Below are positions 1 to 64,000 of a stretch of 64,000 nt of DNA, in pieces (within the stretch, counting starts at the first letter, position 1; every line of letters starts with the position of its first letter). The DNA comes from Xestospongia bergquistia. Lineage: Eukaryota; Porifera; Demospongiae; Haplosclerida; Petrosiidae. Under the pieces are notes generated by a model. The model did no database searches, had not been told where the DNA came from, and worked only from the letters and a program-made list of their open reading frames with translations. The stretch is taken from NCBI GenBank assembly GCA_963965975.1, contig OZ014423.1, forward strand, positions 372,001 to 436,000, given 5' to 3'. A program made the position numbers and the translations under genes.

Positions 1-9
1 GATATTTAG

Positions 10-3061
<3,052 letters not shown>

Positions 3062-3138
3062 TTTACATCATCAGTTTGTATTTGCAGACTTCAATACTTC
3101 AATATTATTATTATGTTATATGTTTCAATTTTTGTCTA

Positions 3139-3177
<39 letters not shown>

Positions 3178-3888
3178 CTTGTAAACAGAAATACATTACC
3201 AATACAAGGAGAGTATGTATTTCTTCTAATATATTAATATATTTATTAATGTATTTATTAGATGTTTAAATCTGATTTTACAGATTGTACAATATTGATA
3301 TATTGTTATATATTGTTATAATATTATATACTGTTATACAATATTATATAATATAATATTATATAATGTTATATAATGTTATACAATATTATATAATGTT
3401 ATTTAATATTATATTATATTATATAATGTTATATAATATTATATTATATTATATTATGTTATATAATATTATATTATATTATATAATGTTATATAATATA
3501 TTATATTGTATAATGTTATATAATATATTATATTATATAATGTTATATAATATTATATTATATAATGTTATATAATATATTATATAATGTTATATAATAT
3601 ATTATATAATGTTATATAATATATTATATAATATAATGTTATATAATATATTATATTATATACTGGTATATAATATTATATATTGTTATACAATATTATA
3701 ATATAATACAATATTATTGTTATATTATAATATTGTATAACAATAATTATAGTACTTATGGTTTTAGAGGTAAAAAGGTTAACAAACATCGAAAACATTA
3801 AAACAAATATAATACATAGTGTATTTAGTATTAACAATTTGAGGACAATAATAATATATGATAGTATATGATTATACAAAAATAATAA
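3062..3888. other. Convergent SLK-FREM spacer with AT-rich repeats
   Basis: No coding sequence is visible between the two stops. A TTA trinucleotide run lies at about 3140-3176. About 3290-3720 is an almost pure A/T field of imperfect repeats built on TTATATAATG/TATAATATTA units. The apparent open frames here are low-complexity artefacts. Confidence 0.9.
3290..3720. repeat. Imperfect AT-only minisatellite, unit like ATATAATGTT
   Basis: Roughly 430 bp made of shuffled ATATTATAT and ATAATGTTAT words with hardly any C or G apart from the G of ATGTT. It lies in the 3' flanks of two convergent genes. Confidence 0.9.
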
Positions 3889-6800
3889 TTACAAAGCAGT
3901 TGATGGGGATATCCCTGGTTCTGGTGTCTTAGCACCAGCTGCCAAATATATCTGAGCATATGATTGTAATGATTTTTGTCTTGCTTGGTAACGCTCATAC
4001 CAACCGACTCCTTGAGGTCGATATGATAAGTGTCTTGTAAAAGGGTGTGTCTTAAGTGAAGAGGAAAGACTCTCTTTAGATGTGAGAGGTGGACTGACAA
4101 CAGCTGGTTTGGCTGTCGTGTAGCAATTACTTGCTAAACTAGTTGAACTGGTTAGCGGTTTAACAGTGGCAATTAAAACATTACGTTGTTCCTTTTTTGG
4201 AAGCATTTGTAAATGATTTATCAGTCCATTTGTTGTTGTCGATACAGTTGTATTTTTTTCCTCTTTTAATGACGAGAGGTTTGGTAAACTTGCTGATCTT
4301 GTCAGTTTTGGACGACTTACATCAGAGAAAGACTTGTCAAATCCTCTTCTGGGCAATGAGAGGCTTAAGTTATGAGGAGTTTTGTGCCATCGAGGGTACA
4401 CCCTGTGACTTCTCGGTAATCTCTTGACTCTAACATTGTCTGGCTCTTTCATCACTGGTTCTTGTGGTCCTCCATCTTTTATCTTTGATTCCTGTTTCTT
4501 TAGCAACCATCGCTGACAAAGAGTATAAAAAAAGAGAATCATAGTAATACTACAGACAGAGACGAAGACTACAAGAGCAATCAAAATAAGTATGCTGGCA
4601 TATAGAGGCATTGTTTCAGACTGTTTTACAACTGGTACAAATGTCTGGGTCACTATAACAGAACTATAGTGTGAAGTAGGATTGACAGATGCAGTGAACG
4701 TTGGTAGAACAAGGACCAGATCTTTGCTGGTTACACTGATGTGATCAGTTGATTTAACGCTATATACAACATCAATATATTGCTTTCTTGGACAGCTCTA
4801 TAGATAATACTAACAATAAAATAATAGGTTTATGTTAAAATACTTACATATTGGAGATGATCAAGTTTGAAGTAGAGGTATAATAAATGGTTTGTTCTTT
4901 GTGCTATTCTTAAGTGATATTGGTCATCATTTTCAAAGTCCTAAAGAGTTAAATATAATCAATCCCACAGGACTATGTTCTCAAAATACTCACTGATACT
5001 TCTGTGATGTTGTCGACAGTTTTGTGACTGCATCCTCCCATCTCTTCCGTCAACTCTCCGTCATCTTTAGTGTAACAAAATTTAACAGTTGACACAGCTA
5101 ATGTGTAATTATCTCTCAGTATAAATGTTGGATCAAGTTGTATTGTTATCATAACAATGTGTTGACCTAAAAACAAGATATATCATTAAATCATTTTATA
5201 TATATACACATGTATTATATACATGTGTAATTATTATTCATACTTATGATCTACATGTGATCTACATGTGATCTACATGTAATCTATATGTGATCTATAT
5301 GTGATCTATATGTATTACCTGTAATTTTAATATCACTCATCAAGTCTGTTGTATTAACTTTAGTAACTGATGTTCTAAGTCTGAGACCCATTCTGAGACT
5401 CAGTCCTGTTTCATTCTCTATAACAATAGGTATTTCAAAGGTATAAACTTTACAAGCCTGAAAACCATTGACAGTATGACACGATCTGAGTTTAAGAGAT
5501 ATATTATAATTATTATTCCCCTGTGTATTAATCTCCATTGTCCAAGCCTCAATTAGTGTGTTATTTTTCTTCCAGCTGTATTTTGGGTAGAATACATCTG
5601 TTTCATTTGAAACCATCATGATATTATTGGATGTTATCCTATTGCTTTGGGAATACATAACCAAAAGTAATCTATTGGTTTCAGGAATCCTCTCAATAGC
5701 TAATAACTTCAACAATTGTTCCTTATTATCCATAGGGCTACTTGGAAGATAGTCAAATGGCAGAATGATATTAACTGGTAGAGACGTATGTTGAAGTATT
5801 GCAGTATGTTGAGATTGTGCTACTACAATAGCCGTTCCGTTAGTAATAGTGACATAGGTGATATGTACTGGAAATGATAGAGTAAGTGGATCCAATGTGA
5901 GATTAGCTTTACAGCTGTTCAAAAGTTCTTGAACAGGTAACCAAATGCTAAACATCCAATGACATTGGTGTGGTAAATAGTGTTTGTAAAGAATATAAGA
6001 TTTGAGTGGGCGGAGTGTATTTGTGAATTGGGACAAAAGGCCAGGTATGATAAGATGTGATTTACCATTTGAGATCAGAGTAGAACATTGGTGTGAACGG
6101 CGTATTGCAGGATTAGTGAGTAAAGACAATATGTTCTCTTCATTTATTGGCAATGTGGTCAATAACGGTAGAGTATTGGGAATAGCTGGTAAGTCAATCA
6201 GCATTTGTATCAAATCCTATAGTCACGGGGAAGAAAGTATTTGTTACAATAATTGGATATAATGTAATTACGTTGTTCTTAATAATTCTACTACATTGTG
6301 TTAACAGGTCATAGGACATTTGTAACAATACAAGTTTTCACAAGACAAGCATTTGTATTAGTCAAACAATGTTAATTTGTTAGCTTACGCTAAAATAACA
6401 TACCTCATTGTTACCATAGAATGCATTGTAAGTGTTCAGTGTGATGTTGATACTGTCAGAATGAGATTCACACTTAACAAAAGTATTGTTTAACATGACG
6501 GGTGTACTAGTACGTGTGTAGCCTTTTACGCCACTTTTATCAACAGCTGTTGTACTACATTTAATCCAGATTCCAAACTGGAGATAAAGTGATTCCAGAA
6601 CTTGTGAACGTGTGCTTGTGAACAAAGTGTCTGTTTTAAGTTCGCGGAAATGTAGTCCATCATCAGAGATCTGCCATTTGTAAATAGTCTGTTTGCTATC
6701 AATGTCCTGTTCTTTACACTTTGTTATATATGATGTTATGGAGTCATCAGATATTGTATAGTAATTGTCACAGGGCTATGTATGGGAGAGAGAAGTACAA

Positions 6801-9800
6801 TCAACTATACAAACACATTGTTATAGTAATAACAATTAGTATTATAGTATTGTTCTAAACCACATTAGTAACTAGTGAAGCTATATTTGATACATTACTA
6901 TAGTCTATCTCCTATAATAATCCTTGTTATGTCATGTAGTTCACTCCCACTGGTCCATCTAGGGTGATGAGGGTATGATATGTTTTACAACAAAGATATT
7001 GTTTGGTACACATATAGTATATTATTATCAATGCCAAGCTGGGGATGTGTAGGTGTGTTACTCTTACAACCTAACATTAATATCATTAGTGGTAGCTGTT
7101 TTTACTCACTGTGACGCAGATAAGTGGTTGGTCATAGTATAGAGTATTATTCACAGCTGCCACTAAATTATTGTCTTCAATAAATGATTGAATTTGAGGT
7201 TCGGCTGGAAAGTAAACGCCATTTAGAAGGGTATTTTGGATTATAATTTTAGTTTTATTTTTAGGACCCAGTCTGACATCTAGATCATTATCATCCTCAA
7301 TATATAACTGGATGTAAAACCAACTGTTACTATGGTAACGATGATTAGCATGGATCTGGATACTAATGTACTTCTCTGTGACATCCTCTAGAAAGTACAC
7401 TTGTCCCTCTTGATGTGTGTAATCTACATTAGCTTCAGCAGTTCCATCAATAGTATAATAAGATATTGAAGAGTTCAAAGAAGTACCTCCTCCTCTTTGG
7501 AGAGTTAATGTCACTTCAGTGTAGTCTATCGGATTATTGGACAGTGGTTCTTTAATATAGTAAGTAAAATGCTGGAATTGAACTTGTGGAACTAAGGGAA
7601 GATAACAATGGGATGGATTAGTGTCAACAAAACAATGGAATCACAATGATGTATGTGAAGAATTCAAACAAGCAGCTGCCGTTATGTACCAATGCACAAA
7701 ACTCACCATCTTCTGGATCACTAATAATAACTGTCGCTTTACTGGTGGATATCCTAACTGTAGGATCTTTGGTTACTATGGTAACAGTAAACTCTTCATC
7801 TCCTTCTCTTTTAAAGTCATCCAAAATAAACACGGTACATTCTAAAGAAGAGACATGACACATTAAGATAACTACATAAACTGGTCCTTAGATTACTACC
7901 CAACAAACAAGAAACATTTGGTGGAGAGTCCTTTAATAAATTAGTGTGTTTGTGATGTTTTGATTGGTCAATTTAATAGTAACAGTTTACCATAATGTAC
8001 TACTGCAGTGTTTTTAATAATATCATAATATAAATACCTCTTTCTGTAGTATTTGGAGGAAATACAATTAATTCTCCCAAATAAAAGAAGTCTACAAAGG
8101 TGTCTGCCGTGAGAGACTCTACAATACACGTAACATTTGTAGATACTGTCAAGTTGCCATGGCGATAGATAGGGAATTGTACAGCCCCACTTGTCTCGTA
8201 GACATGGTACTTAGTAGAAGAGAGTTCAACGACCATAGCTATGATAACAGAAATATGTCACGATTTATTATTTTTAAAAATATTTGATGTCATAGAGCTA
8301 CCATTCTATCCCTCTGTTGTCAAGCAATAACTGGTTGCTATGACAATGAATGTTTTGTAGCAACACGCAAACATTCATTAAGTGTGGTCTAATTTATTGG
8401 GTAGTATGTTTATATGAGGTCTCTGTTTACAATAATGAAGGTAGGGCAGTGTGTCTTTGGTATTAGGAATGTGAGAGGCCTTCTAATAAACAAGACATTG
8501 TTTTAAAGTTGTCTAATTATTATGTATAAACTGGTCATGCTCATCATTGATTGAACAGACTTTAATTTGATCAGTGTCCCATTTTTTCCATCCGTCCATC
8601 TATTCATCCATCTATCTATCCATACCTTCCATTGCATCAATAATAACTATTTCTAACTCTGATGATGCTCTTCGTCCATTGTAAGGTGTTGTCATTAAGA
8701 TGTACAACACCTCCGTACCCTCTCTAATTGTGTCAGGTAATATTGTGACTGTACCACTAGCTTCTTTTTGACCAGTGGTAAATTTAATTATATGAGACTC
8801 ATATATATAGTCATCACCAGCTGTTGCATTACCTTTACTGACCAGAGTTTGACAATTAACTGCTGTTATACCATTTAAATCAGATCCATTTCTTCTGATG
8901 ATAAAGGTAGCAATGACATTTGCATGACGACTCTCTTTAACAATTATTTGTGTACTCTCAAAAAAAACCAAAGGCACTAAAAGAAACAGAGAGAAGGATA
9001 TAGATACCATTTGTATATCAGAACATCAATAATTAGTCATGTGATTGACTATTGTTTTACATGTGACTCACCATCTTCAATGTCATGATTAATAAAAACA
9101 CAGACAGGAGAACTAGAATCTTCAATAGCAAACCCATATGATTTACCAATCTTTACAAAGAAGTGTTCATGAGGTTCATTAATATAATCGTTATGAATTT
9201 TTACAGTACAATTGGACAGCTGTTGACCAGGCTTAAAATAAACAATGGAGCTTGCATTGGGAGGGCGTGGTATGTAATCGTATGATATGTATTTGGGTGG
9301 TGTGACGTTCTCTGTGTGACATATGACACCATCTGTTTGATTTAAATTTCCTGTCCGAACTAAAGTAATATTTACTTCCTTAATATCCTCTTTAACTGTC
9401 AGCTGTATGGGACAGGTTTTGATCGGTATACGATCATTCTGGTGTTGATCTTTAGAAAATTTGATGAAGGAATCTAAAAAAAATGAAAGTGTTAATGAAT
9501 ACAAAGATTATCACCAACTTACAGTCCTCGTAATCACTAATAAAAACCTTGACCTCTGACCACTTTGGTATTAGACAGCCACGAGGGTCTTGTAAGAAGA
9601 CTTTAAAACTTTCAGGACCTTCTGCTATTAAATTATCAATGATTGGAATACTGACTGTCTTTTTTGTCCGACCAGACTCAAATGTAATGTTGGTATTAAT
9701 GTTACAGAAGTCTCCCCATGCTGGTAATGTGCCATTAAACTCAGAACAGTTAACTCCATATGTAGTACCATCTTCTTGTGTTGTGAAATTAACGCTTACA

Positions 9801-12800
9801 GGGAGAGATGTATTTAATCCGATACGTCTGTAAAAGAGAGGGAGTTAATATCACAAATACTTGATAAGATTATGAGTCTAGCATTTTACTCTAAGTTTAT
9901 ACAAGTTCAGCCAGCCAGTCACTCAAATGGACCATTTTTATAGAGTGAAATGCATGCAATGTAGGTAATGAATTTGATTCCACCATCTATTAATATGACG
10001 ATGTCATTGGTATACCAACATATGCTGCTTATTATATACAACAGGCAAAGATCACTGTCTCCACGGTAACTAAATAAGATATTACGTAATATTATGTACA
10101 TTGATTGAATTAGACCAAATGTGAGATTGAAATATGATACAAGCCTGCATTACATGACAATGAATAACTTATTGGCCTCATATCTATTCTTGCTGTCTCA
10201 TTCTCAAACATTCAGATTCACGTTCTCTTACCTTACTACAAATTGAGTACTTTCCAATTTCTCTTCAACGATTTGATTAGTTGATGGATCAAGAGTAAAA
10301 TAACACCATTCTAAAGTAAAGCTTTCATCTGATGTAACAAAACCTCCCATTGTTGAAATAATTACAGAGAAACGAAATTCGTCACTTGTAACATCTGTTT
10401 CACTGTGAGTTAGAGAAGATATATATGATATTTTCCCTTCATGAACATCAGCTAGACTGAACTCGCCCACTGGTACTTTGTCCTTCTGGAGTTGACCAAA
10501 TCGTGGTAGCTGATGGATTCTGAATACTACTTCTGAAAGAAGAAAGTTATCGTTTGCAAGATACATATCCTTAGAATCAAACACTGCTCCATATTGATTG
10601 TTATTTAATTTATTGATCAATTTTGGTGAGATAATGCTAAGGTTAAATGTCACAGCTCCTTGAGGATCAAATATAATGACAACAATACGATAAACATTTC
10701 CATTAACACTGCGAATCACTTTTGGAGAGGACCCTGATTTTGGCCTTGACAATCCTCGAGGATCTTTGAGAATCACCTCAAAACTATCTTGAGTTTTATC
10801 CATAAAGGACAAGTCAGGGAAGACAACATAGTTGATACGACCTTGTTGTATATCTAGGCCAGAGAAACTATCATTAATAGACAGGTGCCTAGAAATGCCA
10901 TATTTAGTATCTCTAACTTGTAGGATACCATAAGTTGGAATAGTGATAACTTGTAGTGTTACAAATTGTGGACAAAAGCTACTGTCAATTTTGAGGTCAG
11001 TTGCAGACAAAGTAAAGGCATTGGCACTTTGTAATTCATGTTCCTTTGTATATAGGTCGAGTGTGATACTTGGATGGAGTCGAATAGCTATGGTCAAGTT
11101 TGCTTCTATACTTGTAAGATTATCTGTTACTTCTAATCTAATGAAATCACTGCATAATTTTGTGCCAGAATGATGATAAATGACTTCTCGTTGCTTGGAT
11201 TCCTGCCATGAAAACTCATTTAGATTTGGCATCTCCAACTGGCCATATAAAGGTTTTTGTACGACAATAAATCGAAGTTTTGATGTTTTAAAATGTTTCT
11301 GAAATTGTCGAAGATATTTTGGTGACAATGGTTTCCTTCTACCTCTCAACAACCAAAATTGTTTGAAGTTTTGAAGATCGTAATTTTCAATTACTTGAAT
11401 AGTGAACTTAAAGGTTTCTGGAAGCCTCATTTGAGTTGGGTAGAAGATTAAAAACTGAAAGGAGTCATTGAGAAGTTGAGAACGATCTTGATGTAGCTGA
11501 TAATAAACTCTTCCAATGAGTATATCTTCTTGAGTAAAAGAGAGAACAGAGTGGCGACATTTTGCTTGATACAACAAACAAATGTAGCCATATTGTGGTT
11601 GTGTGGTTATGTGATAAATGATCTCTCTTTGCAAGTAGCCGAGAGAATGTACATACAAATGTTGACTAGAAATATAAGTACCAGCTGAAGTAATAAGAGG
11701 GAGTGGATGATTTCTCTTGATATATGGAATGGTCTTTTGATTTGGAGTAGGGCTATAAATACTTGGAATCTTTTTAAAGTCTGTCTCCACTGAGCTGTTG
11801 TTAACTATAGATATATTAAATGTAATTGAACCATTGATATTGTTGTCATTATCTGGAACAAATAACAATCTTACTATTTCATTGGTACTGGCCACACTAA
11901 TAGGAGATAGATACCATAAATTGTTTAAGTTGACATATTGTAGTGTTGTATTTATGCATGAAGTGTTCCAAGGTATATCACGATAGTCAATAAATGGGTA
12001 CTTATTGTTTTTGGACATATACCGACGATAGTTACAGGTTTGTAACCATGGAAATAGCTGACCTAATTTTGGTTGCTGTAGCAATACTTTTCCAATACCA
12101 GCTGGAAGACGACACTTTTCCTTTGAGAAAAGATGTAATGGAATGGCAAAACCAGGATAAGTCATAACAGAGCAGTTACAGTGAATCACTTGAGCTGATG
12201 AAGTAAGTATTTTAAATGTTATCAATATAGACATTTGAGTTTGAGGTCGGTAACCATTACATTGAATAGTCCACCTAGTGAAGTCCATTGAGCCTGTGAA
12301 TGATGTATTATGTTGGTACAGAACATTGAGGTCATTTTCAGTCACGTTTAAGTTTGTATTGTATGTTAACGGTACACCTAACGCATTCATAAGTGTACCT
12401 TTTAATGGGGTGGTCACTATGGTGATTGTATAATTCACACATTTTCCTGGAGGATAAAAATTAAGATGTTCACTAGTTAGAAACTTGCTAGCACCACTTC
12501 TAACTGTAAGACCTATGTTTTTACGAATGCTAGGTCTCATACCAACTCTTGGATAGAGTTTGACTTCGAGAACTCCTTCAGCAACAGGTTGACCAGTTAT
12601 TTCTGACACATAATAATGATAATGAGATAGAGTGGACACATAAGATGTTAGTGATGTTTCTTTGGGTCTGAATGTGACTATACCTAATTGTAAATCAATT
12701 AGAGTGAATGTTGTTGCATCCATGAAACCTTTATTAAAAGAATAGACAGAAAAAACACCTCCAGTTAATTGAACAGGGAATGTCAGTTCAAGAAATTGAT

Positions 12801-13611
12801 ATTGTTGAGATAGTGTGGCAATTGGTAAAAGATCCATGGGAATAACTGTCTCCATTAACTCATACACGTATAGGTATGCTTTGGGAAGGTATAAAATATG
12901 AGAGGTAGTATGTTTCAATTGTATTAGACTATATCTAGGTCTTTCTTCAGTCAAACAGTTTGTCTCAATAAATAGTACGTCTTCTGTATTGTTGCTATAT
13001 GGGTGATAAAGGAATTGAGATTTGGGTGAATAGTACCCACAGGGCAAGGGATAGTTAATGAGGCCACTTAGAGTTCCCTTCATGGGTAGCTGAAGAATTG
13101 AATGATTTGTATGTAGTATATATGAACAGTAATTGACATATGATGAAGGGAAAAGAAAGGTCAAGGAGATATGAGGTTGCAAAGCTACTGTATCTTTGAA
13201 TATCTTAATACTACTAGGGGAGTTTGCTATGTTGACGGAGATACTGAAAAGTTCGGTGATGAGTTTGTTGTATATCTTTGTCTTGAGTTCCACCTGAAAA
13301 TTCAATGTTTCATATTGGGCAAAGCAACCGTAATGGTGGTATATGGAACCATTTGCATTGCAAGGTAGACTGGATGGAATGACAATGCCGCAGGGATGAC
13401 CTGCTGTGATGCTAAAAAGCACTTTACATTGGTCAATCTCAGATGAGTTATAGATAACTTTGTACATACCATTTAGACTAATATATCCACCCCGAGTTAC
13501 AGTCAAAACGTCAAACACAGCTACATCTACTCCGTGCAGAGACGCAGCATAACAGTTATACGCGCAAAAAACGAGAGTAAAGATCAAAAACGGTCGTAGT
13601 TTACGAGACAT
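3889..13611 (-). CDS. FREM2/FRAS1-like transmembrane extracellular-matrix protein
   Basis: This is a large type I membrane protein of the FRAS1/FREM family, which links epithelia to basement membranes. The first exon (10232-13611) starts with the signal peptide MSRKLRPFLIFTLVFCAYNC; I chose this Met over the one ten codons upstream because the hydrophobic core then sits at the right place. It carries about seven divergent CSPG/NG2-type repeats over some 1,120 residues. Smaller exons then encode about five Calx-beta-like domains (9523-9827, about 9073-9474, about 8620-8976, about 8040-8232 with 7705-7840, about 7107-7590). A conserved-looking cysteine-containing region follows (6402-6770, about 5320-6215, 4990-5165), then a transmembrane helix (SILILIALVVFVSVCSITMI) and a basic/serine-rich cytoplasmic tail of about 200 residues. 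The tail ends in STAL, a class I PDZ-ligand pattern. The combination of CSPG repeats, Calx-beta domains and a helix fits FREM2 and FRAS1 better than the secreted FREM1. Exon borders in the middle part are approximate. Confidence 0.85.
5248..5313. repeat. 12-bp tandem repeat in a FREM-like intron
   Basis: Five and a half copies of GATCTACATGTG, with the last copies changed to GATCTATATGTG. It lies next to a splice donor of the minus-strand gene. Confidence 0.9.
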
Positions 13612-14106
13612 ATCGTATGCGTACGTTGATAAAGTCTGCACAGTTCGGTTGTAGTAGTAACAAAAATCGTCTTTGAATCACGTTAATAACTGTTCATGAT
13701 AGCTTTAACGACACAAGACAATACTAACACAGAGAATTTCAACTACTAGCCAGCTAACTGTCCTTCAGTTTAGTCCACAAATTGCAAATTATCTCCCCCT
13801 CTTTTGCATTAGTCAACTATATTGGTTTGTGTGTTATAAATGGAATGCAGTCGTGTTTTAAAATAACAATCCGTAGTTTGGTGTTGGAGGGAAGGGTTAG
13901 CCAAACCCACACACTTACCAAATAGTTTGATGTGGTTTCTCTACAACAACTATAGAAGTGCAGGAAGAATAGAAATGGCTTTCAAACAAAACAAACTTCT
14001 GTTGGCGCCATTATAAATATATATATATTCTGCTATATATGACTTCTCTAGCCACTTCATAAAGTTCATATTACTATTATAATGAAATGATTCAAAAATG
14101 AAATAT
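13612..14106. other. Spacer between FREM-like start and RPIA stop
   Basis: The two minus-strand genes are in tandem, so this holds the RPIA 3' end and the FREM-like promoter and 5' UTR. I see no further gene. A short run TATATATATATA lies near 14017. Confidence 0.7.
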
Positions 14107-15961
14107 TTATTTTTGTAAAATTTGTACAGAGCCATCAGGAGATCCAAAGTAGACTTTGGTTGCCATATTTATAAATAGACCATTCTCAACAACCCCTAGA
14201 AATTATAACTGTAATTATTAAAAAAATAACATTATATTACTAACCAGGAGTTAAAGACAACCTCTGCAAAACACTTGACCAATCAATTGACTATAATAAG
14301 CATACAAATTATTATAATTGTGTTTATTGTTGTTATTAGTCTAAAATTTAATTATTTAAACAATACAGGATGTTATACCACAGACTTTGACTATAAATGG
14401 TTACTGAAGACACACCCACATTTCCATCTAGTTCTATGTCCATATGTCATAAGCGTATCCATCCATCACAATTAAAGAATTCATTTCTCTTTTTTTTATT
14501 ACTTACTGAAGAAGGTTCAAACTTCCAATCTAATATCAAGTTACCATTATCGGTAACCACAGGACCCTGCCAAAAAGATTAAATACATGTATTACATGTG
14601 TTATGTTGTAGTGTAACTTTATATTTTGTTGATGGTATCTTGTTACAGAATGGTAATGCTTTAATTCAAGGCTATTCCAATCAAGACATTTTATATCATG
14701 TGATAGTTCTTTAACGTCACATGATGAGGTAAAAATCACATGAAAATTGTTTGATGTGTGTCTAATGATGTCATCAGAAGGTATTTAATATTGTTTAATG
14801 TTTTGACAACTAAATTAGCATAAGAATTTATCTTGATTTCATTAACATACTGCTTTCTGAGAAGCCATGCGAAGATTGGCAACTCCTCCAAGTGCTCCCT
14901 CTATTTGAAGCTTCACAACTTTATAGGCAAATGACAGGACTTCTATCGGCAGTCCTCTGTGCCACTGCATTTAAATTACACATCACCATGGTAACGATAA
15001 TTGGTATACCTTTTCACCTAAATAAGTGGACTTCTTGCTAGACACAGAGAACAATAGCAATGACAACTTTGATTAGAGATCTATAGATACCTATCATCAG
15101 CAATGACAATAAAGTCCTTTGCTGCAGCTGCTACAACTTTCTCTTGGGTCTGGCAACCACTGATACATAATGTAATTAACAATTGTAATGGGGATATATG
15201 AGGGGAACATACCCTCCACCTTTGATACAATTTAGTTTAGCATCTACTTCATCAGCACCATCTATAGCTACGTCCAGCTGCAATTTATAAAATGGACAGA
15301 TAAACACTAATGGATAACCACTACCTCTGGATGATTTTCTAAATCACTTAATACCAGTCCATTGTCAATAATTAATTGTTTTGCCTTGTTATAGTGAAGT
15401 AATGAAAATAATAATGATTAATTAAACCAACCTGAAAAGATGTCGGGACACATACAACATTAAGTTTCTCCTCTTTCACTCTTTGAGCTAAAATACAAAT
15501 ATTAACAATAATAATTATTAAGTCAACGGAACTATATGCTAAATAACACAGTTATAGAGAATTAATACTAAGTCCTGGACCCCAAACCTTAAACATTGGA
15601 CTGTATTAAAGTTATATTAAAACATTGCGTTCAATAGTTATCATTATTACCTAATCTTTCCACAGCAAATACAATAGTCGAACCACTCCCTATTCCAAGT
15701 CGATGACCATTCTAAAGAAATTAATTGTAACAGTAAGATATGTTTAAACTCTTCATTTACTTTGACCCAGTCGTCCACTGCTTTATAAGCAGCAGTCCTC
15801 TTTCCAGGATTAATACCATTGTTCATTGCTGTTCTCTTACTTCTTAATGATGATGTAGAGCTGGTCCTAGTCCAAAATGATTTGTTTATGATTATTCTGA
15901 TGACCCTGAATGACAGGAATGTCATGTAGTAGCGAATGTGCATCCGGTGAACTGTTAACAA
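14107..15961 (-). CDS. RPIA: Ribose-5-phosphate isomerase A
   Basis: This enzyme interconverts ribose-5-phosphate and ribulose-5-phosphate in the non-oxidative pentose phosphate pathway in the cytosol. About nine short exons join into a protein with all family marks: AVDDWVK, then GIGSGST (phosphate loop), VPTSFQAKQ, the catalytic motif DGADEVD, then KGGGGCQTQEKVVA, and FIVIADDSKK. The C-terminal part reads GVVENGLFINMATKVYFGSP and ends QILQK-stop. The N-terminus is less certain: the first Met (15961) gives about 45 residues before the conserved core, as in animal RPIA proteins that carry a leader, but Met7 or later Mets are possible. It is head to head with PERK, 246 bp between start codons. 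Confidence 0.96.
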
Positions 15962-16207
15962 AAGTGTGTGTGTGGTACTGCCTTAAAAAGGTGGGTGGGG
16001 CTAATAACAATTATTATTTATCATGACGTCATCGTTCGAAACATCTTCCAGAAAGTTGTATAACCGTTTGCAATTTTATTATTGAAGTACCTTATTAGTC
16101 ATCCTACCTTTTTATCTCACTTATGGTAAGTAAATAAAAAACTAGCTTGTTAGCCTCGTTTTCATCCGTTTTCGCCCGTTTACAGTTGTCCTATTTACAT
16201 CACATCC
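15962..16207. promoter_or_regulatory. Divergent RPIA/PERK promoter interval
   Basis: The 246 bp between the RPIA and PERK start codons must hold both promoters unless upstream non-coding exons exist. It contains a perfect CRE palindrome TGACGTCA at 16024-16031. No TATA box of standard form is obvious. Confidence 0.7.
16024..16031. promoter_or_regulatory. CRE/ATF palindrome TGACGTCA
   Basis: An exact eight-base CRE consensus about 70 bp from the RPIA start and 177 bp from the PERK start. CREB/ATF bZIP factors bind this site in animals. Binding here is inference. Confidence 0.6.
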
Positions 16208-19200
16208 ATGCATGCCTCTCAAACCAAGACTCTACTAGTGGTGGAATGGTTTTTTATAGTATTGTCGGCCACTCAGATGTGGAGTGTCTCCTCATCTGCT
16301 GCAAGTTGGTGTAGCAAAGAAGGCCAGCCAGAGAACAAGTTAGTATAGTAGCATGACCACACACCAGAACTATCACTAATATACACTACTAGTTGAAAAT
16401 AACATTCACAATATCTTATCTTTATCAAATACTCTTTCTTTCTATTCAGGAAGCTATATGTTAGTACTTTAGATGGAGTTTTAACAGCCCTGGACTCTAA
16501 TGGTAGACGTCTTTGGCGATATCGATCAGACCAACCTTTATATTCATCGACTTTAACTTACTCTGAAGTATGTAGTTGTAAATGACACCAGCAATGTACT
16601 ATCATTGACAATAGCAATACATTTTAAATGGGTCAATAAATAGTTATAGATGAATGATAGAGAGATACATTATATGTGATTGAGATGAATACATTAGTAA
16701 AAGAATTGTTAAATGGACTGAGAAGGGATTGACCTTTGAGAAGTGTAGTCTTGCATCAGCAAATGTGGTTTCTGATAAAATGCTCTATCAGCATTTATTA
16801 TGTGTGTGTATATATACATATATACTTGATAACAATGCATTTTCTAAGGTCATGTTGTTTATAACATTTTTCTATTCTTTCAGCCTAGTTCTGAGTTTCC
16901 TAATCTCATACCAGGTCTAGACAAGAACCTATACCACTGGGATGGAAATGAATTGACTGTAAGTATAGCCAGGGGTATGTTATGGGTGTTGTCCACATCA
17001 TGTGACAACAATACACCATTTGTTTATATATGTGGTACATCCTGTGTACATTAAGTTTACTACAATACTAATTAAATTGTAGTAAGTGATAACAAATTAT
17101 CAGTATGATTTCCAAGTTTGAAATAATTCTCTCTCTCTCTCTCCTCCCTTCCCCACTCTCTCTCACACACACATACATATAGCGTCTTCCTGGGTCTGCT
17201 GATGATCTTCTTGACAAGTCATATATCAGTGCACCTGGAGTTGTCAGAGCAGGAGCAAAAACTAAGGAAGATAGTTCTATCAATATTATGTCTGGCAAGG
17301 TACACTAAATTTACTCCATATTGTATTTTATTAATGTTCTCTTGTGTAGTTAATATACAAATGTACTCAGTTCAGTTGTGATAGATATGATAATCAGTCA
17401 TTAATTGGAAAAACAAGTCAATTATTATTATCAGCTTATAGAACAACTATTAGAGAAGCTAACATTTTAAATGGAGAAGAGCTGTAAGAATAACTGTGAC
17501 ATGTGAATATTATTAACCCTTTACTCTAGCTGGAACTTTACTCTCTCGCATCTGTATCTCTCTCTAATGGAGGAACATGACAATGAAGAGGAAGAAGAAA
17601 TAACTTGTTTATTTGAGGAAGTAGAGTCTGAGTGGTCAGTATACACTGATGCATCAAATGGACTCCTAGTTGTATCAGATAGTGTTAAAAGAATGAGCTG
17701 GGATTATAAAGTAAACAATAATAAGATTATATTATATTTTATGTGATTTTAGTTTCCGTCTCCTGTGGTTGATGTCTGGGTTCATCATAGTAACAAATTA
17801 AATAAAATATCACTTAATCCGCTTAGTTATAGCTCCGAACTTCAGCCTGCATTGTTCTTAGGTCAGTGAGTTATTTTATAATTTGTCTCACCATCTGTTA
17901 TACAGATATGTTAACACTAAAACATTATTATAGCAACAACTATTTAATATATTCAGAATAATTGACTTGTTTGTTATTTGTATTGTAGGTGTATGGCGAC
18001 GACAATATTACATTCAGTCTGTGGTTGAAAACATATTAATACATTTGCCACTCACATCTTTGTCAAAAGAACTCATTAACCTGTCATCTCCTGTCTCATC
18101 TTTTGCTCCTGTAACATTTATACCATCACTGCCATCCTCTTCAGGTTCTCTAGAGTCCTCCGATGTAACTTCTCTGGCTTTATATGAAGAGGATGTCAAC
18201 TGGGTTAAGAGTTTTTATACAGATGGACCAAATGGTTAGTGACCAGTGGTTATTAATAATGGTTTACTAACTATTAATAATACAGGTTTGGCATTATATT
18301 TTTATCCTAAAATTGATAAATGTTCAGGAGAGGAAAATTCATCTGCTGAGAAAACTTCACCCATGACCACACCCCTTTCAGACTTTACTGGGTTAGCAGA
18401 ATTTGATCAGTAAATTACTCTCTCTCTTTTCATTAGATATTTGATGAAAGCTTATGAATGGTTCAAATTTATTCTCAAATATGGACTGTTTGCTCTGTGT
18501 GTATTAGGTGTTAATAAATTTAGACGCTATCACATTGATCGTTGGAGACAGCGACAACGATTGTCCAGCAGTACCAGTTCTATTGATAGTGACGATACTT
18601 TCACAGTGAGAATGTCAATGCATTATTAGATCAATTTTAATATCTTACTCTCTCTCTCTTTAAGACTGAAGAGATAAGTATTGATCAGATCAATTCTTTA
18701 TTTTTAAACAATGGTGAGGTTGGTAAACGACGTACTAGTAGTACTTCAACATTAAAACCTTGTAATACATACAGTCTTCTACCTATTGTGGTCAGTATAG
18801 ATCTCATAGTATATTCAGTAACTTGTCTATTGTTAACAGGAGGAAGAAGATGACTCATCCTTTAAATCAAAACGGTCTGAATCACTTGATTCTGTAACAA
18901 GGTATCCATGTATTGATCCATGATGTCATTATGACACCATCCCTCCTCCTCCTTTTAGCCGATTTGAGACAGAGTATGATTTATTAGGGACACTGGGTCG
19001 AGGAGGTTTTGGTGTTGTTTATCATGTGAAGAATAAAATAGATGGAAGTGAATATGCACTTAAAAGAATTAAATTACCAACTAAGTAAGTCATTAATAAA
19101 CAGGGGCTTCTCTTTCAACATTTTCCATTAGGGCATTTGCTCGCGATAAAGTCATGAGAGAGGTACATGCTCTCGCTCAATTGGACCATTCTACAATTGT

Positions 19201-20918
19201 TCGTTACTTCAATTCATGGGTGGAACGTGCCCCACCAGGCTGGGATCAGCGTGAGGAATGGATATCTCTCAGTCGAGTTAACTCACTGTAAGAAATGTAT
19301 TCAAAAGACTTGGTCTACTAACAATGATCTTTCTATTTTATAGTTTGCAACTTGAAGAGCTGTCTTCCAAACCCTCGTCTCCTGTCCCTCCTGTGACCTC
19401 TTCTCTCTCTTCCATGAACAACAGTCAATTCTCGTCCACACCATCCTTTACAAATTCATTATCAGACTTACCTCCAATTCGTGGCTTTAGCAGTGATTCT
19501 CGAAACTCTTCTTTTACAGTTGAATTTAAAGAAGACTCTCACAGCAGGTTTGTATATAAAATAAATAATACACAAATTATGATGTAATAATTTAATATCT
19601 TTATTCAGAGCTAGTGATGACATTGGTTCTTGTAGTCATGCTAATTCTCCTTTTGTCAGTCGCTCTTATGATATCTCAAGTAATAAAGAGATACCTAAAA
19701 CTCAAGGTGAAACATCAAGAAAAGAATGTACTTCAGAAGAGGATGATCTTTTTTCTGTGACATCATCAACAGGTATATCACGTTTTACAGGTTTCCATTA
19801 GCTACATGTCTCCTTCTTTAGATTCCCGTCATCTTTTGTGTTCTCGTATGGACCCGCCCTCTTTTCTATTTATTCAAATGCAGTTATGTCAAAAGGAGAG
19901 TATGAAAGATTGGTTACGTATTAATATTCATAACAGACAACGTACTGTTATTTTAAACCACTTTGAACAAGTGAGGAATATAATATAATAGTATTCCTTT
20001 CATAAATGAAGACTCTTTGTAGATCCTTGATGCAGTAGTCTATGTTCATAGTAAAAGTCTTATGCATAGAGATTTAAAGGTAATATTAAGGATATATCCT
20101 GTCTGTGTGTGTGTGATTATCAAGAGTCATTTATTTAGCCTTCAAATATATTCTTCTCATTGGATGGGAGTGTTAAAATTGGAGATTTTGGTTTAGTCAC
20201 TGGTAATGTTGTCCCAGATACTCATCGTAATTCTTACATTAGTAAGAGAAGTATTGTATGATATGAAGTAAGTTGTTCTTCTCTCCAGCATTGAAATCAT
20301 TAAATGAAGACCATACAATGAATGATGGGAGACATACTGGGAATATCGGTACTCACTTTTATGTCAGTCCAGAACAACTGAATGGTTTGCAATATGACCA
20401 AAAAGTCGATGTATTTTCTCTGGGTGTCATATTATTTGAACTTAATTTCCCATTTGGCACTGAGATGGAGAGAGCTAAAGTAATCAATAACTACTAATAT
20501 TATATATACTATGTAATATAATACTGTCTACAGGTGCTGGAAAACTTGAGAAAATGTAAATTCCCAAGAGGATTTAAAAAGCATCTCAGGCTCGAAGTAA
20601 GTGATATGTGTCGTGGTTGCAATAGAATATGCTATGATGTGCTATGATGTGTGGTCCATTAGGTAAATTAGTAGTGTTAATGTGATAATGTAGTAATGAA
20701 TTTAGTGACTTGTTGTCAAATGGTCATGTAGTTTAATTGAGCCTGTCAAAATGAGGATGTCATATCATTTTGATTTCATTTAGGCTGCCTTTATTGAGTG
20801 GCTTATATCACCTGTTGCTAAACGACCATCAGCAGAAGAAGTATCAACTAGTGATAGACTCCTAGAACTGAAGGAGGTTATCCATTTCTCCGATTTTACT
20901 TATATCCCAAAGCTGTGA
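16208..20918 (+). CDS. EIF2AK3: PERK, eIF2-alpha kinase 3 (ER stress sensor)
   Basis: This ER membrane kinase phosphorylates eIF2-alpha when unfolded protein accumulates. The start at 16208 gives a hydrophobic leader ([17 protein letters not shown]). A luminal beta-propeller-like region begins [20 protein letters not shown] transmembrane stretch lies near 18450-18510 ([17 protein letters not shown]). The kinase domain starts at about 18960: glycine loop [18 protein letters not shown]-type lysine in YALKRIK, then a long serine-rich insert (about 19340-19800) as usual for eIF2-alpha kinases, then [32 protein letters not shown] and [12 protein letters not shown]. It ends at TYIPKL-stop. The luminal domain plus helix separates it from PKR, GCN2 and HRI. 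About fifteen small exons. Confidence 0.94.
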
Positions 20919-21077
20919 CTGTTCTTTAGCATTTTTATGTAGTCTCATTCTCAGGTAATTTGGGAATGAGACTTAAATGTTTGTCATTTCATTCTCACAT
21001 GTTATTGGTTTGGGAATGAGGCTTAATATTCATGTTACCAATTTGGCATATTAATAATAATTATATAATATTGTTAG

Positions 21078-22828
21078 TTAAAATAGACTATCACCAGTAA
21101 AGGCTCTTAAACGATAATTGCGAGCACGTTGAGCTTCAAATTGTTTTCTCATAGCTAGTGCCTAAATACAACATTGTTTTTAAAATTTGTACATGTACTT
21201 GTACATTATATACCTCTGCTAGTTTGAGTTCTGCAGTTAACAGTTGTGATGATGGTGGTGACGTCAGTAACCCTCCTTTTTCTCTTGTTTGTTGAAGCTG
21301 TCTGACGTACTGCTTAGTCCATTCAGTAACAATGACATCACTATTGTGTCATCATGACATCATACCTTTTATCATATGTTACATACCTTTGTTCTGATGA
21401 TGTGAAGTTGTGATCACCACTCAATAAAGAGGGCGTGGTGGTCTCGTCATGTTTTAGATTGTTTTCCTTATTTGTAGCAAATGGTGCTACGTCTGATGCT
21501 TGAGGGTGAGCAGCTAAATGGAAAGATATTTCAACAAAATGGATAGATCATAATAGACAAGAACAACATACAGTTGTTGTCATGTAATTGAACATCTTGA
21601 AGTCGTTTTGTTTCATCTCTCCACTCTTCAAGGCATTGTTTATTTCTGTAAATAGAAATGGACAGATGTTATACACTAAATGGACAGATGCTATATACTA
21701 ATGACATCATGCACTAAATGGACAGATATACACACACTAAATGGACAACCAACCTCTCTCTAGTCAACTCTTTGTCAATCTTTTCTTTTGTTTCTTGATC
21801 CTTTTTAAATTTATTTTGTAAATGATTCTTTCTAGTTTTACGAGTTTTCTCCTCAGATTTTTTATTTTCTAAGCCTATTGTTTTAGAATATTTTAAAGGT
21901 TTTTGATGAGGAGTACGAGATGTGTGTAAAGTTGCTTGTTTCATGAGTATGGCCCTGGAATTAAAGTCTTGATGATCTATAATTTGTGGACAAGGTACGT
22001 GATGTATCAGTTTGATTATATCAGTAATTTACCAGAAACTAAGTATTTCTTTAAATGTAGAGGCTCTAAATGAACTCTGTTGTCTTCATCAGAGCTCTCT
22101 GTATTAATTATGGCATATAATAAAAGGAGTCTACTCTTAATTATGTACCTCCACTTTCATCTATTTTATCATTATCTTCATCTAACATATCTCTGAGATA
22201 TTCCAGAACAATCTATAATAATATTACATTAAGGTCATATCATATAACACAGCAGTGACCTTTGTCCCTTGTTGTATCAAGTATTTGGGAGGACATTGGA
22301 GTGGATTACCAGATAAACTAAGACCATTTAATCTTCTTAATTTTCCTTAATAAGACAATCAACATTATTAGTGGCATGAGGACTTACCTAATTGATATGG
22401 GAGACTGATGAGGTTGTTCCCTTCAAGTAAAAGAGTACGTAAAAATCTAAAAATAACATTCTTACATCAATTAATTAGCGGATAATAAATCTTACTTCAA
22501 ATTTTGGATGGAAGCAGAGATAGCGACAAGTGCATTGTTTCTAAGATCTAACCAACGAAGAGCTGGACATTGTATAAATAAGGAAGGCGGTAAACTTGTT
22601 AAGTGATTCCCCTCTAAATAAAGACACTATTGAAGTGAATGAGTATAAGACTCAGCATGGATATGAGACAATACTTACTTCCAGCCGTGGACAAGGAGGG
22701 AAGACATCTGGTAAGTCAGAAATATTTCTCCTACTGAGATCAAGAGTTGGACTAGATAAAGCTGAAGCAGTTTTTATAAGATCTAATATCATTGAATGTC
22801 CCTCCACCTCTAAACATGCAGTAGTCAT
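21078..22828 (-). CDS. LRRC27: LRRC27-like leucine-rich repeat/coiled-coil protein
   Basis: Starts MTTACLEVEGHS at 22828. The N-terminal third carries four to five LRRs (LDLSRRNISDLPDVFP, LESLYLEGNHLTSLP, LRWLDLRNNALVAI, LRTLLLEGNNLISLP, LNGLSLSGNPLQCPP). Then comes KYLIQQGTKIVLEYLRDML, an acidic stretch, a long lysine-rich helical region, a short EEWRDETKRLQDV-type coiled coil and a C-terminus ending RLRAFTGDSLF. Human LRRC27 has the same order: short LRR block, a PPKYLVQ-like junction, then basic coiled coil containing an EWRE motif. Function in animals is poorly known. The orthology call rests on overall layout, so other short-LRR proteins remain possible. It starts 318 bp from STK32, on the opposite strand. 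Confidence 0.75.
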
Positions 22829-23146
22829 GTTGTTTATAGATACACGTGTTTATCTAATACAAGTTTCCATAGTAACTGGATCACATGTTGTTTCTAATTA
22901 TGCGTACAAGATCAAATATTTCAGGCCAGTGCAAGTAGTCAGTATAAATTATAGAGAGGAGGTTTTTCTCTTGGTTCTAGTACGGCCCTGCAAAGAGAGA
23001 AGCCGTATTGATATAGAAGACAATAGTATATCTGTTTTCTTCCTGCGTGAGTACAAATCGCAGTCCTCCAGTGAATGTAGGCTATATACTGTGGATTATA
23101 TTCACTCTCTGTGACATACTGGAGAGATAATTCACCAAATCTAACT
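22829..23146. promoter_or_regulatory. Divergent LRRC27-like/STK32 promoter interval
   Basis: Start codons on opposite strands are 318 bp apart. A plus-strand open frame crosses this interval, but it overlaps the LRRC27-like first exon antisense and resembles no family, so I treat it as chance. Confidence 0.6.
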
Positions 23147-26691
<3,545 letters not shown>

Positions 26692-27072
26692 TCAGTCACT
26701 GATTAATTAATTAATATTATTGCTAATTTTAATAATTATTAATCAGTTATTAATTTTGTAGTCACTTTTGTTTGTCTGTTAAAATATACACATATTGTGT
26801 ATATAGTTCCTTCTCCTAGTGGAAGTGTTATATTATTATTATTATTGGTAGAGGTTGTCACATTTCACTAATTTTAATTCAGACTGTTTCATTCATATTA
26901 TTATTATCTTGTTAAATTTTTTACATTTGTTTTGTGTTTTTTTGATTTCTGTAGAATTTTTCACTCTCAATAAAAAAATTACATTACATGTACTGAATCT
27001 GAAAAGATAATGAACACCTAGTGCGTCACCATAGCAACATAGTTCAAACCTAAAAATCCCGCTAACATGATT
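26692..27072. other. Convergent STK32-WDR11 3' flank
   Basis: AT-rich 3' UTR territory. A poly(A) signal AATAAA lies at 26969-26974 on the plus strand, 278 bp beyond the STK32 stop. No gene seen. Confidence 0.7.
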
Positions 27073-30000
27073 CTATGATGATTTATCATGTGGAGGTGAG
27101 AAATGTTCTTCTAACAGGAGCCGGCCATTTTCACCTGCTAAGTTACAATAGTATCGCATAGCTCTAGACATACCTAATGTTTGAAGTGTCCGAGCATACT
27201 CTAAGAACACGGCCTCCACTAGAGATGCTATGAGAAAATAACAATACTGTAATTATATGAATATTATTGTGATATTTGTTTACAATTAACAAACAATGGG
27301 AATTAGTAAGTAAAATAAAAGCTAATTACAAGACAAGATACCAACAATGTCTTGGGAAGACATTGTTAACTAACTGTACTTAATACATTGTATTCTAATG
27401 TATTTAGTATTGTTATATTAATTATAGGGTTTTCCTCTGTTACCTGTCTCTTTATTTCTTCTAATTAGTCCGTACTCCAAACACGATTCTGTTAAGACAG
27501 CTGCCAAGTCAAAATATCGCATACTGACACAAAATATAGAGAGTTATTAAAATAAAATAATAAAACTATAATATTAATTAACTAACCTGTAAAGCATTTC
27601 AATAACTTTCAGAAATTGTCCAAGAGAGAGCAAAACTAAAAGTGCTTTATTCTAATATATTAATTAACTACTAATTAATTAAGCAAGTGGGGGAAGTACC
27701 TTCTGATTGACAGATGTAGAGGTAAGATGATCAACCCAACGAAGAAAAACTTCTTTTGTTTCTTTATCGTTCAAAGTACTCTTTGCTAACCAAACAGAAT
27801 AATACCATTTACCATAAGTCTGTAAGTAACGACATGAATCTAATCCTTTGTCAATTAACGAAAGTAACTGTGTCCCTTCTGTGGAATAATGGAAATGAAT
27901 AGCAGATAAGGAAATGAAGGAGATGGAAATGAACATCAAATAGGGAAATAAAGGAAATGGAAATTAATTCACCTAATAACTTGTTATTAGCTATGAGATT
28001 TGTAGCCACAAGTTTTATTGTACTTTGAGATGCTCCGGATGAACGAATTGTAGCTGCTAAACATGCTCTGAAAACATTAGAGATTCAAATATTATTTTAA
28101 GTTCCATTAATTAGAAATATATTAGAACTAACTTGAGAGCATCAGTATAATACTCGCCACTACTAGGATCAGCTTCAAGAAGAAGCTGAACTGCACGATC
28201 CGTCTAAACAAGTTTTGAAAACTGGATTGACTAAATATTACCAAAAAATACCTGTCCTAGAAAGAGCAAGGTCTCTGCACATCGTCTTGTCTGACTGGTT
28301 GTATGTCGACGACCATCATGACACAATGCTCGATGTAACTGATAGCGCTATATTACACATAATATGAGATAGATTCTTCATAACGAGAGCCTTACCTTGT
28401 AAATACTTTGGTCCATGAAAAGGTCATGACAAAGGTCAAGAGGAGGAGTCATAAACCATGTTTTGTGATCAGCTTCTTGAACGAGTGCTACCATATTTTG
28501 TCTGTTACTACTTCCATTATCAGCAATCTCATCAACTAGTATTAAAATAAGGACACACCCATTAACTCCACCCCTTACCTTTAATGAGGTCTTCTAGAGA
28601 GTGTCTTAGACTACCTGTGATATCTGTAGTGGCTTGAGAATCAGGCTGGAATAGATCGGAGGTTGGATTTGAAGGAAGAGGAGAGGATTGATATACCTAG
28701 AAAGGAAAATGAGAAAGAAGAGATTAAAAAGATGCTAACTCTATATCGAGGATCATAAAGTCGGTGCTTTTCTTTGATCATATGATAGAGAGCCACATTC
28801 CAAAACTGAGTCTCACGTTCGTCACCTAACAATCTAGTGGGCAGGGCATGTATTATCAAATAGACTTACATAACATGTCCTTACATTGCTGTTAGTAGAC
28901 AACGTTGTGGAGTTCCTAGTGGAGACGACATGAGCTCTTTCTGAAAGTCTCTGAAAAGTTATGGAACTTTAAATATACAAATATTCTAAGAACATACTCT
29001 GGTAGAGTTTTCAGTAATTGGGCCAAACCATTTTCAATTGGATCAATTCTATCAAGACTAGATATAAAAAGAGATAAGGAATAACTGTTTTTTCATCTTC
29101 ACTTTCTTACTTAGAATAGTCCAAAGAATAGTCAACATTCCATGATTGATGTTGTAAAATACATTTAAGTCTAAGAGCACTCTGTGGTAACATTGTTTGC
29201 GGACTGAAAATGGGCTCTAGATGGAATAGATATAGAATAATGAGAAGACAACTTGTTGTTTACCTTGATAGTCTGTAGAGCTATGTGATGCAGATGAATT
29301 ATTAAATTTAATGTCACAAACTTTAACTGTTCCATCGCTCATTAGACAGATGAGTTTATCAGATGAACACCAGTCAACATCTTCAATAGATAACTCATTT
29401 TTACTCCATTTGTAGTAACCTAATACATTATCCTATACACAAGATAGCCATATATCTATTACTAATAATACTGATAACATACATCAAACATGTCTCGGAT
29501 ATCTATTCGATTTGTGTATAAAACTAGAGCACGTTTATTTCCTTTTCCAGGACCAAATTTTATCTTTCTTATAAAAGCTCTATTTGCATCAATATACCTA
29601 ATAGTAACAATATATCAATGACCCACTTGTCTCTCTGTCTATCTTACTTAATATTACTTGTTAATATCTCCCAAACCATCATAGTTCCCTCGGAGTCTCC
29701 TAGTACAAGGATCTCTGATTTCCAGGCAAGAGTTGATATATTCTTTAAAGGAGTCTAACACAGTAAATATCAAAATAAGTCATTAGGTAATATCATCTCA
29801 CATGTACAGTTTTATTGGGTCCTAACATAAAGTTTGTATCATCAATAATGATATGATGTATATTGCCATCATTATCTGCTAATGTCACTACTTCTTTTTC
29901 TGGCCACTAACAAAATAAAATACAATTCAATTATTTAATTTAATTTATTTAATTATTTTATAAATTTGCGACTGTACTTGTGATAGCCGGTTTTCTTGAG

Positions 30001-33000
30001 GTTGTAAGTGAGAGGCAATCTTATTTCCTGTCATGTCTGGTGTCGGGGAGAACACATGACGAATCTTCGCTACAAACGAGGGAAAAGCACTTACATTTGC
30101 CCATTCCTAATATATAGAGAGAAGTAATGGAATATGATCAGCACATGAGAATGATTACGATTACACAATGATTATGTAAGGTGATTACAATTACGATTAT
30201 AGGGTAAAAAGCATGATTATGATTATGATTATGATTACAGATTACAGTCTAGCAGTATATATAGGGTATTACATTCAGCTGAAGGTGTAATTACATGTTC
30301 TTTTCATGTATCATTTCACAAATTTACACCAGTAGATGCTAATACAGGCAATATGTACTTGTTCCATGTACTTGCAAAGGCTACTGTAATTGCTGTAATC
30401 ACTTGTGATTACAGCAATTACTTTGTCTGATTATAATTACAATTACACTGTTTCTAGAAAGTTGATTATGATTGTATCGGCCTCAACCCTGATGATCAGG
30501 TAACTCACCATAACAGGAAATGAAGATGGTTTGGAGTCCAATATACGCATAAATGTAAGTGTAGTAGCATTCCAGAATTCAGGTGGAGAGTCTTTTATGT
30601 TAACTAAAAAGTAATTTCTGAGAAAGAGTGAGAGAAAATGTTTTTTTACACTCAGTACAAAAGATGAGCAACTGATCTACATTTCTTGATAACAATAGTT
30701 ATTGTAAATGCATTACTTACTTGTGTGGGGAAATTTTCACTGAGATTATAGGTTGTTGATAATTCATATCATTTTTCTTTAAATGGGTCACATGACCTGT
30801 TTCTAAATGAACAGCTGCTAGCTCATTGCGGACTTGACCGCTGCTGTTTGTTGGTGGATATGCATAAGTTAGTAAAACATTATGATGCATCCATTCAATG
30901 CCCCTATTGTGAATGATTAATTAATTATTAACAATAATTACAGGGTTTACCTCACTGGACAAGTGTGTACAGTAATCTCACGATAAAGCTGTCTAGTTGC
31001 CAAATTAAAGATCTGGACTCCACCACCTCCATTCCCCACGGCAACCAAAGGTTTATAAAAACTCCAATTTTTTGTGGTCAGAGGAGGACACATACGGATT
31101 GTAGTTGGCGATGAGGACAACCCATAGTAGACACCAGTGAGCACCATATATGCTGATAATATGAAATATGTATCCAGACCTTTAAAGGTCAAAGTTCAAA
31201 GGTCACTCTACAATGTTGTTACTATTAACTCACCATCAGGTGGAATAAACCAGTGAGGTGCAATTGATTGAGAGAGAGTTAATCCCCTGCTCTCTTCTCC
31301 CATAACTCCACCCCCTTCCTCTGATGAGCTACTTGGCAAGGCACTAATAAGAGTAATGGGTTGTCCTCCACTAAAGTCTTCAGGCAATCTCTCTCCATAT
31401 ACTCTTATCTTCTCAAAACTTGTTTCCCAAAAGATCATCCTACCTTCACTCGTCAGAATAGCAACTTGAAGTTCACTATATGGACATACTGTCAGAGCAT
31501 ATGGCTTGATGGATTTACTAATCCTCAATGACTCTGAAAAATAATGGAGGTCATAATTTACATCAATGATCTGTCTAAAATCTGATGTAGAAAGTGTAGC
31601 ATATTCGGGGAACTCCACAGGTTGTCTGACTCTAAAACTAACACTTCCATTTTCATGAAGACAGTAGAGTGCGTCACGTTGTTGACATGGAAACATTTGA
31701 ATAAATGGAGCAGAAGCACGTTCTAAAAACACAGAGCCCACAGCCTGCATTATTTCAATATCAATGATGAGAATTTCTCGAGAATAAAGAAGTAAAAGAT
31801 GACCTCGAGCAGTCGGTGAAAAACATAACTGGAGACAATCGACAAGTGTCAAACTGTCTTCTGACCTTTTAAATAAACATTAAATTAATAAAAATTCTTT
31901 AGAAATTTACTTTATATTATCTCCTGATAATAACCTCCTAGGAGCATCTCGACTTTGTCCTCTACCAGCTCCACCAATTTGCTGATGAGGCAAGTTCATA
32001 TAGAGCTTCTTACTATTTCCCGTTGGATTACGTAAGGGACTAAACTCATTGATGTAAATAAAACAATCAGGAGACAATACTATATATATTAAGAGAATAT
32101 TAATAATATAAAGAAGTTAGGAGATAGTTACACTTGACTTAAAATAATAATATGTTGTATGTATGTATAAATAAATAATAATAATTATAGTATAAATAGT
32201 ATATGTATTGCTTGTCTCTTGTTTTAATTTTATACAGAAAATAGTATTTATAACAAACTCATTGTTGTTATATGTTTCATTTGTTATCAACTTGTTCATC
32301 TATATATTTAACTCACAAATAAGTTGTTCTGGTTGGAAAGGGTTAAATGTAAAAGCTGATATTATCTCTGAGAATGTAAACCTGCTGACTTTAGTACCAG
32401 TGTCAGCATTCCATATTGTCATTGTACTTGGAGATACAAGTACAGCCAAAAGATCTCTACAGGTATCCTAATAGAAAATACAATGAATTATTATATATTC
32501 TTTGTGCATATTATATAAATAATAACATGGCTGAATACAACACAATAATGAAGAACATGAGGTTTATATACCTCCCATTGGATCAGCCTTTGGGTAATTA
32601 AATGAAAAGACAATGGAATAATGAACATACAATAGGACAATTAAATGATTTAATAAACAAAAGAAAAGACTCATAAATAAAGAGACAGATAGATTAGCTT
32701 ACATTTGTTGTTAGCCATTGCATATCTACAAGTGTTTTATTGCCAATTGAAAAATTAGAAGTGGCTGTAGCCTGACCAACATCCCAAATAATACATTGAC
32801 AAGAGGTATCAACAGATGCTAGACGTAGAACATAAGGAGAAGCAAGGGTATGGTGGAAGAGCTGACGAGACCAGCGCACCTGGAATCAAAGAACAAATAC
32901 ATGACGATTTGGACGTGGGATATTGGGGAACATACTTTTGTGACATTGCTGTTATGACCAGTGAGTGTTTGTAAATTTTGACAGGTACGAGGATCAACCA

Positions 33001-33203
33001 CAACTACAAACTGTTGACTACCAAAAGCAATTGGACCTTGCCAACTCCTGTAATTTAAAGCAATTAATTAACAAAGCATGTTGTTTAACCACACCCACAA
33101 CTTACCATTCCAGTGCAGTCTTGTTTTCTAGATGCACAGGACCACAGATCACTTGAGGAGTAACTTTAGGTACAGTCGAAAAATTCGGAGAATGAGCAGT
33201 CAT
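27073..33203 (-). CDS. WDR11: WDR11, WD-repeat protein of the trans-Golgi/ciliary trafficking complex
   Basis: About thirty short exons. The start at 33203 gives MTAHSPNFSTVPKV, followed by a beta-propeller beginning with SWQGPIAFGSQQFVVVVDPR, NLQTLTGHNSNVTKVRWS, and CIIWDVGQATATSNFSIG, ending each blade in the usual W-D or equivalent. A second propeller follows (LATRQLYREITVHT, LTVCPYSELQVAILTSEGRM, IKNISTLAWKSEILVLGD). From about 29.2 kb leftwards the protein is an alpha-helical solenoid without blades. The C-terminus is GENGRLLLEEHFSPPHDKSS. Order and overall length match the roughly 1,220-residue animal WDR11, which partners FAM91A1 to capture AP-1 vesicles and affects Hedgehog signalling. 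One intron (about 30120-30510) is unusually long and repetitive. Exon joins were checked only at sample points. Confidence 0.9.
30120..30490. repeat. GATTAC/GTAATC-rich repetitive patch with a perfect palindrome in a WDR11 intron
   Basis: Many GATTACAATTAC and GATTATGATTAT words, first in direct then in opposite orientation, inside an intron several times longer than its neighbours. The centre of symmetry is a palindrome at 30386-30421: GTAATTGCTGTAATCAC, two bases, then its exact reverse complement. It could be a small non-autonomous element, but no clear terminal repeats or target duplication were established. Confidence 0.65.
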
Positions 33204-33256
33204 AGTCAGTCACCAAGAGGGCGTAGTTAAGTGTCCTCATAAAGGGTTAAATATTA
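33204..33256. promoter_or_regulatory. 53-bp divergent WDR11/LIPT2 start interval
   Basis: Only 53 bp separate the two start codons. Transcription start sites must overlap, sit very close, or lie inside the opposite gene. Confidence 0.65.
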
Positions 33257-34103
33257 ATGGCACTCTTAGTCCGATATTTAGGTAAAATACCCTATTGCTC
33301 CGCCCTCTCTTTACAGACTGAACTTGTGACCAAGTACAAGTTACAAGATCAATATTATGTAAGCTACAATGTGAAAGGTGTTCTGAGAACTATATAACTA
33401 GTACAGACTGGAGAAATCATACTCTGTGAACATGATCCACCAGTCTACACATACGGTTTACGACAACAAGACTTTCAAGAAGATGCTAAAATATTGAGAG
33501 CATTAGGTGCCGATGTTGTCAAGGTAACAAGCTCCTCTGTATTATTTAATTATAGTCTTAAAACTTCCCAGACTCGTCGAGGTGGTTTGACGACTTTTCA
33601 TGGATTGGGTCAACTTGTATGCTATCCAATTCTTAATCTCCACAAAGCAAAAGTATGTATGTAATTAGACATGTAATATCTCATGTATCATTTCAGGTTG
33701 GTGTTCGTCAATATGTCCATTGTCTAGAGGAGGCTGTCATTAAAACATGTAATCATTTTAATGTTGTGGCAGCAACTACTCAAAATGTGGGTGTGTGGGT
33801 TAATGATGAGAAAATTTGTGCTATTGGTGTTCAAGTCAGTAGGGGTGTGGCTTATCATGGACTTGCTCTGAACTGTTCTACAGATCTTAGTTGGTTTGAT
33901 CACATTGTTCCATGTGGTATCGAGGGTAAGAGGGTAACATCCTTTTCCCAGTTACTAGGTCGAACAGGTAACTAGATAAAGATAAAGTTTTAAAATGTTT
34001 ATTTTAATTTTCAGTTACAGTATCAGAAGTTGCACCAATTTTAATATCATCATTATCTGCAGAACTTCAACTACCACTTGTGATCATGGCAACGAACAAA
34101 TAA
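33257..34103 (+). CDS. LIPT2: Lipoyl(octanoyl) transferase, LIPT2/LipB type
   Basis: This mitochondrial enzyme moves octanoyl from ACP to the H protein or E2 domains, the first step of lipoate synthesis. The start at 33257 reads MALLVRYLGKIPYCSALSLQ; a 48-bp intron after DQYY leads into TGEIILCEHDPPVYTYGLR. Next come RRGGLTTFHGLGQLVCYPIL (substrate pocket), GVWVNDEKICAIGVQ (catalytic Lys) and LALNCSTDLSWFDHIVPCGI (catalytic Cys in PCG). The C-terminus is LQLPLVIMATNK. Four or more exons, total about 230 residues, the normal length. A cleavable mitochondrial leader is not obvious. It ends 135 bp from the convergent TAF1B stop. Confidence 0.95.
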
Positions 34104-34238
34104 CAGATCATTTGTACAATGACCAGTACTGCCAAGATAGAAGAATATTAACAGTATACATCGTTGTTATATTATTGTTGAGAACGAACAAAGTTAAAGA
34201 GAGACATAACAGAATAAGGGAAATTATAAACATTTGTT

Positions 34239-36501
34239 TTACACTTCATAATTTTTATCATTATCATAGTTTGTGGATTGTCTAACCATCTGTATAACAC
34301 TTGACACATTATCTATATCCTTTGCTAAATGTTGTTCTGTCAAATTTAATAATTTAAGTAGACATTTACAAGGGACATTGATAACTTCAACAGCAAATGT
34401 CAAGAGAAACTGTTGTGAACTAGGTAAGTTCAATTTGTTAATGGGGACATTATAATAGGTAGTGAGAGTTGGTATAGGACAGTATTGTTCACAGGCTCTT
34501 CCGAGTCCTGGAAGACTCAAATCTAATGGTATCCAGCGTGGGACAATATTGTTGTTAGTAATAGTTTTGACTTGATCTCCTATTAATACAAAGAGTGGGC
34601 GTTGTTTTTGTTTAGTGTTAATTTTTCTTTGTTGTCTTTTTCTCTTGGCATATACAGAAAAAATGGCATTAATTGGCAAACTCCAGTCACCTTTCTGGTT
34701 CTCTAGGTCTGGACGTGTCAACGACAAAGTTTGTGCAGTATAACTATCAAAACATTTCTGGCGCAGAAAATCCAAATAATTAGAGGTGTCATCTAGTTGG
34801 GGGATGTCCCTAGCAACCAAGAAAAGTAAAAGATGTATTAAATTTATACTTACTTTAGTGAGAGTTCTATAGAAGTTTGCAAATTATTGTATTTCTTTCT
34901 TGTCACCATGGTAACCCAATCTTCCCAAACGTAAGTGGAATTTGTCCTATCTATTTTCATCTGGTCAATATGATAAGATGATTGCTGCCTAAATTAATAA
35001 ACATCAGGAAAGATACTATTAATGTTATTACATCTCTTCTTACATTTCATAATTGTCATCTAAACGATAGATCAATTTTAATAGAATAATAAGAGCCACA
35101 GTTACTGAGAGATCTAAATAAATATTATCAGAAGAAGGTTGTTCTAGCACTGCAGTTAGAGATACTGACTGACAGAGATATAATAGACGATAGAGTGGAG
35201 TCTTTAAACTAGCTGACAAAATATCAGTAAAATCATAAAATTACGATGAGTACTACTGACATGGAAGATAGAATTTTTCAAGGAGACACTTTATAATAAT
35301 TGATTGATCCAATGGCAAAGCCGGTAGGCCAATGTTACCTTTCAACTGAACCAGCATTCTTCCCATGTCAGCAGATGTCACAGGTGACTACCAATAAATG
35401 ATACTTATAATCACATTATATAACAGTATTCTATTTGTACATTTTTATCATATATTCGGTCAATTTGATGCTTCCATAGTTTCCTGGACATAGCTTGTGG
35501 TATGTGTTGGTGCCAGCTGTAAAATGGAATATCATCTGACAATAGCATCCTATAATGAAATAAAAATCAACACACATTTAATAAAATGGATCCATTCCTT
35601 ACCTCAAAAAATCAGAAAGTAATACAAACTGTCCGGAATATAACAGACCCACATATAGGAGTCCTACCAAAACCCTCTTAGAGACATAGGCACGTTTATG
35701 GTTTACGTGGGCCACCTCTTTATACACTGCTTCAGCCATTTTAGCTTTATCCTGTGTGTACATTATCAAGGAGTCAGTCTCTTCCCATTCTTTATCTTCT
35801 TCCTCATCCTCCTCAAGTTGTCTTTTCTTGCTTGAATTCCAATACTCTAATGGCTTCATTGATCGATTATTTTGTCTCCATAACTTTATGATTTTGAAAT
35901 TACTCATACTTTGACAGAGACGATGACTAGACAGTTCCATAGTGTCAACACGGTTGAATTGCTGTAGTTGATATCGGAATACAAAATCTAGATATAGAAA
36001 CCAGACTAATTTGCATGACTCCTAGAGATAGGTATATGGATATTGTTACATGGCTGACATTTGATTACCTTGATTGCAAGGTCAAACCCCTTCTTAATGA
36101 GATGATTTATGAAGATACGATAAAGAATTTGCCAACATTCATGAAGACTTTCAGTACATTCCGCAGTCTCTATTAATGTATCTGCTTTTCTCTTCCTTCC
36201 TATAGTAAGAAATATTCAACCATCATTAACACGACTACCAAATCAGTCACATGACAAGCACATGATTTAATGTATACCCTTTTTAGTACGAATTTTTTGC
36301 TGAACAGTTGCAGCATCTGGCTCTTCTATGATCTCTTCTCGTTGATGCTGTATAAATAAGTATTATAATGTGACATTCTTTGATAGGGTGATAGTATGTA
36401 ATTAAAATCACTTGTGACTGAGTTCCACATTCCACGCAGTAATAGTGTCCATCGATATTCTCATACCCTTCGCTGCCACAGACGGGGCAAACTTCATCCA
36501 T
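34239..36501 (-). CDS. TAF1B: TAF1B, RNA polymerase I selectivity factor subunit
   Basis: TAF1B (RRN7 family) is the TFIIB-like subunit of SL1/TIF-IB for rRNA gene transcription in the nucleolus. The N-terminus is the zinc ribbon: MDEVCPVCGSEGYENIDGHY then YCVECGTQSQ, four cysteines in CxxC pairs. The start at 36501 places the first cysteine at residue 5; an in-frame Met eleven codons upstream (36534) is the alternative. Downstream is the helical linker and cyclin-fold region (ESLHECWQILYRIFINHLIK, RAYVSKRVLVGLLYVGLLY, FLRMLLSDDIPFYSWHQHIP), then a weaker C-terminal cyclin fold, ending NDKNYEV. About ten exons. It is head to head with the CCDC152-like gene. Confidence 0.9.
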
Positions 36502-36547
36502 CTTTCTTTCCAACACGTGGTCAACAAGCGGCAAATTTAAATACGGG

Positions 36548-36615
36548 AGTAAACGGAAACATTCTTAAATTTATACAGAAATGATATGGGTGAAAAACAG
36601 TAAAGTCCGTATACT
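36548..36615. promoter_or_regulatory. Inverted-repeat two-way promoter element, copy A (TAF1B/CCDC152-like)
   Basis: The left arm is AGTAAACGGA (36548-36557), the right arm TCCGTATACT (36606-36615); they are reverse complements except for one base. Arm starts are 58 bp apart. The core includes CATTCTTAAATTTATA and GAAA. It sits between the two start codons, so each gene has TCCGTATACT (or a one-base variant) reading toward it, 20 bp before the CCDC152-like ATG and 46 bp before the TAF1B ATG. Length and layout equal copy B at 40280. Confidence 0.7.
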
Positions 36616-36635
36616 ATAATCTAGCAGCAGGGAGC

Positions 36636-37614
36636 ATGGAAGCATGTTCAGAGGTGAAGACGGATTTAGACTTACTTATAGATGATTTTCAGGCATGGCA
36701 AAAGGTTACTGATTGCACGAAAATCCTAAAATTATCATGTTTTGTTCACAGATAACAGCAGACCTTTATAGCGATAACAAAGATTTAAGAACTCAACTCT
36801 ACTATCTTCAGAAGCAATGCCAACTGTATAAAGAATCAGAAAAGTTATTCACTACAAGTAACATACAGCACATTTGTATATGACCACCAAATACTGTTCA
36901 CAGATAATGCAGAATTACGTGAAACAATTGACAATCTACAGAGTATCCTTCTCAAACGATGTGATTTGGAGAGTGAAAACAGCCGACTCAAAGAACAACT
37001 TGATCTGCTACATTTAGAAATGTATCACTTAGAGGAACAACATCGTCAGCAAATGACAGAAGCAATGGAAAACCTTCAAGCTATTCAACAAGCTCATAAG
37101 AAAGATCTTATTCAAGTCCACGAATCTGTTAATTATCAAAGTAAAGATATAACAAATTTCTATTTTTATCTTACATGTTTTAAGTGAGAAAGGAGATAGA
37201 TTCATTACAGAAGACAGTTCAAGACAAAGCTGGAGAAATACAGCAACTTCAGAAACAATTAGCTGAAGTTGAAAGAGACAAACACACGGAAATAGTTAAA
37301 CTTCGTCTTGAAGTTAGTTGTTCTTGTGTCTTCCTTTTGCTGGCAATGATCTCTTTATTTATTTTGAAGTATGATGCAAAATTACTCAAATTACAAAAAC
37401 AGAACACAAGATCACAAGCACAGCCATCCACCTCCTCTATGAACAGTGATATCTTTCGAAGGGTATGTATAAGTTGAGTACAATTTAGTTCAAATCAATA
37501 TAGAAATTACAAGCAGCCAAAGCTGATTATGAAAGAGAAATTTCCAGCCTCAGAAAGAGAGTGGCTGAACTGGAAAAACAAGTTCAAACTAGCACTAAAC
37601 GCAGGAAAATGTGA
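36636..37614 (+). CDS. CCDC152: CCDC152-like coiled-coil protein
   Basis: A small, almost wholly coiled-coil protein of about 250 residues from about seven exons. It starts MEACSEVKTDLDLLIDDFQ and ends STKRRKM. Heptad-rich segments cover nearly all of it (ADLYSDNKDLRTQLYYLQKQ, LESENSRLKEQLDLLHLEMY). The order resembles vertebrate CCDC152: an N-terminal LDxLIxDF-type motif, a KHTEIVKLRLE segment leading into YDAKLLKLQ, an IFRRKLQ motif, and a basic end (RRKM here, RRRF-like there). Those short matches in order make the call reasonable, but coiled coils align easily by chance. Function is not known. No signal or membrane segment. Confidence 0.68.
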
Positions 37615-38131
37615 CATCAATTGTTTAGTACATGCAGTATCATTTATTAATTGCAATGAGTATAATATGAGGCGAGTATCATATAATAGTAAGTAATATA
37701 TTCATCCATCACTTTTAGTGATTTATGCTAAGAATATCAGTCATAAAGTAACATCATAAAAACTATTACAACTCAATAGCAATTGCTCAATAACAGTATT
37801 TACATCAGAAATTTCTATGTCATGTAGATATTTACATATAAACATAGCTACCGCCTTAATAGAAATTTAATAATCCATATAGTAAAACATGCTTTAACAA
37901 GCTCTTCCAATGATGCCTTTAACAATTTAAACTAATGACTCTGAAACTATACCTATGATATATTACTGAAGTCATTATGGACTGTATATTGCTTTCATTA
38001 ACACTGATACAAGTTCCCTTGGGAGTAGCAGGAGATGAGAGTGAACACACCGGTTACATCATATACTAATAAGCACACCTGTTGTTAATAACTGTGTGTT
38101 CAATTTATAAGAGAAAATACAACAACTAACA
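37615..38131. other. Intergenic, CCDC152-like 3' flank to membrane-protein gene
   Basis: About 517 bp, AT-rich; nothing recognisable. It must contain the CCDC152-like 3' end and the promoter of the next gene. Confidence 0.6.
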
Positions 38132-38935
38132 GTGGTAGTTTCAATGATGCCTTCACAAGAAATGGAGCTCGATTGTTACTGGCCAATTGTCCCTTATCTA
38201 AGTCTATGTACAGTCTACATCCTCTTCAATATGTGCTCATATCGTGAAAAGAGAAACTCTATTAAAAAATTTGTATTCAATTTGGCTCCACTTGTTATGC
38301 TGCTGTGCTGGATTCAAGTGTCAAAATATCGCTTGCAAGATTTTCAAGAAGAAACTTGGACCTCTTCAGAAATAAAAGAATTACAGGTCAGAGTAAAAGA
38401 GCATCGAAATGTTTTCTACATACTGCTACTCATTACAATAGCTAGGGCAGTAACACTGGTAAGAGTAACCCTCTTGATTGAGCTAGCATGGATTTGTTGT
38501 ATTGGTATGCTCATAAAGATAGAACTTAACCACTTGAAATATTTTGATGTGACCTCTTTTGTTTGGATGGTGGCTATAGTTATAACTCTGTTCACTTTAT
38601 GCATGAATACATGGATACTCGCACAGTGGCAAGAAGAGGACGAGTTGAGCGAAAGAGAAGATGGATTTCAGTACCAGACTGTGGTTTCTGGAGGTCTCAT
38701 TCTTGGAGGACTTTCAGTTATTTTGGGCCTAAATATTATTCAAGTATTGAGTGCACCTGGAAAAGACACGATATTAAATGAAGCATTTGCTTTGTTGCTT
38801 TATGCATCTACAGTACTTCATCTTGTCATGAAACATTGCTGTCCTATCTTGAAGATATGCTCTCACAACATTTGTTTTATTTTGTCTCAATCAGCATATC
38901 TCTCTTTGGTATTATTGGTTGTATGCAAAGATTAA
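38132..38935 (+). CDS. Unrecognised eight-helix membrane protein, single exon
   Basis: An uninterrupted 267-codon frame, unusual among intron-rich neighbours. I do not recognise the family. About eight hydrophobic segments can be seen: near residues 17-36, 47-63, 93-110, 111-129, 140-164, 184-208, 217-234 and 245-264. Charged loops follow the second (KYRLQDFQEETWTSSEIKEL) and the fifth helix (AQWQEEDELSEREDG). There is no signal peptide beyond the first helix and no obvious catalytic motif; a short lysine/aspartate tail (VCKD) ends it. It could be a taxon-specific transporter- or receptor-like protein, or a retrocopy that lost introns. It ends 113 bp from the convergent BCCIP stop. Confidence 0.75.
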   Translation: MVVSMMPSQEMELDCYWPIVPYLSLCTVYILFNMCSYREKRNSIKKFVFNLAPLVMLLCWIQVSKYRLQDFQEETWTSSEIKELQVRVKEHRNVFYILLLITIARAVTLVRVTLLIELAWICCIGMLIKIELNHLKYFDVTSFVWMVAIVITLFTLCMNTWILAQWQEEDELSEREDGFQYQTVVSGGLILGGLSVILGLNIIQVLSAPGKDTILNEAFALLLYASTVLHLVMKHCCPILKICSHNICFILSQSAYLSLVLLVVCKD

Positions 38936-39048
38936 GAACACATTAGTTATAATATATGCGTGTGTTGTGTAGTGATGGATTACATATATATATATATATG
39001 AGTGTTTTAACTTTCTAAAAAACAAATTTTCTGAGGTTAGATAAATTA

Positions 39049-40254
39049 TTATTGGCTAGTTCTAAACTCATCCACTAATCTTGTGATAACTTGAGAGAAA
39101 GCTTCATCAGTGAGTATAAACACTGAACGATAAGGTGTCATACTCTCGTCTTCAAATCCCCACCTTCCACTCTGAACTGTGTCACTTTCGTTACTTACAG
39201 AATAACTAAACTTGAAAATACACTCCTATATATAAATCTTATATATTGTTCTTTGACTAAATTATGCTCTACCTTTTGTAAGCATTCCATTTCGTAGAAA
39301 TCATAAACTAATTCAGCTGATCTAGAATTTTTTTGCTGTCTTACTGGTCTTTTTCTCTTCTTAGTCAGAGGTTTTGGTAAAGGAACCAAGTGAGAGCGAG
39401 TTATAAACAAATAGTGTGTGGGTGTTAGTTTACTCTGACAAGAAAATAAATTAAACACCTTAAAAATAAACACTTTACTTGTTTTTTTAGTTCTTCACTA
39501 CAATAACAAAAATACACATCAAAATAATAGTTGTATCATGTTTAACAATAACTTACATGAGACAATTTAATAAAGGAGGCCCTATATCAGCTGGAATATT
39601 TAGGAAACGTTCATGTAAAACCACACCCACAACATTATCAGTGCTAGTTAGAATTTTGTGTAACTGCTTATGAGCATCAAGTTCACTGTGTTCTTGACAT
39701 TTCAGTAACAAGTAATCAGTGAGCTGAGAGATAAACTTACGTTCTTCCTATCCAAGAGACTTTTAATTATAAAGAGAGATTATTGCCTCTCTAACCTTCA
39801 TAAGTAAAGCTGTAGTAATCCCTAGTACCTCCTCCTCCTCAGTCCCTTCATTTTTGTCATCGTTGTTGTCATCAAAGATCTATAAATAGTAACAAATCTA
39901 TAAATAATTTTGTTGACAAATTACTTTTATTACACTGCCAATATGAGATTGTTGAATGATGCATTCTGTCATATCAGAGAGATCAATAGGTGCTTTTAAG
40001 AATAACTACTGAAAAATACATGTTACTAGAACATTTTAATCTTTCAATTTAGAACCTGTCGCAACAATCTTCTTATGCCATGATAATCCTTGTCTGAGAT
40101 TGCTCTAGCATCAAAGTTAACCTGAATCTCCTGAAGAAAAATCAGCAGATTTAATATAAATTTAAAGACTTACTAAATCTGATTCCACATGGCTGCTCTC
40201 ATCACTTGAGCTTCCTGAACTTTCACTGACATCTAGTTTGGGCTTCTTGCTCAT
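39049..40254 (-). CDS. BCCIP: BCCIP/BCP1 family protein
   Basis: BCCIP binds BRCA2 and p21 in vertebrates, and its yeast relative Bcp1 serves nuclear export and as chaperone of ribosomal protein uL14. The start at 40254 gives MSKKPKLDVSESSGSSSDES, an acidic serine-rich leader with a basic cluster. The conserved core then reads VNFDARAISDKDYHGIRRLL, VLKAPIDLSDMTECIIQQ and GSVIKIFDDNNDD. Later segments are VLGITTALLMKERKFISQL, HERFLNIPADIGPPLLNCL, HYLFITRSHLVP and YDFYEMECLQKECIFKFSYS. The end is EFRTSQ. About eight exons and near the normal 300 residues. It is head to head with PIGY. Confidence 0.9.
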
Positions 40255-40279
40255 ATTGGACCACGTGGGCAAATACGAC

Positions 40280-40347
40280 AGTATACGGAATCATTCTAAA
40301 ATTTGTATAGAAAAGTGAATGAGGAAATAAAATCAACTCCGTATACT
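40280..40347. promoter_or_regulatory. Inverted-repeat two-way promoter element, copy B (BCCIP/PIGY)
   Basis: The left arm AGTATACGGA (40280-40289) and right arm TCCGTATACT (40338-40347) are perfect reverse complements, with arm starts 58 bp apart as in copy A. The core has CATTCTAAAATTTGTATAG. By eye 51 of 68 positions match copy A with no gap. It lies 25 bp before the BCCIP ATG and 47 bp before the PIGY ATG. Confidence 0.75.
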
Positions 40348-40394
40348 AGCGACTAATAATTGCTTCTAATTGACGTAAAATTAAAGTCCAAAAC

Positions 40395-40662
40395 ATGGTA
40401 CCCTCAGTTGGTTATGTAATTTTAATTAGTGTATTAATGTTCACTGGTGTATGTATGTGGTGTCTATCTAGATGTTGGTCAGTCAGTGATGAGGTAAGAT
40501 GCTTATATAATCCTCAAATTTATTTATTTATTTCAAATTCATTAGGATGCCTTTGCACCTGGACAATGTTATTACGGTATGTTACTATCTCTCTCAGTAC
40601 CTCTACTAATCTATTACTTCGTACTAAACTGGTTGAGTTACAAGTTATTTAAACACAATTAA
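40395..40662 (+). CDS. PIGY: PIGY, small subunit of GPI-GlcNAc transferase
   Basis: Two exons (40395-40493 and 40546-40662) join to a 71-residue protein, the same length as human PIGY. Two hydrophobic segments are present (VGYVILISVLMFTGVCMWCL; LLSLSVPLLIYYFVLNWL) with a short lumenal loop containing DAFAPGQCYYG. It ends LSYKLFKHN, close to the family C-terminus (GxKLFRHN). PIGY binds PIGA in the ER complex that makes GlcNAc-PI, the first step of GPI anchors. Unlike the mammalian gene, no PREY/PYURF-like frame precedes it in the visible transcript, and the coding region is spliced. Poly(A) signal AATAAA at 40690-40695. Confidence 0.87.
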
Positions 40663-41194
40663 ACTACAATGATTTGTGTTAACAAATTTAATAAAGAAAG
40701 GCGTGTTGTCATGTGATGCTCAGTGTGTAATATAGTAACTTAGTTCAAAGCAAAGTAGTTATATCACATTTACTTTTGTGTATATATATTATATGATACT
40801 GTTTGCTGATGGGACAAGAAATTATACATACTCGTTATATCCACTTGAAGCTTGACTTCTTTGTGAAGAAAATTGGCTTCTTGTTTGGTAGCCTCAAGCT
40901 TTGACCTGTTAGCATTCTTCATGATAACAAGTTCTACGTGGTCCTGTGTGAAGTGGTAACAGTACCACTAAGTCAAAAGAAGTAGCTACCTTTCACCATT
41001 TTGAGATTCCTTCACACAACATAACAATTTTGAATGATATACAATAATGTATGCATATCTGTAATTGACACACAATCTTCTTCCTTTTGTCTTGACTCAA
41101 TACAATAAAAGATCTATGTATTGTGTGATATATCACAGTTTTTAAAGAGTTCTCGTCGATTTAGTTTCTTTGCTTGAGTTTCACGAAGCCAAGA
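40663..41194. other. Interval between PIGY and Glass-type gene 1
   Basis: About 530 bp that hold the PIGY 3' end and the promoter/5' UTR of the zinc-finger gene. No RNA gene or further frame was found. Confidence 0.6.
40690..40695 (+). terminator. Poly(A) signal of PIGY
   Basis: AATAAA 27 bp beyond the PIGY stop, the right distance and strand for 3' end formation. Confidence 0.55.
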
Positions 41195-42400
41195 ATGAGT
41201 ACACCAATAGCTGCCACTGTCTTTACAAGTGCTACTCCTGGAATGGCTCCCGGGAATCTATCAAGTTGTTCATCTGCTGCAGTGCAACTGCCTTGCTCCC
41301 CGGCAACAAGAGAAGGTCATCCGCACCAATTCTCTGGACAGCAATATAGGACATATACGTATTATTCTTCTGTTCCTGTTGAGCAAACTGCTTCTCCAAA
41401 ATATAATGGATTTTCATTGCCCACTCCACCTCTATCCAGCTCTCTGCAACATTTTAAGTAAGATGGTTTTATTTTATTGTCATTTATTATGATTTATTTT
41501 TTTATTTCTTTTTGTAGAAATCATTTCTTTCCTGTAGCCCAGCCAATTCCCACATTTTCACTTCAGCAAGATAAGGTAACAATGAACACGTCTCCAGATA
41601 CCAGGACAGCTACTACAATTCTTCAACTACATGAACCAGTCTTGCGTCAAATTGCCATCAAATCTGATCTTCCATCTATAAAGACAATAGCTCCAGCTAA
41701 CCAAAGTCCTCCTCAAGCACAAATACCTGGCATAGACTCTCCAACGGAACCTCCACCTATCAGCTCTTCCTTTAGCAACATTAGCAGCAACTTGACCTCA
41801 CCCACACAACCCATTTACCACTCAGCACACGGTAATGTTCAGACCCCTTATACTTCTCATTTTTCCCAGACCCCTTCTCATCCATGCTGGCACCCCACTT
41901 GGCCATATATACCACTTCACAGCAGTCACGACCTCAGGAGCAATTCGTGTCATATCTGTGGTAAGACTTATGCTCGTATATCTACTCTACGTTCTCACCT
42001 AAAGTCTCATAGTGGCGAGAAACCCTATCAGTGTTCAATATGTCAGAAATCCTTTACACAAGCAGCCAATCTGACAGCACATCTCCGAACACACAGTGGT
42101 GAGAAACCCTTCAAATGCCCTGTATGTCATCGGGGTTTCTCACAGTCCTCATCAGTGACAACACACATGAGGACACACTCTGGAGATCGCCCTTACAAAT
42201 GTAGCGTATGTGGCAAAGGATTTGCTGACAGCTCTACGCTAACCAAGCACTATCGCACTCACACAGGTGAGAAACCATACCAATGTAAAATATGCGAAGC
42301 TCGGTTCTCACAATCTGGGAATCTGAATCGTCACATGCGAACTCATCGACATCATTTTCCTCCTGGTATTGATGGCAGTAGTAATCTGTTAACATGTTAA
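41195..42400 (+). CDS. Glass-type five-finger C2H2 transcription factor, gene 1
   Basis: Two exons (41195-41457, 41518-42400), about 380 residues. The N-terminal 240 residues are Ser/Thr/Pro-rich and unordered. Five tandem C2H2 fingers follow, from [20 protein letters not shown] onward, then [48 protein letters not shown] and [16 protein letters not shown], joined by SGEKPY/F linkers. The finger order [32 protein letters not shown] is that of Drosophila Glass and its animal relatives. Glass drives photoreceptor development in flies; the role here is unknown. It is tail to tail with a second such gene 727 bp away. The first Met with good protein context is 41195. Confidence 0.94.
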
Positions 42401-43127
42401 GAATAATAGAAACACTTGTATTGTGAGGATGGAGTCAGTTTGGCTGTGACCTTTGTACTTCAAATTAGAAATGTATTTTTGTTATGTGTTGTATTATCAG
42501 CACACAATTATAGTAATTAATAGTACTTATTTTTAATTTAAAAGATTTTTTGTCAGTTTTCTTTTTCTGTGTATTTCGAATATTATTTATTTAAATGAAT
42601 CTCAAAATATTATATTAATGCCAAAAACTACCCAAAAATAATAAAAAATAACTAATAAAATAGTTGAAAAATGTAGGTGTGTCCTTTGTCATGATGTTGT
42701 GAATAATAATAATAATAAAAACAATTATTATAATATACTTTGTTATGTATATTGGACTGATTAGAATGGAAAGAAAATATTAGTGATAATAATATAATAA
42801 ATGTAATAATTATTATTATAATAGATCAGTATTTAATTAAATGAAATTCCATAATAATGATAATAATAATATTACATGAGTGATGAAACAGATTATGATA
42901 AATAACTAAACAGGGTAAAGATATTTTAAAAAGAATGGTGGTTTTAAACATAAAAAATGAGTTACCAATTGCTTGAGAGAGATAGAAATAGAGAGTGAGC
43001 GAGTGAGAGATTCATGTATTGGTTGACCTGCTTGTTGATGGACATGGATTATTGATGATATGTGTGATTGAGTCGAAATGATGATGATGATGATGATGAT
43101 GATGAACTGAATCACTGATGATGCTGT
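42401..43127. other. Convergent spacer between the two Glass-type genes
   Basis: AT-rich 3' flanks with AATAAT runs (42700-42870) and a GAT trinucleotide repeat at about 43077-43103. No gene. Confidence 0.75.
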
Positions 43128-44621
43128 TTAAACTGTTGCATTAAGTTGACTTGCTAGTTGTTGATTGTTGTGAGTTTTCATGTGACGATGAAGGTTCCCA
43201 GATTGTGAAAATCCTAAGTTACATATCTTGCATCTGTATGGTTTCTCCCCGCTGTGGATCCTCTTGTGTTTCGTGAGAGTTGAAGTATCAGCAAAACATT
43301 TTCCACAGTAGTCGCAGCGATATGGACGTTCACCAGAGTGAGTACGTAGATGAGTCGTGACAGAGGATGATTGTGAAAACCTTTTTTGGCAAATGGGACA
43401 GCTAAAAGGTTTTTCGCCACTGTGAGTGCGCAGATGAGCAGTGAGATTTGCTGCCTGTGTAAAAGCCTTACCACAAATATCACATCGATACGGTTTCTCC
43501 CCACTATGAGTTCTCATATGAGTTTTCAGAGTTGACGGTCGGGCATAACTCTTGCCACAGATTTGACAAACATTGTTTCCCTTGTTTCCAGCCCTTCGTT
43601 GTTTTCCAGATGGAGGAGTGGTAAACATTTTATCGGACATTGGGCTACTTATGTCTGGGGCAATTGGAGTTCCATCTTGATGTTCACTCAAATGAGTAAT
43701 ATTTGGCATAGAAATGCTCTGAAAGACTGGTTTGATATCTTGAATGAAGCGCGTTTCGAATTGCTGCCGACAACCGGGTCTGCCATCAAAACTCGGTGCC
43801 GAGATGGCAGCTGCTATGGGGATACCATTCAAAGATTGCAAGAGGTCTGGTGGTTGATCGTCGTCTGCTGGGAAGCCGTTCAGTTTAGTCATAGAGGTGG
43901 AGGTAGGTGTAGAGGCCTGTGGAGTGCTCGATCCTGAGCTAGCGTTCAGTTGTAGTAGAGCGTTCGCGATGTCTCGTTGATCCTGGGGAACGGATGGCCT
44001 GTGAAAAAGAGAGAGAAAGATTGAACAATAAATTGCAAAGTCAGTTTCCTGTGACAAAATTTACGACTACGCACACGAACAGAAGGTTAGAAAGACTGAT
44101 CACCGACTCCCTTAACAGTGTAGCTATCTCTGAAACATCTCTAGCCATTCTTTCTTTTCTTGAGAAACGTCTACTACTACAGATAAGAGCCCTTGTGGTC
44201 GTCAAATAAAGTCGGAATGCAAATCTATGCTTGCCGACGACCACGCAGTATACTAAGGCCAATGTATGGATTATGAAGCATAGAAACTAGACTCTATTAT
44301 AGCACATCCTACACACCACACTATACTGAACATGCATGCATACCATACATACACTAAAGTTGTAAAGGGTGTCACTCACTTTTGTTCAAAGGGAGCATAC
44401 TGTGAGTAAGCTATATCAATTGGTTGACCATGAGGGATAAAGAAGGGTGCAGGAGACATATCACCTCGACGTCCAGCAGTTGCATTAACATTGAAATATT
44501 GTCCAGGGAAGATATGAGTCGGAGGAAATCCAGCCATGAAGTTGGACATAGCTGCAGGATTCTCTGTCATGTACATTGGCCTAGAGGTCTGTACAGCTTG
44601 GACTGTTGTTGCTAGTGACAT
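43128..44621 (-). CDS. Glass-type five-finger C2H2 transcription factor, gene 2
   Basis: Two coding exons (44380-44621 and 43128-43998) give about 370 residues, starting [20 protein letters not shown]. The N-terminal half is low-complexity with proline, serine and threonine. Then five C2H2 fingers: [68 protein letters not shown] and [16 protein letters not shown]. It is closest in this window to gene 1, which has the same finger order; the first finger ([11 protein letters not shown]) is nearer the insect Glass form than gene 1 ([11 protein letters not shown]). The N-terminal halves of the two are not alike. A promoter-like ACCGTATACT element lies upstream at 44960-44969. Confidence 0.94.
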
Positions 44622-47600
44622 CCCACCTTTGCTAGTTTGTGCTATTGCCTTGTGAGCAAAGTTTCTCTCTTCTTATGGCTTCAAACACTACTCCAAAGTT
44701 TATTCACACTCCACTGCCTTCTCTTGCACTTAGCCGGAATCTCGTAGTCTAAGTGTTGTTTACACCTTGCTTGGCGAAGAATGGTAAGCTTTTCAGATGG
44801 AGAGAAGTTTGCGCAAAGTATCTTTGCTGCAAGTGGAGAGTTAGTTACTTAGCTATAGCTCTTGAGCCACTTCTTGATAACTGAAAACTCACTACAGCTC
44901 GTTCGGTATTCATAGCCATACACCGAAAGGGCTTCCATATCACTGGAGTATCCGGAGATAGTATACGGTAAATGCAATAAAAATTGTATTAATTTTAGTA
45001 CTGTTTTAGTGTAGTGTTAACTAAATTAGAACTAGACAATACATTGAATAAAAGTGGAGAATGTTATAATGCGCACAATAAAGATAAACACTTCAATGAG
45101 AAGAATCTGCACATATGCAAATAACTATTATGCACATCTTGTGTTAATAATGCCATGATGACAAATCTTTGCATAGAACTGAAGCACTTGAACTCATATA
45201 GTGTCACAGATCATTGATGACCACTTATTAAGTGTTGCAAATATAATCAACAGTAAGTGCTTCAGGAAACCTTTGAGGCAAGTATAATAGTCCAAACTTC
45301 AACAGTACTTAAACAATTAAAAAGGTTCAAAAATCATAATTAGCTTAATTGATAGGTAGTCATTCAAAGAAAGTTGTGGTTCTACTTATAGTAAGTGATT
45401 TGGTCTATTTAAGGATATAGTAATGATGTGACAACAAAAATAACTTATGTATTTTACTGTTTACTCATCCAGCCCACAGTATCAAGTTACAAGGAGCAAC
45501 ACTTATAACACACTTATCTAACTGAGCTGCAAACAGAACTCTGTTTCAACTCTTTTTGTTGTCACTGTTACTGTGTGCAGAAGACATATTGTAAAGTTGT
45601 ACATGAGGTTAGGATTAGCATTATCATATATTATTGAGGTCTATTAACTGCTCTACATATATGGACCTCATTCAAACTATCACTATTACTGAATAAATAC
45701 ATTTATACATGTATACAAAAAGAAAAGATGACTTTTACATAAGTTTGCTCAGTTGAGTTTGTGGTTATCACTTTATATTATTAATGTAAAGGAGAAGTGT
45801 AGCAAATTCATGGACCACCGATAGAACCCTTGTAATTTCTTCCTTGTAGTTACTTGCTAGGGCTGCATCTACCACAAATTGCTTCTAGGCTGACTGTATT
45901 AATCGCAGACCAGTTTACCACACCTAAGCAACTTTTAATACATCTCGCCACAAACAATTTACATGTCTAGGTCTACACAGATCCATGTACGGTTGTTGGA
46001 ATGCAGTCAAGAGGAACTACACGGGCGGTAAGTTTGTTTCAATGTACTCTTTAAGGGATGATTCTATATAAATAAACATTGATAGTACAGTGAATGATGC
46101 AGTACTACATAAAGCACAACAGCTAGACTCAGCATTAATGAAAGTCATATAAATTATTACTTCTATATAGCAACTATCACATTAATGGACTTATAATTAT
46201 GGTTGTTATTACTTGATGTCATTACTGACCACTTAGGATCTCTGTGTGATAATCAAGTTTTAGAATCAATGCTGCACTGTAAAGGCTTGTGGATTGGTCC
46301 TACAGCAATCAACAGCTGAAGGTGAAAGAGTGATGGAATCCTTTCATTAGTTAGAGCAAAGTCAACTAAACTGTCCCCTTGCACTATATCACTAAATTAT
46401 ATGTAATATTTGTCAACAATTGTGGTCCATCTGATGCTCTAGTAACAGTTAGTATAACGTTTTAGAACAAACCATTTTTTGCATTGAAACTTCAAAACCA
46501 GTCGTTTCATTTTAAACTTGATTGGCTTTACTGTCTATTAAAATGACCTTACAGTCAATGATTGTAAACTTACTAATGTATAGCTACAGTATATGCTCTT
46601 AGTATACTCTCTATGATATAATGTAATATTAATAATACATGAGCATCCAAAGATGGTTATGTATGTACACAGTGTGGTGATGTATACTATATTAGTGGCT
46701 AACATCATAGTGCAAGGGTTATTGACAGTGGTTGGTGTGTATCATCACTGCTCTAACCATTAGCGATCTAACCACAGCACCTGTGACTTATGTATTGGGA
46801 TGGGCTTTAATTCGGGGCCACCTGTCCAATGGATTGGACTCATCTCTCACTCTACCCTTCCTGTTACAGGATACCTCACCAACACCAGAACTACAACTAT
46901 TAGATTAGTTGTATTTCTGAAGTTGGTGTCTCTGGTATCACTGAATAGCTTACATTTAGTAGAAGGATGTTTATTACATAAATACTGCTAGTGTTTTTTT
47001 TAATGGTGAACAACAATAGACACCTATTTCTACATGACTTAATGAACCAACAAAACTGCATTATCAAAGCTGTATGTTAATTAATCATGAAGATATAGAG
47101 CTGCCCAGTTTTCAGATAATTTGTGTAAACTAGTATAAGTAGAGAAGCCTCTCTGATAATAACACATAAATACTCTCTAGGTCTTCTTCAAGTGGCTAGA
47201 CAATGGAGAAGTAGTAATCAAAGGACCTGGAGTGTATTTTGCACATATGCTGGAAGCTTTGTAGAGTTATTTGTAGCTACATATAAGTGCCAATTGAATG
47301 AAGCTAAAATAATGCTGTACTAAACATCATTCAATTGATTGCATCTGTAACATGCATCTGTACTGACAACATATGATTACTATAAATGTTAGCAATTGAC
47401 AGTAAACAACACTATATACATAATTAGATTTATTTCATGAATAGCTGTTGCTATGAAGTTAGCGTAATGGTTAGAGAAGACGTCCAATTCCTAGTAAAGT
47501 TTGCGGATGGTCATATAAAACAGCAGCCCTATAGTTACACGACAATATAGTTGGAGCTATGAACATTAGTTAGCCTGCTTTACAGAGTACATTATTACTG

Positions 47601-48588
47601 TCTATAGGGAGAACCCATATACGAACTGTCATATATTGAAATTGAGTAATGTTTGTTTAAATACAGGAATCTGTCCTCTTGACAAGTCGTTGCATACATG
47701 AAAGGAGCAAAGAACGGTAGACATTTCTTTGCAGTTAACTTTAACTGTCTTATGGCTTTTAAATAATTAATTATAAAGTAACAATTAAAATATCTATAAA
47801 CGTATGTGGTGAGTGGTTGTTTGTCTTTAAGTTGGTATGTAAGCAAAAACTTGTGTACTAAGCAACTTGGATGAAAGCTCAGAAGAAGAGGTGGATAAAC
47901 TACTAATAGATGTTTTAAATGTATCAAACATCAACAATTTAATTTGTTACTTGGATGCATTAGATTGGTTGTTTACTTAACTAAAAGATCAACAAGAAAG
48001 GTTGTGAAACACCCCTAAGCAATGTACTAGTGGACTCAAGACTAAGCAAACAGAAGGATGGAATATGGGTTGATGAGACACAGCCCACACTGACTGCCCC
48101 ACCAGTTGTGGTTCATGCCCTTCCTTAGTGTATATTGCAAGGCAAAAGTGTCCATTAGTGCCATTATGCACCTCTCAAGCAGCAGGCAATCAAGACCACA
48201 ATCAAGTAAACTAATCTTTGTAGTCAAGAGCAGTGATATTTGCTTACCTAAACCTACTTATAAAGCCATGCCTCAGGTTCATACCTGTCTAGCAAATCCC
48301 ATTAGACTAAAAGTGACACAGAGAACAAAATTAATAGTTGTCAGTATGTAATTAAATTAACTTGCAACAAATAGGCTTCTTTCTTCTTAAAAATTTAGGA
48401 AAATACTTTAAACAATTAGACCAGATTCAAATTAAGGATATAGCAATTATCTTAAAACGTTATTTCTATATTCAGTATGGAAATGATATCTGGTATAGTT
48501 TTAGGCTGCCATTGACATAGCATACCATTTGAAGCTATAGGAATTAATAACAATTAGTATCATTTCTTACATAATTAATCACTGATTC
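44622..48588. other. 4-kb gene-poor interval
   Basis: I see no complete gene. 44960-44969 (AGTATACGGT on the plus strand) matches the outward arm of copies A and B. Exon-like pieces are an ATG frame at 45963-46030 ending in a GTAAGT donor and an open stretch at 47181-47264 after a CTCTCTAG acceptor. Short open frames at 46800-46991 and 48106-48351 resemble nothing I know. These could be parts of a divergent or non-coding transcript. Confidence 0.55.
44960..44969 (-). promoter_or_regulatory. Single TCCGTATACT-like element upstream of Glass-type gene 2
   Basis: AGTATACGGT on the plus strand, that is ACCGTATACT reading toward the minus-strand zinc-finger gene, about 340 bp before its ATG. Nine of ten bases match the arms of copies A and B, with the same orientation relative to the gene. 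No partner arm is visible to its right. Confidence 0.45.
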
Positions 48589-49783
48589 AGTTTATATTTC
48601 TTGGAAGCCAGTTGGGAATTGGTCTCTAAGTCATATGAGTGACACAAAGCCTTTCTTTTAGATCCTATGTACAAAATATAATTGATATAGAATAGTTTCA
48701 CTCTATCTTACCTGCAAGATTTTGTCGATGTTGAACAATATCATCTGCTGATCCTACAGTTTTTGCAACAGGTTGTGACATGGGATGTTGACTGAAATAG
48801 AGGTCAAGCTCTGCTTTCAGTTTAGGACAGAAAGTGGGTCTTAAATGTTCTGAATATGGTATTCCAGTAAATGGGTCACTTGGAGGCCGTCCATTCATGA
48901 GATCTAGTTCATGTGACTTATCAATACTGGATTGATCCACATAGTATCCCGAGGGTAGGATGTGAGGGAGTAACATAATCTCATACGTTAAAGCATCCAA
49001 AAACTTTGAAGGCATTTCATTTGCCTCACTAACAGATGATACTTCTGTTGCTTTCCTAGTACTAGTACTAGATACAGACAGAGTATCATGTGATCTCTCA
49101 TTCAATGTATCATCACAATCCACATGATATAGTTTTGTGGTAACAGGACTAGAGGAAGAACAACCTATTGGTTCCTTACTGAGTAAACTATGCACAACTT
49201 GTTCAAATGTCTTCCTTTGTTCAATGGTAGCACTTTTACTGAGGTGGCCCCATATCTCTATGTATTGAATGGCTAATGGTTTGGGTCCAGAACAATACAA
49301 AAATTCAATATTTAAAGTAGTTAGATTGAGGGTAATCTTGAGTGGCTGTGAAGTGATTTCTTGGCAAAGTAACTTGGCATGCACTTGGCTTCCAACTACC
49401 TTATTAGGTAGTATAAAGCAAGATGGGTTCTCTCTCTTGGACCACTGCTTGTTGTGTAGAATAAGAGGCAATCGAGTGGTTGAATAGACAAAGCAACCAC
49501 AATCTTTCAGAGCAGTTGCTTTGCCTGCAGACAGTCGAAGTTTGCAGGTTTCTTCAGCATCCAACCTGGGTTTAATAAGTATGTGTGTCAAATTAATGGG
49601 TAAATTAAAGGTTAATTTAAGAGATACAGGAGGTCGAACAAAGCTCTCAACTCTTACACCTTTATTCCTCACTAGTGGGTCTTGAGAGAATAAGTTTTCA
49701 ATCTCTAGCCCATCAACAGTGACACAACTGAGCTCAGCATTAGTTATGAAGGGATTAATACCCCAGTTGATTATGTTGTCCAT
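48589..49783 (-). CDS. UBOX5: UBOX5/RNF37-like U-box ubiquitin ligase
   Basis: Start at 49783 (MDNIINWGINPFITNAELSC). The N-terminal domain of about 200 residues is the RNF37 type, with FVRPPVSLKLTFNLPINLTH, LSAGKATALKDCGCF and LAIQYIEIWGHL. After a serine/threonine-rich linker comes the U-box, from FLDALTYEIMLLPHILPSGY through SDPFTGIPYSEHLRP to CPKLKAELDLYFSQH; no metal ligands, as expected. A last small exon (48589 to about 48650) adds GSKRKALCHSYDLETNSQLA and a stop. Human RNF37 continues for about 150 residues to a RING-like cysteine cluster; this gene model has none. It is a nuclear E2-binding E3 in vertebrates. Confidence 0.9.
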
Positions 49784-52700
49784 ATATGGTGTATGGTATA
49801 TGTGTTGTAGTAACGATAAGAGATATAGTGGGTTTTATCAAAACTACCAGTAAGATACAGGTGAGTAAGAACAGATAGTTGTGTGAGTACGTGGGCACTT
49901 TACTCTAACCTAAAAACCACGTGTTGTGTTAACACTGGACTCTGTCACATCTCCCGACCCTGAGATAGTAGTGTCCGCTACAATGTGTTGTCTAGAAGGT
50001 GAAACCAAGAGGATATGATTTAAGAGTGCTTGATAGAGGTAATAATATGCCTATGAATAGTAAATTAAGACCATAACCTTTCAGGGAAATGATATTTATA
50101 AATAATGCATATACACACTTAACTAAATCAGACAGGTATGTTAAAAATATGCATTAGACTGATCTAGTGGTCGGTCACATATTGTCAACATGCATATCTG
50201 TAAACATATCGCCACATCACCTACCACAATAAAATGCATTAAGATACAGACAGTTTGCCTTTGATGATATACAAGTACTAATTATCAGAAACCCGAAGCT
50301 AATTACCTTAGCCTATACTGGTAACCAGTAGTAACCATGGAAACATATTCTAATGGGTAGCTAGTGAGAACGCTATATTATAAAAACTATACTAACAACC
50401 ACAAGTTATATTACAATGCTGTACTTTTAACATTGGTATTAATTACTGTCATGACATAGATTGTGTTTGTAGAAGGAAGCGCCTTATGATGTGTGTATTA
50501 ACTGGCAAGCCCTATCAGTGAGTTATACAAGTGCCAAGTTAAGGTAGCCTTTCAAACGCAATCCAATTGTCGACCACTTTAATTGTCGGGATAGTTACTT
50601 TGCTCTCCTGGTTAAAACCTCAAACAGGATAGCCATTCAATGTTTTCTTGTCATTTAATTATTATCGTATCCTTTACGCTGTCAACCTCAAGGCGATTTC
50701 AAGGAAGAGAGGCCTTTTTTAAAAACAAATATTCTTCTTTAATAAGAGTAGAATAGACTAATATATCCTGTGATAAATGTACTATTTAGCATCATAACAA
50801 AACATCTCATCACTCTAGAAATATTACTCTACTAAAACACCAATAAGGGCTCATTAATTTCTTATCAGCATTTTAATATCCTCTTACAAATGTACTTGGA
50901 CATAATTTAGGTAATTTGTACACTGGCCCAACCTGACCTGCTGTACACACCTGTCCTCACGTCAATGTGTATATGAGAGTATAAACATCATTTATCATGT
51001 GCCAATAGTAAAGCATTGTCAATTGAATCAAGAGAGTAACAGTTAAGGGATGATAGTGATAAAGTGTTATAGCATATTAGGCAATAGAATGTATGGTATT
51101 TGTTGGTATTAAATTATTACATTGTCTGATTATTAAACAGAGGAAAATAATAAAGTCTTTTCTTTGCTATGTCGTGTGTCCTGAAACCTGTACACACTAA
51201 CTATTAGGTGTATTACCTTACAAAAACTATAAATACTCAAATTACAGAGGTATGTGAGAGTGAGCTCTGCCAAGAAGGGCATTATAAGAGAAATGGTAAT
51301 AGTGTATGTGTGTGTATGTCACTCTCTCTCTTCCTTATACAGGTACAGTTCATTTTCTTATAAAAATTAATTCAACCTTATCAACCAGTTTACTCTGTAT
51401 TCAATTACATAGACAACCTACTATATGTCTCTATCATAACTGATCCCTAGTAACACATTAGTATAAATCTGTCATTCATTGTCATGTACACAGAGTAACC
51501 ATAGCAACTACAGGTTACCGTTAATATTCTACAATGGGTTACTATGCACACACAATCAGAACTGTTATATTAAACTATTTGTAGCAATCAAAGATTTATA
51601 GATTAATAAAAAAACTAGAACTATATAACAAATTGTTATGATTCCACCCACCTATTCTGAAATGAAGCTCACTTGTAAGAAGAAACCTATTTATTGGCAG
51701 CTGGTGATAATATGAAAAATGGCCTGTTGCCTGGCCTCCTTTGTAAACACACACTTGTCCAGAACTCTCACAAAACCAAAAAGTGCTATGCTAATTACAC
51801 TAGATTGTTAGATAGCATGATAGTTTTGCAGTAATTATTATAAGATTTTAAGAGATAAGCCATAATAATGAATGTTATTAGAGGATAAAACTAACTAAAT
51901 ATCAAACTACTCATACAATTAATGTCAGTAATTATCTAATAGAGTATATTATATTTCAGACTAGGCACTGTACTAATATATAGTCTGTTATCACTACATA
52001 GACCGCTATACATGTTATCAAGGTAACCACCTACAACCACTAACTCTATAATCAGAATATGATATCATAAAATGTGAGATAGAGGGTAGTTGGAAATGGA
52101 CTAGGTGGGCTAAACACCGCCTAGATAATCCAAGTGATAGACACCTGTTAAATGCTTCCTACTTGTAATACCAGCCCTCTGATTCTATCATATGCAAACA
52201 TTGGTTTTAATAGTATTCATGATTTAAGTGCTGTGTTATACTGATGTTCACAATCATATTGAATAGCTGTAACAATATTCATGAGTAATATGATGCTTGT
52301 AGGCAGATGTGTAGTGGCTTCTTTAAGAGGTTTTCAACAGCTGGATCATTAAAAGTCAAGTGGTTGAAGCCTAGGCAAGACTAAACAACCACATTGTGTT
52401 TTGATCCATCTACAAATCCATCCATCTATCCCCCTCTGATCTATCTACCTTCCATTCATATGTTTGACCATATATCTGACCCATATTTCTATCCACAAAT
52501 GCATTCATTCATTCTGTTCTATTTGTAGTTCAATGCCAATAGTAATTTCATAAATTTGTAAAATCGTTTTTTGTCGTATATGTTATTAATATAGCTACAA
52601 ACATGAGTAAAATATACAAATAAACAATTTATTTACTCTTGTTCTAAATAGTACACAGAGACCATGCAGCTGGTCTTGTAATAGGTAATAAACAAACAGC

Positions 52701-52897
52701 TGTAATATCCTTTGCACTAGAGGGGGGGATTTACTGAGCTCGGTAGACCTAGCCACATGAAAGTATTACTAAGAGACCATCTAACCTAAATCAAATCGAC
52801 AGTCCACTTGGTTGGGTTCTGTGAACACTGTCAGATATCTGTAACCCTTATAAGGTGTAAGATATGATAAATATGCCTACACCAAATATATATATTA

Positions 52898-52940
52898 TAC
52901 ATAAATAAATATATATATATATACATATCACATACATACA

Positions 52941-53035
<95 letters not shown>

Positions 53036-53038
53036 TTG
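52898..53038. repeat. (TA)n microsatellite
   Basis: About 140 bp of TA repeats interrupted by CATA. The frames seen in it are repeat artefacts. Confidence 0.95.
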
Positions 53039-53752
53039 TATACATTAAGTCCTAAAATGTGACAGCATGATAAGTTGGGGAAATATTATTACTTCATGAA
53101 GATAACAAGTATGACATTAGTAGCCTTAAACGCCAGCTGGGCTTAATAAGGTCTAATGCAATTATCTTAGTGAACTAGAGAGTTGTAATAGAGTTATTGG
53201 ATAGTTAACATTCTATATTGTATCAGATCCTAATGGTATCATGTTTTTGTCTATTATATTTCTACAGCCTGCACACAACATTATGACACATTAGATGGCC
53301 AGCTGGAGGAGGTCACAATCAACACAATCTTAATACAATGTTGCTAAGCAACTACTGAGTGGGCAGGCCAATCACAAGCCACTAAGCCACTCCTATATGG
53401 AGTGTTCCCACAATGGCACTATCAGATGTTTATGAATAATTCATGAGTTGTGACGTCATGTTGACATTGTTTACAGTTACCAGGGTTATTACTCTATTTT
53501 TATTATCCACTATCAACCACAATATATATAATGTGGCTAGTGGTTTATATTAGTCTGTACAAATGAAATACAAATTTTACTACAAATATTAGTTAAAATA
53601 ATTACATGAGAATCCTTATTATATTGAAATTGAAAAATGATTTGGATATAATTTTATTAACTTTTAAATTAATAACTTTATTAGTTAAGGAAATTCTGAT
53701 TCTATTTGCCAAAAATTATGTTGTCCAAGAGAAGCTTAGTAACTTTGTGCGT

Positions 53753-53780
53753 ATGTGTGTGTGTGTGTGTGTGTGTGTGT
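53753..53780. repeat. (GT)n microsatellite
   Basis: About 28 bp of uninterrupted GT repeat in intergenic DNA. Confidence 0.9.
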
Positions 53781-56722
53781 ATTATTTGTGAAGTCAACTA
53801 ATATGAAGTCTATTGTGTGAGGTAAATTATGTCTTGGCAACTAACCATCCATTCATTATTTATTATGACACTTACCACTATGACTTACCTCAAATATTAT
53901 ACATAGATAGGATATATACTAATAAACATGTCATTCATTATTATAATACATGTTACTATGTCTCAATGGGTCAGGCATGAGAGAGGTATGCAAATGTTTA
54001 CCAGCAAACTAATATCATTTAATCCTTAATAAAGAAATAACCAAGTATTTCTGTGGTGAGATCAGCCACGATACATATTTTATTAAAAGAGCACATGATA
54101 CAGAATATAGTGTTTGAAATTATGGAGTATTATAATTAGATGAACTACATGGTTTCACAAATCATGTCCTACTATTATCTTATGGTGTTTCACTTAATAT
54201 CAGTTACACCTTGTAAACCAATATAATGATCTTGCTTAAGTACCATTTGTATAGTCTTTATAATTACTAATAGAGTAATGATATAATATTATTATTTACT
54301 ATTGATATAAAATGACACAGATGTTATTGACCACGAATTATTATATATGTTGACAAAAGAGTTAAAATTGATACAGACGTATATATTGACTGTTATTGTT
54401 ATTATGATATTTATTGCACATAATCGTACAAGTATCTCCGTGTGTACGATAACTAAGTTAATTATACTATCACATTAAAAGGAGACTGGAAGTCAATGGA
54501 GTCCCCCTTGTGAACAAGTAAGGCCTCTTGGTATGAGGACTAACAAATTGAGCAATAATAGAATAATTACGATAACATTATCTTTAATGATAGTACAATA
54601 TAGATGTGCTTTGTCAATAAACATGTACACATACATGTACATGTACACGTACATAATAACACAAATGTAACATCCTTTTTGAAAAGAAACCATTTCATTT
54701 AAAGTTTGTTTCAAGTGGGTACTTTGTCAAAGGTGTACAACAACCTATCAATATAAAGAATATTATATTGATTACCCACAACAATCATTTATGTACTACT
54801 AATACACTTCTACTTCGCTTGTATAGATATGTCTCTCTAGTAATAGTATGTGGCCGGTGCCAAACCAAAGGCCAGTAAATGATTTGATTATGTGGTTAGC
54901 CTGCTGTTCTACCCAATGATCGATAGCTCCAGGTGTCCAAGAGAAGGCTTCTAACCAACTAACCAACTTGTGGATACAACACAAGTTGATTAGTAAAGAA
55001 ACTTAATTGTTACAAATTGATTCCTCTGTAAACTAAACCCATTTGTAAAAAAAACACGAGTATTCTACTTTACTGATCATGTAATTCCACTCAAGTTAAA
55101 AAATTCATATTATGCTGCAATTTAGTAGATACAAAAACTCTTGTTATAAAAAGGAGTGTATTATAAAAACATGATGAAACCTTTTAAAGGACATACAATG
55201 CACAAGGTCAAAATGAACAGACTTTAGGCCCACAAGACAAAAGGCAACAGTTGTTATTTTTTTAAAAGTTTATATTATAAAAAGGTTAACACAACAATAC
55301 TATTCACTGATATAGAAAGGTCAGCAGGTTAGTGATTATTACTGGATCAAACAGTCTGGTATCCTCTTCTCATCTTACATACAATATCTAGTGTAAGATA
55401 TGTTATGATAGAACATAAGATTATCAGTAAAAGAGATAGGAACTACTGTAATAACATTGGGTGTACACGTGCGAACTGTGGACTTTGTTTTTGCTCAATT
55501 TTACTAGTAGTATCATCCAGTATCTATTAATATAGACACACATATATATATATTGTTGAAAAGGCATAGATAGAGAGGTAATAGGTATGATAGAATTCCA
55601 GCTATTTCATTGGCTGTTGCTATGGACTCATTAGATGTATTTTGATTGGTTGTTGTGTTGTATATATAGCTTGGTTTTGTTTATTGATTTTAGTATTGGT
55701 TGTACAGACAAACATAAAGTCTGAAATGTTCTATCATATATATATATATACTAGCTATCTAATAAAAGTGACAAAAAAGCTGAAAATTCTAACTGGTTTA
55801 ACTATGAATAAAAGACATTGAGATCACTTTGGTATCTATGGTAACAGAACTGTTAAAGTACAGGACCCTTACCACAGTCAATGGAGATATACAATTTGAG
55901 GTTAGGTAAATAGGAACAATGAAGTCATCTTACTAACACACATCACAGGTAACAACCTAGTAGTGGCTAGACAAACTTATTAATTGGGTTAAAAAAGAGT
56001 TTTTAGTAAATTGGTATATCTAGTAACTTTTTATAACCTAACCTCATAATTGTAAACACATTTAATAATACATTTATTTAATAAGACAGATAAAATAATA
56101 ATAATTATTATATTAATGTTAAAATGGACGCATGGATGGATAAATGGACAAGAGGATGGATAGTCAAATGGACAGATGGGTATGGGGACAAATGATGTAT
56201 GGATAATTGTATGATCTAAACTAACCAGTCCTGTTCTGTTCCCTTTATCACAACTTTGTGGTCAATATACAGGAAACCTTAAAAGGTGAAGGTTCATGAA
56301 AGAGGATCAATAGTATCAATAAAGGAAGTACACTCTTAACTGTTCTTATGTTAGCACACATTGTGGTTTTATCAAACAGAACTAAATATGACATCATATA
56401 ATACTATAACAAACTACTATAACAAATCCTCTATTTAATTAAGAACTGTATTTTTTATTTTTCATGTACTATTAAATTAATGTAGCTAAGATATTCTATC
56501 ATGCTACTCAGTACTATAGTAATCCACTCTAGTTTAGATGACCTAATTTTAAAGTATTATTGCGGTTTTTATAATAATTATAACAATAGTCTTACTTTCT
56601 AAGAAGAGCTCTGTCGAGTATACCTCCTGGACCACGCCCATTTATGGACTCGTTAACATGGCGACCAACGAATATGCAATTTAGTGAAAAAGACAGATTA
56701 CACTTTTTGAATTATTTCCAGC

Positions 56723-59435
56723 ATGAAGGATCACTTTGGGTTGTTTTATATAAGTATTACTGCTTTATATATACTTCAATGCATTAAAATTGGAGTATCA
56801 GGTAGAAAAATGGTGTCAATGGATTGTTCCATCGCAACTGCTGTCTTTTCTTTCAACAGATGATATATCTTCATCTCTTGGAAGACCATATAAATTACAA
56901 TGGAAAATACAAGATGATACAGTAATTCTAAGTTGGGAATATCCATCTGGCAACCAGTATCCCACTGGGTATTACATTCATGTTCAAGAAGCACCAATGA
57001 AAGGAGATTTGGGAACACCAGATTTTGTACATGTCAAAAATGGACTACTTAGTACAGTTCTCCGTGGATTTAAACCTAAAACAAGATATCTAGTAAAGGT
57101 TATGCACAATTCATGATTATTGGTAAGGTATTATTTATGTGTTGTTCAGGTTGTGGCATTTTCAGAGTTGGAGAGCAAATATAGTCGAGCAGTATATGTA
57201 GATACAAAACTTTTAGGTATCTAGTATACAAAGAATTAAAATTTTACATTTTTCTTGATTTAGATTTTCTGAAGACATATAATCTTACTGCATCAGATAT
57301 TACTGATACAAAAGCAGTTTTCATGTGGAACCATACACCAGATAATAATGTTCATGATATAATGTTTAAGGTATCATTCAAAAATTAGATAAGATCACTC
57401 ACAAGAGTTTTTTCTATTAGTTATCCTGTAATGGAGTTTTAGAATATAAAGAAAATGGACATAAAGTCAAGGAAGAAATCCACTTTGAGCATTTAAGTCG
57501 TTCAAGTTCTCAAAGGCGTGAAAGCCACACAACCTCTTCTCTATTCCCTAACACCCTTTACACATGTACCATACAGTCAGTAGCTGGTAATCTCACTAGT
57601 GTCCCTCACAGTGAAATACAGTTCATGACATCTCCTGGAAGTGAGTGACACTCCAATTAGAATTACATTCATTTTTACTCTTTCTTAGAGCCTCCTCATC
57701 CTCCGAAACCAAGAGTGATCATGAGATCATCACATGACCAGCCACTGACAAAATTTGTTGTTGAACTTTACAAATCTAGCAACAAATTTGGACCCATCAG
57801 GTACTATTAGACTTCCTGACATCACTAGTAACTATACCCATCTTCAACCATTAGTCATTATATGGTATTTGCTGTACCTGTCACGCGAAGTCCCAATGAA
57901 CCTCGAAGTACCCCCTTCATTCCTACAATACCATATTCTCAGCTTCTTTCCAAGGCAGTGTCTTCTCATTTAGCTTCCAGTGTCTCTGACAAGTTGCCAT
58001 TTATTGTAGCTCAATATGATCAAGGAATGCTTCCTGACAAGTTGGTCTTTGATGGATCTTTCAGAAACAGAGCATTCAAACCTGATACTCATTATTCATT
58101 TGTAGTTACAGCTTTCAGCAAGAAAGATGTAAGTGGTATACTTTAAAATAAATTACTAATACTCTTCCAGAACACTAATGAAGTCAAATTTAGTATGAGC
58201 ACAGCTAGTGATCCTCCAATTTTTATTGGTGAGTATCTATTTCTTTCGAGTACTAGTTCTTAACTTTACTTCTCAAGGTAAAGATATGCGCAATGAATGG
58301 ATAAAGGAACATAAGCCATCATTCAAACGTTTTGCTACCACAGTCCTATACACATTGATATTAGCAGTAGTTATACTGACTATACTGATTCTAATACTGG
58401 TTGGATTAGCCTACATGAACCAGAAAAATCGTGAAATGCTATAGTAAGAAATCAAAGAGTGATATTTCATTATGCCATATCTTAGTGGTCGTATATCAAG
58501 TGATGAAGAAAGTGAGATTGAATTCTTTACAAAACCTGTTTGTGGAGGAAAAAAGTTCAAGAAGAAAGCAACCAAAAACAAGAAAAATCTCCAAGTATGA
58601 ACAGCAAGTGCTAAAGTGTGGCTTAAGTATTTAATTTTCATAGCTACTGGAGCCCTCTCTTATGAGACAAGCCAGAAAAGAGAACAATGACCCATCATCA
58701 TCTCAAAGACCTCTGGCCAAACAATTTATACAAAAACACTACGATTACAGACCAGTTCCTTTAGAAAATCCTGATTTATTTAATGAAACTGAAAGACACC
58801 AACGACGAGTGAATGAAATTAAACAAATGAGTAATCAAGAGGTACATCATTGTATTATGTACAACATTCCTCTCATTTAATTACAGAAGGATGATCATGA
58901 AGTGAGACCACAGCTTTTCTCAGTTGCTACACCTCCTGATTCCCCTCGTGGAACTAGCCGTCCAACCTCCCCTCTTATCAGAGCTCATCGCTCCAATTCT
59001 CCAGATTATCCACCTGGTGACCATGAGTTCACTACAAGTCCTTTGTATATAAGAAACACTTCCTCACATCCTCCTCAACACAAGCCTCATTGTATGGACT
59101 ACATGTCCAGTCCAGTAGCTGCCTGCATTAATTATGAAGAGGACCTACTTGCAGCTTCTTTTACTTTACCCCGGTCACGTCCCTATGTGACTCCGGATTC
59201 TATGATACGCAGTCAACATTATTACAAGAGACACAAGCCAGGAACCACAATGCCAAAAATGCCAGACCCAGAACCACCTAAGCCAGCAAGCAGAAGAGAA
59301 AAGAGGATTTATGTCAAAAGAGATCATGTCGATAAAGCTCTTTTGATGTCTAATGATGAAGAGAGAGTAATACCTACATTATTTTTGCATGTAGAGGAGG
59401 AAGAATTTGAGGATGCTCGCTCAGAAATGCATTAA
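56723..59435 (+). CDS. Fibronectin type III receptor, RPTP-like ectodomain without phosphatase domain
   Basis: A type I membrane protein from about ten exons. The start at 56723 gives the leader MKDHFGLFYISITALYILQC; a short intron then leads to the first FN3 domain (RPYKLQWKIQDDTVILSWEY, then GYYIHVQEAP and LRGFKPKTRYLVKVVAFSE). A second FN3-like domain covers about 57265-57640. The third membrane-proximal domain has YMVFAVPVTRSPNEP and, later, PFIVAQYDQGMLPDKLVFDG and FKPDTHYSFVVTAFSKKD, the pattern of the membrane-proximal region of receptor tyrosine phosphatases. The transmembrane helix is TVLYTLILAVVILTILILIL. The cytoplasmic part (about 58380-59435) is 320 residues of Ser/Pro-rich low complexity with FNETERHQRRVNEIKQM, SVATPPDSPRGTSRP and an acidic end. 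No kinase or phosphatase domain is present. The gene is of an unnamed receptor type. Confidence 0.8.
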
Positions 59436-59541
59436 TTTGTGGCATATAAAAATATAAATAATAATAATAATATATTTTATTGATGATTATGATGAATAAG
59501 ATGATCATATAATAACACAGATTATTTTACAAGTACTGATG
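59436..59541. other. 106-bp convergent spacer between FN3 receptor and EDRF1
   Basis: AT-rich, with AATAATAATAATA directly after the receptor stop. The 3' UTRs must be short or overlap antisense. Confidence 0.7.
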
Positions 59542-62500
59542 TTACCTAGCTTTGTTGTATACTTGGTGTAATGTTAAGAGAGTGTCCAATAATAAAGAAA
59601 TCATTGAGTCACTTGATGATGTTATATTGGACTTCAAGGCAATGCTATACATCTCTCGGTAGACAGTACTGTCCTCACTAAAGTTAGAAGAAAAGTGTCA
59701 TAGGTGTTTTTATACTAGATAAAAACTAACTAACCCTTTCTTTAAGGAGATCGACAAGAGTTGTTTTAATACAGTTTGTAGTCGTTGCATCAATATTGCT
59801 ACTAACTGGATAAAACTTTCCTCTTTAGAACTTTTCTCATCTGCTGGTATACTTTTCTCAAATACTTTGGTAATATTGAGTAACGTTTCTAGTGATTGTT
59901 GCAATAATCGAGTTGATAGTTTACTAGTACTAGCTATATGTGGATCATTGAAAATAATAGTATCTATGATATTGTTAGGAATAGAATACCATTTGCTTGT
60001 TGCTCCAGTAGCAGTGCCTTCTCTAAATATACTCTCATAATTTGACATTGATGGTATTCAATCTACTATAGTAATTAATATCAACAAATTAATGGCAGAC
60101 TTACTAAATAAGATTGTAGAGCTTTTGTGTAATGTTTTTCAGCTTGTGTTCGTGCTTGTTTCATCTTCTGAGACAATGGCTGGAAAGAACATGTATGAAC
60201 AAACAGTGAAAGTGACTAACCACAGATGTATCAAAAGCATTCTTGTGATAGAGACTAGCTAATCTGTGATGACAATCTCCAATAATTTGAGACAGAGTCT
60301 GATATTTTAAAACATTACACTCTGCAGAACTAAGAATTGATTCCGCACAGTGTAAACTTTTCATTAAGTGTGACAGAATCTCTCTCTCAATCTGAATAAA
60401 ACATTACATAAAAGTCATATCATTTATGATGACTACCTCTTGAAGACTTAGACTTGAAAATGGTGGCCGTTCTTGCATTTGTTGTCCCATTTCATAATAC
60501 ACGCCAGCTAAATCACATTCAATGTTTAGCCAAATTCCAGGATGAGTCGATGGTCGTTTCAAGACCTCCTTCCCTCTCATGTAATACTCAATAGCTCGAT
60601 TGTAATAGAGTTTCTCTTGAGAACTGAATTCTCCTTTTGTTTTCTCTTCACTTCCTTTTTTCACAGGATATTTTAATAAACCATAAGCTTCAGCACATGA
60701 TCGCATTAAACTACCCAAGTTAGCATTTAACAGAGCTTGATTAGATACATTGGATGTTGCCTCAAATGATGCTATACCATTTTTAAGACAACAATAACTA
60801 CTAGTCCAAAGTTTCTCAATCTGTTTTGAATCTAAATTTAGAAATAATGTCATCAATGTTGTTACTAAATATAACATGGTACAATGCTACCTGTATTTAA
60901 ATCCAGTGCGGATGCAATGAGTTTATAATAGACACCCATTTCATTCCATGCATTCCCAATTCTCTCTTTGAGTACTGCTTTGTCTCCTTCAATCTGATGT
61001 TCAATTGTCTCACAGAGCTTATAACAATCAATACTGAAAGGACCCACAGATCACATGACTTATCACATGACTGAAACATGACTACCTTTTCTGTAAGCTT
61101 GTCTCTAGATCTGTATGAAGTTGCAAACACTCTTCTTCATCAGCTAAGATATATAATATAATACAGTATAATAGAGTTATTTCTTTACCAGTGGGATTAT
61201 AAAGTGAGTGTACAAATGTTGTTATCTTAGAATCATCAGAAACAATTGAATTGAAGTCTTCAAGATGCCAAGTCAAGGATTCAGAGACCTATTTTAAAAC
61301 TGACTGTATTTACTTAAAAAGATATGTAGTTACTTTAGTACTTAATAGATGAACATCACCACATAATTGCCAAGACTGAAACAATGTATCTTCTATTGTT
61401 GGTTTATTGTTAACATGGCGAATGCCTTCACGTGTGGCAATAGCTACCTCTATTTTGAAGCAATTAAAACAACTATTATAGGGTTATACTCACTGCAACA
61501 TAGAATGCAGAGTCTTGAATATTTCAAACATCGACCTAATTTATTCAAAGTCATTGCCATATCAGCTAATAACCAGTAGGCGTGGCAAGCCTTTTGCAAC
61601 AATTGACACACCCCTTCCAGTTGCCATCCTTCCAATTTCTCAGCATCACACTTGACAAATGCACTGGCAATATAGCTGAGAGCAGTGCGAGCTCTGTCCT
61701 GTTGAGACTCAAATACTAACGGCTGAATTGGTGGTTGATAAAGAGATACATTAGGTTTATTCTCTGTCAAATGTGACACCGAGAGCAACTATAAAGAAAG
61801 AATAAAACAATAAGAAATTTGTCCAATACAAAAAAACAATAGCACAATAATTTTGATATTATTTGTACTCTAGTCATTTAGTAAGTCAAAAATATCATAG
61901 TACTTACTTGTGGTTCATTACCAGTGACAAGATATGATTTAGATCTGACACACTGTGGTTGGATACTTTCCTCCTCTTCCTCCTCCTCCTCCTCTTCTGA
62001 TGATGACGATGTTGGTGGTGAAGTACTTGTGGGTGTATAGTTTAAAACAAGATTGGCCAATAAGTAAAATGATGACATAACAATCTATAACTTATAATAG
62101 TTATAATGACAATCATAGTCTTATATACCTGTGAACTGGTATCATTATGTAACAACTTTATACAATTCTCTAATAACAATTTAATTGTAGCTAAATCTTT
62201 ACCAGTATGTGGACCATATTGTAACATTCTCTGTGATACTCTAAAGAACAAGATACGATCAAAATCTAAGTAATTACACACGTTACCTGTAAAATAAAAC
62301 AGCAACATTTTTAGCAAATGGGTTCTCCTCCTGTTCACCCTGTAAGGATTGATAAACTCCACCCATTTCTCTACCCATTTAATTACTTTTGCAGAGTCAT
62401 CAGTTGATGTTAGAGTTGTAAGATCATAGAGTTTAACAATGTCTTTCCCTTTTGGACGAAAGAGCCAGTAGGTGTGGCCTTCACGAGTACAATTTGCCTT

Positions 62501-64000
62501 CAAGAATGATAATATATTTTGTGCCACCTCAAGAACCTCCTATCTTTTGTAGTGAACAAAGGGTTAAATTAAGAGTCTCTTACTTGAGGAGAAAATTGTG
62601 AATTTTTGTCTAAATTTGGTATATCTTCAGTTTTAATGACTTCATATTTCTACAGAGAAAACATAAATTTATCAATCTATTCTCCCAATTTATCTGTCTA
62701 TCTATCTATCTATCTATCAGTCAGTTTAAATTTCCATCAAACTATCAATCTATCTAACCTGAACAATTCCATTTAGATGGAAACACATAGCCAGTTCTGG
62801 TACATTACACATCAAATTATCCAACCAATAATCCAATCCTGTTAATACAGTAATCGGTTTTTGCATATCTCTAGTAATATCATAAGTAACAAAAACTAAA
62901 ACACATTGAAAGAGTACCTTAATCTTAAACTAATGGCTGGTTGTCCCCCACGTCCAAATATAGGTAGATCACTACCAAGTAACATTCTAATATCTCTAAT
63001 TGTCCACTTCACATTGAGATGAAAGGGTTGGGTGGGCTAAAGAAAAGATAAATAAAGTAGACAAAGGTCTGTGAGTCATACTGGGTTAGGAGGAGAATAG
63101 GGAAAGTGTCTATCATCAGATACTTCTTCAACATAGGGCCCTGCAATGATCTCTGGACTGACAGACTCTGTTTCCTTCACATCCTTTGTTACTTCTCTAA
63201 CAACCAGGGGTAATGAGACAGCTCCTGAATTCTGCATTGTTTCCAAATTAATTGAAAGAGATGCACCTTCAGAAAGTGTCTCTTCACCAGTGTCTCTTTG
63301 TGGAGCTGGTAACATGGGATGAGATGGTTGGTCCTCAATGCTAAGAAAAAAAAGAAAAAAATATAAATATGTTTTTTTTACTTACCTATAGTAAAGGAGC
63401 TTGGAGTACATGCTACGATGATGAGAAGAGGCAGGATCTTTCTTACGAGCATACAGCTATGAAATAGTATTAAGTAAGTAATGTATTATTACTAGGTAAG
63501 TCATACTTGAGGTAGTTCTTCATCACATACTAATTTTTTTAAACTCTATTAGATATTATATCATTTAATAATAAATTAATGAAGGGACTTACCCTTGAAA
63601 ACACCATTTCAGGTACCAGTTCATCAATTAACAATGTCTTACCAACTCGATGTATTGCCATAGAAACATCAGACTGACTATTATAACAATGATAAGAAGA
63701 AATGGCGCAAATGTTAATTCATTCTACCTGTAGGGTAGTGTCAATAGTTTCTTGATGTTTTTAGCATCAGCAATAACATCCATTTCCCCAACATCATTAG
63801 GATAATATGAAGCTAGTGCAATACTATAGAATGACATGGTTAAGTGGTATAGATATTGCCATGTGGGTTTACCTTGATGGGCAGAGCTCAGTTGATGAAG
63901 GAGTGCGATTGAACTGAGAGAATAGGGAGTGTTGAAAGTAATTACCAGCTCCAGAATGACGCCTCAACCAGTTTGGTGGAGGTTGATTGAGATCAGCATT
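59542..64000 (-). CDS. EDRF1: EDRF1 (erythroid differentiation-related factor 1), 5' part missing
   Basis: The gene enters from the right edge and ends in this window at TLLTLHQVYNKAR-stop. From right to left the exons read PPPNWLRRHSG, SYYPNDVGEMDVIADAKNIK, then LGSDLPIFGRGGQPAISLRL, PITVLTGLDYWLDNLMCNVP, QNILSFLKANCTREGHTYWL and KDIVKLYDLTTLTSTDDSAK, all conserved EDRF1 features. The C-terminal half is a helical TPR-like region (ALNLGRCLKYSRLCILC-type pairs, IGNAWNEMGVYYKLIASALD, RAIEYYMRGKEVLKRPSTHP). About fifteen exons are visible. The protein is conserved in animals and named for its effect on globin expression in human cells; its older role is unknown. Confidence 0.95.
62690..62718. 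repeat. (TATC)n short tandem repeat in an EDRF1 intron
   Basis: Seven or so copies of TCTA/TATC in the intron preceding ACCTGAACAATTCC. Minor polymorphic-type repeat. Confidence 0.85.

What the first reader, a model, noticed from the sequence alone, without database searches (positions are those of the whole stretch)
36548..40347. A 68-bp symmetrical promoter element shared by two unrelated head-to-head gene pairs
The intervals TAF1B/CCDC152-like (36548-36615) and BCCIP/PIGY (40280-40347) hold elements of identical length, each flanked by inverted arms TCCGTATACT with arm starts 58 bp apart and each arm reading toward its own gene. By eye 51 of 68 positions match without gaps, including the core words CATTCT, AAATTT and GAAA. 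Seen directly: arms, spacing and core. Inference: a two-way core promoter in which TCCGTATACT marks each transcription start and the core binds a shared factor, possibly coupling expression of housekeeping pairs. The two copies could also be a recent duplication or a small mobile promoter that landed 3.7 kb apart, because the flanks do not match.
Basis: partly seen in the sequence, partly recalled or inferred. Interest (0 to 1): 0.85.

Follow-up and report, generated by a model that had tools for sequence, protein, structure and literature searches.

The report
A recurring two-way gene promoter
The two matching stretches belong to a family of more than a hundred near-copies in this animal genome, many of them lying between two genes that point away from each other, so the stretch is probably a shared on-switch for both neighbours, of a sequence type I could not match to a known one.

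Summary
In detail: 51/68 identical positions, 10-bp inverted arms with starts 58 bp apart, one of four arms imperfect. The two copies belong to a genome-wide family. The left half (35 places, up to 3 mismatches) matches 142 times against 0 in the reversed-pattern control. Two exact arms alone recur 39 times against 0, and 22 of 24 non-redundant ones carry the core within 5 of 19 letters, v 0.7% of shuffles. Conversely a right arm follows 66 of 67 copies picked on the left half. Wider flanks are mostly unrelated, with no target-site duplications. Coding signal points outward on both sides in 45/67 and inward on both in 3/67. A CACGTG box lies near the left arm in 25/67. Best reading: a directional, composite bidirectional core promoter of mixed housekeeping genes. 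That transcription starts at the arms is a weaker inference: start-codon distances are near control values. Copies concentrate near contig ends (54/61 clusters within 1 Mb; gene controls 34/66 and 46/76). A minority look like dispersed repeats. There were no transcription data and no second species.

The parts
36548..36615 (+). Copy 1 of the element (68 bp), between the TAF1B/RRN7-like gene and a coiled-coil gene
   Evidence: model hit 36541-36590, E 1.1e-15 (this copy is one of those the model was built from)
36548..36557 (-). Left arm of copy 1 (outward TCCGTTTACT, 1 mismatch)
36558..36588 (+). Directional conserved core of copy 1
36606..36615 (+). Right arm of copy 1 (TCCGTATACT)
36514..36519 (.). 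CACGTG box between the left arm and the start codon of the left gene
   Evidence: enrichment of such boxes
36499..36501 (-). Inferred start codon of the TAF1B/RRN7-like gene, 46 bp outside the left arm
   Evidence: Pfam Zn_ribbon_RRN7 E 5.1e-10 on window:36283-36564:-
36636..36638 (+). Inferred start codon of the coiled-coil gene, 20 bp outside the right arm
40280..40347 (+).
   Evidence: model hit 40273-40319, E 2.5e-13 (this copy is one of those the model was built from)
40280..40289 (-). Left arm of copy 2 (exact)
40290..40320 (+). Directional conserved core of copy 2
40338..40347 (+). Right arm of copy 2 (exact)
40262..40267 (.). CACGTG box between the left arm and the BCCIP start codon
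40252..40254 (-). Inferred start codon of BCCIP, 25 bp outside the left arm
   Evidence: Pfam BCCIP E 8.8e-14 on window:39553-39747:-
40395..40397 (+). Inferred start codon of the right-hand gene, 47 bp outside the right arm
   Evidence: no Pfam match at E<=0.05, so the name PIGY is not confirmed here

Best explanation
The element is a composite, directional core promoter that serves two genes pointing away from each other. A conserved left half of about 40 bp (consensus ACGGAAGTATACGGAAACATTCTGAAATTTGTACAGAAATG) probably binds one long-footprint protein or a fixed assembly that keeps the site open. The two outward TCCGTATACT arms are probably initiator-like or start-proximal boxes, one per gene. 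A CACGTG box outside the left arm, in about a third of copies, adds a bHLH-type input. Because the arms lie mostly 57-63 bp apart, the position some 30 bp upstream of each arm falls in the same A/T-rich core, so I propose that the two directions share one assembly site and fire alternately. Shown: the family, the tie between arms and core, the outward coding context, the E-box enrichment. Inferred: transcription from the arms, protein binding, shared assembly site.
For: Left half 142 places v 0 control. Two exact arms 39 v 0, 16 v 1 and 28 v 0 in three overlapping searches that did not ask for the core; of 24 non-redundant matches, 19 carry the core within 3 and 22 within 5 mismatches of 19 letters, v 0.02% and 0.7% of shuffles. 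Conversely, a right arm lies in 66 of 67 copies picked on the left half (47 exact, 17 with 1 mismatch), spacing 57-63 bp in 45 of 66. Positions not asked for in the selection are uneven: +10, +11 and +38 at 94-97%, +25 and +28 at 51-60%, +36 without a consensus. Coding signal: both sides outward 45/67, mixed 19, both inward 3; single sides 109 outward, 25 inward; with a margin above 3 on both sides 13 of 15 (550 bp) and 17 of 25 (1000 bp) both outward, v 56 of 855 window points passing that margin at 1000 bp. 22 of 30 chosen outward ORFs match Pfam at E<=0.001, 16 above the curated cut-off. At least 20 open codons follow the first outward ATG in 37/66 (right) and 31/67 (left) v 29% of control points. 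CACGTG within 150 bp: left 25/67, right 13/66, v 0.017 per 150 bp background. Arms do not covary (both changed 1 time, 2.8 expected, pair never kept).
Against: No transcription, chromatin or binding data; no second species. First-ATG distance: median 29 bp left and 19.5 right v 30.5 for random points; within 12 bp 9/67 left and 23/66 right v 26%, so closeness of start codons to the arms is not itself evidence. The conserved minus-strand ATG at +12 (55/67) was part of the selecting pattern; in copies picked on arms alone it is 13 of 24; the ATG inside the right arm is 60/67 and 22 of 24. Conservation of the left half is inflated by selecting on it. The coding model is crude, trained partly on the same loci; its control points lie anywhere in the window, genes included; a fairer base rate may be the 22.3% head-to-head regions published for Amphimedon. 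22 of 67 copies have a side not scored outward. Inward genes occur: an Enkurin ORF pointing at the element from 24 bp on the right in L067, a kinase ORF from about 500 bp in L014. Some copies have no evident gene pair (L003, L015/L016, L042, L078-L082). Spacing runs from 45 to 74 bp, against a rigid shared site. TATA is not enriched.
Confidence: 0.73

Rival explanations
1. A miniature inverted-repeat transposon or other mobile promoter that spread by insertion and now sits at gene starts; the arms are its terminal repeats.
For: 142 dispersed left-half matches; inverted arms; a sub-family in chromosome interiors shares about 110-130 bp, beyond the 68 bp (L015, L042, L078, L079); one C11 copy lies beside an ORF that looked integrase-like by eye (L077). 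Precedent: placozoan promoters with Mutator terminal repeats that hold a loop-anchor motif (PMC12221973, passages).
Against: No duplication at the arm edges: 61 of 66 none and 5 of 2 bp, v 61.7 none expected. Conservation passes the left arm (ACGGA at -5..-1, 64-75%), so the arms are not sharp ends; I did not test other boundaries. Beyond -40/+120 one close pair and four short or weak matches among 67. Insertion alone does not explain outward coding on both sides.
Confidence: 0.15
2. A binding site for a known vertebrate-type promoter factor, above all ZNF143/Staf with THAP11, in diverged form.
For: The reverse-complemented core TGTACAAATTTCAGAATGT matches a joined M4+SBS consensus at 14/19 (P 0.06 v shuffles of the consensus); 35 of 67 copies have at most 5 mismatches to it v 14.6 in shuffled copies (the copies are alike, so not independent). 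ZNF143 regulates nuclear-encoded mitochondrial genes, including the mitochondrial ribosome (PMC11687419, passages), and some neighbours here are of that kind. ETS (P 0.04) and TEAD (P 0.14) show similar partial fits.
Against: The SBS consensus alone fits the element no better than shuffles (12/18, P 0.75), M4 alone P 0.99; the CCC is missing from the core. No orthologue was looked for.
Confidence: 0.08
3. A structured RNA or cruciform whose arms must pair.
For: Perfect inverted arms in 20 of 66 copies.
Against: Arm changes are not compensated: 48 left only, 20 right only, 1 both and not matching.
Confidence: 0.02

Closest known systems
Amphimedon queenslandica bidirectional promoters (Fernandez-Valverde and Degnan 2016, PMC4773876; outline, text parts 1-2 of 6, motif methods and legends seen)
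   Same: Compact animal genome with many head-to-head genes; [quoted passage not shown]
   Different: The motifs named in the text I read (Sp1/GC-box and its reverse, E-box, Kozak/YY1, Nrf-1, EGR-2, KLF, CT patches, an A/T-rich one, four unknown) were sought at no more than 15 bp; none is described as this element. The logos are figures not held, so an 'unknown' could hold part of it. That this window is a sponge is my inference.
Drosophila Motif 1/M1BP housekeeping promoters (search listing only; details recalled)
   Same: A directional motif near the start site of many housekeeping genes, tied to a dedicated zinc-finger protein.
   Different: Different sequence; here two inverted boxes flank one long core.
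ZNF143/Staf SBS with THAP11 M4 (PMC5006282 passages; PMC11687419 passages)
   Same: Long footprint at promoters, mitochondrial and housekeeping targets; partial resemblance of the joined consensus (14/19).
   Different: SBS consensus not met.
Placozoan Mutator terminal repeats at promoter loop anchors (PMC12221973, passages)
   Same: A repeat-like sequence with inverted ends recurring at promoters.
   Different: No duplications at the arm edges and no shared transposon body around most copies.

Membership tests
Bidirectional core promoter | Lies between two genes transcribed away from each other | tested here: met
   Both sides outward 45/67, mixed 19, both inward 3, by coding signal, not annotation; not met by every copy
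Bidirectional core promoter | Transcription starts in both directions within the element | not testable with these tools
   No RNA data; the indirect ATG argument is weak
Bidirectional core promoter | Start codons unusually close outside on both sides | tested here: inconclusive
   First-ATG median 19.5 right, 29 left v 30.5 control; frames after it are longer than control (37/66 and 31/67 v 29%)
MITE / terminal-inverted-repeat transposon | Target-site duplication at the ends | tested here: not met
   61 of 66 none, 61.7 expected; arm edges only
MITE / terminal-inverted-repeat transposon | Copies share one alignable body up to sharp ends | tested here: inconclusive
   Not seen for most promoter copies; an interior sub-family shares 110-130 bp
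ZNF143/Staf binding site | YWCCCRNMATSCMYYRCR consensus | tested here: not met
   12/18 on the element consensus, P 0.75 v shuffles; copies have 4-6 mismatches, shuffles 2-7
ZNF143/Staf binding site | Bound by the orthologous protein | not tested
   No orthologue search made
G-box E-box promoters of Amphimedon | CACGTG near the start, enriched | tested here: met
   25/67 left, 13/66 right v 0.017 per 150 bp; a minority of copies
TATA promoters | TATAWAWR enriched | tested here: not met
   12 exact v 12.2 shuffled

The most novel reading that the evidence does not exclude
One lineage-specific DNA-binding protein (perhaps a long zinc-finger or a domesticated transposase) reads the 40-bp core and defines a class of housekeeping gene pairs gathered towards chromosome ends; in each pair one shared assembly site, set between two inverted initiators about 60 bp apart, fires left or right alternately, tying the expression of two unrelated genes.
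Probability: 0.18. Interest if true: 0.82.

Novelty: new variant of a known kind. Interest (0 to 1): 0.58.

Why it matters
Bidirectional promoters are common in compact animal genomes, but they are usually loose mixes of short sites (my general knowledge). A long conserved core plus two inverted boxes, recurring at more than a hundred places, would be an unusually rigid promoter grammar. It would allow a direct test of whether paired genes share one assembly site, how an early-branching animal specifies housekeeping promoters, and whether such grammar arose from repeats. The bias towards contig ends, stronger than in two gene controls, is a further open question.

Tried and rejected
Recent duplication of only the two window copies: rejected, as they are two members of a large family. 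Hairpin or cruciform: rejected by lack of covariation. Known motifs (P on the element consensus): SBS 0.75, M4 0.99, M4+SBS 0.06, ETS 0.04, TEAD 0.14; per copy, ETS at most 2 mismatches 26/67 v 8.8 shuffled, TEAD at most 1 35/67 v 21.8, NRF1 at most 4 30/67 v 19.2, YY1 at most 3 12/67 v 9.2, TATA exact 12 v 12.2, CCACGTGG exact or 1 mismatch 24/67 v 0.6. Since the copies are alike, only the E-box, which lies outside the selected block, counts as clear. Ribosome-biogenesis regulon: considered because of TAF1B, BCCIP and CACGTG; the neighbours found are mixed and no enrichment test was made; the 2008 paper on that regulon (PMC2570694, one passage) gave no lead. Other collections: one exact 23-base pattern gave 0 in genome contigs and viral contigs. 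Six strings of the element in the paper library gave 23 papers; the 20 listed look unrelated by title and abstract start, none was opened. Searches for sponge promoter motifs brought up the Amphimedon papers; in the passages I saw of PMC4432959 and PMC5429095 no such element is described. The first coding model (both outward 35/67 v 69/400) was replaced by that.
Full report
WHAT IS THERE. The window is C13:372001-436000 of an unnamed 146-Mb assembly of 21 contigs. That it is a sponge like Amphimedon is my inference from size, GC (31-37%), small introns and gene content; no call proves it. Both 68-bp stretches are as described: 51/68 identical, arm starts 58 bp apart, one arm imperfect. The next best place in the window for copy 1 scores 38/68. 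Inferred start codons lie 46 and 20 bp (copy 1) and 25 and 47 bp (copy 2) outside the arms.

A GENOME-WIDE FAMILY. The two-arm pattern with gap 44-52 finds 39 distinct copies, control 0. With 9-bp arms, gap 16-46 gives 16, control 1, 14 of the 16 with gaps of 41-46, and gap 55-85 gives 28, control 0. These sets overlap in part. The core was not asked for; in 24 non-redundant sequences it is present within 3 of 19 letters in 19 and within 5 in 22, while shuffled middles reach those levels in 0.02% and 0.7%. The left half alone (35 places, up to 3 mismatches) gives 77+65=142 places, control 0; a variant pattern gives 64+52=116, many the same, and adds loci. An exact 23-base core pattern gave 0 in the prokaryote and viral collections.

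ANATOMY. From 67 non-redundant copies (selection told in Tried and rejected) the left-half consensus is TnTACGGAAGTATACGGAAACATTCTGAAATTTGTACAGAAATGnAATGGG. About 25 of the 35 pattern positions are at least 90% conserved there, but most of these were asked for in the selection; in the 24 copies picked on arms alone the core columns +10 to +34 run from 58% to 100%, most above 75%. Positions not asked for are uneven: +10, +11 and +38 at 94-97%, +30 at 85%, +18 at 78%, +25 and +28 at 51-60%, +36 without consensus. A right arm within 2 mismatches follows in 66 of 67 (47 exact, 17 with 1); spacing 57-63 in 45 of 66, full range 45-74. A second TCCG lies within 16 bp outside the left arm in 42 of 66 copies but outside the right arm in 1, so the element has a direction. 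CACGTG is found within 150 bp left in 25/67 (17 of 26 boxes begin 18-28 bp from the arm) and right in 13/66, against 0.017 per 150 bp in the rest of the loci. In the held sequence, 2 matches to four arm variants were found away from an element, one of them in a second copy within L042; loci outside the 67 were not counted.

CONTEXT. Beyond -40/+120 the flanks of the 67 give five matching pairs: one close (L010/L031, 387 bp at 93%) and four short or weak. With a codon model trained on 72 ORFs from the window and loci, 550-bp flanks score outward on both sides in 45/67, mixed in 19 and inward on both in 3; single sides 109 outward, 25 inward. Requiring a margin above 3 on both sides leaves 15 copies, 13 both outward; at 1000 bp 17 of 25, v 56 of 855 window points (of 2000 drawn, anywhere in the window) passing the same margin. 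For comparison, 22.3% of regions between genes are head-to-head in Amphimedon (table seen). Of 30 outward ORFs that I chose for score and closeness, 22 match Pfam at E<=0.001 (16 above cut-off), among them CwfJ, TEDC1, tubulin, VAC14, TANGO2, mitochondrial S30 and S22, ribosomal L17, a lactate/malate dehydrogenase, an E2 enzyme, SacI and an MFS carrier. Of 10 high-scoring inward ORFs that I chose, 3 match, including an Enkurin ORF 24 bp from the right arm of L067 that points at the element. The neighbours are mixed; no functional enrichment was tested.

WHERE TRANSCRIPTION STARTS (inference, weak). Several copies have a plausible start codon 3-12 bp outside the right arm with a long frame (L051, L020, L013, L007, L053, L063), so a start upstream of it must lie in or before the arm; and an ATG lies between +30 and the right arm in 60/67, and in 22 of 24 copies picked on arms alone. 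Under scanning this favours starts near the right arm. On the left the matching argument is weak: the ATG at +12 (55/67) was asked for in the selection and is 13 of 24 without it, and first ATGs lie at the control distance (29 v 30.5 bp; right 19.5). Frames after first ATGs are longer than control on both sides. Arms 57-63 bp apart put the position 30 bp upstream of each arm into the same core, hence the shared-assembly-site idea, which is untested.

MOBILE ORIGIN? Arm-edge duplications are absent (61/66 none v 61.7 expected). But a sub-family in chromosome interiors shares 110-130 bp (L015, L042, L078, L079); a C3 group has wider homology (L080/L081 over 1,080 bp at 91%, L003 and L082 in pieces); a C11 region at 1.4-2.2 Mb holds many copies, some 6 kb apart, one next to an ORF that looks integrase-like. 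An old repeat origin followed by selection at promoters is not excluded.

CHROMOSOME ENDS. The 76 places with at most 2 mismatches all lie on C2-C15; collapsed to 61 clusters, 54 are within 1 Mb of a contig end, 24% expected by length. Gene controls are also end-biased: RRM 34/66, WD40 46/76 (rows retyped in part; both lists capped at 150 scored candidates). The element exceeds both (Fisher P 6e-6 and 2e-4), so gene location explains part, not all. Contig ends are taken as chromosome ends; of 6 ends read, 1 shows telomere repeats and 1 reads N.

KNOWN OR NEW. The nearest description found, Amphimedon promoters (PMC4773876, seen in part), lists short motifs including an E-box enriched in bidirectional promoters, but in the text seen nothing like this core; logos and supplements were not seen. 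The ZNF143 SBS consensus is not met, although a joined M4+SBS consensus fits partly. I file it as a new variant of a known kind, a bidirectional core promoter.

Noticed in passing
L092 (C14:1-400): Contig C14 begins with 53 CCCTAAA units in 400 bp, that is TTTAGGG-type telomere repeats rather than the usual animal TTAGGG ('usual' is recalled).
   Followed up: partly
window 23957-24349: A tandem array with a 32-bp step whose unit holds AGTATACTGA, one base from the arm; it looks unrelated to the element.
   Followed up: no
window 44947-44969: Two near-arm sequences 13 bp apart (AGTATCCGGA and AGTATACGGT) without the core.
   Followed up: no
C2-C15: RRM and WD40 matches are themselves concentrated near contig ends (34/66 and 46/76 clusters within 1 Mb, 24% expected by length).
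   Followed up: partly
L015 and L016 (C14:5024764-5031425): Two element copies sit in a large inverted repeat with arms of at least 1.84 kb at 99% identity.
   Followed up: no
C11:1412058-2221038; L076, L077: An array-like region with many two-arm copies, some 6 kb apart; in L077 an ORF that looks integrase-like follows the right arm.
   Followed up: partly
C3:7145304-8615827; L003, L080-L082: A local sub-family with a shifted left end and wider shared flanks, L080/L081 over 1,080 bp.
   Followed up: partly
loci: Several neighbours look mitochondrial (S30, S22, possibly L17 and malate dehydrogenase) or centriole-related (TEDC1, tubulin); no enrichment test was made.
   Followed up: no
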